From NCBI GenBank assembly GCA_029641185.1, contig JAPWGK010000003.1, forward strand, positions 1,984,001-2,048,000: DNA of 64,000 nt, read 5' to 3'. The notes beneath the pieces were generated by a model. The model was given only the letters and a program-made list of their open reading frames with translations. It ran no database searches and was not told the origin of the DNA. Made by a program: the position numbers and the translations under genes. This document shows, piece by piece, positions 1-64,000 of this stretch. Source of the DNA: Pseudofabraea citricarpa. Lineage: Eukaryota; Ascomycota; Leotiomycetes; Helotiales; Dermateaceae. Each line of letters begins with the position of its first letter. Positions within the stretch are counted from its first letter, which is position 1.

Positions 1-86
1 GCCACTGTATGTGATTCTTGTATTATATTGGTCTATTAATGACATGGCATTGAGTCAGAAGCTTGTCTGTCCAGTCAACAACCAAA

Positions 87-1720
87 ATGATAAACGACGT
101 CAGAAAGACCGCCGTTTCCCAGGAGCATCGAAGACCCCGGCGTCCACCTGCCACCCTTCGAACCAAAGATGGATGTTTAACCTGTGAGTTTTTTTCTGAA
201 GGAGATGAGATGAGATGGAATTCAACCCAAATTGCGTCGACTAAACAGAGCTGTGTCACGCAGGTCTGCAACGCAAGAAGAAGTGCGACGGGCAGAAGAG
301 CACTTGCGCCAACTGCCATCGCGTCGGTAAAATTTGTAATTGGCGACAGCCGAGTCGGAGTTCAAGAACGGCCGACACAAGAAGGCGCGCAGAAGTTCCT
401 GCTATGAAGCATGATATCGCTCAGGTCTGCTTCACAGACCGATTGAATCACACGGCTCTAGGCTACTCATGGACGGAGCAGAAGCTACAGATCTCATCAA
501 CAAGCATCTGGGCTCCTTTGATCCCGTCGGAATGGTCGCCACAGAACTGGGAAGTCTTTCAACACTATGTCAATGATTACCTCCCACAACTATTTCGCAT
601 TTCTGTCAACAACATGCACTCGAAAGCGATTGAAAAGCAGATGCTGGAACGTGCATTCCAGAATCAGTATATGATGAGTACATTGTTAGCCCAGGCAGCT
701 CTGCACCTGGCAGCGAAGAACAAATCGTATCGCATTCTTGCCCTCGGCTATCACGTCCAAGCTATCTCAGAACTAAGACAATACCTGGATGCCAACAGCG
801 TGGGATTCGACGAGATCAACGTATGTCTCTCCGCCTTAGGGCTCTGTATTTTCGAAGTAGGTGGATTTCAAACCGACATCAAGCATGTTGAAGTGGAGCT
901 CTCGAATATCCTATACTGACCTCGGTTTCTGTAGTCACATTTTCAAGAGTCTCACATCTCGCAAAATGTGGTCTCTCATCTGGATGGAGTCGCCAAGGTA
1001 ATCAGGCGGCGTGTAAGGGAATGCCCTGGATACTATGACCTGTCCAAGTCAGGTGCTGAAGTCGCATTGCAGCGTCTGATACTTGAGTCGTTCTTGTTCC
1101 ACGCGTCTCGCATACCGATGCTGCAGGGGAACTATACTCTACCCGTAGACCTCGATGCAACCATCTCGATCGCTGCTCAGATTTGTGAATCGGAAACTGG
1201 GAGAGGTGCATCGCTTTGGGACCAATCTCCAGTCCTCGGCGTGTCTTCTAGAGTGTTTCTCTTGATCTATAGGCTTTCTTGTCTCTCTAGGACCTCGCTG
1301 CTGGATCAAAAGAACACATTGCCGCAGGCGGAACTTGAGCTTGCTGTATTATTGCTCCAGCAGTTGGATAAGCCTGAGCCACAAACCCGCCAAAGAGCAT
1401 CTGATGCATTATCTACAAGTAATGAGATGCATCCAATCGCAGAAGCGGCCTATGGTACGAATATGGCCGAGGATGTCGAGAGGAAAGGCATAGAATTGAT
1501 GATCTTAGCTTGCAAATGTCTTGTAAAGTGGCAACAAAAAGAAGACAATTTCACCGATTCCGAAAAGGAAAAGGAGAGGTTGGTAGTTGCACAGGCCTTG
1601 GGCTCCATAGATCTACCAAGATCGCTATCGAGTTATGTGCATGAGTTGTATCGATGGCCCATGTTGGTGTTGCAGGATTTGATCGATAAGTCTGGGATGC
1701 AGATTGATGGTAGTTATTGA
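87..1720 (+). CDS. Zn2Cys6 fungal-specific transcription factor
   Basis: Exons by my reading are 87-183, 264-856 and 935-1720. The second donor is uncertain: 857 gives a 78-nt intron, and 893 would also keep the frame. Joining exon 1 to exon 2 completes a Zn2Cys6 cluster, CLTCLQRKKKCDGQKSTC followed by ANCHRVGKIC, with family spacing CX2CX6CX6CX2CX6C. This binuclear zinc cluster binds CGG-type sites in DNA. The remaining roughly 450 residues are alpha-helical and resemble the fungal regulatory domain, with stretches such as SQNVVSHLDGVAKVIRRR. The start at 87 is the first in-frame ATG before the cluster; an upstream ATG at 44 is out of frame. The protein is nuclear by family. The P450 gene about 2 kb downstream on the same strand is a possible target, but nothing in the sequence proves it. 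Confidence 0.85.
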
Positions 1721-3797
1721 TGGGAAGAATGTATCGGTCCTGCAACGTTGGAATATCGAAAGACGATAGTGCCCCACGACAACCTCAGTAGATCTCAGCA
1801 AAACAATATAAAGTGCTGGGAGAAATCTGTGCCACTCCCACTCGCCCGTGGGTAGGGAAAACCATGTTCAGAGCTATGCCTGTAGTTGCACCTACATCAA
1901 TTGCTTGGCAGTACACGAACATGAGTGTAGTTCAGAAAGCTAGCACGGTCTCAGATAGAGAGTGAAATGGGGTCGGTAACGAGAACTATCAAAACTCGAA
2001 AGTGGTCGCTACTCGGCTGACTGTAGAACCAAAAACCTGCAGGCCCTTCGATTCGCAGCCTCATGGTGAGATGCAGCAGATGTAATTTTGAGACCTATAC
2101 CTAGAAAGATGTATTTGGTTATCGTAACTCCATGTACTGTGTACATCAAGTCGGTCAATCCAAACAAACCGAACGTAAACATGACTCGCTTATATTCATA
2201 GCCCAAAAGAGGATACCCTGAAGCATTCTTGACGGCACTTGAACAGCATCAAATTCGAGCCTTTCTGTTTCTGGGCAATGGGGAATCATTTCTGCAGACC
2301 ATTGAAATCAAAATAAAAGAAAGTCTCGGCCACACTCCTCGAAACATTATATTCGAACGCCTATGTTCCTTTGAGTGCCGTTGACATCACGTTCTTTCTG
2401 TATACACGACAACTAAATCGCAACAGACAATCTGAGGCTCACTCGAGTTGATTTTAAAATAGAATAGAAAACAGAGCAGACAGGAAAGGAGACGAATTTT
2501 GGCGTCGGTAGGAGCGGAAGAAACCCTCACGGCATTATATAAGCAAGCGAGGCTCGAGATGTCAACTGCCGCGAATTTCGACTTCATCTGCCTGGGACAT
2601 CCACCGTGTTATCAATGGGAGCACAAAGGAGGGTAGGCCAGAATACGGTAGATGAAAAATGTGGAGGTTGAGGGACGAGAGAGAAAAGGTTGTGGGATTC
2701 TTAAGAGCCAAAGTCAGCGAGGGACGGCAGTTGGACGAGGCGATACTTGCCGAAAGATTGCTCGTGAATCGTGATGTCGTCCGTCCTCCTCCCCGAGCGC
2801 TTGCCTGTCATGTCGCTGAGAGTTTACCAGCGACCCCGTCCTTGGACTCTCTCCATCAGCTTGGAACTCTACATCCATGCAATGTCCTGCGAACGCGACT
2901 TCTATGATCTCACGCTGGAGGGCGACGGACCAGTCAGTGGCCCGCGTTGTCAGCTTGTCAGCCACACAGCCTGTCAATGGCGGGGATTTGGGGGCTTTTG
3001 GGGGAGGAATTGGTTGCCGGCCGTGGACTTCACTCCACCCCGGATCTCCACTTCAGCTCCTCCTCCTCCAGAGACAGAGCCACGAGAGAAAGTCGTATCG
3101 TCTTTCAAAACGCGACGCGGGTCCGTAACGAGCAGAGGATGCATCCCTCCGCAGATAGATCAGGAAAGCCTATCGTGATTTGGATTTTGGCTGCGAGAAT
3201 TGGCGAAGTTGCCGTCCCTATCTGCCGGCCTCCTGGGTCAGCTGGCACGCTGACGGTGGGCAAGTAGTCAAGACGACACGGCATCCACGTCAGAATTTGG
3301 AATGCTCGATTCACGCCGGCTGTCATGTTGACTTTTTGAGTCGGGCGCGTTTCAAGGCGGTAACTTTGTTGCAAGTCGAGACTGCTTCGGCAGCTCTCTC
3401 ATACGCTGGAATTACGGATGACTTGCCAAGGGTGGGTGTCATTTGAGTGGATTGCGAGCAAAAGCCACAGCCTCCAAGACCTTCGCAAATAATGTCAATT
3501 TTTATCGCCCGGAGTTGATTCTCCTGTGCGGTACTGTGCTAAGCACTGAATTATGTCTTGTGTAGGTATTGCAGAACGGCTTCAACGGCACTGCCGTATT
3601 GCGCCGCGTTGGACGGATGTGGCTATTAAACGTCGTCGCCTCCCGCTATATGTATTTCAGTATTCTTCGTCACTTCAACAGTGTCACATCTCCAAATCCG
3701 AAGTCGACCTTTTCAACACCTGGCACATGATAGCACCTGTCCAGTGTAATCATATTTCTCATATTCAATATCATAAGCATTCTCACTTCATTTGAAC
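1721..3797. other. Intergenic region before the P450 gene
   Basis: About 2.1 kb with only short, mutually overlapping ORFs that have no recognisable domain and no matching splice pattern. The 2650-3430 part is clearly GC-richer than its surroundings. I see no RNA gene or mobile element. Confidence 0.5.
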
Positions 3798-5597
3798 ATG
3801 GTAGCCGAGTCTCTCTTCGAAGCCGTTCTACGGCACTGGCCAATTGTCCTAGCAGTTGGTTTGACGGCATATGTAGTATCAAATCGTTTCAATCGAGGAC
3901 TGAATAAATATCCGGGTCCGTTTTTGGCATCCTTGACAGATTGGTGGAGATTTGTAGATGTGTACCACAAACGACCAGAAGCCACCCACATAAAGTTGCA
4001 TGAGAAGTACGGCGACGTTGTACGATTAGGTCCCAACACCATTTCTTTTGCGGACCCCAAGGCGCTGAAGTCAATATATGGATTGAACAAAGGCTTTGTG
4101 AAGGTGAGTGTCCCATCTAAAACTGTAGCCATGTATGCTGACACTCGTAGTCCGAATTCTACCCAGTCCAGCAATCTGTAGCTGGAGGACGTCGTCTTCC
4201 GTCCCTGTTCAGCACCACCTCCGAGGCATTCCACCAACAACTGCGTCGCAGTGTGAACAGTGTCTTTTCCATGTCTGCTCTTGTCCAGTATGAACCATTT
4301 GTTGACTCCACGACCGAGCTCTTCCTCACCCAGACCGAAAAGCTTTTCCTTGCATCCAAGGGCAAGAGTTGTGACTTTGCAAGATGGTTGCAATTTTATG
4401 CTTTTGACGTTATTGGTGAGATGACTTACAGCAAGCGCCACGGATTCTTGGAGGAGAATAAAGATATTGACGGCATCATCGGCTATATCGCGAACTTGTT
4501 TAATTATGTGGCTCCGGTATGTGCTGGGCTGAATAATTTTGGAATACTGATGACTGACGGCCAAAACAGGTCGGACAAATTCCCTGGCTTGATCTGGTGT
4601 TCCTCAAGAACCCTATTTATTTGCTAGCATCAACATATGGCATCGTCGATGCTACATTCCCAGTGGCACGTTTCGCCCAGCAACGAATGGCAGAGCGTTT
4701 CCCAAGTGTTTCTGACAAGGCAGCTTCCAATGATTCCATACTGCCTTCTACAGAGCCAAAGGAGAAACCTGTTGTCTCTCAGCCAGATCTTCTATCGAAA
4801 TTCATCCAGGCCAAGAAAGACCGCCCGGAATTCATGAATGACTCCTTAGTTTTGACATTGGCGGTGTCGATGGCATTCGCAGGCTCAGAAACAACCGCCA
4901 TTTCCCTCTCAGCCGTGTTTTATTATCTGCTCAAGAATCCCCGATGCCTGGAGAAACTTCTCAAGGAAATTGACGACAACGCAGCGCAGGGCTACTTTAG
5001 CAACTACGAAAGCGGGCTCGTGACGTGGACCGAATCACAAGGCCTTCCGTATCTCGATGCTTGTATCAAAGAGGCTTTCCGTCTGCACCCAGCTCCGGGA
5101 TTGCCGCTGGAGAGAATTGTGCCCCCACAAGGAGCCGAGATTGCTGGAGAGTTTATTAAAGGAGGCACAATTGTCGGCTGCAATGCCTGGGTGATCCATC
5201 GGCGCCCAGAGATTTTTGGCGAGGATGTTGAAGTCTACCGACCTGAGAGATGGCTCGCGGGAGAAGGAAAAGACAAAGCGAGCGAGGAGAAGAGAATCAA
5301 AGAGATGAACGGGACGATGCTGCAATTCGGAATGGGTGCTCGGACATGCATTGGGAAGAACATCAGCCTGCTAGAAATCTACAAGCTGGTTCCGACCATG
5401 CTGCGCCGGTTTGAGGTAAGGTCATCCTTCCCACGCGTTGTACAGCTCACTAACTTGTACGTCAACAGATCCAACTTGAAGACCCAGCGCAGGAATGGAA
5501 ACTTCACAATGCGTGGTTCGTGAGGCAACTAAACTTCAAGACAACTTTCGCGATTCGGAAGCTTGTACAGCCTGGGGCTGAGAAGGTAGAGCCATGA
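3798..5597 (+). CDS. Cytochrome P450 monooxygenase, pisatin-demethylase-like
   Basis: Exons 3798-4103, 4151-4516, 4570-5415 and 5469-5597 join to 548 residues, normal for a microsomal fungal P450. The N terminus has a membrane anchor (about residues 11-28) followed by the PGP hinge region YPGPF. P450 landmarks are the I-helix AFAGSETTA, the ExxR motif in KEAFRLHP, the PERF-like YRPERW, and the heme loop FGMGARTCIGKNIS with the proximal cysteine near residue 484. The protein would sit on the ER membrane and oxidise a small hydrophobic substrate with a P450 reductase partner. Substrate cannot be read from sequence; the C-terminal half resembles the pisatin demethylase/CYP57-like groups. All three introns are short (47-53 nt) with normal ends. 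The Zn2Cys6 gene upstream is on the same strand. Confidence 0.93.
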
Positions 5598-6439
5598 AGC
5601 TCCAAACTTGCCCGATGAGAAAGAGACGGATGCATGGGAATAGCGACATCCCTTTTGATTTAGCGAGTTAAAAGGGAATACAATAGGTTCTGACGAGAGA
5701 GAGTGAGATTCGGTGCTCCTGTGCCCTTTTGACGTGTCTGCTTCGCAACGCAACGGATGTAATCTCGCACGCCCTCGCGCTCTTCACGTAATTGGGCTTG
5801 CTTGCCGCCACGTGATGCCGAGACTATTGACAATCTCCCACGCGAGCGCCCGACACGAACTATTCCTGATGTAACCTGACTGCATGATATCAGTCTCACG
5901 CCTGCAGCTCGAAGCTCGAAGCTGAAGCTTAGCAAACGCCAAAGAGGTCCTTGCATGTGGTTTTACCTGACGCCGCTGGTACTGAAAATCTTGTTTTTTT
6001 TTTTTGTTGCGGTAGCACTTTGTCACTGTCGTACAGAGGAGCAACTTGCGGAGGGAGGCTATGCCGCGCCCTCCCAAGATATGAGTAAGCTTTCCGGGCC
6101 GGGCAGGGCTGTTGAAGGCACAGCATTGCTTTTTTGCTTTATGAAGCCCAGATGCTCGTTATCTATACGTCAAATCTCCCCTGAGCCGTCTGACGGTCGT
6201 ACACAGGCTTGTTTTAGTGGAGGGGGCGCCTTTTGAGCCAGCGTCGTCTTAGCTGTTCTCATTGGGAAGAAGTCCAAGTCGAGGAACGGAACCCCTCATT
6301 TACACTTCTTGCACCAGTTTGCTTGTTCATAAAAGCTCCCGTCGTGGCCCCAACTCAGACGCAAACTCTCGCAATCCAACTCATTCACTGCGACAATCTT
6401 CGCAAAATACCTCAATTAGCCCCCAAGCTCTGTATCAAC
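5598..6439. other. Intergenic region / cupredoxin gene promoter
   Basis: No gene is supported here. It holds a T13-class homopolymer around 5993-6005 and a TATA-like CATAAAAG at about 6329, some 110 bp upstream of the cupredoxin start. ORFs in this stretch are short and lack domains. Confidence 0.5.
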
Positions 6440-7227
6440 ATGTTGTTTAAATCTTTGTGCACTTTGGCTGCCGTTGCAGTGGCAGCTAATGCAGTATGTC
6501 ATGCTTCCGAGATCTGAGCAATTACGTCGATGAAAAAGTGGTGCTAACAGGTGACATCTGCAGGCCACCATAGATATCAGTGTTGGCGAAGATCGCACCA
6601 TTACCTTCAACCCATCATCTGTGACCGCAGAGGTTGGCGACGTCTTGGCATTCCATTTCTACTCAGGAACCGGAGGCCACAGTGTAGTATCCAGCACGTT
6701 GGACTCGCCGTGCGTGCCCGATGCCAGCAGCTTCTTCTCTGGCTACATCGCGGGCAATGACCAAGGTGTTCGTGGTTCCTCTCTCTCTGCTATACGCTCT
6801 GATGGACTGACCAAATTTCACAAAACAGGATCAGACATACGAGGTCACCGTCAACTCAACGGACCCCATATGGTTCTACTGTTCGTTGAGCAGACATTGC
6901 CAAAACGGCATGGTTGGCGTCGTGAATCCTCCAGCAGGCACTCAGCTCTCTGCATATCAGAGCGCCGCCGCTGCCGTTGCAGCAGCCTCAGCTCCGGGCG
7001 ATCCAGTTGGAGGTGTACTCACCAGCCTCGCCCCGTCGTCAACAGGCTCAGCTAGCTCGACCGGCACAGGCACGGGCACGGCTACTGATGCTACGGCGAC
7101 ATCGAGTCGCACTTCTTCTGGAACGGCTGCTTCTACCTCCACCAATGCTGCTGGTCAGGTCTTTGGTGAGATGACTACTGTCGTCACCTTCGTTGTCGCT
7201 GGAGGAGTCGCCGCTCTCATGGCTTAG
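6440..7227 (+). CDS. Secreted, probably GPI-anchored cupredoxin-domain protein
   Basis: Exons 6440-6493, 6564-6767 and 6829-7227 encode about 218 residues. Exon 1 is exactly the signal peptide (MLFKSLCTLAAVAVAANA). The next roughly 100 residues form a plastocyanin-like fold with all four type-1 copper ligands: His in GTGGHSVV, Cys in IWFYCS, His in RHCQ and Met in NGMVG. A Ser/Thr/Ala-rich linker follows and ends in a hydrophobic tail (FVVAGGVAALMA) typical of GPI-anchor signals. Such proteins are common at fungal cell surfaces; the exact role is unknown, with copper binding or electron transfer likely. The second intron must start at 6768 (GTTCGT) to keep phase, a weak donor, so this junction is the least certain part. 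Confidence 0.85.
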
Positions 7228-7845
7228 GTTTGATGCAAAAGATGATCGGGCGTGCAGAGGAGACTGGAAATAGGTTGTGCCTGTATTTAACTTGTATAAC
7301 AAAAACAAAAAAAGATAGAAAAAATTCAATGCGGATGTAAAAGACTGCTTATATCACCTACAACTCAGAATGGCGTTTTCGTACATCAGCTTGTTGTGCA
7401 TCGTTTTCTGCTATTGTACGTCGTAATAGCCTGCAGTACCCTCTTCCCTAGCCTCGCTGAGGGATTGCTGGTAAGCTACCGCCAATCCAATCACCACTTA
7501 CCCGTGTTACTCGAACAGAGACATGTTCAAGCGAGTGGCACCTGAGTGGTACTTCAGGACGCTGGCAGCTTTCATCTACAAGAAAGAGATTACAAGAGCT
7601 TATACGAAGTTACACGATCTAATAGACCCAGACCTGCGTTCGCGCAGATTATCTCATGTAGAATAAAACTCGAATTATATACAGAGTTGAGATTTCAAAT
7701 TTTGCGCCTGGTACAAATATCTACCTACTGGGAACACCACCCCATGCCGCTTGCCCCTTTTAATATGCCTACACTTAATCTTACTCACAACGGCGTTCCG
7801 CAGTTATACATACTTATCTGCTTCTAATTATGTAGAGCGTGAAAT
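7228..7845. other. Convergent 3' intergenic region
   Basis: Lies between the 3' ends of the cupredoxin gene (+) and COX15 (-). AT-rich with A-runs just after 7300, as expected of 3' UTRs. No gene recognised; one 93-codon ORF at 7546-7827 has no domain. Confidence 0.5.
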
Positions 7846-9404
7846 TCAGTAGTCCAGTCTTCTGATTTTTCTGCTGGCTGCGACATGCGTGGATGAAGGC
7901 AGGGCAGCACTTGTGTACTTGAGCTTGCTGGACAAAAGTCGCATGCTGCTTCTAGGAACCCAGACTCTGTTTCCAAGAACCATGACGCCGGTAAGCAGCG
8001 CCAAACTTCCGGCTTGATGCGCTGCTGCTAGTGGGGTGGGGACGAGATAGATCAGGGTGCTAATTCCCAGTAGGACTTGCATCATGACCAGATGCACAAC
8101 ACCTAGCATTCCCTTTCGGGCAGAATTTGGTAGTGCTGCTTTCACTCTTGGCGAGAAGCGCGAGTAGGCCCAAAGAGAAAGAATCACGGTAAATGTAGTG
8201 GTGGCTAGGATGCGGTGATCAAGTTGTACGGTACTGGGGTTCTCGAGCATATTGCGCCACCAGATATCGCTTCCGTCTTCCTTGCGACTATAAAACTTAT
8301 CGAAGAGTTCGCTTTTTGGTGGTGCAAGACCTACACCCATGCGTGGAAATTCATTGTAGATCAGTCCTGCATCTAGGCCTGCAACTAGTCCTCCTGACAT
8401 GGCGGTGGTGAAGACCAGGAGTGCTAGTCCAGCTACGGATTTGCGGAAGACAGAGAGTTCAGGAGATGCGAGACGGAGGAGTTTGGGCATGTTACCCGCA
8501 GGGTCGGATACCAATCTGTTGTCGCGCAGAATTGATAATCCATTCCAGAGCATTGCTGTGTAGCAGAGAAACGCTGCTCCGAGATGTGCCGTCAATCTAT
8601 ACTGGGATACTCGTGGATGACTCCCAGGTGCAAACAGGTCGTCTTTCAATCCCGATTTCACCATCCACCATCCCAATGCACCTTGTGTTCCAATTAGGCA
8701 TGATATTCCAAACAGGCGACGAGCCATGGCAGCAGAGACCTTGCGGCGGGCAACAAAATAGACAGCAGGTACAACGAAAGATAGGCCGACGAAGCGGCCC
8801 CAAAGCCGATGGCCCCATTCCATAAAGTAAATCTTCTTGAACTCATTGAGTTGCATGTGCGGGTTTAGAAGCTTGAATTCCGGAGAGGCGCGGTATTTCG
8901 AGAATTCGGAGTCCCAGTCGGCAGCTGAGAGGGGAGGCAACGATCCCGTTACGGGTTTCCATTCTGTGATGCTCAATCTAGAATTCATCAGGATCTTGAT
9001 CACCCATGGGGAGATTGTGCCTACCCGGATTCCGTCAATCGCGTGAGCCCTCCAAATACTACAATCCCAAAAACACTTGCTGCACTTCCCAGAAGCCAGT
9101 ATGCGACTGATTTTGAACTTGTCTCGGGGAAGAAGGATGGTTTCGCCGGAGCTTTGGGCGGTGGTTCATGAGCGATAGTACGGCCCAGTGAGCCTAAAGG
9201 AGAGGATTGTCTGCGTGCAGCATTGAGAGTGGTATCAGGAACTGCAGTGGTGAAGAATCGTATGTTCCCAGACAAAGCAGACTTCCCGGAGCCTTTCGCC
9301 TGTCGAAGGATGGGACTGGGACGCCGCAGACATTGATGGCAGATGAAGAAGTCCTTGGAGAGCTTGGGAACAGCTCTCCTCACTCCCGGTACTATTGAAG
9401 CCAT
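7846..9404 (-). CDS. COX15: Cytochrome c oxidase assembly protein COX15, heme A synthase
   Basis: Exons on the minus strand are 9404-9025 and 8977-7846, with a 47-nt intron that splits GG|A and restores LTRLTESG-LSITEWKPVTG. The 503-residue protein matches the eukaryotic COX15 family. It oxidises the C8 methyl of heme O to make heme A for cytochrome c oxidase, in the mitochondrial inner membrane. The N terminus is basic and hydroxylated like a mitochondrial presequence. The hallmark heme-ligand histidines are visible in FMEWGHRLWGR, TAHLGAAF, QLDHRILA and AAHQAGSL. Several hydrophobic helices follow. The start at 9404 is the first ATG; translation from an upstream TTG was not accepted. Housekeeping gene, divergent from the transporter at 9735. 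Confidence 0.97.
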
Positions 9405-9734
9405 TGTCGAAGGATGTACTTGGCTGACAATCAGGCCCAAGAAGAGTGGGCAGATTGTTGCATCTAAAAGATCGATGGGTAGATTATGTCAGCAAGGAGG
9501 GTGCGACACCAGCGAGGCGAGCGAGGATCACGGAGCTTTATTTCGCCGGACTTTACGAGGCTGTGCGAGCTTTGAACCACATTCGTGATCGACTGGCAAC
9601 AGGCAGCTGAGAATGTCCCTGAATTTTTGCATCCTCTTTCCCTCGTCTCTCCTCTCTCTGCACACCTCTTCAAAAAGGCCTCGTCTTCCCATTGAAGTAT
9701 GACAAACTTTCCCGTCTGATCATCTTCAGTTCCC
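9405..9734. promoter_or_regulatory. Divergent promoter between COX15 and a transporter gene
   Basis: A 330-bp stretch separates the two divergent start codons, so both promoters must lie in or overlap it. It has pyrimidine-rich tracts near 9640-9665 typical of fungal core promoters. No specific operator recognised. Confidence 0.6.
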
Positions 9735-11376
9735 ATGTTCTCTCCACGCAATACAGACTCGCCAAATCCATTCCGTCCCGCGTTGCAGTACCTCCTCTCT
9801 GACAGGCCTCGATCAACTGGCGCGAACCATAGGCAGAACAGTTCCTCTGGCAGCCTGGATTCAGAGAGCGGAATAGGCGCTGCGAAAATGTCTGCGACAA
9901 GGAAGGACTCCTCGGATTACCGTGCGAACTCGATCCCGCTCATTTCCCTCTCGCGATCGCCGTCTCCTTTCCAGCGTCGGCGATCTGGTTCGAACCCTTC
10001 AGACACAGACGAAGATGATTACGATCAGCAGAACTCGGATCTGCGCCCTTTTCTCTCACACACTTCAGAACAGGGCAAGCGACAAGGCTGGAAAGGCTTC
10101 CTACAAGATGGCGGGCTAGGACAATGGCTTTTTCTGTCTCCAACTGGATGGTCGATATATGTGGGAATATTGGTGTTATGGCTCGGGGGTTGTGGAATTG
10201 GTCTTACAATTATGAACCGGATTATCCTGTGGAGTATGAAATTCTTCAAAATGTTTTTGGAACTGCTCACTAAGTCTTTTCGTAGCTGGAGTTTACAAGT
10301 TTCCATATCCATTGACGACGACGTTCATCGAAATGCTTCTAACACATGGGTTATTGTTGGCTTCAGCCAGTCTCACCCGTTTGGCTAGCCCCTGGCTTTT
10401 AGGTGCAGGACTTAGTGGCATGATTGCACCCTCGTTTCCTCTACAATCACAATCGTCGCCAGTAGGGTTTCGAGGTCAAGGCAAACGACACGGTATCTTC
10501 GCAACTTTAAAGAAGTGGACATCCAGCAGCTCTGGAGGGATTGCTGGAGGAGGTTTGTTTGAGTTCGATTTACACGTCGCACGACAAGTCTTGCCTCTTG
10601 CCGTCATTTTCGTCGGCAAGGTCATTCTTAGCAATTTATCCTTCGCTTATGCTCAGTTACCGATCTATATCTTGGCACGAGTTGGAATCATTCCCTTGTC
10701 CCTCATCTTTACTTCAGTACTTAGCAAGTCACAGCATTCAGTATCTACCATATCATCAGCTCTCACGGCTACACTAACACTTCTTGTCGCTGCGGCGAGG
10801 CCACACATCCGAGTAACATGGGAGAGCATTGTGGCCGGTGTGTTCTCGTCATTTTTCGTTGCTCTTTATCCTGTACAGCTGCAACGTACTTACAAGGCCC
10901 TGGTTACAAGCCTCGTGCCACAAGGTGAAATCATGGGCGGTTTCCCTGGTTATACCAACGGCCCCACAGATGCATCTGGCACCAGAGAAGAAGCTCGGGC
11001 AACATGGCGCCTTCTTCATTACACGTCGCTTGTCTCGATCATGGTTTTCTTCCCGATTCTCTTGATGTCTGGCGAGATTGGAAACATTAGGCGGAATTGC
11101 TATTTTCTGGATGTATTCTTCCATTGGCTCATGGTTACTTGTGGCGGTCTAGGAAGCTGGGCGGTCTTCTTTGGCACCGTACTTCTCACCAAGGCGACAA
11201 GCCCGCTTACCACTACATTCTTGTTCGTCCCAAGAGCTGCATTCATGCTGCCGATTATGGCGCATTTCAAAATGCCAACCTACAGCTGGGTTGGTATATT
11301 GATGTGCTGGGTGAGCTGCACCTGGTTCTTATTAGGACGCAGGAAGGAGGGAAAGTCCATGGAACGACTTCGATAA
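9735..11376 (+). CDS. DMT-superfamily nucleotide-sugar/triose-phosphate transporter-like protein
   Basis: Exons 9735-10233 and 10286-11376 give 529 residues. The first 135 or so are a polar, Ser-rich cytosolic tail (RRRSGSNPSDTDEDDYDQQ). After that come about ten hydrophobic segments of the EamA/TPT type. The splice rebuilds the family motif MNRIILWTGVYKFPYPLTTT, close to the K/FKFPYPLTxT motif of SLC35C/Vrg4-like transporters. A second conserved stretch, SPLTTTFLFVPRAAFMLP, lies near the end. The likely site is Golgi or ER membrane, exchanging a nucleotide sugar for a nucleoside monophosphate. The GDP-mannose pyrophosphorylase-type gene at 35 kb would supply such a sugar, but that link is only thematic. 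Substrate is not assignable. Confidence 0.82.
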
Positions 11377-12114
11377 GGTGCAATTTTTGATAGGTGTATT
11401 ATTATCTAACTATGTTTTAGATTGAGTTTTTTGTAAGTGCACAGCTTGTATAATCATGTAGGCGCATGGTATGAGGTTATATCAGTCAGTTGAAGGCTTT
11501 GATGTTCCTGTCAGTCGTTCTCTGTGAGAACCTTACTTTTCAATCGCACTTTATTATACTAGGAAAATCCGATGGCCAGTAGACTTGAGGTGTTCTAAGC
11601 AGTACGGCCTGCATCTCAATGAACAAGCAAACAAAGACGGGATACAGCGGCTGCTTATCGTGTTATCCCTCGCTTCCTGGCCAGCCTCGCTTGTAAAATA
11701 GGGGGCCATGCCGAGCGGCATCGCTTATCAGACGGTCGGCAAATCCGTCGGGTTTTCAACTTGAATTCTCACCCCACCATAGAGATCCAAATAGGAAGGA
11801 GGGGCAAAACAGTGGCAACGACGGCATATTGACAAATAGATTGATATAAAGCGATACACTTGTACTCCTTCACTTAGGGGCTTTGTCACAGGTCGGCCGA
11901 CACCGGTCGCAGCATCAGAGGACATTATTATTGCAGACGCTTACATCTTGTCTGACAAGCCCCTCTCCATTCTTGTACATTGCATTTCGCCTTTTTACAC
12001 CAATATCACGCAAAAATTTAACTTTTTATTGCGGGTTTTAGAATCTCGATTTGAAGATCTCGAGATTCGAAATTTGATTGTTTAATAATTGAAATATTGC
12101 GAGACGTTTGCGAT
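11377..12114. other. Intergenic region upstream of the aminotransferase
   Basis: About 740 bp with the 3' end of the transporter gene and the promoter/leader of the aminotransferase. It holds the inverted repeat at 12041-12068. No further gene seen. Confidence 0.5.
12041..12068. repeat. 8-bp inverted repeat in an aminotransferase leader
   Basis: GAATCTCG (12041-12048) and CGAGATTC (12061-12068) are perfect inverted arms with a 12-bp spacer, 47-74 bp upstream of the aminotransferase ATG. Either a hairpin in the leader or a palindromic protein-binding site is possible. Confidence 0.5.
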
Positions 12115-14205
12115 ATGGGTTCTCTTCAAGATGCTGTAACCGTTGACTTGTCTCATCATCTCAATGAGCATTCTAAAGCCCGCCATGAGAGTCCTCTGAA
12201 AGCGATCATCAAGTACATGGCATACGACGGCATGCTTAGTTTAGCGGGAGGTCTGTCTCAACCCGAGAGAAAATCCCACTCGTCAACTCGCAACTGATCT
12301 CATGAATAGGACTTCCTCATCCATCACTATTTCCTTTCCAGAGTATTTCCCTGGATACTTATCCAGCAGCTGTCGCGCTTGATGCAGCGAATCCTGAGCA
12401 AGTGCCTTCTGGCCTAGAAGTTCTCTCGATCTCTAAAGTCTCTCAGGGAAAGAACTCCTTGGATCTTACTACGGCTTTGCAATATGGTAAGCCAATAACA
12501 ACCATCTAATTACTACAAATATGTTAATATTGTCTCTGATAGGCGGTGGAATGGGTGATCAGACCCTCTTGAAATGGGCTCGTGATTTCACCAGTCTGGT
12601 TTTCCAACCCGCCAGTGAGGACTTTCAAATCCTCATGAATGCAGGAAACACCGATGCGTGGTCGAAGGTTGTCGGTCTGCTCTGCGAACCAGGAGAGGTC
12701 ATTATCACTGAAGAGTACTCTTATCCATCTTCGCAGTCGAAGTGGATTCCTCTTGGATGTAAAGCGGCTCCTATCAAGATGGACGAGAATGGGATGAGAG
12801 CGGATCATCTCGAGCAGACTTTGGCCGAGTGGGAGATCGTGCATCCTACTCAGAAACGTCCTCATTTGTACGTCTTAAGGATGTTATTTAATGTGTGGAT
12901 AACTCTAACGAGTGTAGGTTGTATGTCGTACCGGTTGGGAGTAATCCTGCTGGGACGACTATGGGCGCAGAACGAAGGAAAGCGATTTATGACATCTGTG
13001 TGAAATATGGTACGTCTCATACCCATCAGATCGAGATCGACATTACTTACTTACTGTCTTCTGCAGATATTATCATTTGCGAAGATGACCCATATTGCTT
13101 TCTCCAGTATCCCACATATGACTACAGCGTGCCATCAGCAACACCCGAAAAAGTCTCATCCGAGAACTTCCTCTCATCTCTTGTTCCATCGTTCTTGAAA
13201 TTCGATCATCAGGGTCGCGTCATTCGATTGGATACTTTCAGCAAGGCATGTATTCCCTGCTTTGCCAGAATGAGTAACTGTTTTCAAACTAACTTCTCTA
13301 GACCCTTGCGCCAGGAAACAGATTAGGATATTTTGTAGCAAACCCTCTGTTCTCGGAGAAGCTATTACAGGCTACACAGGTAGAAACACAAGCTCCTAGT
13401 GGCTGGTCACAAGTAAGCCCTCCCATTGATTGACAACTACTTAAAATGCGCATGATTTTAATTACCGCCCTAGGCTATCGTGATGGGACTCTTAAACAAA
13501 TGGGGCACACCCGGCTATATTCAATGGCTCGGAAACCTGCGCGATCAATACCAGATCCGACGTGACTGGATGGTAAGCATACCCTTCACCTTCATACTAC
13601 CTCTTGTCTTTCACTTGCTAACTCTGGAAATCAGTGCGATGCAATTGCCACAAAGTTCGCCATCAAACCTGCTTCTTCCCTCAGCATCCCGGGTGCAGAA
13701 GGACTCGTCGCACTGTCTAAAAGCAGCAGCACACCACTATTTAGTTTCGTGCCACCTACCGGCGGCATGTTCATCTGGTGTAAAGTCTACTTCGCAGGAA
13801 ACGCGCGATTCGAGAAGTTGAAGACTGATCCGGCATGTTTTGATCCCGAGGAGGTTTGTGCTGATGGGCTATGGATTGATCTTTGTAATGCAAAGGTAAA
13901 GAGAATTTTTTTCATGTCTACGAGATGAGCTATTTTGATGATTAATTATGATAGGTTCTTGTGACTCCGGGCTCTTATTATATTCCTTGGCAGGGGAAGG
14001 AAAAATCGACCACGAATGCGAGAGGCGGCGAGGAGGGGATTGGGCATTTTAGATTGGCTTTCTCCATGACGACTGTAAGTTTTCCGTACATCCTTCTTTT
14101 CGATGCATGTTTTGCCTATGATATCTAACTCCCACGCAGAAAGAAGAGATGGATGAAGCTCTGCAGCGTATGGCAAATGTATTTGAGAGTTTCTGGCAAA
14201 ACTAG
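12115..14205 (+). CDS. PLP aminotransferase, Aro8 / 2-aminoadipate type
   Basis: Ten exons: 12115-12250, 12310-12486, 12543-12867, 12918-13009, 13067-13245, 13302-13412, 13474-13572, 13635-13895, 13955-14074 and 14140-14205, joining to 521 residues, close to yeast Aro8 (about 500). Class I/II fold motifs are in order: LAGGLPHPSLFPF, NAGNTDAW, GSNPAGTTM, EDDPYCFLQYP, and the PLP-lysine motif TFSKTLAPGNRLGYF, with a C-terminal GIGHFRLAFS arginine region. The family transfers amino groups between aromatic amino acids (or 2-aminoadipate) and 2-oxo acids in the cytosol. Intron 5 (13246-13301) starts GCATGT, so it must be a GC-AG intron. Together with the CYP504-like P450 at 24 kb it hints at phenylalanine/tyrosine breakdown. 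Confidence 0.93.
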
Positions 14206-14351
14206 GCAGTTATTTATCAAAGTCTCAACTCAAAATATTTGACGTATTTTTTCCCTTTATTTTCTCCTCTTCTACTGTTTTCTATGATGAAGCTGCAATG
14301 ACGACATCCTACAAAGGCTAGCCAGATCAGTTGGAGGACAATAATCCACAT

Positions 14352-16308
14352 CTACTGTTCCACACACTCGAAACTCTCATAATCATCCGCACTCCCACCC
14401 AGAAAACTCGCGATTTGTGGCCACGGGCATAATTTCCTCGTCGTCGCATCTCCATTCGGCGGTTTCGAAGACACAATATAAGATGGCGCCACGCCAGTCT
14501 CTACCCATGTCGTAAGAGCTTCCAGCGTCGCATACGTCCCAGGTACATTACTGTCCTCACTCGGAACTGCTCCACAATGTCCACCACCTGGAATCATGAA
14601 CAAGCGATACCAATCCGATACATCAGCATGGAAAAAGGTCTCGATCTCAGTCAGATGTTGGATAGGTAGAACGGCAGGGTTCAAAGGATCCGTCCATCCT
14701 TAATTGCAACATATATTAGCCACCAACTAATAGATCGAGGAGAAAGGAAAAAAGGAACAAGAAGTACCTTGAGTCGTTAAAAACTTGCCACCAGAGTTGT
14801 GGAACGAACTGAGGTCAGGTGACAAGTGGTTTATAAACTGCGATGCTTTCTCATCGATTATATCGATATCAGACCCGTAGTTGAATTTACTCGCGTTCCA
14901 TGAGAGGTCATCGTAGACGAGATTTTGAAGAAGAGGCACCGCGTAGGAGTTGGAGAGCGTCGTTTCTTCCTGCAGCCATTGGCTCTCGGAACCGAGTGAG
15001 AAGCCCGGGTAGATTTGTGAGCCAGTCCATTTGCGACTATCGAATGGGCCGGTATAGCTTTATTACTGACGTTAATTTATTTTGTTTTTCTCTCTCTCTT
15101 TTTCTGTTCGTTTCTGCTTCTATGGAGGAAAAAAAACAGGGAAAGAGTGTAGTTTAAGAAACACTTACAAAGCTGTAGCCGTTCCAACTTGTTCAGCTGT
15201 CAAGCAAACTGTCTGGTTATTCTGTACGGGCGAAACATCTGCAGAGCATTGGAGACTGCTGATATCGAAATCACACGCGAGTGGATTTTCAAGGATACCA
15301 TCTTCCACGCCATCAATGGCATCGCATTTTGCCACGACCGAATCGGTAATGAAATCCAAAGCCTCTTGAGGCAAGAAGCCATCCCCCTAAGTCCAAATCA
15401 GCTCCCCTCCAAATCTGATTCTCGCCAAACAAAAGAAAGAATACAGAAGGCAGGAAATAAACTCACAGAAGCTTTCACATGATTAAAGATAAACGACACC
15501 ATGAGATGCGAGTAAGAATTTCCAGGACAGCCAGCATAGATACCATCAAAGATGTCAGGATGGTACAAGGCCAGCGCGTAAGCCTGCCCACCACCCGTCG
15601 AGCAACCACTGTAATAACTATACTTTGCCTTCTCGCCGTAATACTGACCAGTAAGTTTCTGAGCCTGCACCGTGAACGTAGCGATGGAGTTGCGGATCCA
15701 ACTGAGGACTTGGTCTTGGTTGTGGAAGAAAGGCACATATACACCTGGTGCGGTTGGAGCACCTGTGTCTGCAAGCGTATGGCCCGAGTCGCCACTTCAC
15801 TAAGATATCAGAACGAGAATCTTCAAAGGCGAGGAATCAGCAAGCTTACGCAGCGACGGCATATCCTTTCCCGAGATTGAGAACCATGGCCGCGATGTCT
15901 AATTCGCCACCGAATCCACCATTTCCTATAATCTCTTTAATATGTGTTCTACGTGCTGTTATTTCTTCGCTTCTTACCAACAGAGAGATATCTCCCATTG
16001 TAATCTTTTTCGTCCGGTAGCCAAAGCTGAAAGTTCAGGATCGATTTGTTAGAGCTATACTCTCCTCCGTATTCGATTTTCCCAGTGACTTGACAAAATG
16101 GGATGGTATTATTTCTACTGATATTGGCAATTACCAAATCTCCAGTAGCAATATAAGTTGACGACACAATTGAGACATTGTTAGGGAGCTCTGTAAGAGC
16201 GTCAATGAATCCAGAACATATTCCAGTACCTGTACTATCTCGGGTAATAACCGAGGCAGCGATACTCGAAATGAATGCGAAGAAGAAACAAGTAGCAAGG
16301 AAGAGCAT
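14352..16308 (-). CDS. Secreted tannase / feruloyl esterase family protein
   Basis: Minus-strand exons are 16308-15978, 15925-15850, 15794-15467, 15386-15169, 15057-14768 and 14698-14352, giving 529 residues, the usual length for feruloyl esterase B/tannase. The chosen ATG gives a clean signal peptide (MLFLATCFFFAFISSIAASV); an in-frame ATG 34 codons upstream would only bury it. The catalytic CS-D-HC set is complete: YSGCSTGGGQ with the nucleophile Ser and its disulfide Cys, GWTDPLNP with the Asp, and PGGGHCG with the His-Cys pair. Many N-glycosylation sites occur. The enzyme hydrolyses esters of hydroxycinnamic or gallic acid outside the cell, freeing aromatic acids from plant cell walls. 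Convergent with the aminotransferase, whose stop is only 146 bp away. Confidence 0.93.
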
Positions 16309-16932
16309 CTTGACAGCAAGGCAAACGATAACCACCAAATCAGAATGGAGAAAAAGGAAGGAGAGAGAGACTATAAGTATGACAAGAGCTAAGATCCGGA
16401 GGACCGCCATTTTTGTGATTTTTCTCTTCTTTATCCACTTAGTCCCACTCAGTTCGCAGCACGTTAAGGTTCATTTCAATTCACCCGAACCAAGGCCATG
16501 GGCGTGGACCAGTTCTGACTCGGGAACAGTGCGATTGATTCCAGTCTGATCGAGATTTGAGATCTTTTGAAATGAGGGGAACCTTGTTCCTGCCCCCATT
16601 GTTGCATAGGAAACCGCTGGTTAGTACGTCGTAGTCGCTCTGCGGTCGTCGGCCCCGCACCGCCGAAGGAAAACATTAGCGAGGGGCGAGCTTTCTGTCG
16701 TGTCGGCGGCCCTGAACCGATGATCGTCAAGTCGAAGGATCTTGCGGCCCGGAGCACAAGAAATAATGTTGCTGCGGCTGAAAACCCCAAGCTAGTTCAC
16801 CGATCATCTGCAATGCTTAATATCGCTGTTGTGTCTTGGATGCTCGCGATTGGAACTTTATTGACCGCTTCAGCATTCACTGCAATAGGGATTCAGACTG
16901 ATAACTAAAAGTGCCCAACAATTATTCTTACC
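16309..16932. promoter_or_regulatory. Divergent promoter region between esterase and AtuA-family genes
   Basis: About 620 bp between two divergent starts, so it should carry both promoters. ORFs here are short and domain-free. GC-rich in the middle (16610-16750); no operator recognised. Confidence 0.5.
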
Positions 16933-18948
16933 ATGCCGTCCAAACGTAACATCAGAATAGGAAATGTCTCCGGAGCGTAAGTACTCCTCTCAGGATTTTG
17001 TATCTTGCTAACGTACTGCAAGCACGGGAGATGAGCCGAGCGCGATGCGCCGCATGGTTCAGAGTGGCTGCGTCGATATCATCACAGGAGACTGGCTATC
17101 AGAAATGAACATAGCCTGGAACGCAATTGTAAAGGAAGACAACCCTTCCCTTGGTTACGAAACCGGTTTTCTCACACAGCTTGAGACATGCATTGAAGAG
17201 ATAGTCGAGAAGAAACTCAAAGTGATCACAAATGCAGGTGCTCTCAACACCGCTGCTCTGAAAAAGAAGGTCGAGGAATTATGTCAGCTGCGAAATTTGA
17301 AGGTTACTGTTGCTAGTGTGATTGGAGATGACATTTCAAACATCCTCAAGTCTGGGAAAGAATGCCTGGATTTGAAGCATTTAGATCACAGTGATTGGAA
17401 TCTGCGCGATTGGGAAAGAGAAGAGGCTATTACATGCGGCGTCGCATATATCGGCGCATGGGGTATCGTATCAGCGTTGAACGAAGGTGCCGATATAGTT
17501 ATCTGTGGGAGAGTGACTGATGCAAGTCCAGTCATTGGAGCAGCTGCATGGTGGTACGGCTGGTCGGAAGACCAGTATGATGAATTGGCTGGTGCATTAG
17601 TAGCAGGACGTATGGGACACCATAACCGAATATATTTACATCAAAACTGACTACTTTTAGATTTGATTGAATGTGGTCCTTATGCGACTGGAGCAAACTT
17701 TTCTGGGTTCAAAGAGTTTCTTCCCTCGTTGGTAGACTTGCCTTTCGGCATTGCAGAAATACTCCCCTCCGGCGAATGTATAATCACAAAGCCAGAAAAG
17801 ACGTCGGGCATTGTCAACAAGTTTAACATTACTGTCCAGTTCTTGTATGAGCTCCAAGGAGAGCTTTATTTGAATCCCGACGTTGTAGCCGATCTCTCAG
17901 AAGTCAAGATTGAAGATTTGTCAAAGGATAAAGTCATTGTTTCTGGAATCAAGGGTTTGCCACCTCCAGCTACTACCAAAGCCATGATTGCAGCAACAGG
18001 TGGCTATCAGTGCGAGACCACATTCTATATCAATGGTTTGAACGTTGAAGAGAAGACGAAGATGATGAAGCAGCAACTCGAATTCATGTTTAGGAATTCT
18101 AATTTCAGCAAATTATCGATCGAACTTTATGGTTCTCAAGCTACAAATCCAAACTCGCAACAGGCAGGCACAGTATTCTTGAGAGTCTTCGCTCAGGCAA
18201 GAAGGAAAGAGGATATTGATGCGCCGAAGTTTCGCAACATAGTATATGCCTTGAGAATGCAGAGCTATCCAGGTATGTATGATCTCTCCTATCCAGATAT
18301 TATCATACTGAATGCACAGGATACCACATGAATCTCGACTTCCGAACCATGGATCCTAAGCCTTTTATGGAAATCTTTCCCGCTTTGATACCAATATCAG
18401 CAATCCAGCATAGAGCCATCGTTGATAAGAAGGCAATTCCAATCAAAGGACCCACAAAAACAGCTAACTATCCGATCACTCGACCATCATACGAGACAAA
18501 ATATCCTACTGAACTTTCGTCGTTTGGAGAGTTAGTTGGAGCGCCATTAGGGAGTATTGTCCACGCTCGGTCTGGCGATAAGGCAAACAACTCCAATGTT
18601 GGATTCTTTGTGCGAAACGCCGATGAATATCCTTGGCTTCAGAGCTTTATGACAGTAAACAAACTGAAGGAGTTATTTGGCGAGGATCTGACTCAAGGGG
18701 ATAATGAGATCGAAATTAGGATTGAGCGAGTGGAGTTTCCTAACATCCTGGCGGTCCATTTGTGAGTAGTTTTCGAAACCTTTTTGAACTCTACTAACAG
18801 AAGTCTCAGCCGAATCTTAGATTTCTTAGACGGTGGTATCGCAAGTAGCTCTCGAGTAGACGGGCTTGGCAAAGGTGTTGGGGAGTACTTGAGAAGCCGA
18901 CATGTAGGTATTCCGCAGCTATTTTTGAATCGTGGTAGAATTGATTAA
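16933..18948 (+). CDS. Acyclic terpene utilisation AtuA-family protein (DUF1446)
   Basis: Exons 16933-16976, 17023-17609, 17661-18272, 18320-18761 and 18810-18948 encode 607 residues, matching the family length. Characteristic stretches appear in order: NVSGATGDEPSAM at the N terminus, VICGRVTDASPVIGAAAWWYGW, VAGHLIECGPYATGANFSGF, the QSYPGYHMNLDFR block, GSIVHARSGDKANNSNVGFF, and the C-terminal LGKGVGEYLRSRHVGIP. Bacterial AtuA belongs to citronellol/acyclic-terpene catabolism. The fungal members are mostly uncharacterised and are often next to acyl-CoA or carboxylase genes, but none is visible here. It is cytosolic as far as can be seen, with no signal or membrane segment. The regulator at 19233 and transporter at 22047 are close neighbours, so a shared catabolic role is plausible. 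Confidence 0.93.
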
Positions 18949-19232
18949 ATGGGAACTTCACCTTAGTGAGAGGTTGGCGCGATTATAGATTCCACATATC
19001 ATCGTAAAGAGAGCTGGACTTAGCATTATTTTCGAGAACATTTCACATGTCGTGGCTATGCAGATGAGCTGTCAATATTCCTCTCTCACGATGCAGTTCG
19101 TGAAAGTAATTTAGCTCTGGCTCGTAAAATTATCGATAAAAGGGATTAGAGGCTTGCTGATATGCTCGAACCGTAGACAAAGCCCAGGGCTCGCGATATT
19201 GACTGTGCACTTGGTGGCTTGTGCTCACTGGT

Positions 19233-21610
19233 TCAGCTTATTCCCATCCCTTGATCTTGAGTTTGATCAGATAGTACAGGTAAGAAACCATCATATCCAT
19301 CTAAGTACCCTAGCCAGTCTTGGGACAATTGTATGACGGGATCATCATTATACTGTTGGTGGTATAGATGTTGAAGGTCGCCAAAACAATTTCGAAACTC
19401 CGAATCCACTGCAAGTGGTGAAGCTTGAGTATATTGGTCCGGCATCAGTGTAGGTTCGTTTTGATACCAAGGGTTGTTTTGATGAGAGGGGGGTATATAG
19501 CCGGAGACGGCATCTGCCTGTAGACGTGATTGAGAACTGACGGAATATGGTGGTTCTTGTTGAGTCTGTGGATTTGATCCCAACTTGATTGCATCCACAA
19601 GAACAGCATCCGACAACCGGTCGAAGACTTCATGGCAATGTCTCAAGGCATTCCATCGCTCACTCACAGCCACAAGAACATTAGAACAAGCACGGGTATC
19701 GTTAACAATTTCGATTGTCGTAGGGCTTGACTCTAACATGGCGCCAGTCCGACTTTGCTTCCTCTGTTCACGGAAATGACAAGAGACGGCATAAATATAC
19801 GAAAGGCCTGCCATAAAAACGGAATGTAAGGTAATCCAAGAGTAGTTAATTTTTCGAGAACGGTGTAGAGATGCGTAGAGCAAAACAGCTTTCTTGGAAG
19901 AGTTGAAGATCTTTTGTAAGGTCGCTGGCTCTTTTGAAATATCGGAAAGCATTGGAGAAGGTCGGAAAAGCATTAACATTGCGTTCTGATACAGGATTTC
20001 GTACCATTCTTTTGATTTGAAGCTTGAATTTTGCTGAGGTGCAGGGCTCAATCCATGGGACTCCACGAGTGCAAGATTCTCGGTCTCTCTCCACCATTCC
20101 TCCAACTTCATTGCTAGATCATCTCTTGAGCGATATATGGCAGACTCGAGTTGGTCGGGACCTCTTCTTTTTGGGCCATGCAAAGCTCGCATGATTTTTC
20201 CACAGAGAAGACGATAACGAACAATGTGTACGAAGATCGAGGTTCTTTTGTTGTCATTCTCAACATCCGACAATGCAGGACTGGCGAATACAGCGGTTGG
20301 TAATTCAAGATCTATATCATCGATATTGATCGCCAAAGGCCTTCCTAGTGTGATGCTCACTACCCGATCCATTGAAAAGACACACCAGAAGCATCTTCGT
20401 CTCACCTCTTGGTTCTCAAGGGCTTCTGGGGAGCTTCCTTCGATGCTCTTTATTGGATATGCGGACTCCCTATGAAGCCCTAACTCGTACGCCGTCCTGA
20501 CGGCAATCCCTACTAAATGCCACATGCTCGCTGAAGTATCCTGAATCGAACTTCCCGTGCGATACTGACACAACAACAGTATAGCCTGGAGACTCTTAAG
20601 CCCACCAGCTTGAAATACTTCACCTATACGTGACATGGCTCGTGTGTGGTGGCCTTCTGCACTAGGTAGCATTTGCCAGTCATATTTGTACACATTGGCG
20701 TTGGCAATTGCCAAGACCATGTCAAACACAAACGCCTCGAACCCATGAGCCATATAAAATGTTGGGTCCGAATAGATTGACTTGGTGATTGTTTTGATGA
20801 AAGATGGTAGAAGAAAAGGATAAGCAATATGGTCATGAGCAAGGTAGCTATCAACAAGTCTTACTGCAAGATCTTCTTGGGGCAGTGCTTCAATACCGTC
20901 TTGCCTATTGTGTGGTAGATGGTTATTATGTACTTCACCGTCAGATACTCTAATATTTGTCGAAAAGGACTTGCCAAAAGTGTCTGCCATGTTAACACTT
21001 GCTCGAACAAGGTTTGCAAAGAGGACTCCACTCGTAGAACCCAGATATTGACGTTCACCTGCCGCATTCGAAGCCAGGAATGAGACTTCGTTCATTAAAT
21101 CATTCGCTGGAGCTGGTGCTGGAGCTGAAACCGAAGAAGACTTGAAAGACATGTCAGCATATTTAGAGAAATTTCTGATAACTCGAATCAATTTTGAGAA
21201 GCAAGACCTCTTTGAATGCAAGAGGTGTTGTAGAAAAGTAATCACGAAGGTGAACACACCATATTTTCGCTTCCTACAGGCTGCACTGATCTCTGCTGTG
21301 ATTCCATGCTCCCCGCATTCATTGTTTCTGGGGATTGGGCATTTGTGGAGATATCTGGGGAAACTTGGGGTCGAACGCTCAATTGCCTGGCGGTCCTCGA
21401 ACGAGCGAGCTCCCCTGACAGAGCTTCATTCTTTGCTTCGGCCTGTCTCAGCCGCCGTTCTAGAGATTGGATATGTTCCTTATTCTGCGTCGGTGCCCGG
21501 GTCCGATCTGTGTATACGCAACCAGTTCTAGCTTTTTGACAATTGCTACATGTTGGCTGAAGCATATCACACCTGCATTTGCGCCGGTAACATCGATCAC
21601 AGGAACCCAT
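19233..21610 (-). CDS. Zn2Cys6 fungal-specific transcription factor
   Basis: Minus-strand exons 21610-21278 and 21140-19233, joined in phase across a 137-nt intron, give 746 residues. The protein opens directly with the zinc cluster CDRCYRRKCRCDMLQPTC then SNCQKARTGCVY. A coiled-coil dimerisation segment follows (EHIQSLERRLRQAEAKNEAL). The fungal_trans domain occupies roughly residues 200-550, with typical SMWHLVGIAVRTAYELGLHRE and QEVRRRCFWCVFSMDR. The C-terminal tail is Gln/Asn-rich and could activate transcription. It lies between the AtuA-family gene and a divergently transcribed Dal5-type transporter, so it is the obvious candidate local regulator. Bound motif and inducer are unknown. 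Confidence 0.93.
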
Positions 21611-22046
21611 ATGTCACGGAGTTCAGTGAAATCCAACAATACAATTACAATTGCAACAATATTGTGCGGTGGTCGTACAGGATCAATTTCGGGCGGCGGA
21701 GCCGAAGTCCTTTATGAGAAGTGACGAGTGAGATGTGCAAGAGTGGGGAGGAGGTGGAGTATTTAAAGCTGCCAACTCACGGAAATATACCCGGTCGGTC
21801 ATCCACGCCGAAATAAAAGCTTAGTGGCGAATGAAAATGCTTGCATCAACAAAATGTTACCAGCCATGAGAACTCCGCAGTGTATCCCCACAATCTCCGC
21901 CCGTTGAACCCCTTCACAGTCACCGACATTTGCTTGGGCCTTGTCTGGATCAATTACAACGCAAACATATAAGTTCCCCAGGTTTCTCCATGGTATCTTC
22001 CTGAACGTCAGAACTTGCCATCATCTTGTATCCTTGAACCGCAACC
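21611..22046. promoter_or_regulatory. Divergent promoter between regulator and transporter genes
   Basis: A 436-bp divergent intergenic region with several CGG triplets, including CGGCGGAGCCG at about 21694 and CCGGTCGG at about 21791. These are the kind of sites Zn2Cys6 proteins bind, but no assignment is possible by eye. Confidence 0.45.
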
Positions 22047-23778
22047 ATGACGGCAAACGATTCCCTGTCATTTGACGCAAGCGCTCCGACGAAAGACTCC
22101 CCAAATTATGTTGAGGATAGCGAAAAAGGCCACAGCTTCGGTAATCAAGACGATGTGTCCATCGACCAAGCCGAGAATAAGGCCTTGATATGGAAGCAAG
22201 ATCTTCGGATTGTGCCTCTGTGTGCAGCCATTTATCTGCTTTGCTATCTGGATCGATCAAACATCGGTTAGTCTCTCAAACCAACAGAAGAGAAACGATG
22301 CTAACAAGGTCTTGAGGCAATGCGAGAACATTGAATGCTAATAAAGGGCACGACCTTTTGACTGAAACTGGCATGACAGCATATCAGTACACGTATGTTA
22401 GTCTGTAGTTATCTGTGTCCACGTGCTTACAGTTACTAGCATCGCCCTGATGGTTTTCCTGGTCGCATATGGAATTTTCGAAGTCCCCTCGAACTACTTT
22501 TTAAAAAAGCTTAGCCCAAGCAAATGGATCGCTTTTTTGATGTTTTCCTGGGGCTCCATTACAGTCGGACTGGGTGGAGTTCAGAGCTTCGCATCCGTGA
22601 CAGTTGTTCGGTTTCTGCTTGGTGTATTTGAAGCAGGATTATTCCCGGGCCTTGTTTATTATCTGACCTTTTGGTATCGCACCGAAGAGCGTTCGATTAG
22701 AGTCGCATTTATCTTAGCTTCTGCAACTTTAGCTGGAGCTTTTGGAGGAGCCATCGCTTTCGGGATTGGACACATGGATAGAACCCATGGTCTTTCAGCT
22801 TGGCGATGGCTTTTTATACTCGAGGGGATTCCCAGCATTTTGTCTTCGATTGCTGTATATTTCTTATTGCCAGACTATCCAGAAACCGTCAATTGGCTCT
22901 CTCCAAAAGAGAAGGCTCTTGCAATTGAACGTCTTCGCCATGAAGGCTCCCATGGGCAGGGCAAGGGCTTGACTTGGGCAGAAGCACGAAAAACCTTGAC
23001 CGAATGGCGTCTTTATGTCCACTACGCTGTAAGCATTTCATCTTGCGATTTTGATTTTGCTTCGCTGATATATCTTAGATCTACTTTGGAATTTCTGTTC
23101 CGTTTTCGTCTCTATCGTTGTTTACTCCAAGTATCACTGCTGGTTTAGGATTTGCAAACTTGAAATCTCAGCTCATGACCGTGCCACCATATGCGGTAGC
23201 ATGTAAGTCCACTACGCCTTATTTGGGATCCGAACTAATTTTAACTGCCTAGATGTGGTAACTATTCTCGTATCTTGGTCGGCCGATCATTTCAACGCGA
23301 GAGCTTTACATTCTGCTGTTTTTGCAACAATTGGTGCATGCGCATTCTTAGCCTCTGCTTTACTTCCCCCAACATCATATACGGTTAGTCTTTACTCTCT
23401 CGCCCGGCAATAAGCTTGACTAAAATTCTTTAGCAAAGATATGGCTGCTTAATTGTGGCCTGCTCAGGCGCATTCGCATGTATTCCTCCACTATTAGGAT
23501 GGCTTTCATCGAATCTACATACGACGGGAGCAGTCGGGCTTGCCATTGCATTAAATATCTCCTTTGGAGCTCCAGGTCAGATCACTGGTGTATGGATCTA
23601 TACAGCCAAAGAAGCGAAGAAGGGGTATCCAACCGGCCATTGGGTTAATGCCGGCATGTTATTCTTTGTAGCGGGTGGATGCCTTTTGCTTAGGTTCTAC
23701 TACATGTTCCTAAACAAGAAGCTACTGAAATCTGGGAATGTGGAAGTGAATGGGGTCAAGAGGCTATACAGATACTGA
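22047..23778 (+). CDS. MFS transporter, Dal5-like anion:cation symporter family
   Basis: Exons 22047-22266, 22317-22392, 22440-23028, 23079-23202, 23253-23383 and 23434-23778 join to 494 residues; every intron is 47-50 nt. The protein has an acidic cytosolic N terminus, then 12 predicted membrane helices. Family motifs include RIVPLCAAIYLLCYLDRSNIGNA in helix 1, GIFEVPSNYFLKK, RFLLGVFEAGLFPGLVYY, WRWLFILEGIPSI and GHWVNAGMLFF. The Dal5/Tna1/Liz1 group imports small organic anions (allantoate, nicotinate, pantothenate and others) with protons at the plasma membrane. The substrate here is probably the compound processed by the neighbours (AtuA-family protein, CYP504-like P450). It is divergent from the regulator at 21610. 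Confidence 0.93.
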
Positions 23779-24021
23779 GTTATTTTGAAATAGAAACTAT
23801 ATAGCAATTTGAAAAACAATAATCAGATAGTCCATACAGTTCCATACCATTGAGTTTAACAGGATAAGATTTTTATACTCAAACTTGAATTTTCCTAATC
23901 GGTTGAGCGTGTGGCAATCATGACTTGTTTCAAGGCAAATCCTTTCTATGACTTAGCCAGTAATCGATAAACCAACATTAAACACCGGATCCAAGTTGCC
24001 AAAAGAAAAGTGAACTACTCT

Positions 24022-25649
24022 CTACTCCTCGCTCAATATCCTGTCTAGCCACTTCCAGTCCCTAGGTACAAAGTGACAATCAAATTCCTTCGGTATACAC
24101 AAAAGACCAGTATGTACATCCGAGAATCCCAACATATCTATAGACGGTTTTCTACTTTGAATTCCGGTCTCTTTCATCTCAAACGCCAAGATAAGCCTGA
24201 TGAGCAAAGCACTCATAATCCTATTACTAATCGCCACAGCCGGACATATCCTGCTTCCCGCACCATAAGTCAGATGCGGAAGTGAAGACTTATCATTCAG
24301 GAACCGCGTAGGAATAAATTGTGTCGCCGTGTCACCATACCAATCCAGATCATGGTTTCCAGCTTGAGCATTCATGATCATGGTAGTGCCTTTCGGAATC
24401 ACAATTTTGCCGTAGATGACCTCGCGAGATGTCATGCGAGGCGTTGCAAACGGTGTGACAGTGAAATACCTCAACGTTTCTTTGTATAGGGAAGTAATCA
24501 GAGGCACTTCTTCCTCGCGAAACGCCATTCTCCATGCTTGATCTCTATCGCCGCTGTATGCATCGAGTATTGCGTTATACGCCTGTTCTTGAAAGCATTG
24601 CCCTGCCGAACTACACAGCCAGGCTATGCATTGATATGTTCCTGAAGCCACCGTTCCAGGGGCTGCTTGTAATAACGATTTGCAGGTACCGTGAATTTCC
24701 TCTTCTGAGAGGTGATCTGCTCCGAGAGAAGTCGCTATACAATCAATCACTTCTCCCTCCTTAATCCTCCCCAAAAGTCCATGATACAAAACATCTAGAT
24801 GAGCCTGTCGTACTTTCTCAGCTTCGATGACTGCGGATCGAGGTTCAGGGATCAGCCGAGCCAGTGGAACGAAATCGCGAAACCGAACAGTGGACGAGCG
24901 GACTTTAGAAATCTCTCTAATGGAAGAGATGAGCGATAGTGTGAAGGTATCATCTACATCCACCTGTCGCGCACCGTATGTCAGTGAAAGTGTAAGATCA
25001 AAGACGACCTGTCGAAGATACGGAAAGAGGTTCACGGGCAAAATTCCATTCTGGCCCTTCTCCATAAGCGAGCGTGCCAACCCCACGGACGAAGGCTCAA
25101 GAAGATGAAAGTAACCAGGCCATTGTGGTTTCCCAAGCGCACGCATGGCTGCCATGCGACAACGTCTTATAGACTCCGTCATTGGCGAACCTGAAATATC
25201 GAGCCCGAGTTTGTCAACAAATCCCGGTTGGTATGGCCGGTCAATCAACGCGTTAGATTGACCGATCCAGAGATCTTTGATGGTGGCGAAGTTGTTCGCA
25301 ACAATTGTCCGTTGGTTTCCGAGACGCATTTGAAAGATGTTTGAGGAGAGTAGAGTTGCCCATTTAGAATAGATACTCGCATCGTTCTCGTTCAGTCTTC
25401 CGCCTAAAGAATACAGATTACCGAGAAACGGAAGACAACGTGGAACTTCTGGAAGGTTGGCGATTCTCGGCACGTTACTATTCCTGGCTTCAAACTAGGT
25501 ATATATTAGCAAGAAGCGGAAAGTAGTTGGGGCAGCATTCAAACTCGAGTTCTCACATAAATAATCAGGCTTAGAAGTCCAGCGCAGAGCAAGACAAGTA
25601 AGACTGAGAATGGCTCTTTAATAGGGACGATATTGAGTAATTTAATCAT
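24022..25649 (-). CDS. Cytochrome P450, CYP504-like (phenylacetate hydroxylase type)
   Basis: Minus-strand exons 25649-25557 (31 codons, start plus a membrane anchor, FSVLLVLLCAGLLSLIIY) and 25494-24022 give 521 residues. The large second exon carries the P450 core: proline-rich NLPEVPRCLPFLGN, K-helix KETLRYF, and heme loop YGAGSRICPAVAIS. The overall pattern, with its short hinge and GAGSRxC heme loop, resembles fungal phenylacetate/hydroxyphenylacetate hydroxylases, which feed the homogentisate pathway. Two features depart from the generic consensus: Tyr for Phe at the start of the heme loop, and Ala instead of Gly two residues after the Cys; the I-helix reads AAPGTVASG rather than AGxxT. 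Some CYP504 relatives share such changes, so I do not call it inactive. ER membrane protein. Confidence 0.85.
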
Positions 25650-26077
25650 CTTATAGCGTTTTTGCCAGAGAAACCTCAATGACTACATCGCGCGTTGGCC
25701 TCAACTTGGTATAAGTATTCAAACCGCGGCAGGTGTCTCCGGTCTGTCGGAGGGCTAGCCGATGATACTCAAAAAGTGGGGGTGATGAAAGTGTTTGTTC
25801 AAGACAGAATTCGGTTTTGGCGACATTCAAATCTTTCGTGGGAAGACGAGATTATTTTCTGGATATCGACAAACCAATCAAGAGTTCTTTGTACATTTAC
25901 ACTATTTGTGATGTTAGGTATTTTGTTAGTATTATGCAAGCGAGCACTCAAATCACAGCGAAGTATCCATCAGCAGTCTAAGTTGTGATGAATGAAATGA
26001 ATTTGAAGTTATATCAATACTGCCAAAAGAAAACCCCAGTAGAATCCACATGCCCTGTACCCCCTGAGGCGGGAGGC
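25650..26077. other. Intergenic region
   Basis: Contains the promoter of the CYP504-like gene and the 3' end of the unknown gene at 26078. No gene recognised; one 97-codon ORF (25695-25988) has no domain, although it includes a hydrophobic stretch. Confidence 0.45.
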
Positions 26078-26738
26078 TCAAGCCCGTACACGTGCGGGAT
26101 GTTCAACAACGATGCCCACGAACTTTGGTGTCCCGTGCGGAAGATCTGGTGCCCAGATTTTCGTATGCGGCAATCGGTTAAAAGCAACATCTCGGCGATC
26201 GTGTTCCTCCAGGCGCATCCGGAGGTTTTTCTTGTCGTGGCAGAGGCTCTGTTCCCAGCTCCGCAGCGTCTTGTTCTTGTACACATTGAGCTGCCTTGCT
26301 TCCGTGTATACAGCATCCTTCTCCTTATGGCCCATCGGGAAGATGCCAGAGTCTGGATGAAGCCTCTGCTGGATGGCTAGTACATGCTGGATTCCTTCCA
26401 GGTACGTCAGCAAAATGTAAAGTTAGAGGTGGGGAAATGTAACTCACTTTTGCACCAGCTTGAGTAACTTTCGTACTCTTTTGTTGAGAGGAAGAATAAA
26501 TCTTCCGGGATTGGAAGGTTGTTCCAATCAAACTCTACGCTCCTCTGAGGCTGGAGGACTGTCAGTAATTTCTTCGAACTAAGTAGCTCTAGCAATGAAT
26601 GAAGCATAAACTTACCTCAGTTCTCATTGTAACGCGTCTAGGGTTAGGAGAATGAGAAGGGAGAGGAGTGCGACGCATAGGGCCAGAAGAAGACTGTGGC
26701 GCGACGACGACAGTGGTGCTGGCAACAGAAGAATCCAT
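26078..26738 (-). CDS. Uncharacterised three-exon protein, 180 residues
   Basis: Exons by phase and splice sites: 26738-26616, 26550-26448 and 26394-26078. Donors GTAAGT and GTGAGT and the acceptors are good, and the joined frame stays open for 180 codons. The first 41 residues are Ser/Thr/Pro-rich and then basic. The middle has an aromatic stretch (FDWNNLPIPEDLFFLSTKEY). The C-terminal half is charged and helical (KEKDAVYTEARQLNVYKNKT) with a hydrophobic end (KFVGIVVEHPARVRA). I recognise no family. There is no signal peptide or membrane helix. It faces another unrecognised gene at 27917 across 1.2 kb. It could be lineage-specific; transcript data are needed to confirm the exons. Confidence 0.6.
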
Positions 26739-27916
26739 CTTATAAATTGGTTGATTGGTGATGGTCGTCTGATGCTGAGGTTGTCGATGTTATTCTGGTT
26801 CAGTCGTGTGGATCTGAGAGGGCAGATTGAAAGTGTTGAGAGAATCAGAAGAAGGAGAAAGACAGTAGTTTATGTATCTGAGAGTGTTGATTGAAAGTGT
26901 TGAGAGATTGAGAAGAAGAAGGAGAGAGACAGCAGTAAGATATACACGGGGAAGGGACGATCTAGTCCAGAAGATCAGTGCCCGTTGAGGTCAGTTCAAT
27001 TGACAACGACGGCCTTCCTGCCCGCCCCATAACTTAAAGCTAGGTCAAGCCACAGAACCACTTGGTTTACCAGGAAACAACAAAAAGCATTATAGCGCGT
27101 CTACGCGAGGTACTGAGACGATAGTCACATTAGTAGAATTGATGAATTGTGAACACTGCCTGCAGGAACACCATTTTTGAGTCATAGCCCAGCTCGATAA
27201 TACCCGTTTAAGGCAGGTTTTTCATCACTGGAGATTATTTGGGCAAGGTCAACATGACGTTTGAGCACCCTAAACGAACGCTTGCCCAATTTATTTGAAT
27301 TAATCCTTCCCAACACCAAAGTGATGTCTTCATATTTTTATGCCAAGCCTTATTTCTGGATGCAAGACGTGAAATAAACTTTCACATAACAGTCGTTCCT
27401 GTGTTCTTCAGATTTTGGTAGTGATATGGCGTCGTCTATAGCTTGGTAACACTTAACTAGCGTCGTTAAGGACCCAAGAATTAACTTCACTATTGTAGCT
27501 CGCTTACGAGCTCGGCGAGCGCGATGTATAAAAAAATTTACTATAAGCATAGGATAGCGCCAATTTCCAGTTCAAACAGCAAGAGCTAGTCGAGTTGACC
27601 AATGATTTTGCAACAGCGGTACACAGCAATCCCGTGGTCTATTCAGCAAAGGTGTTGCTGCCAATTCAGTTCAATCTACCATGATTTGACGAGACTAGAG
27701 ACGCAGTTGCCAGATCAATTCAATTCACCTTGATCCCACTAGCAACTGGGCCCAAACTAGAGACATAAATTCTCCAGCATCATCCAGCTTTCCTTCTTCC
27801 TTCTCCCTTCAACAACATCCTCACACATCTGACTTCGCTGACTCTTCTCCACTCTTCTTCAACAAGCCAACACGTCTTCACACCGAGCAACCCAGCATCA
27901 CTCGGAACAATTCACG
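26739..27916. promoter_or_regulatory. Divergent intergenic region between two unknown genes
   Basis: About 1.2 kb between divergent starts. It contains the 65-bp-period repeat at 26825-26936 and a pyrimidine-rich leader just before 27917 (from about 27785, rich in CTTCTTC). No other gene recognised. Confidence 0.5.
26825..26936. repeat. Two-copy direct repeat, about 65-bp period
   Basis: ATTGAAAGTGTTGAGAGA occurs at 26825 and again at 26890. Each copy is followed by a similar purine-rich tail (AGAAGAAGGAGA...GACAG.AG). The copies are diverged outside the 18-bp core. It lies about 90 bp upstream of the start at 26738. Confidence 0.75.
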
Positions 27917-28668
27917 ATGCCTTCCAACAAGAAGACTATGGGCGCCTCCAAGGTCACCCTCAAGAAGACCATCGGCAAGAAGGCCTCTGGCAACAAGGGT
28001 GTTGCTAAGAGCAACAGCATCACCGTCCCTGAGGGATTCAACGTTTTGTATCCTCCAACACCGGATACAATCACATGTGTACCGAGGGTCAAAAGAGCTG
28101 AGTATGAGGGTAGATATGGGTGTGAGTCTGCCCTACGCATTGATCCCATCTTGAAGCAACTCCTTACTGACATTATTCACCCATAGACGTTACGCGATTC
28201 CTGGAAGCGTATCGCAAGGCATTCCCAAACAACCCCGACCAAGAGCCCAGCGCGGAGACCTACCCGGCGTTCTTGAAATGGTTGCTTGCCCACCCTCAGA
28301 AGAAGGTCAAGTTTTCGGAGGTGCGATCCATAGCTTCCTCCTGGTGTCGGTATAAGAATGCCCTCATCCATATATACACGGCCCACAAGGCCAACCAGGC
28401 TGCAGTAAGTAACACCTGAGAATCCCTTCATGCTACGCTTTACTGATACACCTAACAGGGATGGGTAGAGCCGAAGGATGCCACACCCGAGCCTGGCAGC
28501 GACAAGGATGTGGGCAGCGACGAGGACGTGGAGATGGAAGACCCAGACTCTCCGGGTACCGTGGAGCGCAATTCAATGTCTCCATCTCCACACGAAATGG
28601 ACCAGGAACCAGAAGACGTCCAAGCAGCCCACATACTGCTGTCCATGTGCAAGGCCAAGTGGGAGTAA
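27917..28668 (+). CDS. Uncharacterised three-exon protein, 210 residues, basic N terminus and acidic C terminus
   Basis: Exons 27917-28121, 28187-28404 and 28459-28668 with good splice sites (GTGAGT, GTAAGT donors) join to 210 residues. The N terminus is Lys-rich and nuclear-looking (KVTLKKTIGKKASGNKGVAK). The middle has a helical, possibly folded domain (VTRFLEAYRKAFPNNP, then YPAFLKWLLAHPQKK and SSWCRYKNALIHIY). The tail is strongly acidic (GSDKDVGSDEDVEMEDPD) and closes with AAHILLSMCKAKWE. I recognise no family. The basic/acidic layout suggests a nuclear or nucleic-acid-associated protein, but that is inference. The 5' leader is pyrimidine-rich as in well-expressed fungal genes. Confidence 0.68.
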
Positions 28669-30414
28669 AGGTCATCCAGATTGTTTGCCGGCGTTTATGG
28701 GTGTTTATTTGGTCATTGTTTGTGTATACCCCAAGACTCGTTTGCGTTGATCTTTTTTTGTCGGGAGTTTTGTATTATGGTGCATCCAAGATGGGTTTTA
28801 CATTGGGATTTGTATTTGTACATTGGGACTTGTGCTTTTAGATTTGTCATTGGAGAAAATAACCACCTGGTTTTCCCAACATGTCGCACTGCTGAACGTG
28901 AAAATGGAAAGTCTGTCGCAACATGAGGCGAGCTGAAGTCTGCGAGCTGATCTTCCCAATTCCATCGTTTCCCTTGTATGTTATCTCGTCTTCTTCATCT
29001 CGACCCGATAGCCAAGAAATAAAACATAAGCAGTCTGGTGTAAATATCACTTCAGAAACCTTTGCCGTTTCTTCGGGGCAATTTGCTGAACAAGTTGTAA
29101 GTGAGGAGGTTGACGATCCATAAACCAATACCACAGACACTTAGGAATTTATTTCAGTCCCAGTTTGAAGACACTCTTCCATTCAGCCAAGAATGATAGA
29201 AACGGCTCAATTCCAAATCCCAAAAAGCAAACGCATACTCACTTCTAATCTGACATCAACTCGCATGCCACGAGCCTTCAAATCTCACAATTTCATACCG
29301 CATTACCATGCCAAATTTCTCTGTTCTTTCCACATCTTGCTAATTTCTATCGCTACGCTACAGTCTAACATGTCAAAAGTAAAAAGAAAAACAAAAGGTA
29401 ACTCTCATTTCCATTCCTCCTCGTTACCCTCTGAAATCTCTCAAGTCTTCTTCCCATCAGATCCTCTCTCCACCGCTAAGGTGCCAGTGATTCTTCAAAT
29501 ACTTTCAAAATCTCGCTTGAATCCCAGAATCTAAGAATCAACAAACAGCCAAGACGAGAAGCCAAAAAGCCCTTTTCTTAACAAGAAGAGAAGAGAAGAG
29601 AAGAGGAGGGGTGTCACGAAAGCTAGAAGAAATAGAAGAACTGATGAATACGTGATTATAGTTTCTCGCATCCCCTTTTAAAGGGAGGAGGAGGGCAGGA
29701 GTCCTGTTGCTGAGTACTGTGGAAGGAAGTAATTCAATTCAATCGGCTGGCTCTCCTTCCTCGCTTCGCTTACAGCACTCCGAGTATGCAAGATTCATTG
29801 AGGCGAAGAAGTTTCTACTCCCTATTGAGTTTGCAAGTGAATGAATGCGAACAGACAAAACACAGGATCACGTAAAGCAAGCACCAAAAATGCGGCGAAA
29901 AACTTTCACGAGAAGAGAAAATAAGAGCCACGTCTTGTGACATATGATCACAGTTACACTCACCGCCATACGAAAAGCAGGAGTAGAGATAAAACTAACA
30001 GTGGTTCATGAATTTCCTCGAAGGAAAAAGAAGCCCAAGACATCTCTCACGACGTGCTATTCTACAAAAGTCGTCTTCTCTCTCTTCCCGAGAAAAGTAC
30101 CCCAATCTGTTCCCATTGGAGCAAGTAACAAAACAAAAAACCACACAACTCCGTCTTTGCCCGCTTCTGTAAACACCAGACAGCAAAAAACCACACCCAT
30201 TTTAATCTACATTCCTGCCTGCTCTTATTTTTTCCAGCTGCGACAAGAGCATAACGGCAACACCAGATTAAACCCTGAAAAAAAGAATGCCGACGACTTG
30301 ATCGTGGAATTAGGAGGGACGCCAATGCAAACGCGGCGCAACAGGATTGAAGGCAAAAAAGAAAAGCTCAGCCACGAAGTACAAGGAAAGCGGTGTAAAA
30401 GCCTCCAGCTTTCC
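28669..30414. other. Convergent intergenic region
   Basis: About 1.75 kb between the 3' ends of the 27917 gene and the dynamin-like gene. T/G-rich just after 28668, then A-rich. A (GAAGA)n purine run lies at 29583-29611. The longest ORF (29944-30630, plus strand) is Lys/Thr-rich and low-complexity, and part of it is antisense to the dynamin-like gene; I do not accept it as coding. Confidence 0.5.
29583..29611. repeat. GAAGA microsatellite-like purine run
   Basis: Four to five units of AAGAG in a 29-bp pure-purine tract. Confidence 0.8.
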
Positions 30415-33400
30415 TCAGATTCCATTAGGATTATGCCCGCGCAAGCTAAATTGGTTCACTGGCTCGTGCATCATTTCAACATCGGAATGCGCATCGTCTG
30501 CTTGCATATCCATTTCGACATCCTCAGGACCCGGATTCGAATAGAAACGACGTTGAAGCTCAGCGAATTTCTCAGAAAAGCCTCGGAGCCTCTCTCGCTC
30601 GTTCATAAGCCTATGGCGCTGCCTAGCTAGCTCGCTGTCTTCAGCAACCAGAATGCGGCATCTCTCTTCGCCTGTTAAAGAATTAGCCATGCCATATACG
30701 CGATAGGAGATATAAGAGTTCGGCACTTACCACCTTCTTGGAGAATCTCAAGACGGTGCTTCAGGAACTCTCCCCCGACAAGACTCTCCTTGACCTTGGC
30801 AAACATTTCACCCTGGATGCTTTGACAAATATTATCAACAAATCGCATACCGGCAGTGATATAGTATCCACGAGTATATGCCGCAACACTGACTTCGGCC
30901 GACAAAGGATCTTTGCCGAGCGTTTCGTATTCAAAATTTCTAGTCCTCGTGTCTAATTCTTTCTCCGATGCGTTTGGAAATTTGTTGTTCAAATAGTTGG
31001 CGATCCGAATACCTTTTCGATAAGACTCGATAGACATAAGCTCTTCGTTTCGGTTTGCTTCGAAGGCTTTGTTATTAAGGGTAAATATCATCTGATTCTC
31101 GAGATCGAAAATCCTGTCGAGAGCACGTCGTTGTTCTTTCTCGCAAGTTTCAAGGTACTCCCGAAGATGCTGCGCAGACTTTCTGTATAGTTCAGTCTTC
31201 TCGTAGCTTCCTAGCACCTCATCTAATACCTTAAACAACTTGCTTCGGAGGAGTAAGAAAGCTTCGGTGATCAAAACGTCAAGAGGCATTCGCCAATTCG
31301 CAATAGCATGGAGGGTATATGACTCCCTCACTCTCTGGTCAATGTAATCAGGGATACCGAGTTGGCTATGTTGCTCGATCAAATTCCGAATTTCAGCAAA
31401 CCTAACGAAGTTTGAGCCTGGATTCTTACGATGAAATCGAGAAAATGGATTTTGGCGTTGTTTAGCCGTCGATCTTGGAGCAAGAGGTCTTCTTTGCAAA
31501 GGACTTAATGATCCATCTCCGTTCTCCCTTTTCATTGTTCTGTCCTTGTCTTTAGGCCCAGTGCTTGGAGGTTCTGGTGTGCGGAAAAGAGCTCGAGGTG
31601 TGCCTGATCCTTGCACTGTCCGGTGACGTTTGTTAATAGGTGTTGCAGGGTATTCAGCTTGGCGCTTCTTAGGATGTGAAGCAATTGACTGGTTGCCATC
31701 GCTATCGTCATCGACGTTGATGATCTCGGGCTGTAGACCTGGCGGCGATACTTGTATCTTGGGTTTCATAGCTAAAATTATCTCCAGAAATTCCCCTGCT
31801 AGAATTGTCCAGCTACTAAGAAATGTATTCTCAGTACCATCGAAAACTTCCCGGATTTTGTTACTAAAGTTACTCAATTGTTTGTCAACTACGCCAAGAA
31901 CATTATTTCCTAGGATCTCTGGTAGAGCAGCTAATTGGGTGTCAACACTTTGACTCCCAGCAGCGACTTTTTCGGAAATTTCTGGAATACTTTATAAGAG
32001 TTAGCACGGAGAAATCAGAGTATTGTTACTATCTTACCTCTCTGCAATCTGGTTTGCAAAAGCTCGAGACAAGTGAGTAAGAATAGCACCAGTTCCACAA
32101 CGATCCCGGAAACGCTTCCAATCACCTAACCACAACGGACTCGCACTAAAGAATTCCTCCTCGGCCTTTCTTGCATACTGATGGTATCGAGAATCGCCTT
32201 CGTTGTATGGAAACTCAGGCCCAGGTTGTTTGGTGACAAAATAGCCGTTTGGAAGAACCTGGGCTTTGCCATCTAGTGCTTCTTCGAACTCAAGGTGATT
32301 TCCCCCGCCCTGAAGTCTGTCAGGCATGGTGAGTACACCTGTACAGCGCTGTCTCGCTGTCTTTGACTCAGTTATGAGCTTCAAGGTTCGAGAGTTACCG
32401 ATGTCATGAGCCATAGGTAGTGCAATAATTATCTGGGAGTTGGAACGCTCCATATAGTATCGAGTCATGGCCTCAAAAGCTGGGACAAGATTCTCTTGTT
32501 TTGCGTTCTTGGGGACTTGAAAGATTCCCGGGAGATCGTAGAATGAGAGCGATTGCAGGTTTGGTCCACTGATTTCGATGAAAATCGTGTTTGGGGAGTA
32601 CTCAGCCGTACAGTTAGCAGAGCTGTGATCGTAATCTGTTGCAAGATCGCCCTCCCCGGGCACGAACAGTTTGGGGTCCTTGTCCGGATTGCGAAGCGCA
32701 ATTTGAGCCTAACATGAAATGAGTTTTTTTTTTCTTTTACTTGCGAGGTACTAATAGTTAAGGAGCAAGCTTACCCATGATACAACATCACCTAACCTTG
32801 CCTTGTCATAGATGGTCTTGAAAGTTGTTGTAATTGAGGCTTGTTGAATCCAATCCGGGAATCGATCTTCGGTATAGCCAGGTGCGTACTCATATTCACA
32901 CATAAGCATCACCTCGCACTTCCATGTGTCTGCAGCTGCAGTTTTGATATTTGCAGGGGAACGAGTACACATTCCAAGATGCTTTGGTAAGGTGATGCCG
33001 GCCAGGGCACCCATGAGAGAGGACTTTCCTGAGCTTTGGTCTCCTACAAGAACAAGCTCAGGCAGTGGTGCAACATGATCAAGACCATACTTGCGGAGCT
33101 CGCTGATTGCATCAATCAAGATCTTGACTTTCGATCCGGCCATCTCAAGCCCCGAAGTAGCCTCAGGCATGATTGTATCAGCTGAAGATTGTCGGTGGTG
33201 TCCATTAGCAGCTTGGACAAAGGTCGAAGTCACGGACGCTGTATATGCGTTAGTGGCAAGATGACCTGCATGATTTGCTACACTTACGCGCAGAAGATCG
33301 ACCTGGTCGGTTCCTAGTCTCGAGGCTTTCGTCTGTGCAACAATGTCAACAAACGAAGAGGTTGTGGGAATGATGTTGGGCTTACCTTTAATAACATTCT

Positions 33401-33461
33401 GGAAAGAATCTGGAGGCGAAACAAGCCCCTCAATCTTTGAGGTGCGACGACCTCTTGGCAT
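30415..33461 (-). CDS. Large dynamin-like GTPase (Mx/dynamin superfamily)
   Basis: Minus-strand exons 33461-32775, 32708-32038, 31989-30731 and 30671-30415 give 957 residues. The dynamin GTPase domain has the P-loop GDQSSGKSSL (residues 140-149), the switch I Thr region with MCTRSP, DLPGIF (G3) and TMPDRL (G4, Met-Pro where Lys is usual). A long helical middle/stalk region follows and ends in a GED-like helix bundle (TAGMRFVDNICQSIQGEMF) and a charged tail. There is no PH domain or membrane helix. About 100 residues of disordered, basic sequence sit before the stalk (HPKKRQAEYPATPINKRHR), resembling a nuclear localisation signal. These fungal proteins self-assemble on membranes or other targets; the precise job is unknown. 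It lies head to head with the GMPPA-type gene at 35068. Confidence 0.93.
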
Positions 33462-35067
33462 TTTGTCTGATTGCAGATTCTACGCGTGGAACAATTGTTA
33501 GGGCTTGGGGCTGTTTGCGAGGGAGGCAGGGTGGGAGGAAGGAAGAGAGGGAGAGGGAGAGGGGGAGAGAGAGGGGGAGAGAGGGAGAGCGAGAGAGAGC
33601 GAGAGAGAAGTGGACTTACTTGAACTGCTCTTAGATCGGCCGACTCAACAGGAGGGAGGTGCGCCAGCCACCTGATGACAGCTAATCGCTCAATCCTGTC
33701 TGCAATGGTGCAAAGAGGGATTGTACTGCTATTGTAGATGGTGATGCCCACTAGGGGAGGACGATGGGTTGGCTGTGGGCAAGGGGAATGTGAAGAAGGA
33801 TGATGATGAGAAGAAGTGCGGTTGTGGGAGTGGGAGGAATTTATATGTTTTTGGGAGAGCGTGTGAAAGATCGCGAAGGTAGAAGAGGGCTGATATCAAA
33901 GTGCGTGACCTTGAAGACCAGAGAACGCGCCGTTATCCTCTCAAGTATTTTAGTGAGAGAGAAAGAAAATACAACAGAGACTACTCTTGTGCAAGAGCTG
34001 GAAGACTTGGGAGAAGACCTCTTTAAGTAGAATTCGGCTTCTGGTCAATTACGAATCATCACGTCGAATCCGCGTACTTCCTTTGATCTGTAACTCTGAT
34101 CCCGCACCCTCGCGATTCTCGCGACCAACGCGTAGAGTGCATGCATCTCGCACTGCCCGACGAATTCATCTTGCCCAATGAAATCTTACAGCAAATCGTA
34201 GATGGGGTCAAAATTCGTTGATCCGCAGAGTCGATGATGATAAGGGTTGCGAATCTACTTGCTTCTCTCATGCGCTTAACGGATCTCAACGACCGTCGCT
34301 AAGAAAACATAAGCAAAGAACGTCCAAAGCTGTTGAAAGCCAGCTGTGCCCAAGGGAATGTGACAGCGCATCAACAATGTGATAGCGCTGCAGGAGAGGG
34401 GGCGGTGTGTTTCGCTTGCTTCCACCCTGGCCGAGTGAGATAAAGCATAAGTTCACGACTCCCTCACAGCTCTCTCATATAATTTTGGTGTAGATGTCGT
34501 GAGTCGCATGTGTACTCTTGCTGGAAGTCTCTAGATGATGAAATCAGGGAGGCGGGATGAAGGACTTGGCTGTTGTGCCCGGACCCCTTGTGACCTTGAA
34601 ATCAATTGCCACACACATCACTATTCAGAAAACTCTGTGCATCCCGTCCCGAAGTCGTGTTACTTTCGCGTTGAGTGGAAAAAAAGGGGGGTAGGTCATG
34701 ACTTGACTTCACAACTTGAGATACTACTACATGAACCAAGGACACGACACACCTACTTTAGTAGGTAGCACGGATTGAAGAGGGGATTGATAGCCCAGCA
34801 CTTGTCATGGAGGTATGTAGAAACTGATGGGAATGTATGGGATATTAACAACAATTTATGGCTTACTTGATGGCACAAAGCGATGCATGGAAGGAAGTGA
34901 AGCTGTCGCGATGCAAAGCGGGGGAGCCTCAGAGCAGTCACATGATGCGCCTGAATTAGATTGGACGGGCGGGATGGCGCTAGTGATCGAGGACTGTACC
35001 TCTGTCCCCTTTCGAGCTTGACGCAGACAATTGATTTTACTTCCAGCACTCATTCCTCGTCGCAATC
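33462..35067. promoter_or_regulatory. Divergent intergenic region upstream of dynamin-like and GMPPA-type genes
   Basis: 1.6 kb between divergent starts. It includes the polypurine tract at 33533-33610, close to the dynamin-like start. Short ORFs on both strands have no domains. No RNA gene seen. Confidence 0.5.
33533..33610. repeat. Polypurine (GGGAGA)n tract in a gene leader
   Basis: A 78-bp stretch of GGGAGA/GAGAGC-like units, almost purely purine on the plus strand, starts about 70 bp upstream of the dynamin-like ATG. On the coding strand it is a CT-rich leader tract. Confidence 0.85.
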
Positions 35068-36565
35068 ATGTCTCTTGAAGTTCCCCACAGAGGAAAGACC
35101 GCCAACAACTCTGGCGCCGCTACCAAGGCCGTCATTTTGGTGTGTACAGAAACCACAGCCCTCTTGCGCTCAGAGTAGCCACTAACAAGGGGTGCCTAGG
35201 TCGGTGGTCCATCTAGAGGAACGCGATTCCGCCCATTGTCTCTCGATCTCCCCAAGGTACCACCTCTGCGAAATGCCATGTTCTCTGCAGCAGCTAATTT
35301 CCACCTCAGCCTCTATTCGAAGTCGCTGGCCATCCCATCATCTGGCATTGTCTCACCGCTATCGCAAAGGTACCCCACATTCAAGAAGTATGCATGATCG
35401 GATACTACGACGAATCTGTCTTCCGCGACTTCATTAAAGACTCTTCCAAAGAGTTCCCCCAGATCAAGATTGTATACCTGCGAGAATACCAAGCTCTGGG
35501 AACGGCAGGAGGGCTCTACCACTTCCGCGATGCCATCTTGAAGGGAAGACCCGAGCGGTTCTTCGTCCTGAACGCTGATGTGTGTTGTTCATTCCCATTG
35601 AACGACATGTTGAAGCTCTTTGAGGAGAGGGATGCAGAGGCAGTCATTCTAGGAACGCGCGTCACTGAGGATGCTGCTAGCAACTTTGGATGCATTGTCT
35701 CAGATGCGCATACGCGAAGAGTGCTTCATTATGTTGAGAAGCCAGAGTCGCATATCTCGAATCTCATCAACTGCGGTGTCTACCTCTTCTCCACCGAGAC
35801 CATCTTCCCCTCCATCAAGTCTGCTATCAAGAAGCGCACTGACCGCCCACGCCTGGTCTCTTACCCCTCCTCCGAGAACCTCGAATCTTCATTCTTCCAA
35901 GATGACGATGATGATGCTACAAAGAACGAGGTGTTGCGATTGGAACAGGACATCTTGAGTGATTTAGCAGACAGCAAGCAGTTTTACGTCCACGAGACCA
36001 AGGATTTCTGGAGACAGATCAAGACTGCTGGTTCAGCTGTCCCAGCAAATGCTTTGTATCTACAAAAGGCATGGCAGACTGGTTCCAAGGAACTCGCTAA
36101 GCCATCTGCGAATATCCTTCCTCCAGTCTTCATCCACCCTACCGCCCACGTTGATCCTACTGCCAAGATTGGTCCTAACGTCTCCATCGGTCCAAGAGTG
36201 ACTATTGGTCCAGGTGTTAGAATCAAGGAAGCCATCGTTTTGGAAGATTCTGAGATCAAGCACGACTCCTGTATCCTGTACTCCATCATTGGATGGAACA
36301 GCCGAGTTGGAGCTTGGTCAAGAGTAGAGGGTACACCTACCCCGGTCAACAGCCACACGACCAGCATCGTCAAGAACGGTGTTAAGGTCCAGAGCATTAC
36401 CATTCTCGGAAAGGAGTGTGGAGTAGGCGATGAGGTGCGAGTTCAGAATTGTGTCTGCTTGCCATTCAAGGAATTGAAGAGGGTAAGTTTTACGTCTATT
36501 TATTTCAAAGATGCGACATCAGTGCTAACGAAATCCAGGATGTTGCCAACGAGGTCATCATGTAA
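35068..36565 (+). CDS. Mannose-1-phosphate guanylyltransferase, GMPPA-like
   Basis: Exons 35068-35139, 35200-35256, 35310-36482 and 36539-36565 give 442 residues. The last exon encodes only DVANEVIM, the conserved C-terminal end. The N-terminal nucleotidyltransferase domain has the signature VGGPSRGTRFRPLSLDLPKP, then LNADVCCSFPL and NCGVYLFS. From about residue 290 a left-handed beta-helix of hexapeptide repeats follows (IHPTAHVDPTAKIGPNVSIG). The LGTRVTEDAASNFG and ERFFVLNAD stretches fit the GMPPA branch, a regulatory or second subunit of GDP-mannose pyrophosphorylase in other eukaryotes, rather than the shorter catalytic Mpg1/Psa1. GDP-mannose feeds glycosylation and the cell wall; cytosolic. 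The first three exons are small and closely spaced. Confidence 0.95.
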
Positions 36566-36975
36566 TCTACCTTATGGACATATGATATCCGGGGACGGGT
36601 TGACCCAAACGAAACGGCGTTCTTTGTAGAGCAGCATTTATGTCAAGACTCATGTAGAGCTGGTATGGTGACTTGGTCAAATCAAAAGCATTTCTGGCAC
36701 ACTTTATATCACAAGATCTCTATGCTGCTATCATTTCTCGTGCGCTGCATCTCGGAAGGGTATCAATCTAAGAATCCGTGCTTGCCTCCACCGAGTTTCT
36801 TTCTCGTCCTTCTAACATCCTCTTTGAAGGACTGAATCGACAAAGTGCGTCAAGACATGAATTGCAATAGCCCTGGTAAAACCTGTTCTCATACCTCACT
36901 TCGCTTCCCTTCCGAACAATACAGAAACAGGTATAAGCTTTCACAATCATCGATAAATTCGACACCCCCCTTCCC

Positions 36976-37010
36976 AATCTAATCTAATCAGATCAGATCA
37001 GATCAGATCA
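36976..37010. repeat. ATCTA/GATCA pentanucleotide repeat
   Basis: A short tandem array of AATCT then ATCAG units, about seven copies, followed by AACCAAACC. Confidence 0.85.
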
Positions 37011-37257
37011 AACCAAACCCAGATAAAATGAATCCCTCCCTCTATATCTCAATACACAAACCTCTTTCAACTACCCGCCACGGCTGTCTACTATTTGTTT
37101 TCCTTGCGACGGCAACTTTTGCGCGACGCTCAAGATCTCTGTATGTCTGTACGGCAGCTGGGTGGGTAGCCAGGAAGAGACAAGCAAGGTGGGGCAGGGG
37201 TGTGATCCATCTCTACCACTTAGTCAATAGCATTTGGCTCATGTCACTCAGTTGATG

Positions 37258-40032
37258 CTACCTAGTTAAGATGGCTCCTTGTACAGCGAACAGATAGACG
37301 TCATATGAACAAAGAGTTGGCGACACTTCATTTTCCTTCTCCTTCTCTTCGTGTGAATCCGTTTGCGAAAATCCCGACTTCTCAGAGCTCGCCATGAGTC
37401 CCAAAGCTTTTCGATTCCCAGGCGTGTCTTTGAGGTTGCAGGCGATGACTGACCTGCGTTCTTCTTTCCCAAAGCATACGCTACCGTACCAGAGCCCACA
37501 TGTGCGCGCCATTGATGCAATCTGCTGCGTGTTTTTCTCTTCGGGATGTTTTGAAAGAGGGGGGGTGAACCCTTTTCGTCGAATCTCACCCACGCATTGA
37601 CTGATTACGTCGGTGATTGAGCTGCAATTGAGATCAGGGTAGATAGTTGCTCGCTTCATAAGCTCGACGAATTCTGGCCTCGCCATAACGGCCATGATCA
37701 GTTTCAGGCCACAATGAAGAGCGCCCGTAGGTACTCAGAGCCGATGCTGTCTGCTTCCCTTATCTCCATCGACGAGCTCATAGCTCCCCCTTCTGAACTT
37801 ACTTGTCGCTCACTACCTAGGACCACTGTAAAAGCCGCGTCGAGTGATCGCTTCGAGGTCTTCGTAGCCGTCTTCGGCAGGCACGGTACAGGGAATTGCG
37901 TCCAAGAACATCTTCTATCTTCTAACTTGACACGGGGCTGACAGAAGGTATAGATAGGCTGAAGCTGCCGCCAGGGTTGGCAAAGACCGTCGCGTTTCCA
38001 ACACGATGCTGCAGATATACGGCGTTGAAGCGCTATGGGATATCAGCTAGTCAACGAGATTACTCAAGAGCCTGTCGCGTCGCTTACCAGACATTCAATC
38101 GCTCACAGTCATGGCGCAGTAGCTTTAGCGACGCTGCAATGCCCACCACTCGACTTGGCGGAGTGCGCGATCGTGGCTCTCGAGCTCAGGAAGATGTTCT
38201 TGAGATTCAAATGAAGAGTCAACCTCATCGCGGATGCTCCTGATTGTCTCTATGGTGAGATCCCATACGCCAATGAAAACAATCGCCGACAGAGAAGCCA
38301 AACGATATGGTCGCTTGGGGGTTTAATTCGACACCCATTAAGAGAACATGCAGATATGGGTGAGTGGGTATGCAGGGCTTATCTGGATTTCTCTCCATGG
38401 TCTTAATCCTGTTCAGCGTGGCCCATGGCTGAAGGCTTTCTGGCACCTTGCAGACAGTTAACCAGTACAGTATGCACATGGTGTAGCGGCTGTCTAAGTA
38501 CCGAAATATTTTGACAAGCTAGGTTTCATTGATAAGTTGTCGAGCCTTGCTTCGCGGCCTTGATATATAGAGGAGTGTTTGAGTACTGGATTGGTAGGAT
38601 GTGCGCAATTCGTTGATCAGCTCCAGGGCGATAGTAATCGAAAGTCGAAGAAAGCCCAACATAGTAGCGACGGAGAGATGGAAGTGTATGGCCTGCGTAA
38701 AGGGATCGAAGATGGCTTTTATGGCGATGGATCAAAGCTTGCTTATACGTTCCGAGAGTCATTTCTGCTCTCGTTTCGAGGAGCCAGTATGCCGAGTCGT
38801 GAGTGGAATCTAGACATGAACCTTTCGTGGTGATAACCCTAACAAATACTCGCCATTGACATCTCGCTGATTAAGATCCACGCCAGCTTTCTTGAAGGCT
38901 TTAATCGCTTTCTTCTTGTAACGGTACTGTGCCCTCATCCTCGCCAACCTAGAATACTAAAGGCTGGAAGCAATCTGGCTGGCGATTCATGAGAACCTGA
39001 GAGTTCAGATCGGCGACTCGTGAGAGAATCCCTTTTAAGAATTTTGTGAGAGCTAGATGAGGCTTCCCAGATTTTTCGTATGTATGTAACGAGTCGTATC
39101 TCGCGTGTCGCAGTGCCGTCTGCTTGGGCTATTCCGATATCATTACGCGTATAGAGTTCTCACTCGGCGAATGTCAGGGCTAGAATCGAGCAGACTCTGT
39201 AACATCTCCAAGTTTCCCCAAATTTGGAAGTAGTACATGGCGAAATGAAGAAGGGGCTTCCTAATTTTGCGATTCACAAGGTTAGCATCTCCATCTAGCT
39301 TAATGCCCACATAGCCGTGTCATATCCGATTATTGGGGATGTCCGGAGACTGAACCTACATGCCTCCATGTCCTCTGATGTAGTATGAGGAATTTCAGCA
39401 CTTCCATGGATCCTCGCCGTCTACTACTGGCCAGCATTCTTTGCAGGTGCTCTCGTTCGATAATTTTGCATCGAGGTGTCTTATTGGCGATCCATCTAGA
39501 CTTTTCTCTGTCTCTGAATTTGGTGCATGATATAGAACTTCAGTTGCTGGTTGCCAAATCAAACCTTGATTCTGTGATGTGATCTTAGAGCTCGGATGTT
39601 CTCGCGTATCTTGAGCCACGGGGAGCCAGTCGAACGTGAAGTCTAGAGCATACAAATGGCTACTGCTATACGATTGCGTATTCGGACTTTTGTCCTGGAG
39701 GAGAACCGAGAGAGAGCTTGGTTTGCGCAATACTCCTTGGCTATGCGACTCAAAAGCCGGATCAAACGCTGGCAATAATTCTCGTTCTTTATCGTATCAG
39801 GCATTAGCCAAGTTTGCAGAAATCATTTGCAGGAATTCTGGATCCGCTGTATCGTGGTGTTGTAGAACCCATTCTCTCCGTGATTCATCGCAGCATTACG
39901 GACTAGCCAATCATGAAGCTCAGGACAATCCCGTTTCGGATGCTTTATTTTCGAAGTAAGCTGCGTTACTATCTGTAGTTGTCTAATCAAGGTCCAGCTC
40001 CAAGATATATAAAGCCTCTCCGCGATCTTCAA
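37258..40032 (-). pseudogene. Possible decayed coding region, minus strand
   Basis: Four minus-strand ORFs look more protein-like than their surroundings: 39823-40032, 39395-39775, 38225-38479 and 37258-37695. Examples are KRDCPELHDWLVRNAAMNH in the first and RPEFVELMKRATIYPDLNC in the last. No consistent set of splice sites joins them by eye, stops and frame changes separate them, and no family is recognised. They may be remnants of one or more genes, or chance ORFs. Confidence 0.25.
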
Positions 40033-41400
40033 GGTTGAACAGACCTCACGGTGAGATTTGTCTAATAGGCTTCGAGTTTTTTGAAGAAAGAGGAAGCGAA
40101 GAAAGAGTCACTGAAAAAGCTTACAGAATAGGTAATAATGACGACTGCCGATTAATGCTCCGACACATAGACAACAGCGGCAGAAGCCGAACTTTTTGTA
40201 ACTAGTTCAGCTCAGCCTTCCAGATGATGTGTGATGCAAGCATAATGCTATACGTGTTGGTCGGGAAGGTGGCTGCTGGGAGGTGAATGCTCTGCCGACC
40301 AAGGCAGACTATGGCAGACATCACACGAATCCAGCAGTGTAATCGGACACCATATTTATAGTTGACAATGCTTGGAAGTGTGTGGCGAGTCGAATTCTTG
40401 GCCTTGATATAATATTAAGAATGAAGTTCGCAGCAGGGCCGGGTTGTCGATTTCATTTGCTGCCCAAACCTGAAGCACGACTTGGGTGAGTCGTGCGGCA
40501 GGACAAAATCTCCCACCAAATCCATGTTGGAGGCTTCGAAAGGTGCTTGATTCTTCTGTATTGTCTAAGCACTTGCTTTATGACGTGAGACAGCACTATC
40601 CGTGCACGCTGTCAATGTGAAAAGACGCTTACTTTCTTGAAAAGCCATCAAGATCGCAAATCTGAGCTGTCAAGTTAGAGCTCCCATCAGGTCCCTTGTG
40701 ATTGTCGTAAGGTGGAGGCTAAAAGGAAGCATTGGTGTTCTGTCTTGCGCGAAGCGAAGTTGAAGAATACTGTCACATGATAGGATAACTATTCCCTCTT
40801 TCGCAGTATTCTACAGGCTAATATTTGTTTAAAAGGGAAAGAGAGAGAAAAGAATGAGTATTAAAATCTGTAATAGTACAATTACCAATTAATATCAACT
40901 CCGTTTATAAATTCAACTGAACGGTGATTTAGCTTGACGAGCATATCATCACGTGAAAATAAACTTAGCTCCTAGAATTGAAAAGAGCTTTTGAGGCTCT
41001 AACGACCCAGCATTAGGTGTCATTCGATATCAATTTTACAAAACAGGCTAAATACATAGCTGGGACAGCAACTCTCTCTTAGCTAGTCCTGTGATTCTGT
41101 TGCGTTTGGAATATAAATTAATATAACTCCAAGACCCGTCGATGCATACCTAGGTACTCTAGCATAACATGCGATCTGAAACCGAGGATCAATCTATTAA
41201 TCAATTCAGGTTTGAAAAGCAGAATCCAGCAGCTGAAATAACAAACAGACAATGGCATCAAGCAGGAACAACCTCCTTTATGAATCAATTGATCACAACT
41301 CCGGATCCCGGCAAATTTTTGCCGCCACTATCAACGGAGTTCCCGACATCGCATTTTAGCGGGGTATAAAATGTTCTCTGTTGAACTTCCGGATCAACGT

Positions 41401-41460
41401 TCCCTGTGACTTCCCCATTGTCCCTGTGATTTTCCCATCATCCCTGTGACTTCTCCATCG
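41401..41460. repeat. Three-copy tandem repeat, 20-bp unit
   Basis: Three head-to-tail units starting TCCCTGTGA at 41401, 41421 and 41441, each 20 bp and differing at only a few positions. It lies about 360 bp upstream of the transporter start at 41819. Confidence 0.92.
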
Positions 41461-41818
41461 GAAAAGACGATCCAAATGCTGGATGGACGAGCCTAATTGG
41501 ATAAGAGAAACCCACAAAATTTAAGGTTGGTGGGTGAACGCGAACGGTACACTTTCTTATCACGCATGAACCCCGGCAGAAGTTTTGCTTGGGAAAGGCT
41601 TTCTGGCTTGCCCGTCAATCGCCAATTGCAGCTTATCAGCGAGATAGGAGAGTACTGAGGCTGACCATTCGGCCGGTTATCAAATTGCTTTGAAGAGTGG
41701 GAGAGAGAGCATGCCAGGTGTATAAATCCGATCAGAGCTGCTGGATCTCAGAGAAATCTCTACGTGTCACCACTCAACCGATCCTCGTTTCTCTCCATCC
41801 TGGGAGGCTTTCTGCAAG

Positions 41819-43485
41819 ATGGGTGTCAAAGAATTCCGCGAATACCTGAGTCCAGGAAGCGAGCATAAGCCTGGAGAAGCAAAGCTGGTTAGAAAACTTG
41901 GTCAGTCCAAACAGGCCACGTGAATTCTTCTGCGATAAGTGACTAACAGGGCTAGATTTCTTCATTTTAACCTTCTGTTGCATGATGTACTTCACCAACT
42001 ATCTCGACCGATCCAATCTGGCAAATGCATACGTTTCAGGTGCCAGAGAAGAATTGAACTTCAAGGGCAACCAGCTCAACCAAATCAATACAGTCTTCAC
42101 AGTCGGGTATGTTATATCTTTTTCAATGTTTCATTAGCCACCAGAAGATGCAAAAAGACCAGTTTAAAGAAGTTTCTGTTGTTTTCTTTGGAAACGTCTC
42201 TAACAATCACCTGTAATTCATAGTTATGTTGTCGGTCAGATTCCCAGCAATCTTGCGTTATATCACATCAAGCCGCGTATTTATTTCCCATCAATGATGG
42301 TCATCTGGGGAGCCTTGACTATGGTTACAGCCGCTGCTCGTAAGCCTGAAGATATTATGGTGATCCGGTTCTTTCAAGGTCTTGCTGAAGCCAGTACTTT
42401 TGTCGGAACCCACTATATTCTCGGTTCCTGGTACACAGCTCGAGAGCTCGGCAAGAGAAGTGGTATCTTCACGTCATCTGGTCTCGCAGGGACGATGTTC
42501 GGTGGTTTCTTGCAAACCGCTATCCACTCTTCTCTGGACGGAGCCAAGGGCATGAGCGGCTGGAGATGGCTTTTCATCATTGATGGTCTTATTACACTAC
42601 CCGTGGCTTTATATGGATTCATGCTTTTCCCCGATACGCCATCAAAAACCACTGCATTCTATCTCACGCCAGAAGAACGCGCGTTGGCAATATCGCGAGT
42701 GCCAGAAGTTCCAGAGCGCCAGCCATGGAACCTGGGATTCCTCAAGAGAGTACTTACGAGCTGGTATTGGTATGGCTTCGTGATTCTCTGGATCATCGCC
42801 GGAGAGACCGAGTCCTTTTCGTCGAATTCCCTCTTGGCATTGTACATGAAGTCAACTAAGAGATACTCCATCCCACAACTTAACAACTATCCAACTGGTG
42901 TTCCGGCGGTGGGTATCGTTTCGACACTCTTCTGGGCTACACTTACAGATTTCATGGGCGGCAAGCGGTATCTCGTCGGGTTCTGGATTGCCATCACAGG
43001 TATCATCACTTCAGCTATGATTCTCAATCCACACGCAACGAACAGCGAAATCTTTGGAGCTTATTATTGGGCTGGTAGCGTTTACGCATGCCAAGCCACA
43101 TTTTTCGCCTGGGCTAACGACGCCATGCGATTTGAAGAGGATAGTCTTCGCGCAGTTGTCATTGCTAGCATGAACTGTGGAAGTAATGCCGTTAATGCGT
43201 GGTGGAGTTTACTGTTCTATTCTGCTGATATGGCACCTAAGTTCACAGTATGTCCCCCCATTTAGGCTTTACCTGCCCCTCTCTAAATCTCTTACCTGTT
43301 GCTAATTCGTTGAACAGAAAGGTATGTGGGCTATGATTGCCATGTGCATTCTCATGGCTATTTGGACAGCAGGGTTACTCTATATGACGCAGATGACAGA
43401 GAAAAGGCGCCTCACGCAACAGGCTGCTGTACCGGAGGAGAAAACAGAATTCGAGACTGTTCGTGTTGGTGATGAGAAGGTCTAA
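41819..43485 (+). CDS. MFS transporter, Liz1/Fen2 pantothenate-type (Dal5 superfamily)
   Basis: Exons 41819-41900, 41950-42106, 42224-43247 and 43318-43485 encode 476 residues. Motifs are clear: MMYFTNYLDRSNLANAYVSG in helix 1, FTVGYVVGQIPSNLALYHIKPR, RFFQGLAEASTFVGTHYILG, WYTARELGKRSGIF and GWRWLFIIDGLITLPVALYG. Twelve membrane segments are expected in the plasma membrane. The motif set is closest to the pantothenate/biotin-type branch of the anion:cation symporters, which carry small carboxylates with protons. The short N terminus (27 codons before the first intron) and cytosolic C terminus (EKRRLTQQAAVPEE) fit the family. Neighbours 1.2-4 kb away are an SDR and an amidohydrolase, perhaps a transport-plus-breakdown set. 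Confidence 0.93.
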
Positions 43486-44714
43486 ATTTCATGCAAGATC
43501 TACCTACCTTATTTTTATTTTGTGTTGTATAGGATATGGCTTAGATTCCCAGCCACAATTCCAAATGCAATTTGTTCATCATTATATATACCTTGAAAAT
43601 AGCCTCAGGAAAAGTAGCAACCCTCAGATAAGGCAATTCGTAGAATTGCCAGTAGCACGCCCAACCTCTCTAGCTTCACCCTCGAAGCTGTTCCTGTTTC
43701 TGAGAACTACTTTCTCAAGCCTTGAAATAGCTCAGCTCTTGTGATACTCTAAGCAGCCATATCATGACGGAATGAAAGGCATGATAAGAGCAAGGAAATA
43801 TCCAGTAACCCAACAACTCGGCTAACTGAAGCTATATGGGATAATCATTTAATTCGGGTTGTCGCTTAATATTATTTTCGTACATTTACGTGTCTAGGAT
43901 TCTTCATTACACTTGTTGCAAGAAGGCTTACGGGGGCACTTTATATTTCGTCTCTACCAGCTATTCTAAGCTAGGTATATCTTCTGGTAGTGGAATACAA
44001 AATCTTAACTCGATTATCAGTGTGGAGTTAGATTAATGGAAACACCAAGGCTAAGAATGCACTGCAAAGGCATCCAACAGGTCCGGACAACTCCTAGCAC
44101 ATTGGGCCGTTGTATCTGAATCTTGACTCCTTGACTCCCAATCTCAGTTCCGATAGAGATGTGTTTTTTGTTGTCAGCTAAGGAGCTGTTGTTATGTAAA
44201 ATAATATAATAGCTAGCATATGCTTAGCTGCTTGGTCTCTAACAGTAGTAACAAAAGTTTAACTCTCCTTGCACGATATCGCAATACGCATAAGTCAATG
44301 GGAGAACGTGGCATATATGAAAGACATAGTGGTATGGTTTACTATGGATAAGAATCGATTAAGGGATTAGCAGACGAAGTAATGCCGTTTCGATAAGAGG
44401 ATATCTTGGCTGGGAAGATATATCAAAAAGGGAAAAAAAAAGGATATTTTTGAGTAGATGCCAGTGGCGAGCGCAGACTTTTGCAGTAATATACCTTTTT
44501 CAAGTCAGATTGCATACATATTCTGAGGATTCAAGTCCCGTAGTTAGTAGTCTCAGATGGTGAACCACAAATAAGCGTTTTATTTCTATCCTTCGCGAGT
44601 TCTAAAAAGCCAATGAAGACAGGAAGCCGATTAAATGCTAGACTTTCATAGAAGGACAAGCATTTACAGACATTTAAATAAAACTAATCATTTGATACCA
44701 AACCCATCTCAATT
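43486..44714. other. Convergent AT-rich intergenic region
   Basis: 1.2 kb between the 3' ends of the transporter and the SDR. AT-rich; no ORF with a recognisable domain. A tRNA B-box-like string near 44528 was checked and rejected. Confidence 0.5.
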
Positions 44715-45686
44715 TCAAGCATTATCAATATCAGTTGAGCTCCAAATCTTCTCGGTCTCGTCTAGAGTCCTCCTGAGGTCTGCTAATTTTATCTCCCATC
44801 TAGCAGTTCCATCCTTTCCAAGCGGTAGTCTTAAGAATTCATCCATTCCTTCGGCTTGACCGTTCTTCATAACCACATCGAAGATCGCCTGACATCCCTT
44901 CTGCACGTCTCCAGTAAGGTTACTCCCCTTTTCAATCATATCTGCCATATACTGAACCATCTGAGCCACCATAGTACCCTCGTATTCTTTTGGGAGCGGC
45001 CTGGCTGGGATGTTACAAGCTTTTGCGAAAGGAGTCTGGAATGCTCCAGGCTCGACTATCAAAACTCGAATGCCAAGAGGTTTGACTTCGTGGTACAAAG
45101 CCTCGGACATCGCTGATGATCATTAGCAAAAACTCATTTCAAATACCAGCGAGGGAATTCACCTTCGAGCGCAAACTTAGATCCAGAGTACATGGTTCTC
45201 GTGGCTCGAGCTTCGATCCCTGCAGTGCTGCTGATGTTGACAATGACACCACTCCTTCGTTCTCTCATAGCCGGTAACACATGTTTGATAATTCTTAAAG
45301 GCGCGAAGAAATTTGTCTCCATCTGAGCCCTGCATTCTTCCTCTCTATACAAATCAGGATCAATAATTCTTTTAGTGAAGTTTGGGCGAAAAATACCTCA
45401 AGGTCTCAAATGCTCCTAGTAGTGCATATCCGGCATTATTTACTAGAATATCAATTCTTCCATAGACGTTAATTGCATCATCAAGGAGTGATGTTAGATT
45501 TGGACTGCAAACATCAAGTTGTAGGAATTTGCCTCCGAGTGACTCGATCTGGCTGATCAGTTCCGGTGTTTTAGACGGCGTTCGTGAAGTAGCGATAACT
45601 CGATGACCGGCTTTAAGTGCTATCAGTGCCAATGTTCCACCAAAGCCTGTGCTGCAACCTGTTATGAACCACACAGGAGATTCCAT
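44715..45686 (-). CDS. Classical short-chain dehydrogenase/reductase
   Basis: Minus-strand exons 45686-45397, 45344-45163 and 45112-44715 give 289 residues. The Rossmann NAD(P)-binding motif TGCSTGFGG lies at residues 10-18, NNAGYALLGAFE follows strand 4, and the catalytic set is Ser in VNISSTAG with YSGSKFALE (Tyr and Lys). An Arg or Ser-Arg pair after beta-2 (ATSRTPSK) suggests NADP(H). This subgroup is the common fungal TGCSTGFG oxidoreductase family, and individual substrates are mostly unknown. Cytosolic. The start at 45686 is the first ATG; an upstream TTG was rejected. Its start is 262 bp from the stop of the amidohydrolase, which lies upstream on the same strand. Confidence 0.95.
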
Positions 45687-45947
45687 TGTCAATTGGCTAG
45701 TGACAACCAAATATCAGACTAGGTTTGAGTTTTGATTCAGTGAATAGAGTAATGATAAATTATGCGGCAATATTTTGACGAACTTGCGGATCTCTTTCAT
45801 CTATGGTTCTTCGGCTTAGAAGCACATTCAATTCATCAGTGTGACTAGCAGTAGATGGTAGTGGAGATACAGGATATAGCGGATTTAAGAACGTCAAAAT
45901 CCGGTCAGATCTCAAACCTGCGACGCAAGTTCTCTAACTCTAAAATC

Positions 45948-47617
45948 TCACAACTCATCGACAATCTTACTCTCATCCACATGGAATGTACGTAGTACCC
46001 CATTTCTGGCTTCTTCCAGATCAAGCTTGTCGATCTCCTTACCAAGTGCCTCCTTTCGCTTAAGTAGCTCGGTTGCGATCTCCTTCCACTCGAGAGATTC
46101 GCTTCCCACCTCATCTGCAGCCCAGATATCTCTACCTTCGTTTAAGTTGATTGATTTTAGTTTGGAGTTCTCCTTTCTGATGATTCCATCTACGATGACC
46201 ATCTCAATATCGCTAGGATGACTATGCAGAACCACAGCAGCAACTGGGTCTTGCTGAGCAGCACAAACCATTCCAGTACTCAACCCATCAAATATGAGGA
46301 TATCAGCCAACTTTCCCACGGCCAAGCTGCCAATCTTGTCTTCCATCCCGATAGCTTTTCCTCCAGCAATGGTTCCTAGATTAAACACCTCCTCGACGGT
46401 CTTGTAGATCTTAGAAGGGAACTTGTCGGTTTCAAGGAAGGTTGCATTGTGATATGCTCGTGCTGACTGAAGTAAAAGTCGCATTTCTGTGGCAATAGAG
46501 GCACTGTTGTTTGAGTGACAATCTACTCCAAGGGCGCAATTATCCTGGATGTTGAGATCTGGTTGGAAAGCCACTGGGATTCCCAGTGCCATTTGCAATT
46601 CAGTTGACGGTGTGCATGATATATGACTTCCGGCTTCTCTGATCAAGGCTGCATCGCTAGCAGAGCAACCAGAAGCATGGGAGAACAAAATGGACGAATC
46701 TAATAAACCGTAGCTTTTCACAATTTCTTGAAGTGAATAGAGGCCTAAGCAGACGGATCAGTTGGTTACACTCGATGCATGTAAAGAAAATCCAACTTGC
46801 CATTTATAGCACTCTTTGCGGAATGACAAGTCACCAATTTGATACCCAACCCTTTCACTTTCTTGAAGAGATCAAGGACCATCTCTTTTGGTAGAAACCA
46901 TCCATCGAAAGCAAAGCCAAGTTGTACACGGCCGTTCGAGAAGGGCGCTTTTGTCGCAAGTTCCTCGAGAGTCTTCAAAACCCAGTCTTCCAATAGATTT
47001 TCTACCAAAGAGAAGGGCTTCCAAGATTTGACCCGTGGTGTAGGACTGTAGCAAAAGACCGATCGAATTCCCGAAGAAATGGTGGCTGCTAAAGCCGCCT
47101 TAGCTAATATTTCGAATCATTAGCCAAGGATACGTGAATGCTTATATTGGGCTGTCTTACAATGATCAGGAGAGTAGTTGAGATGGGCGTGATCAACAAC
47201 GGTAGTTGTACCAACATCAAGGGACTCAAGACAGCCTCCTAGCTCCCCCCAGAAGAGATCCGATGGGCTATGAAGAGATGAAGTGAAGTTTCCTACAATT
47301 TATTAATCCTACATGAGTCTGTAAATGCTGTATCTGGTCTACTTACCAGTATAATAATAGTCCAGCAGCAGCTGATTTGCATGTCGGCCTTTGAGAAGTG
47401 TCTGCCATAAGTGATGATGGGTATCGACAAACCCAGGTGAAACGATCTTATTAGTACAATCGACGACTCTCGTTCCTTCTGATGCTAGAATGTCTGACTC
47501 GATCTTTGCGATTTTGTTCCCCTCAATTAACAGGTCCGCTTTGATAGCCTCCACGTGATCGTCCGCATTGTGAATGAGGACTGTTCCACCTCGGAGAAGT
47601 ATAGTACTCTGCGCCAT
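45948..47617 (-). CDS. Amidohydrolase-superfamily enzyme (TRZ/ATZ, cytosine/guanine deaminase-like)
   Basis: Minus-strand exons 47617-47347, 47292-47161, 47103-46801 and 46744-45948 give 500 residues. The metal-binding motif is PGFVDTHHHLWQTLLKG; TTTVVDHAHLNYS, FSHASGCS and GVDCHSNNSAS fill the later positions of the amidohydrolase barrel. A C-terminal composite sandwich with IGSLAVGKLADILIFD closes the fold. Members hydrolyse C-N or C-halogen bonds in heterocycles such as s-triazines, guanine or 8-oxoguanine; the DTHHHLWQT form is typical of the group near atrazine hydrolases. Real substrate unknown. Intron 3 (46800-46745) starts GCAAGT, a consensus GC-AG donor, and no GT donor keeps the phase. 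Confidence 0.9.
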
Positions 47618-48951
47618 TGTCCGATCAAAAAAACTTTGTGGTTACTGCGATGTCGGGTTCAAAAATGTGCATTTCGTTGCTTTTGTAGCATTCTTCTTCA
47701 CCTGCAGCGGCTTTAATGCATTTCCGACGTCACTCACAATACCTATTCGGGCCCTCGGGGGCCGATGAACACGCGAGCAGCGAACGAACGAGGATGGGGA
47801 AAACAAGAAAACGGGACGGGGCAGCCTTAAGCTTACCCCGCAAAGGTTCTATGAGCTTAAAAATAAGTGTGCTCGGTATCGGTAGTTAAATAATTAATAT
47901 ATCTGCTCTTACATGTGATCAGGGGTACAGGTATCATCGCTTAACTTGAGGCTTTTCTTGAATAAGTTTAGTTGCAAATAGTGAATGGCATCTGATTATA
48001 GCTCGAATTACTCGTGAGTTGATCCTTCTCGTATACTTTCGCTTCCATTTTATTCATATTATATTATGTTGCTCTCGGGTGCTCTGTTAGACCCTGAGTA
48101 GTGAAATAGACGTGAGTTTCTCTTGCAAAGCGTGTGATTTCGAAGCAACAAAAGCTTTGTGTGTAGCTCATCTCAAGACACTTGTTTCTCCAAGTAGAGA
48201 TATGGGATAATCGAATATGAACCCTGGTCTATGTAGGACCAACGGCAATAACACACGAGGAATTGGGTTTTTGACAATGCAGACTTCTGGCTTTTAGGGA
48301 AAACGTAATGCTTTGGTGCTATGGCTTAGGTCTCTTTCTACGACACTTTTTTGCGAATCCGTTCTTCGCAGCTCTATATAAAACCATCGGCTCGAAAAAT
48401 TACTTCCAAATCAATTGGATCAAGATTAAATAGAGCCCTGACCATATCTGTGATGAAGCCATTGAAAAAACTTGGAGACAAGACAGTGGAACATTTGAGC
48501 TAACTCACAGATCTCGCTGCTGGATTATCTATATATTTGAGATGTTGCAGGTGGATGCCTTGCAGGATACGACCTTGATTATGCCCCGAATATAGATTTA
48601 GGACGTGGCTGACAATAGAGATTGCCCCCATCTTATTCATCATCCGTACGAATCTTGTAGTTGTTGATGACAACAAAGGTAACATATTAGATTGGTCAAT
48701 CACACAATCTGAGATTGTCGTGATTGGCGGCAAGCGCAGGTTCTAAAAGCACGGGTTGACCTTAAGCAAACATGTATCGACTTCCTGCTATAAGAAGTCT
48801 TTGAAGAAGGCGCTTGATCAACAAAGGGAGAAATCGCTGCACAAAAACCTGAGCATGGATCCCTCAATATATGCCACCATATATTATTATAGTTGCGCGT
48901 AACGCAATCTAGATCTGGAATAAGCCTCACTTACTTTAGAAATTCCTACCA

Positions 48952-49218
48952 ATGAGCTCTAGGTTAACAGACCTGCTTCAGGGTATGCTAGATAAGCCAG
49001 ATTCTGATGGTGGCCTCCAACAATTATCCTTCGAGATAATGCCTATAATATCCTCGTCTAGCCAGATTCGGGTTACTGATAATCATGAACCTTGTACTAA
49101 TGTTTCTGATATCATGGAAACTAAGCGGCTTAAAACAATTAGCGTTGATCTGAAAGTAAAAGACAACTTATATCTAAATGAACAGTCAAGTAATAAGAGT
49201 AATGCTATAGAGAGATAA
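48952..49218 (+). CDS. Weakly supported small ORF, 88 residues
   Basis: An ATG-to-stop ORF in an AT-rich stretch, encoding a polar, mildly acidic protein (MSSRLTDLLQGMLDKPDSD) with no signal peptide, membrane helix or known motif. Being open for 88 codons in AT-rich DNA is mildly unusual, but I have no family evidence. It may be chance. Confidence 0.2.
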   Translation: MSSRLTDLLQGMLDKPDSDGGLQQLSFEIMPIISSSSQIRVTDNHEPCTNVSDIMETKRLKTISVDLKVKDNLYLNEQSSNKSNAIER

Positions 49219-49560
49219 TAATAATAAAAATATTCGAGGAAAGCAAGGTGATTAAGAACCTTGCGTGTTAGAAAACACTATGACATCTAAGTGAGCTTGA
49301 TCGAAATGACTCCTAGATAAATTCCGTCTGACAGTTCAATAGCTCTCACTTTGATATATACACTCCTTACAATTTTATTCGTATTCGAACAGTCTCGCTC
49401 TCGTGAATTCTTTTCTTTTTAGCACGATGGTCAAAAAGTGGATTCGTATCAAATCGAAACTACAATCAACGTTTCATGCCTTCTTTGATATCTATTATCT
49501 TAAGCTGATAATCTCCAACAAAAAGCGTTTGTGGTTTAGTGGTAAAATCCATCGTTGCCA

Positions 49561-49586
49561 GTATATCTTCACCAGAATACACAGTC
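49561..49586 (+). other. Canonical tRNA intron, 26 nt
   Basis: Located directly 3' of the base after the GCC anticodon, the position recognised by the tRNA splicing endonuclease. Its exact 3' edge is fixed by the anticodon stem pairing to within a base or two. Confidence 0.8.
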
Positions 49587-49601
49587 TCGATGGGCCCCGG
49601 G

Positions 49602-49652
49602 GTACGTTTAGTCTCAATCCTTCCGCTAGAATAACTACTAATATAAATACAG
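49602..49652 (+). other. Spliceosomal-type intron inside a tRNA T arm, 51 nt
   Basis: Begins GTACGT, contains CTACTAAT at 49635-49642 ten bases before the end, and ends TACAG. Removing it exactly restores a perfect T stem and a standard T loop. Size, donor, branch site and acceptor match the mRNA introns elsewhere in this window. It is not at a position used by tRNA introns in fungi. Confidence 0.75.
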
Positions 49653-49692
49653 TTCGATTCCCGGCGAACGCAAGCTCAGTCATTCAATCAAA

Positions 49693-49698
49693 TTTTTT
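49693..49698 (+). terminator. Pol III oligo-T terminator
   Basis: Six Ts on the sense strand 20 bp after the tRNA 3' end. Confidence 0.7.
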
Positions 49699-50522
49699 GC
49701 AGTTCTTTTCACTTTCGTTGATTCTTTTTTGAATTCACTTTGACCATTTATTTCAGTTCGTTCGCTGGCCAGGGCTCTAGGTCTGAATTCAACGCATTCT
49801 TTTTGCTATTCATAAGTCTTTTTGCAATGATTCGGCGTTAAGAAACGTTGTTATGGATTTTAATCCTTTTTGGGGGGATGTAATATTTGGTTTGTTTGTC
49901 GCTTCAGCTCATGGCGCCGGGTCGGTTAAATTTTTATCGTGGGTCTGCAATGAGAGTGTGGGTCTGCGGCATGTCACTTCCTTCCTAAAGGGGAAACCTC
50001 AAGTCTTAATTTACCTGAGGTTATTGAGGCAATTGAAATCTAAATATAAAATCAGGAATTAGAAATTAAGAGTTCAAGAATAATTAGCTGTGCCTTTGTC
50101 ACTGTAAATTAATGACGGAAATCGGACTGGAAACACGTTGTCCGCGTACTCTGCATTTTTCTGCTTTTACCTTATTAGCGTGACTAAACGCGAAGATCTG
50201 AACCTTCGATCTGTAAAAACGAATTGAAAAAATGATCAGAAAACCCCATGTCCAACTCGCCATAGATACGTGTTGCCACGTGATCACGAAGAAACTGCCA
50301 CGTATTTTGAACTGTTATGTACAAAACTACCCCCACAGAAAAAGTATTCAGACGTCTAATGCAAAACCAATCTTATTGAGAAACAAGTGGCTTAGCAATA
50401 CGGTAGTAGCGGATTCGAACAACTACCTGCAATGAAACTCTGTTTTGCATTGGCGATATCCGGCTCAAATATTTGTGCTGATGGATCCAAGATATGATCT
50501 ATTATGTGTACAATCCCCTGTT

Positions 50523-51137
50523 TCAAGACTTAGTTTCCAGTACTTTCAGAAAAGAAGTTATTCTCACGCTAGTAACAGGCAAATCTGCAGAGGTAATAGT
50601 AGCGACGTTGTTCAGAAGTAACTTATCACCCACAGCCTGGGTTGATGCATATAGATAGCTGCCAGTTTGAATTCGAGTCAAGGTTGAGTTGAAGGTAGAT
50701 GCCTTAAGTTGCGTATTTGGAACATAGTGGTGTTGAATCAAGTTTCCGAGCCACCATTTGCCTTTTGGTGTAGCTGCGAATGTTTTGAAGTATTGCCCCG
50801 TGTTATTGAAGGCTGCATTAGATGGCGCAAAGAATGTGTATTGCCAGGATACTTCTGTGTCAAAGGCTTGAACGAAACCTGAATAATTATTAATCACCGA
50901 TTCTGAGACTTGCAAGGTACGTAGGAACCTACCACCACATGCTTCTAACACGCCAGCAAGAGTTGTAAGATCGCTGCGAGATTTCACAAAATCCAACAGC
51001 GTTGTTGTGTTGGATTTTTTGGATGGGGCATATATAGTATCAGGAATTGAAGCGTAGCTAAGGGGTTGACGGTCCACTCGATCGCAGCTCCCAATAGTTA
51101 GAATTCCAGCCAGTAAAGCGATATTGAAGAAACGCAT
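50523..51137 (-). CDS. Secreted FAS1 (fasciclin) domain protein
   Basis: Minus-strand exons 51137-50933 and 50878-50523 give 186 residues. A signal peptide (MRFFNIALLAGILTIGSC) leads into a single FAS1 domain: LLDFVKSRSDLTTLAGVLEACGGF, then SWQYTFFAPSNAAFNN, LIQHHYVPNTQLKAS and a C-terminal LPVTSVRITSFLKVLE. FAS1 domains mediate adhesion or matrix contacts outside the cell. The 54-nt intron is a multiple of three without a stop, so a retained form would add 18 residues; splicing fits the FAS1 fold better (ACGG-FVQAFDTE). The start at 51137 is the first ATG before the signal peptide. It shares a 399-bp divergent promoter with the alpha-galactosidase gene. Confidence 0.88.
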   Translation of the reverse strand: MRFFNIALLAGILTIGSCDRVDRQPLSYASIPDTIYAPSKKSNTTTLLDFVKSRSDLTTLAGVLEACGGRFLRTLQVSESVINNYSGFVQAFDTEVSWQYTFFAPSNAAFNNTGQYFKTFAATPKGKWWLGNLIQHHYVPNTQLKASTFNSTLTRIQTGSYLYASTQAVGDKLLLNNVATITSADLPVTSVRITSFLKVLETKS

Positions 51138-51536
51138 TTTTGGATGATGACTGGAGAAAAACAAATGTTGATATGATTAAGAGCACAAAAGAACATATCG
51201 CTTAAAGAGAAACATCAATGATCACAGAAGTACAATCCGCCCTCGAATTAACCCGGAAAACAGTCCAAGCCCTTGGGTCAATTTTAATTTAATCTTGAAA
51301 TGAAGTCATTGGAATCTTGGAACGCCCGACATCTAGCAATAGCCGTTGTTCCCCGCATTTGCGAACATTTTGTCATTTACTCCGGTACCTTTTCCGAGGT
51401 ACCAAGTTATTCCGAACACCGACCAATCAAAAAAGTCTAAGCATCAATCCCAAATATGTAAACTTGAAATGGAATTGGCATTTCTTTTATTGAAGGTGAT
51501 CATTTGAAGTGAAGAAATAAATCAGAGGCAGAAATC
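51138..51536. promoter_or_regulatory. Divergent promoter, FAS1 and alpha-galactosidase genes
   Basis: Contains two GGTACC boxes (51384 and 51398) and TATTCCGAAC at 51408-51417; this same 10-mer occurs upstream of the GH88 gene at 53387-53396. CCG triplets recur at 51382, 51394 and 51412, as expected for Zn2Cys6 binding sites. Confidence 0.5.
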
Positions 51537-52925
51537 ATGTCATTTTTACAGTTCGTCTTTTGTCTTACGGTAGCGGTCTTTGCTGGTATTTGCAACGGCA
51601 AAGCTGACTCTAGCAAACCACAGATGGGTAAGTTCTTATATTTCTTCCAAAGATATCTGGAATAATAATTTGACATAATGTGAAGGATGGAATAGTTGGA
51701 ACACTTTCAAAGCAAATATTAATCAAGACTTGATTGAGAAAACAGCTTCAAGTCTTGTTTCAAATGGCCTAGCAGAAGCAGGATATAATTACGTTGTTCT
51801 TGACGCAGGCTGGCAAGCCCGCGAGAGAGATTCTAGCGGTCGTCAGCAAGCAAATTCGACTACCTTCCCATCCGGAATTGCGTTTCTATCGGATTATGTC
51901 CACAATTTGGGCTTGAAAATTGGTATTTACAGGTAGAGTGTCGAAAATGATTCCTAAATCTGTCTCTAACTTGATATAGCGATGCCGGTATTTATGACTG
52001 CTCTTTCTCTCCCGGAAGTTATGGTTATGAAGAGCTCGATGCACAGACATATGCTTCATGGGGAGTTGACTACCTCAAATACGATAATTGTGGCGGTTTC
52101 CAAGCCAACACTCTTTCTGTCCAGGAGAGATTTATTACAATGGGAAATGCTCTCAAGAACTCTGGTCGTGATATATTCTACTCGCTTTGTCAATGGGGAC
52201 ATCAATTTCCGTGGTTGTGGGCCGATCAATTTAGCGATTCGTACAGAATGTCTGGGGACATTTACTCTGCGTTTTCGACGGACAGATCTGGGGTTTGTCG
52301 GACAGCTTACTGCCTGAATAACGGCTATGCTGGTGTCAGTGTTTTGTCTATGATTCGCAGGATGCGAGAGATATCAGCTTTTCAAGCACCTGGATCATGG
52401 GGTATGTTTATTCGGTTCTGATCTATGGCAAAAAGCTGATTATTGATAGCCGATATGGACATGCTCGAAGTTGGGACTGGCACTATGACAAAGGTCGAAG
52501 AACAGACGCACTTCTCATTTTGGGCGGCACTAAAATCCCCTCTTATAATTGGAGCTGATGTCACGAACATCAACAAAAGTTCGTTGGAAATTTACCTGAA
52601 CAAAGAGATTATTGCAATATCACAAGACGATGCTGGTGTTGCCGTCACTTACTTACCAAGTCTATCAAAAGAAGGATCTTACCAGGTCTGGGCCGGGCCA
52701 CTCAGCACAGAAGAACGCAAACATGTGGTCTTGGTACTAAATGAAGGCCTCACCCCGATCGATGCCACAATCCAATTTACTGCTGTTACCAATTCAGGGA
52801 ACACCACTCAGACACGTTACAAGGTCAGGGATGTTTGGGCGGCGAGAGACCTTGGGTTAATCAGTACTGAGCTGACTTTAAGAAATGTCAGCAGTCATCA
52901 GACCAAAGTTCTTGTACTTTCTTAA
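51537..52925 (+). CDS. Secreted alpha-galactosidase, GH27
   Basis: Exons 51537-51627, 51686-51932, 51980-52401 and 52450-52925 encode 411 residues, typical for GH27. The signal peptide is [21 protein letters not shown]. The barrel begins GWNSWNTF. The nucleophile Asp lies in [10 protein letters not shown] and the acid/base Asp in [22 protein letters not shown] and [15 protein letters not shown] are also conserved. The enzyme removes terminal alpha-galactose from galactomannan, raffinose-type sugars or glycoproteins outside the cell. The block usually read as NDPDMLEVG is ADMDMLEVG here, with Asn-Asp-Pro replaced; the catalytic residues are intact. Regulation is probably shared with the neighbouring FAS1 and GH88 genes. 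Confidence 0.95.
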
Positions 52926-53773
52926 TGCTATTTTCCAATTGGATAGATAACAATTCAAGGCTGGTTGGAAGTCGATGATTCCCTCAATTTGTTTGTTAGC
53001 TGAATGGAAGAGTAATCACAATATACCTAGTCTAGCTGAGGTGCTGAATTTTAAAAAATCCACATTGAAATAGCAGTAATTTGATGGAATTCATTCATGG
53101 TTCATCATTTTGCCATTTCTTTTTGAATCCACACAGTTGTTTTGACACGCTCTTCTCTTAATCATAAGTTCCAATTTCTTACTTTATGCTTTAATTTAGA
53201 TGGCACTTGCTCTGCCAACATAATTTATTTGTTATCCTCGCCATATAAACGGAGTCAGTCGTCCATGAAGCAAAAACACATGACCGTGGGTAAATTATTT
53301 GTTTGTCGACCTCTTCATCATGGGGCCCAAAAATCAATTTCTTACTGGTAATGTTCGGTTTCATGTTAGGAAATGTTAAGTGAAAGTATTCCGAACGGTA
53401 TGCTGTCAGCCGACGCAGTCCCACCGGACAAGTGCCCGGGAGATCTTCCGTAGCCCGTAGCTGTTGTGTCCACTAAACATTTGTGTTTGGATCAGACCAT
53501 GGCTTCCGGAAACTACCCGAAGATTGAACCAATTATATTTTTGCAGAATTTATCACAAAATCGGTGTAATTTGTGCCGGCTGCTTCTAATCTATCTGTCC
53601 CATCACATGGAAACTGGTCTCGGGAGAATGATCACTCGAAAAGCTCGCTTAACTGTTCATGCTTACAGAGCCTACCTACCTAGCTAGCTAGTTACCTGTA
53701 CTATCTGAACGAGAGATTTCTTTGGTTCTAATTCTTCTCTTTCTCTCATAACTTTGCAACCTGAATTTCAATT
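52926..53773. promoter_or_regulatory. Intergenic region upstream of GH88
   Basis: 850 bp holding the GH27 3' end and the GH88 promoter. It carries TATTCCGAAC at 53387-53396 and an opposite-strand CCGAAC at 53353-53358. No other gene seen. Confidence 0.45.
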
Positions 53774-55380
53774 ATGAAGGACTCTAGAAAAAGAGCGAGG
53801 CAGTATTTGGACGGAGAATCAAAGTCGTGGGAGCTAGACGAAGCAACAAAACGGATCCTTTGTGCATTGTACTCTGAATCATCAATAGCAAAGATATGGG
53901 GAGTAGCAAAAAGGGCCCTGGACAAGGTACGTGATTTGTGTCAATCGCTTTATAGAAAGTCTGTTAATCTGATACCAGGCTGTTCCGCCCACCATGTATC
54001 CAGAGTACACGAAATCTGGTGGGACTTCTTATGTATACCGAGAATACGACTTTTGGACCTCTGGATTCTTTCCGGGTAGCTTGTATCTTGTTCTAGAAAG
54101 GCAGCGAAAATACTCTCGTTTCATTGGTTCATCGCCGTACTCAATCATTCCGCAAATGCCGCACTTGGTTCAGCTGGAGTAAGTCTTTTCCGATTTCTAT
54201 AAACATGAATGCTACTACTTCCTTTAGCTGGAAGGAAGTTGCTAACATGCTTTTAATAGATATGCATGTAAATGGTGGACTGTGAACCTTCACCAGAACG
54301 CACGATTAACTACTACCCACGATCTTAGCTTCATGATTTCTCCTTGGGCAAGGAAAGCCTGGGAGCTAAACCACGATCAGAAAGCATACGAAACAGTAAT
54401 TACAGCTGCAGAAACTCTAGCTCTTCGCTATAATCCCAAAACAAGATGCATTCGTTCATGGGATACATGTGTCACCAAACGTTACACATTCAAAGACCCC
54501 TCTACAGACTTCTTAGTGATCATTGTAAGTATTAAAGGCTTGCTTCATATATTTCCAAGGTCGTATTTCGTACAACCTACTAGTTTGCTAATCATAATAG
54601 GATAATATGCTCAATCTCGATCTACTTTTCTGGGCAGCTACAGAACTCAGGGACCCCAAACTCCGCAATATCGCAATTGCTCACGCGGAGACCACACAAA
54701 AATACCACATCCGAGAAGATTCGTCCACCTTCCATGTCGTAAACTTCGATCAATCTACGGGTGCCATGAAAGGGAAGATGACGAATCAAGGGTACAGTGA
54801 TAAGTCTTGCTGGTCAAGAGGTCAGGCATGGGCCATTACTGGGTTCATACAAACATACTCCTGGACCCACGATAAGAAGTTCCTCAAGACGGCACGGGAC
54901 TGTACAGATTATTTTCTGGATCATCTTCCACCCAGCAGCATTCCGCCTTGGGACTTTAATGCTCCTAAAACCGAGAACTTGCCAACGGACACGAGCGCTG
55001 CGATGGTTGCATGTTATGGTATGATCCTTATACACGAAGAATTATTAGCGCTAGGAGAATCCTCACCGTACCTGAATGCTGCTCTTCGCATTTTGGCTGC
55101 AGTCTGCGAGACTAAATTAAGTGCGCCGGCTTCTTTTTCTACCACAGAATTGACAATTCCATCTGTTGAGGCGATAAATGGATTTTCCACCGAATCTGGC
55201 CCGCTAGAAGTAAATATGGGCGAGGATGCTGAGACAATTTTGCTTGGTGCTACCATAAACAATTATGAGTTTGCACCGCGGAGATGGGCGGATCATGGAT
55301 TGGTATATGCTGATTATTACTTTCTGCTCGTGGGAAACAAGTTGTTGGATATGGGAATTGGTACCCATTTCGGAACGTAG
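53774..55380 (+). CDS. Unsaturated glucuronyl hydrolase, GH88
   Basis: Exons 53774-53926, 53979-54178, 54260-54524 and 54601-55380 give 465 residues. The (alpha/alpha)6-barrel landmarks are present: YDFWTSGFFPGSLYL, TTTHDLSFM with the Asp equivalent to the first catalytic residue, IDNMLNLDLLFWAA with the Asp of the general acid, and GYSDKSCWSRGQAWAI. The enzyme removes the 4,5-unsaturated uronic acid from oligosaccharides left by polysaccharide lyases. There is no signal peptide, so it should work inside the cell on imported oligosaccharides. Together with the secreted GH27 and two transporters it forms a plausible carbohydrate-use set. Confidence 0.94.
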
Positions 55381-56631
55381 ACTTAGTGATTGAGAATTAG
55401 AATAAGATATTGGATGACAATGGGTGGGTGCACATAATTAAACCCCCAGTACCCGCTCTTTGCAAGTTACAACACCTTCCGTCCCGCGTATCTCAACTGC
55501 CCCGACGCGCTATATCCCCTCTATAGAACTCTCACGTTACTTGTACAACAGGCATATTAGCACGTACTCGGAGCAACTATCCTCTTTCAACATTCAAGGC
55601 TCTAGGGGCACGCCAAACACTTGCCCTCCCCAGATCGTACACCTCTTGTTACTTGTAGGTCTAGAATCTTCCTAACTCATATAAGATCGAAAATTAACAA
55701 ACGCGTACTCAAGCGATCGACAATAGAGTCCTTGGTTTTAATGAAACGCCAGAGTACCGGCTCTATTAGAGCTGCGGTAAAATTCGACGAGTCTCAGAAC
55801 TTTCGATCTCAGTTTTGGTTCGATATAACTGTCGATAAAGTTCAACTTATACGAGAAGCCCTACATACAGGAGCGTTCAGATAGAAACGTATATGCTTCT
55901 TCACAAGCAACCGTCAGAGACATCCATCGTCTCGTCCATCTCTCGTCAGATGGTTTATCCTTCCGCCCTCGCAATAGTTATAATAAGCGATTTATGATAA
56001 ACAACTTTTTAATAAATTCATACCTGAAGCTGCTTCAGCAGTCCGTCCACGAGTTTGATCAGACGCCTACATATTCCAACCAGAATTCTACTGAGGCCCC
56101 AATCTCACGTATCGTCTGCCTTGAAGGCGGTGGTGTGAGCAGCTTCTCGCACGGGGAGGACGATGCTGCAGATGGTGTAGGAACAGCTTTTCAATCCGCT
56201 AGAACGACGCTTCTCTTGTATGCCATTGAAACTATTATCTGTTGTGTTTCGAATCAAGGCTTTGAAATTGCAGGATCAAGTCCTTTTTAGTCAATCAGTC
56301 AATTCATAATAGTAACCAAAATCATGCAAATATTTATTTTCTCAATCAAATGCCACTATCATATTAAATGAGTCAAGAAACGCGGTATTCAAATGCAAGT
56401 AGCATCACCTCTTTTTGATAGCAAAAGTTGAGAATATTTTCAATCATGTAAAGCAGCAATTAATGATGAGTTCGTTATATACTGAGATAAACAAGTCTCC
56501 ACTCGCCTGGTAAAACCACCAGTTAATGACTGTTTGATGGGAATCTGGCAGCATGCTTCCATATATCTTTTAAGTAGAGTACTATCCGATGCATGCAAGC
56601 TAGGATTCCATTTTCAAACCTCCTATCTCCC
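55381..56631. other. Convergent intergenic region
   Basis: 1.25 kb between the 3' ends of the GH88 gene and the transporter at 56632. Only short domain-free ORFs (87 and 98 codons); AT-rich after about 56280. Confidence 0.5.
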
Positions 56632-58639
56632 TTAGACCACATACCGGAAATCCGGATTCTCTCTGTCAGTCAAATCCTCGAACGCATGTGCATGTGAAAT
56701 TGTCTCATCGACCTTCTCTGACCCTTCAGATGTACTCTCAACAGCAAAAGCTGCAGCTGCAGCTGCCCGTTTGCCATGATTGCGACGTGCAAGGATGACT
56801 CGTAGTACAATGAGGATCAAATTGAAGAGGACGTAGAGGCAAAAATGAGCTATGAACCCTTTCCGATAGCGTGGCGCATCGCTGGACTGGAAGATCTGGA
56901 TTTTGTTAACTTGAGAGACCTGAAGAGAATGAAGAGTTTCTTACTTGTGGAGCTGTCATATTTCCAGCTGCCCAAGCTACGAAAGTGATTGCTAGACTTG
57001 TGGATTTCTTGGTCTGACCGGCTATATTTCGCGAGATGAGAGAGAACAAGAGGTTTCCCTGAGCAAGATGAAATTGGGTGCAGTAGAAGGCAATAAGAAG
57101 GCCAACGCGCGTGCTAGGAGTTGGAGTGATCGAGTAGATGATTGCAGTTCCAATAACAGGAAGTCTTCGATTGTCAGCTTTATAACTCAAATATGTATGT
57201 CAAAGGGTGTGTAAAACTATAAGGAACTTACACTGTCCATGCCTTTTGATATATTAGCATGATATTCTCAACTTCTTCAAGAGCGGTGTGGGAAGGTACT
57301 TACATGCATGATCCAAATCGTTTGTCCTGTTGTTTGAGCTAAGGTTGCTCCACTAATCATGACGATGATTGTGACAGCGCCCTGCGCAATGTTGAGTAAC
57401 TGAGTTTGTAGAAGGGTGAAACCAAAGGATGAAATGATGATGTTAGAGAAGACACCAAGACCTCCTATAACAAGCGTTGAAGTGATCTGTAGAAGTACGT
57501 AGCACCAGATCACAGGATCTTTGACAGCTTCCAACATCTGATATGTCTTGTAGGTCTTGTTTTGGATGCCGGTCTCGTTCATTCTTACTCGTTCGATCAT
57601 CATTCGCTTTTGGTCTTCGGAAAAGCATTTAGCTTTCATCGGAGAATCCGGTAGCCACCACCCAATAAATACAGCCCAGACGCATGTAGCGAGCCCCAGG
57701 ACGAGAAAAAGGAGTTGCCATGACCTAATAGTCTCGCCCATGTAGTGACTTGCACCCCAGGCAATGATACCACCAACCTAGAAGAAAGAGTCAGCTATGC
57801 AACAAGTCTTTTCTCCAGATAATCCTACCATAAGTTGGACTCCTGTCATGCAATACCATAATGAGGTTAAAACTGCTTGCTCTCTCTTAGTATACTATTT
57901 AGTTTTAGCATTCTGTTGCTCTACAAAATTTCATCTTGAACCTGTTATTTCACTTACCCACATTGTTGTCCTAGCCATGTTAAGGTTGGTACTACATATG
58001 CAGAACTAAGGGGACTTACATGATGATAAAAGCTGGCTGGACACAAGATTCAAAAAGACCAAGCAGAAATCGGACCACCATCAACGCTTTGAAGTTATTC
58101 GCAGCTGCTGAACAAGTGATAACGATTCCCCATAGCAAAACGTTTGATGCAAGATATTTGGCGACTGGGAGTTTTTGGAGAAGGAGGTTCGTGGGGTATT
58201 CTCCAACAAGAATTCCCATGTACAGAATTGTACCCAGCCAGCTATGTTCGAAATGTTATTCTGGTGAAAACATCTGGGCCATGGGAAGACAAACCTAAAC
58301 TCTTGACCTTTCAAATGTGCATCGGTTCTAATGCCCATGATTGAGGCAAATCCTAAAGTGCCTTTATCCAAAGACTGACAGAAGTAGGTGCCGAGCATGC
58401 ATGCTAGAATTCTCTTGTTCACTGTCCAAAAGAGTTTCTTGCTCGTTTCTTCGTCCATAGGCCCCTCTGCTGCCCCGGCATAAGCTGCTGTCTACCAAGA
58501 TATCAGCGACATCGAAATTCGAGAACATTGAGAGGCAAACCTCTTCGTCCCTATCAATGTGATGACCGGGAATTTGGTGTGATGGTGGGGTAATCTCGTC
58601 GTCATGGTTAACGACTGGGAGATCTTCCTTGTGGCCCAT
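56632..58639 (-). CDS. MFS transporter, Dal5-like, with two micro-exons
   Basis: Nine minus-strand exons: 58639-58541, 58491-58295, 58241-58020, 57970-57958 (13 nt), 57894-57829, 57777-57304, 57242-57232 (11 nt), 57164-56945 and 56895-56632, giving 521 residues. Only this path joins the family motifs in order: KGTLGFASIMG, GTILYMGILVGEYPTNLLL, RFLLGLFESCVQPAFIIMTTMW, YCMTGVQLMVGGIIAWG, LPVIGTAIIYS and NMTAPQIFQSSDAPRYRKGF. Twelve plasma-membrane helices are expected. The family imports small organic anions; between GH88 and a regulator, a uronate or oligouronide is a reasonable guess. Two donors read GTTTGY, weaker than usual. The tail has an Ala run (KRAAAAAAFAVE). Confidence 0.85.
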
Positions 58640-59394
58640 GATTTTCCACGAAGAGCTAAACTTTGATTTTGATGTTCTGGGAAAGTTCGGTAAGTATCTG
58701 TTATCGCGCAGATTCTAATGTACTCCTTGAGTCAAGACAGTACTTGTGCTGACTTAGTCCCAAGCTATATACAAAGAACACATTTAGTGGTAGGGCTTGG
58801 AAATCGAACCATGGAGAGTAGAGAACCCCAATACAACCCCCCTTTTCCCCGGCTCAGTGCGCGCTGCATTCGATTGCTGCACTCCACAAAAGAGCACCTT
58901 GCAATGGCGTATAGCCCCCTGTCCGGGCTGCCTCCGACACTTCGCCCGAGACTCCGGCTATCGAAAACCGCAACGCAAGCGAGCATCGGCGATGATATGT
59001 TCGGGGAAGGTTGAGTGACAGAATCAAACGATATCCTGGAATAATGGGGACCGGAAAATTAGATGAATACCATACAGCCACGATTTTCAATTGAGCAGAA
59101 CGCCAGACCATCAAGTCATATATCCTCCCTGAGAAGTCAGTTGACTTCGTGAACCCGTGATGGAAAATAGTTCGTGGTGTGTAGAGAAGGAGAATATGAT
59201 TGGTCCGCTTGTATTCTATGCGGTAGCTTTTGTAGCTCACCCCCCAAATTTCCGTACTCCACCTTCCGTTCCCCGCAATGTGATCCCCAGAAAAACCAAG
59301 GGTCTTATCAGCCCCCGCTCGATGGTAAAAGGAGTTCATACTCGTGCATTTCTAGACTGCAAAGTCACATCATTGCTTTTGAACGCTGTCAGAA
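58640..59394. promoter_or_regulatory. Divergent region between transporter and regulator genes
   Basis: 755 bp between divergent starts. It carries GTTCGG (CCGAAC on the other strand) at 58685 and 58999. A 161-codon minus-strand ORF here has no domain and was not accepted. Confidence 0.45.
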
Positions 59395-62195
59395 ATGCGC
59401 AATAACGTTGAAGTCTCGCAAGGCACCGAAGGTGATGAGCAAGGACGAGAAGGGACGAATAAAGAGAAGAGTACGGCCGAGGATGAAGGCCCAGCGTGAG
59501 ATGCGACCAATGCTTAATCTAAGGCAAGCTGCTGATTGTAACGTTAAGCTGTCAGTCGTGTCGAAAGAAAAAAGCAAAATGCACCAGGAGGCAGCCTTGC
59601 TCGCATTGTGTGAGATTCAGTAAGTACAGACTTTAGCCTCTTAGATGGTGAAAATATTCTGACAACCCTAAAGATATAGACTGCATCTATGATGATCGCA
59701 GAAATAAACCAGGTTTGAGGACTGGAGCAGTAGAGAATCTAACACAGAGAGTTGGTATGTCTTGAATGTTTAGTGTTGCATCTTTGGCGCCTTAGCCCAT
59801 CTATGTATTTGAAGGACTACCAACTTCAAATTCCATGCCAAGGAAATCTGCTAAGTTGAGCTTTACTTACACTGTTACAGTGGCGCTTGAAAATATGTTC
59901 ATGGGACAAGGTATTCTTTGGCAGCAGGTTTGGAATTGTATAAGTACCATCCAGACACAATCATCCCATTCCAAAGATCTCACGCCACCTGCATCTACCA
60001 ATGGTCAAGACAGCTTGGCGGAATGTACTAGCCAGCTGAAGAATACCCTGTCAAATCTTGCATCGGATCTGGAGTTCCAGGATCAAGAGTTAGCTCACAA
60101 TCCTCTAAAGCGACGACGAACAGAAAGCGCTACAGAAAAAGAGCAGCCACGAGTCTCACCAATTCAAACGGACAAAGAATCAGATCTACCACCAGATGAT
60201 CTCATGGACTCACTGGTTGAGATTTACTTTGCTAATATTCATCCATGGATTCCTATACTTCACGTGAAGCAATTCCGCGAACGTATGGCAGAAAAGACAC
60301 AACGCCAGAAGCTATTGACAGTCTTTCATGCTATAGTTTCAATATGTGTTCGCTTTTCAAACGACTCCCGGTTGAATGACTCTGACATACGAAGTTCATA
60401 CGCAAAACGCAGTAAACGCTTTGTGATTCTCCAGAGCATGGAGTCATTTTCTGTGGAGAATCTTCAGGCTCTCGTTATTTGTGCATTTGACACTGTGAGC
60501 TGCCCCCCCAAGTTAATGTCCTAAATGTCTCGAAAGTTTTGCTAAATATAATTGAAGATTGGAAGTGGTCGTGGCCCGTCGGCCTGGTCCATCGTCGGAA
60601 GTATGACGAGAACTGTAGAGCAATTGCAGTTAAGTGTAGAAGACGAAGATCAACCGTTGGCCGAAGAATTTCTCATCAGACGCATGGCATTTTTGCCACC
60701 CTGCAAGAGCTGGATAGAAGTTGAAGAGAGACGGCGAGTATTCTGGAATGTGTTTCTCATGGACCGCTTCTGCAGTATCGCCACAGGGTGGAATTTCTCT
60801 CTTACCAGTGCTGATGTTAAAAGACGCTTACCTTGTGAAGGGGCGTTGTGGGAGGAAGGAAAGCCTTTAGAGACTCCCACCCCATATTTTGGAGTTTCAG
60901 ATAAATCTTCCGGCGGTTATCTACCTACTCGAAGACCAGAGCTTGAAGATCAGGTGTCAATTGGAGGATTCGCGTATTGCATTGAAGCTTCCGAGAGCCT
61001 GAGCCTGGTGACAAGCTTTTTCTTGCGGCATGCCGTCAAGGTTTCCAATGTGCAAGATGTCCAGATGTGGTTGATGCGATTCAAGGAGCTCGATTTGAGA
61101 CTTATCCAGTAAGCTAACTATTCAGATGGTCTTTCTCTGTTTCACCACGACGGCATTAGTTCTAACTGTACTTTTAGATGGAAGATTTTCTTGCCAGATC
61201 AATGGCGAGAGGCTTGCGCGCTGAACGCCAATGGAATGCTAGATCCAAATTTGACATTGGCTCATATAACGCACAACACTGCGGTGGGCCTCCTTCATCA
61301 AGGAATCGCTTATCCGTCACCTGAATGGCAATCCAGCCCAATCCGGCTGCCATCTGTCTCGAGTGCCGAAACCTGCTTGGCTGCTGCAACGGAAGTGGCA
61401 ATTATTGCAGAGAAATATCTACAAGCTACGACGTCATTAACGAATCCTCAATTTGCGTTCTGTCTCTTCATTTGTGGTCGAATGCTCCTTGCCCATTCAC
61501 TTCATTACAAAATGCCTGTGCCTTTGGAGTTTGAATCTTTAACGAAAAGCCTAAAAGAGATATCATGGCGATGGAATGGTCCACACGCTCAGAGTGGCTC
61601 TGCTAATGGTACAGAGAATTTGGCTTCGAAATTCGCCGCGCGGCTAGTTCAGGCTCGAGATTATGGGCCTCATACGCTTGATATCCGGCAAGCTGCATAT
61701 TCGGAAGAACAGCACAACAGTGATAGGAACACGTCGGTGAAAGACTTTGCAGATCTGGCGGCCGAAGGGCACGAACAGTCCTCGTATCTTATTGGATCCT
61801 CTTCGGGCATCTCAACCACTCTCTTATCAGCACACAACAAATACCTAGGAAATAGTGACACGGCAGTTATCGAGAACCAGGAAAGTTCGCCGGACAGTAT
61901 CTCGCTTGCTTTTCCACCACTCCCACTAGCATTTCAGCCTCACTGCACAAACAGCACTCAAGCAGTACCCGCATTTATATCTACACCAATCCCGCATCAA
62001 GATTCCCGTTTTCCAGTCCCGGGAGAAGCTAGCTTCAATTCTGTTATTGGTTTTGATGATGCTGGCAATGCAGGATTTGATAGCACAGGCAATAGCTTCG
62101 AAGAGTTGAATTCTTTTTTCGAATACCCATTCCTACCGACCCAGAGAGTAAGCATGTTTTCAGAGCAAAATGGAAAGGAGAGAGGATCTGATTGA
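59395..62195 (+). CDS. Zn2Cys6 fungal-specific transcription factor
   Basis: Exons 59395-59495, 59549-59619, 59674-59754, 59881-60494, 60558-61108 and 61178-62195 give 811 residues. Small exons 2 and 3 together form the zinc cluster CQSCRKKKAKCTRRQPC, SHCVRFNIDCIY (CX2CX6CX5CX2CX6C). They lead into RRNKPGLRTGAVENLTQRV and, from exon 4, VALENMFMGQGILWQQ, the linker and coiled coil typical of this class. The fungal_trans domain is around residues 220-560 (DSLVEIYFANIHPWIPILH, then EERRRVFWNVFLMDRF). The tail is Ser/Pro-rich. Residues 1-33 are acidic. It sits between two transporter genes in the carbohydrate block and is the best candidate for its regulator. The exon 3 acceptor at 59673 was chosen because it gives the standard final cysteine spacing. 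Confidence 0.9.
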
Positions 62196-62536
62196 TCGGT
62201 TGTCTCTTCATATCGCATCAATACCGATCCACGGATTTACATCATGTTATAGATGCAGTAAAGCGAAGGTTTTTCCGTTTTCACGGCCCCTCGCAGCTTG
62301 CAGAAGATATAAACAAAGTGCAAGCTTGATTTGCAGCATCTAGCAAGAGGCAAACAGGCAGGAAATTGAAAGAAATGTTTCGAGAGAAGTGATACGTGGT
62401 GGAAAAACTTTCACGCGTGCGATTGAAAACAAAAACATGGCATTCTATGCAATGAATTATTTGCTGTGTGATGGAAAAGCTTCGTCATTCAATCCTAATA
62501 TCTATTGCATCATCATAAATACAATGAGAGATAATA
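62196..62536. other. Convergent intergenic region
   Basis: 341 bp between the regulator stop and the sugar porter stop. Nothing recognised; presumably the two 3' UTRs. Confidence 0.5.
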
Positions 62537-64000
62537 TTAAAGCTCCGAGACATGAGCTGACTCATTTAACCCCTCGGCTTCAAGTCTCGCTTTCTCTTTT
62601 CTTGCCTTCTGAATATCAAGCGACATCTTGACAGGTCTGACACCAGGGGTATCGAAAACCGTGTCGATCTCTTCAAGAGAGAGCCCGAAAGTTTCTGGGA
62701 AAATAAAATACGATAGGAATAACTGGATCGTGTTGTATACCACGAACACGCACCATATCTTGTAGCCAATCTTGTTAATGCCCACAGAAATGCCATAAGC
62801 ATTGACTGTACCAGCAGCACCTTGTATGACTCCGTAAAGACCCATTCCCTTTGCTCGAAGAGGCAGGGAGAGAACCTCGACAGGATACAAATTGTGCATT
62901 GTAGCGATCAAAAGTGACGAGCACGTTTGGAATGCGTACATCCAGAAGATAGTCAAGCCAGCTGCGACGGCACTTTCGTGTTTATTGTATTGCCAAGATG
63001 TGATGGTAGCGGCCGTTTGCAAGACGATGAATGAAATAAGCCCTGCAAATATGAGTGTTCTTCTCTTGACTTTATCAACGAGATAAGCGCCACAGAGAGT
63101 GAAGACTAGGTAGGTTGCATTCAGTCCAAAGTTGATACCGAGTTGATCTTGAGACTTATCCATGCCAACTGTTTCGAGAGCGGGAACGAGATATTGGCCA
63201 ATAATACCACCTCCGTTCCATTGTTGGAAGATGGAATAGAGTACGAGGACCATAAGTCTGTACAGATTCTTCCTCTTGAAAAATACCACATAGTCCCAAG
63301 ATGCCCGGTGTCCAGTCTTGTCATTCTCCAGAGATTCTTCCATCTGTTGCACGACGATGCCGACAAGTGGGTGGTCCAAATTATCTCCTTCAGTTGTGTG
63401 GTACTTTGCAATGACTGCCTTTGCCTTCTCCTTGTGCCCGCGTTGCATGTAGTAACGGGGAGATTCGGGTGTGAGCAAGAATATCGTAAGACAGACGATG
63501 GCAGGGAAGAAGCCCTCCAATATCAGTGGAACTCTCCAGGCCCAGTGGCTGTTCATCTTGTTAAAGCCAATGAGTCCAGCGTTCATACCCAAACTTCCGA
63601 CTTGAAAGCATGCTCCGAATATACCAACCATGCGACCACGAAGATGAACAGGAGAAATTTCACCAATGTACTGAGAGCTCGACATCAGCGCAGAACCAAA
63701 GCCCAAGAAAAATCGTCCAGCCATAAACATAGGCATGTTGACAGCGAAACCTTGGATCAAAGCAGCAAAAAGTACAATGAAGTTGCCGGCGAAGTTAATT
63801 CCTCGTCGACCAATAACATCCGAGAGTCCCAAGAAAGGTGCACCACAGACGGTTCCAATAGTCATGAGTGCATTCAAAGTTCCATAGGTGACGCCGCTCG
63901 TACCAAAATTGAAATATTCGTGCCATTTGTCAATTGCGTTGATGCCAGAAATAACAGCCCAGTCGATACCAAAGCCAGCTTGATTGCATCCTTGTACGAA
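62537..64000 (-). CDS. Sugar porter (MFS, hexose/lactose-permease type), partial at window edge
   Basis: One continuous frame from 64000 down to the stop at 62537, 487 codons; the N terminus and start lie beyond the window. The readable part begins near FVQGCNQAGFGIDWAVISGIN (helix 1 region). Sugar-porter signatures are SDVIGRRG, GRFFLGFGSALMSSSQYIGE followed by SPVHLRGRM, TPESPRYYM, QQWNGGGIIGQYL and PETFGLSLEEID. Twelve helices and the plasma membrane are expected. The family takes up hexoses or disaccharides by proton symport. The motif variants are nearer Lac12-type fungal permeases than to glucose carriers, but specificity cannot be read. It is convergent with the regulator at 59395 and completes the carbohydrate block. 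Confidence 0.93.
   Translation of the reverse strand, partial: FVQGCNQAGFGIDWAVISGINAIDKWHEYFNFGTSGVTYGTLNALMTIGTVCGAPFLGLSDVIGRRGINFAGNFIVLFAALIQGFAVNMPMFMAGRFFLGFGSALMSSSQYIGEISPVHLRGRMVGIFGACFQVGSLGMNAGLIGFNKMNSHWAWRVPLILEGFFPAIVCLTIFLLTPESPRYYMQRGHKEKAKAVIAKYHTTEGDNLDHPLVGIVVQQMEESLENDKTGHRASWDYVVFFKRKNLYRLMVLVLYSIFQQWNGGGIIGQYLVPALETVGMDKSQDQLGINFGLNATYLVFTLCGAYLVDKVKRRTLIFAGLISFIVLQTAATITSWQYNKHESAVAAGLTIFWMYAFQTCSSLLIATMHNLYPVEVLSLPLRAKGMGLYGVIQGAAGTVNAYGISVGINKIGYKIWCVFVVYNTIQLFLSYFIFPETFGLSLEEIDTVFDTPGVRPVKMSLDIQKARKEKARLEAEGLNESAHVSEL

Follow-up and report, generated by a model that had tools for sequence, protein, structure and literature searches.

Spliceosomal-type introns in nuclear tRNA genes of a fungal genome

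A tRNA-Gly(GCC) gene interrupted in its T arm

Can a nuclear tRNA gene carry an intron of the type found in mRNAs in addition to its ordinary anticodon-loop intron? The question is raised by a tRNA-Gly(GCC) gene on the plus strand (positions 49525–49672) of the window, the whole 64,000-nucleotide stretch of DNA analyzed here, which corresponds to C23:1984001-2048000 in the searched genome of 43,985,132 bases and 43 contigs. This gene (Gly C23) has both a canonical tRNA intron and a spliceosomal-type insert in its T arm. Exon 1 (49525–49560), placed by ARAGORN on the spliced form and the same in the seven paralogues found, holds nucleotides 1–37 with the 5′ strand of the acceptor stem, the D arm, the GCC anticodon, and an A box, TGGTTTAGTGG, at 49532–49542. 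It is followed, after nucleotide 37, by a canonical intron of 26 nt (49561–49586, ARAGORN). Exon 2 (49587–49601; sequence and ARAGORN) runs up to nucleotide 53 with the anticodon 3′ strand, the variable loop, and the T stem 5′ strand, and exon 3 (49653–49672, ARAGORN) supplies nucleotides 54–73, that is, the T loop, the 3′ strands of the T and acceptor stems, and the discriminator A. At site 53/54 lies the 51-nt spliceosomal-type intron (49602–49652), with the 5′ splice site GTACGT (49602–49607; the same donor occurs in one CCT chaperonin intron), the branch site TACTAAT (49636–49642, branch A at 49641, 11 bases before the intron end), and a terminal ACAG. The AG of the 3′ splice site overlaps the B box of the unspliced gene, AGTTCGATTCC, at 49651–49661 (both boxes are assigned by the general box consensus). 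A CAACA start-site-like element lies 9 bases upstream of the tRNA (49516–49520), and a T6 Pol III terminator lies 21 bases past the gene end (49693–49698).

The initial annotation had proposed that removal of 49561–49586 and 49602–49652 leaves a 71-nt tRNA, and both the sequence and ARAGORN bear this out: the spliced exons total 71 nt and form an acceptor stem with one G-T pair, and ARAGORN calls a 71-base tRNA-Gly(gcc) with a 26-nt intron once 49602–49652 has been removed. When both inserts were left in, or when the 26-nt intron alone was removed, ARAGORN did not find this gene, and Rfam at gathering thresholds returned no match anywhere in the window. Its further claims, that the 51-nt insert carries mRNA-like signals (GTACGT at its start, a motif ten bases from its end, and a terminal TACAG) and that it splits the B box at 53/54, yet rebuilds all but one base of it ahead of the T6 run, also agree with our inspection and, for the splice signals, with the matrix scores and shuffles described below.

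A genome search with the mature sequence found seven tRNA-Gly(GCC) genes, in all of which the three exon blocks are identical (71/71 bases) and a canonical intron of 19–27 nt is present at 37/38. The genes on C43, C7, and C1 have the canonical intron alone; the remaining four (C23, C15, and two in tandem on C39) carry an additional insert of 51, 50, 53, and 53 nt, respectively, located exactly at 53/54, so that the exon boundaries at this site are given by four filled and three empty copies. These inserts have diverged from one another (34–38 identical of 45–50 aligned columns), and each keeps GTANGT, a CTAAY whose branch A is followed by 10–11 bases, and the terminal AG. They match only themselves and nothing else in the genome, which rules out a dispersed, non-intronic repeat, the finding that the initial annotation had said would overturn the intron reading. 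At the level of sequence, its reading of an mRNA-type intron in a tRNA gene is supported by the signals, the empty sites, and the recurrence of the insert; its picture of a lone case did not hold, as at least six such genes are present in this genome.

The three empty-site Gly copies share a downstream flank (alignment z 35–44) and therefore look like one lineage. Comparisons of 150-base flanks between filled copies, which covered all pairs except that on C39, gave no match at z >4, the filled C15 gene showed a weak upstream-flank match to the empty C43 gene (z 4.3), and the first 12 bases of the canonical intron are the same in filled C23 and empty C7. The identity of the Gly exons could partly reflect gene conversion. 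In the tandem pair (C39:547845-548165, L083), the first gene (C39a) has no T-run before the second (C39b) and the next T5 is found 184 bases on, so the pair is probably one dicistronic unit. Such a Pol III unit would probably hold four introns of two kinds.

Split tRNA-Thr(TGT) and tRNA-Lys(TTT) genes

A tRNA-Thr(TGT) gene of 205 bases, which came from one pattern-match locus (L025:1339-1543, or C5:833009-833213 by our own arithmetic), contains two spliceosomal-type introns, one of 50 nt at 26/27 (GTTAGT..CTAAT..CAG) and one of 53 nt at 45/46 (GTAATT..CTAAC..CAG), along with a canonical intron of 30 nt. ARAGORN reads the gene as a 72-base tRNA-Thr(tgt) once all three are taken out. When the canonical intron is kept and the other two are removed, ARAGORN places the canonical intron differently and calls tRNA-Stop(tta), because the anticodon depends on this placement; the unspliced gene is named Gln(ctg). 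The exon boundaries of this gene come from the ARAGORN cloverleaf alone, no empty-site copy having been found. A genome search with the spliced form (7/7 first-look candidates scored) matched no second Thr(TGT) copy, only the 3′ exon of the gene itself; this single-copy status derives from one search, in which an intact copy should show and a second split copy could escape.

A splice-aware scan revealed a split tRNA-Lys(TTT) gene of 198 bases on C2 (L018:1347-1544), with a 54-nt intron at 9/10, an 18-nt canonical intron, and a 52-nt intron at 46/47. ARAGORN calls tRNA-Lys(ttt) when both spliceosomal-type introns are taken out; with one of them out, the scan typed the gene Ile(gat). A search with the predicted 74-base product found an identical sequence (74/74) in C41:413037-413127, a copy that has a single 17-nt canonical intron and neither spliceosomal-type intron, and this match provides an independent check of the exon boundaries.

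The splice-aware ARAGORN scan covered 330 kb of examined DNA, which is not a random sample since many loci were picked for tRNA-like patterns. It gave 14 matches among 1259 single-intron candidates, all in the six split genes, a number that counts overlapping loci twice and includes alternative donors with other type names (Thr also appears as Val and Ser). Controls gave 0/1334 matches on reversed DNA and 0/1482, 0/1412, and 0/1421 on shuffled DNA. A second scan, which looked for acceptor and T stems together with an A box and a T-run, returned 22 entries including the Thr and Lys genes, compared with 0 on reversed DNA. A search for the T-arm insert pattern listed 88 rows versus 153 in the backward control, so the insert pattern itself is not enriched; among 74 distinct sites in the examined DNA, a 5-bp T stem beside the GT was found in the four Gly genes alone, and the other pattern matches among these sites were rejected as T-arm split genes. 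The bare intron motif had 13 matches in the window, against 7 in reversed and a mean of 8.7 in shuffled DNA, which is little above chance. The bare motif by itself is weak evidence; what makes the case for the tRNA introns is their exact position, the existence of empty sites, and their recurrence.

In their unspliced form, Gly C23, C15, and C39b as well as the split Lys gene escape ARAGORN; of the split Gly genes it finds only C39a as Gly(gcc), with a wrong 60-nt intron. Because split genes are missed or misnamed in this way, fungal tRNA counts may be too low. An Rfam tRNA search (63 of 1716 candidates scored) gave at least 62 rows, of which 15 fall on C36, a contig taken as mitochondrial; in 40 of the 47 nuclear rows, inspected by eye, inserts were located in the anticodon loop alone. 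Two concatenated tRNA queries are insensitive for a census. Since the census is incomplete, the true numbers of split genes, isoacceptors, sites, and introns are at least six, three, five, and eight, respectively. Two further candidates were rejected: a tRNA-Ile gene at C41:434066 had by eye the canonical intron alone, and at C3:1287755 the 181 bases inspected contained no more of a tRNA-Arg than its 3′ half. Pattern scans of viral and prokaryotic contig collections gave 0 and 0 matches, which says little for fungi.

Splice signals, Pol III signals, and competing explanations

As a reference we used 10 mRNA introns from the CCT chaperonin genes of the same genome, picked by eye on reading frame and protein continuity from one to several candidates each. 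These introns are 47–55 nt long and have CTRAY with 10–15 bases after the branch A. The eight tRNA introns are like them in length (50–54 nt), 5′ site, branch site, and branch-to-AG distance: each has a U2-type 5′ splice site (GTANGT in the four Gly genes; GTTAGT, GTAATT, GTAAGT, and GTAAGC in Thr and Lys), and each has a CTAAY branch site (8/8) with 10–13 bases after the branch A and a terminal AG. Their removal leaves an intact product, as judged from the empty-site paralogues for Gly, the 74/74 match to C41 for Lys, and the ARAGORN cloverleaf alone for Thr.

In a splice-signal matrix built from the 10 introns, four of which came from candidates pre-filtered for GTR and a branch-like motif so that the matrix leans toward these features, scores were 15.0–17.9 for Gly, 16.0 and 18.3 for Thr, 18.6 and 17.9 for Lys, and 17.9–20.0 for the U6 introns described below, compared with 17.1–22.9 for the training introns. 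The numbers of whole shuffles reaching the score, out of 200,000 each, were 0, 1, 4, and 1 for Gly (0 for C23), 2 and 0 for Thr, and 1 and 0 for Lys; when GT and AG were kept in place, they were 271, 365, 1072, and 1747 for Gly (271 for C23), 879 and 124 for Thr, and 112 and 205 for Lys, again out of 200,000 each.

The branch sites differ in one base from those of the sampled mRNA introns. ACTAAY is present in 10/11 introns of Pol III genes (Gly, Thr, Lys, and U6) versus 1/10 CCT mRNA introns (Fisher p 3.5e-4 in this small sample), 9/10 of the latter having GCTRAY; among motif-only candidates from elsewhere, with the Thr and Lys loci counted in, A precedes CTAAY in 13/39. Tentatively, stronger U2 pairing is possibly needed on uncapped transcripts.

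The split genes also retain Pol III signals. Each has the mature sequence, A and B boxes, and a T-run, except that C39a lacks a T-run of its own; runs of 6–7 T follow Gly C23, C15, and C39b, Thr, and Lys C2. CAACA has a role in Pol III initiation. It precedes every split gene except C39b and also many ordinary tRNA genes of this genome. Its offset is that of C23 in Gly C15 and C39a and a different one in Thr, Lys C2, and the empty-site Gly genes on C43 and C7; it is absent upstream of Gly C1, C39b, and Lys C41. At Gly 53/54, the spliced B box GGTTCGATTCC reads AGTTCGATTCC in the DNA, and at Lys 9/10 the spliced A box TGGCACAATTGG reads AGGCACAATTGG, a difference of one base in each case, because these introns end in AG. 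The introns at 26/27, 45/46, and 46/47 sit between the A and B boxes and leave both untouched. Since the boxes, by the general consensus, are nearly intact at all five sites, Pol III initiation could survive every one of these insertions, and the way 3′ splice sites overlap the A and B boxes points to a simple rule governing the places in which such introns can survive.

Based on these features, we consider it very likely that the split genes are functional Pol III tRNA genes with true U2-type GT-AG spliceosomal introns plus the anticodon-loop intron. The explanation that survives best beside this one, at what we regard as a very low probability, is that they are tRNA pseudogenes with insertions and that the cell relies on intron-free copies. 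Three Gly(GCC) copies and one Lys(TTT) copy without these introns would fit such an explanation, and an insert in one of many synonymous copies is usually read as a sign of a pseudogene (PMC4090602). The initial annotation, too, had taken many intact copies, if combined with a lack of junction reads, as a sign of a dead pseudogene; three intron-free Gly copies do exist, but four of the seven are split, with all 71/71 exon bases kept while flanks and the remainder of the inserts diverged. Splice signals are kept in all eight introns, the split Lys exons are identical to those of the intact copy, and no other Thr(TGT) copy was found. The decayed exons of a pseudogene are thus not seen in the Gly genes (identical in 7/7 found) or in the split Lys gene, and sameness of exons with kept splice signals amid diverged inserts, as far as sequence comparison goes, would be unlike a dead copy. 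The three Gly copies and one Lys copy lacking the inserts need no spliceosome, so the split Gly and Lys copies could be dispensable.

It is less probable still that the tRNA splicing endonuclease cuts out the T-arm, D-arm, and variable-loop inserts in the manner of non-canonical, archaeal-like introns. Archaeal introns are known at 53/54 and 45/46, and non-canonical introns also occur in red-alga nuclear tRNAs (PMC4090602), but all eight inserts keep GT, CTAAY, and AG spaced as in mRNA introns. In a simple ungapped pairing test, 0/8 inserts formed the 4-bp central helix that a bulge-helix-bulge has between its two 3-nt bulges at the splice sites (best 2–3 of 4 pairs); the test separates weakly, as the seven canonical Gly introns score 3–4 pairs; by this test the inserts were rejected as bulge-helix-bulge introns. 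Equally improbable is that the genes are read by Pol II within longer non-coding transcripts on which the spliceosome acts, for although a cap and CTD would presumably then be supplied, the A and B boxes are kept and both the T-runs and CAACA accompany 5/6 split genes.

If the split genes are Pol III genes with spliceosomal introns, as we favor, Pol III would transcribe each whole gene from its internal A and B boxes, and the nuclear spliceosome would take out the 50–54-nt introns by the branch-site route, presumably before end processing and cutting by the tRNA endonuclease. A complete cloverleaf could then form, from which the tRNA endonuclease and ligase would remove the 37/38 intron. In folds of the four unspliced Gly precursors, T-stem pair probabilities were ≤0.11 and the 5′ site was 0.39–0.72 unpaired. 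As the T stem barely pairs, the full cloverleaf needs the T-arm intron out first, and, with the 5′ site only partly open, splicing must work on misfolded RNA. Cap and CTD, which help splicing, are missing from Pol III transcripts.

U6 and the relation to known introns

The sole clear U6 match in the genome (C2:955536 region, L108:1444-1710) scored 33.2 bits, below the gathering score because the gene is split; a second match had 18.6 bits (E 0.8). Three introns, 55, 50, and 52 nt long and marked by GTAAGY, TACTAAY, and AG, interrupt the gene, and the second of them appears as a 50-base insert in the Rfam alignment. Removal of all three gives a continuous ...ACAGAGAAGATTAGCATGGCCCC...GGATGACACGC..., which we take to be the U6 core. 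One Pol III transcript of this organism thus seems to undergo splicing already. Two of the three introns lie in or beside the ACAGAGA and GGATGAC core. Intron 1 contains, by eye and by the general consensus, a B-box-like (AGTTCGGTTCC) and an A-box-like (TGGCGCAACTGG) stretch that might be promoter parts. No such intron was found in the 40/40 5S genes listed (47 of 1980 candidates scored) or in the one SRP RNA match of 268 nt, and RNase P RNA, which has no GTR..CTRAY..AG candidate of 40–90 nt, looks intact.

An intron in the U6 snRNA of fission yeast was reportedly described by Tani and Ohshima in 1989, judging by the title, and Canzler et al. are said to have found in 2016 multiple gains of spliceosomal introns in fungal U6 snRNA genes (both cited in PMC5832005). 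The introns of U6 set a precedent for Pol III genes that contain spliceosomal introns. They are the same as those described here in being mRNA-type introns in a Pol III small RNA; the host here differs in being a tRNA with its own tRNA-type intron and with promoter boxes inside the mature sequence. Fungal U3 snoRNA genes, as presented in the part of PMC5832005 devoted to them, have spliceosomal GT-AG introns with branch sites in some paralogues and not in others, a likeness to the present genes, but U3 is not a tRNA. Canonical eukaryotic 37/38 introns are present in these split genes; unlike the new introns, which are located at other sites, they are cut by the endonuclease and have no GT-AG or branch site. 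The non-canonical introns of archaea, Cyanidioschyzon, and nucleomorphs also lie outside 37/38, with several per gene and, in archaea, positions 53/54 and 45/46, but, in the accounts given in portions of PMC4090602 and PMC3978253, they are bulge-helix-bulge introns or inserts of 3–24 nt, whereas spliceosomal signals mark the ones here, none of which passed the pairing test. Eukaryotic non-canonical tRNA introns are treated as rare, algal, or pseudogene cases in the corresponding part of PMC4090602, and a 2026 review classes tRNA splicing as spliceosome-independent in its passage on the subject (PMC13149111). Among the literature matches listed, from which subscription papers were mostly outside so that an earlier report is possible, none described a nuclear tRNA with a spliceosomal intron.

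The nearest protein relatives of this genome are Phlyctema vagabunda (Helotiales, Dermateaceae; 92% for COX15) and, for a transcription factor (67%), a Pseudogymnoascus, a genus that we take to belong to the Leotiomycetes. It is probable, in our judgment, that this fungal lineage has repeatedly acquired spliceosomal introns in its tRNA genes (five sites across three isoacceptors to date); that at least one tRNA, Thr(UGU), is encoded only by a two-intron gene, making translation depend on the spliceosome directly as well as through mRNAs; and that the sites are set by keeping the A and B boxes. Since tRNA finders easily pass over split tRNA genes, such introns may be widespread among fungi yet unnoticed. 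If this is true, the rule of spliceosome-independent tRNA splicing is broken, and the spliceosome is at work on uncapped Pol III pre-tRNAs; maturation of the split tRNAs would apparently take the spliceosome as well as the usual tRNA-splicing enzymes. The exon-identical paralogue pairs with filled and empty sites are natural material for tests of intron gain and loss.

Other tRNA genes of this genome have features of their own. Six tRNA-Lys(CTT) genes (L069, L070, L072-L075) have long, variable canonical introns, with matched lengths of 114–137 nt, and a tRNA-Cys(GCA)-like gene on the minus strand (C2:1185751-1185896, L078) has at the canonical position an insert of ∼74 nt that holds, by eye, a tRNA-like stretch. 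A set of tRNA-Arg genes (three TCG and one ACG) is present twice in inverted orientation, at C12:2624-3940 and C12:113956-115272, ∼112 kb apart, possibly reflecting a large inverted duplication near the contig end.
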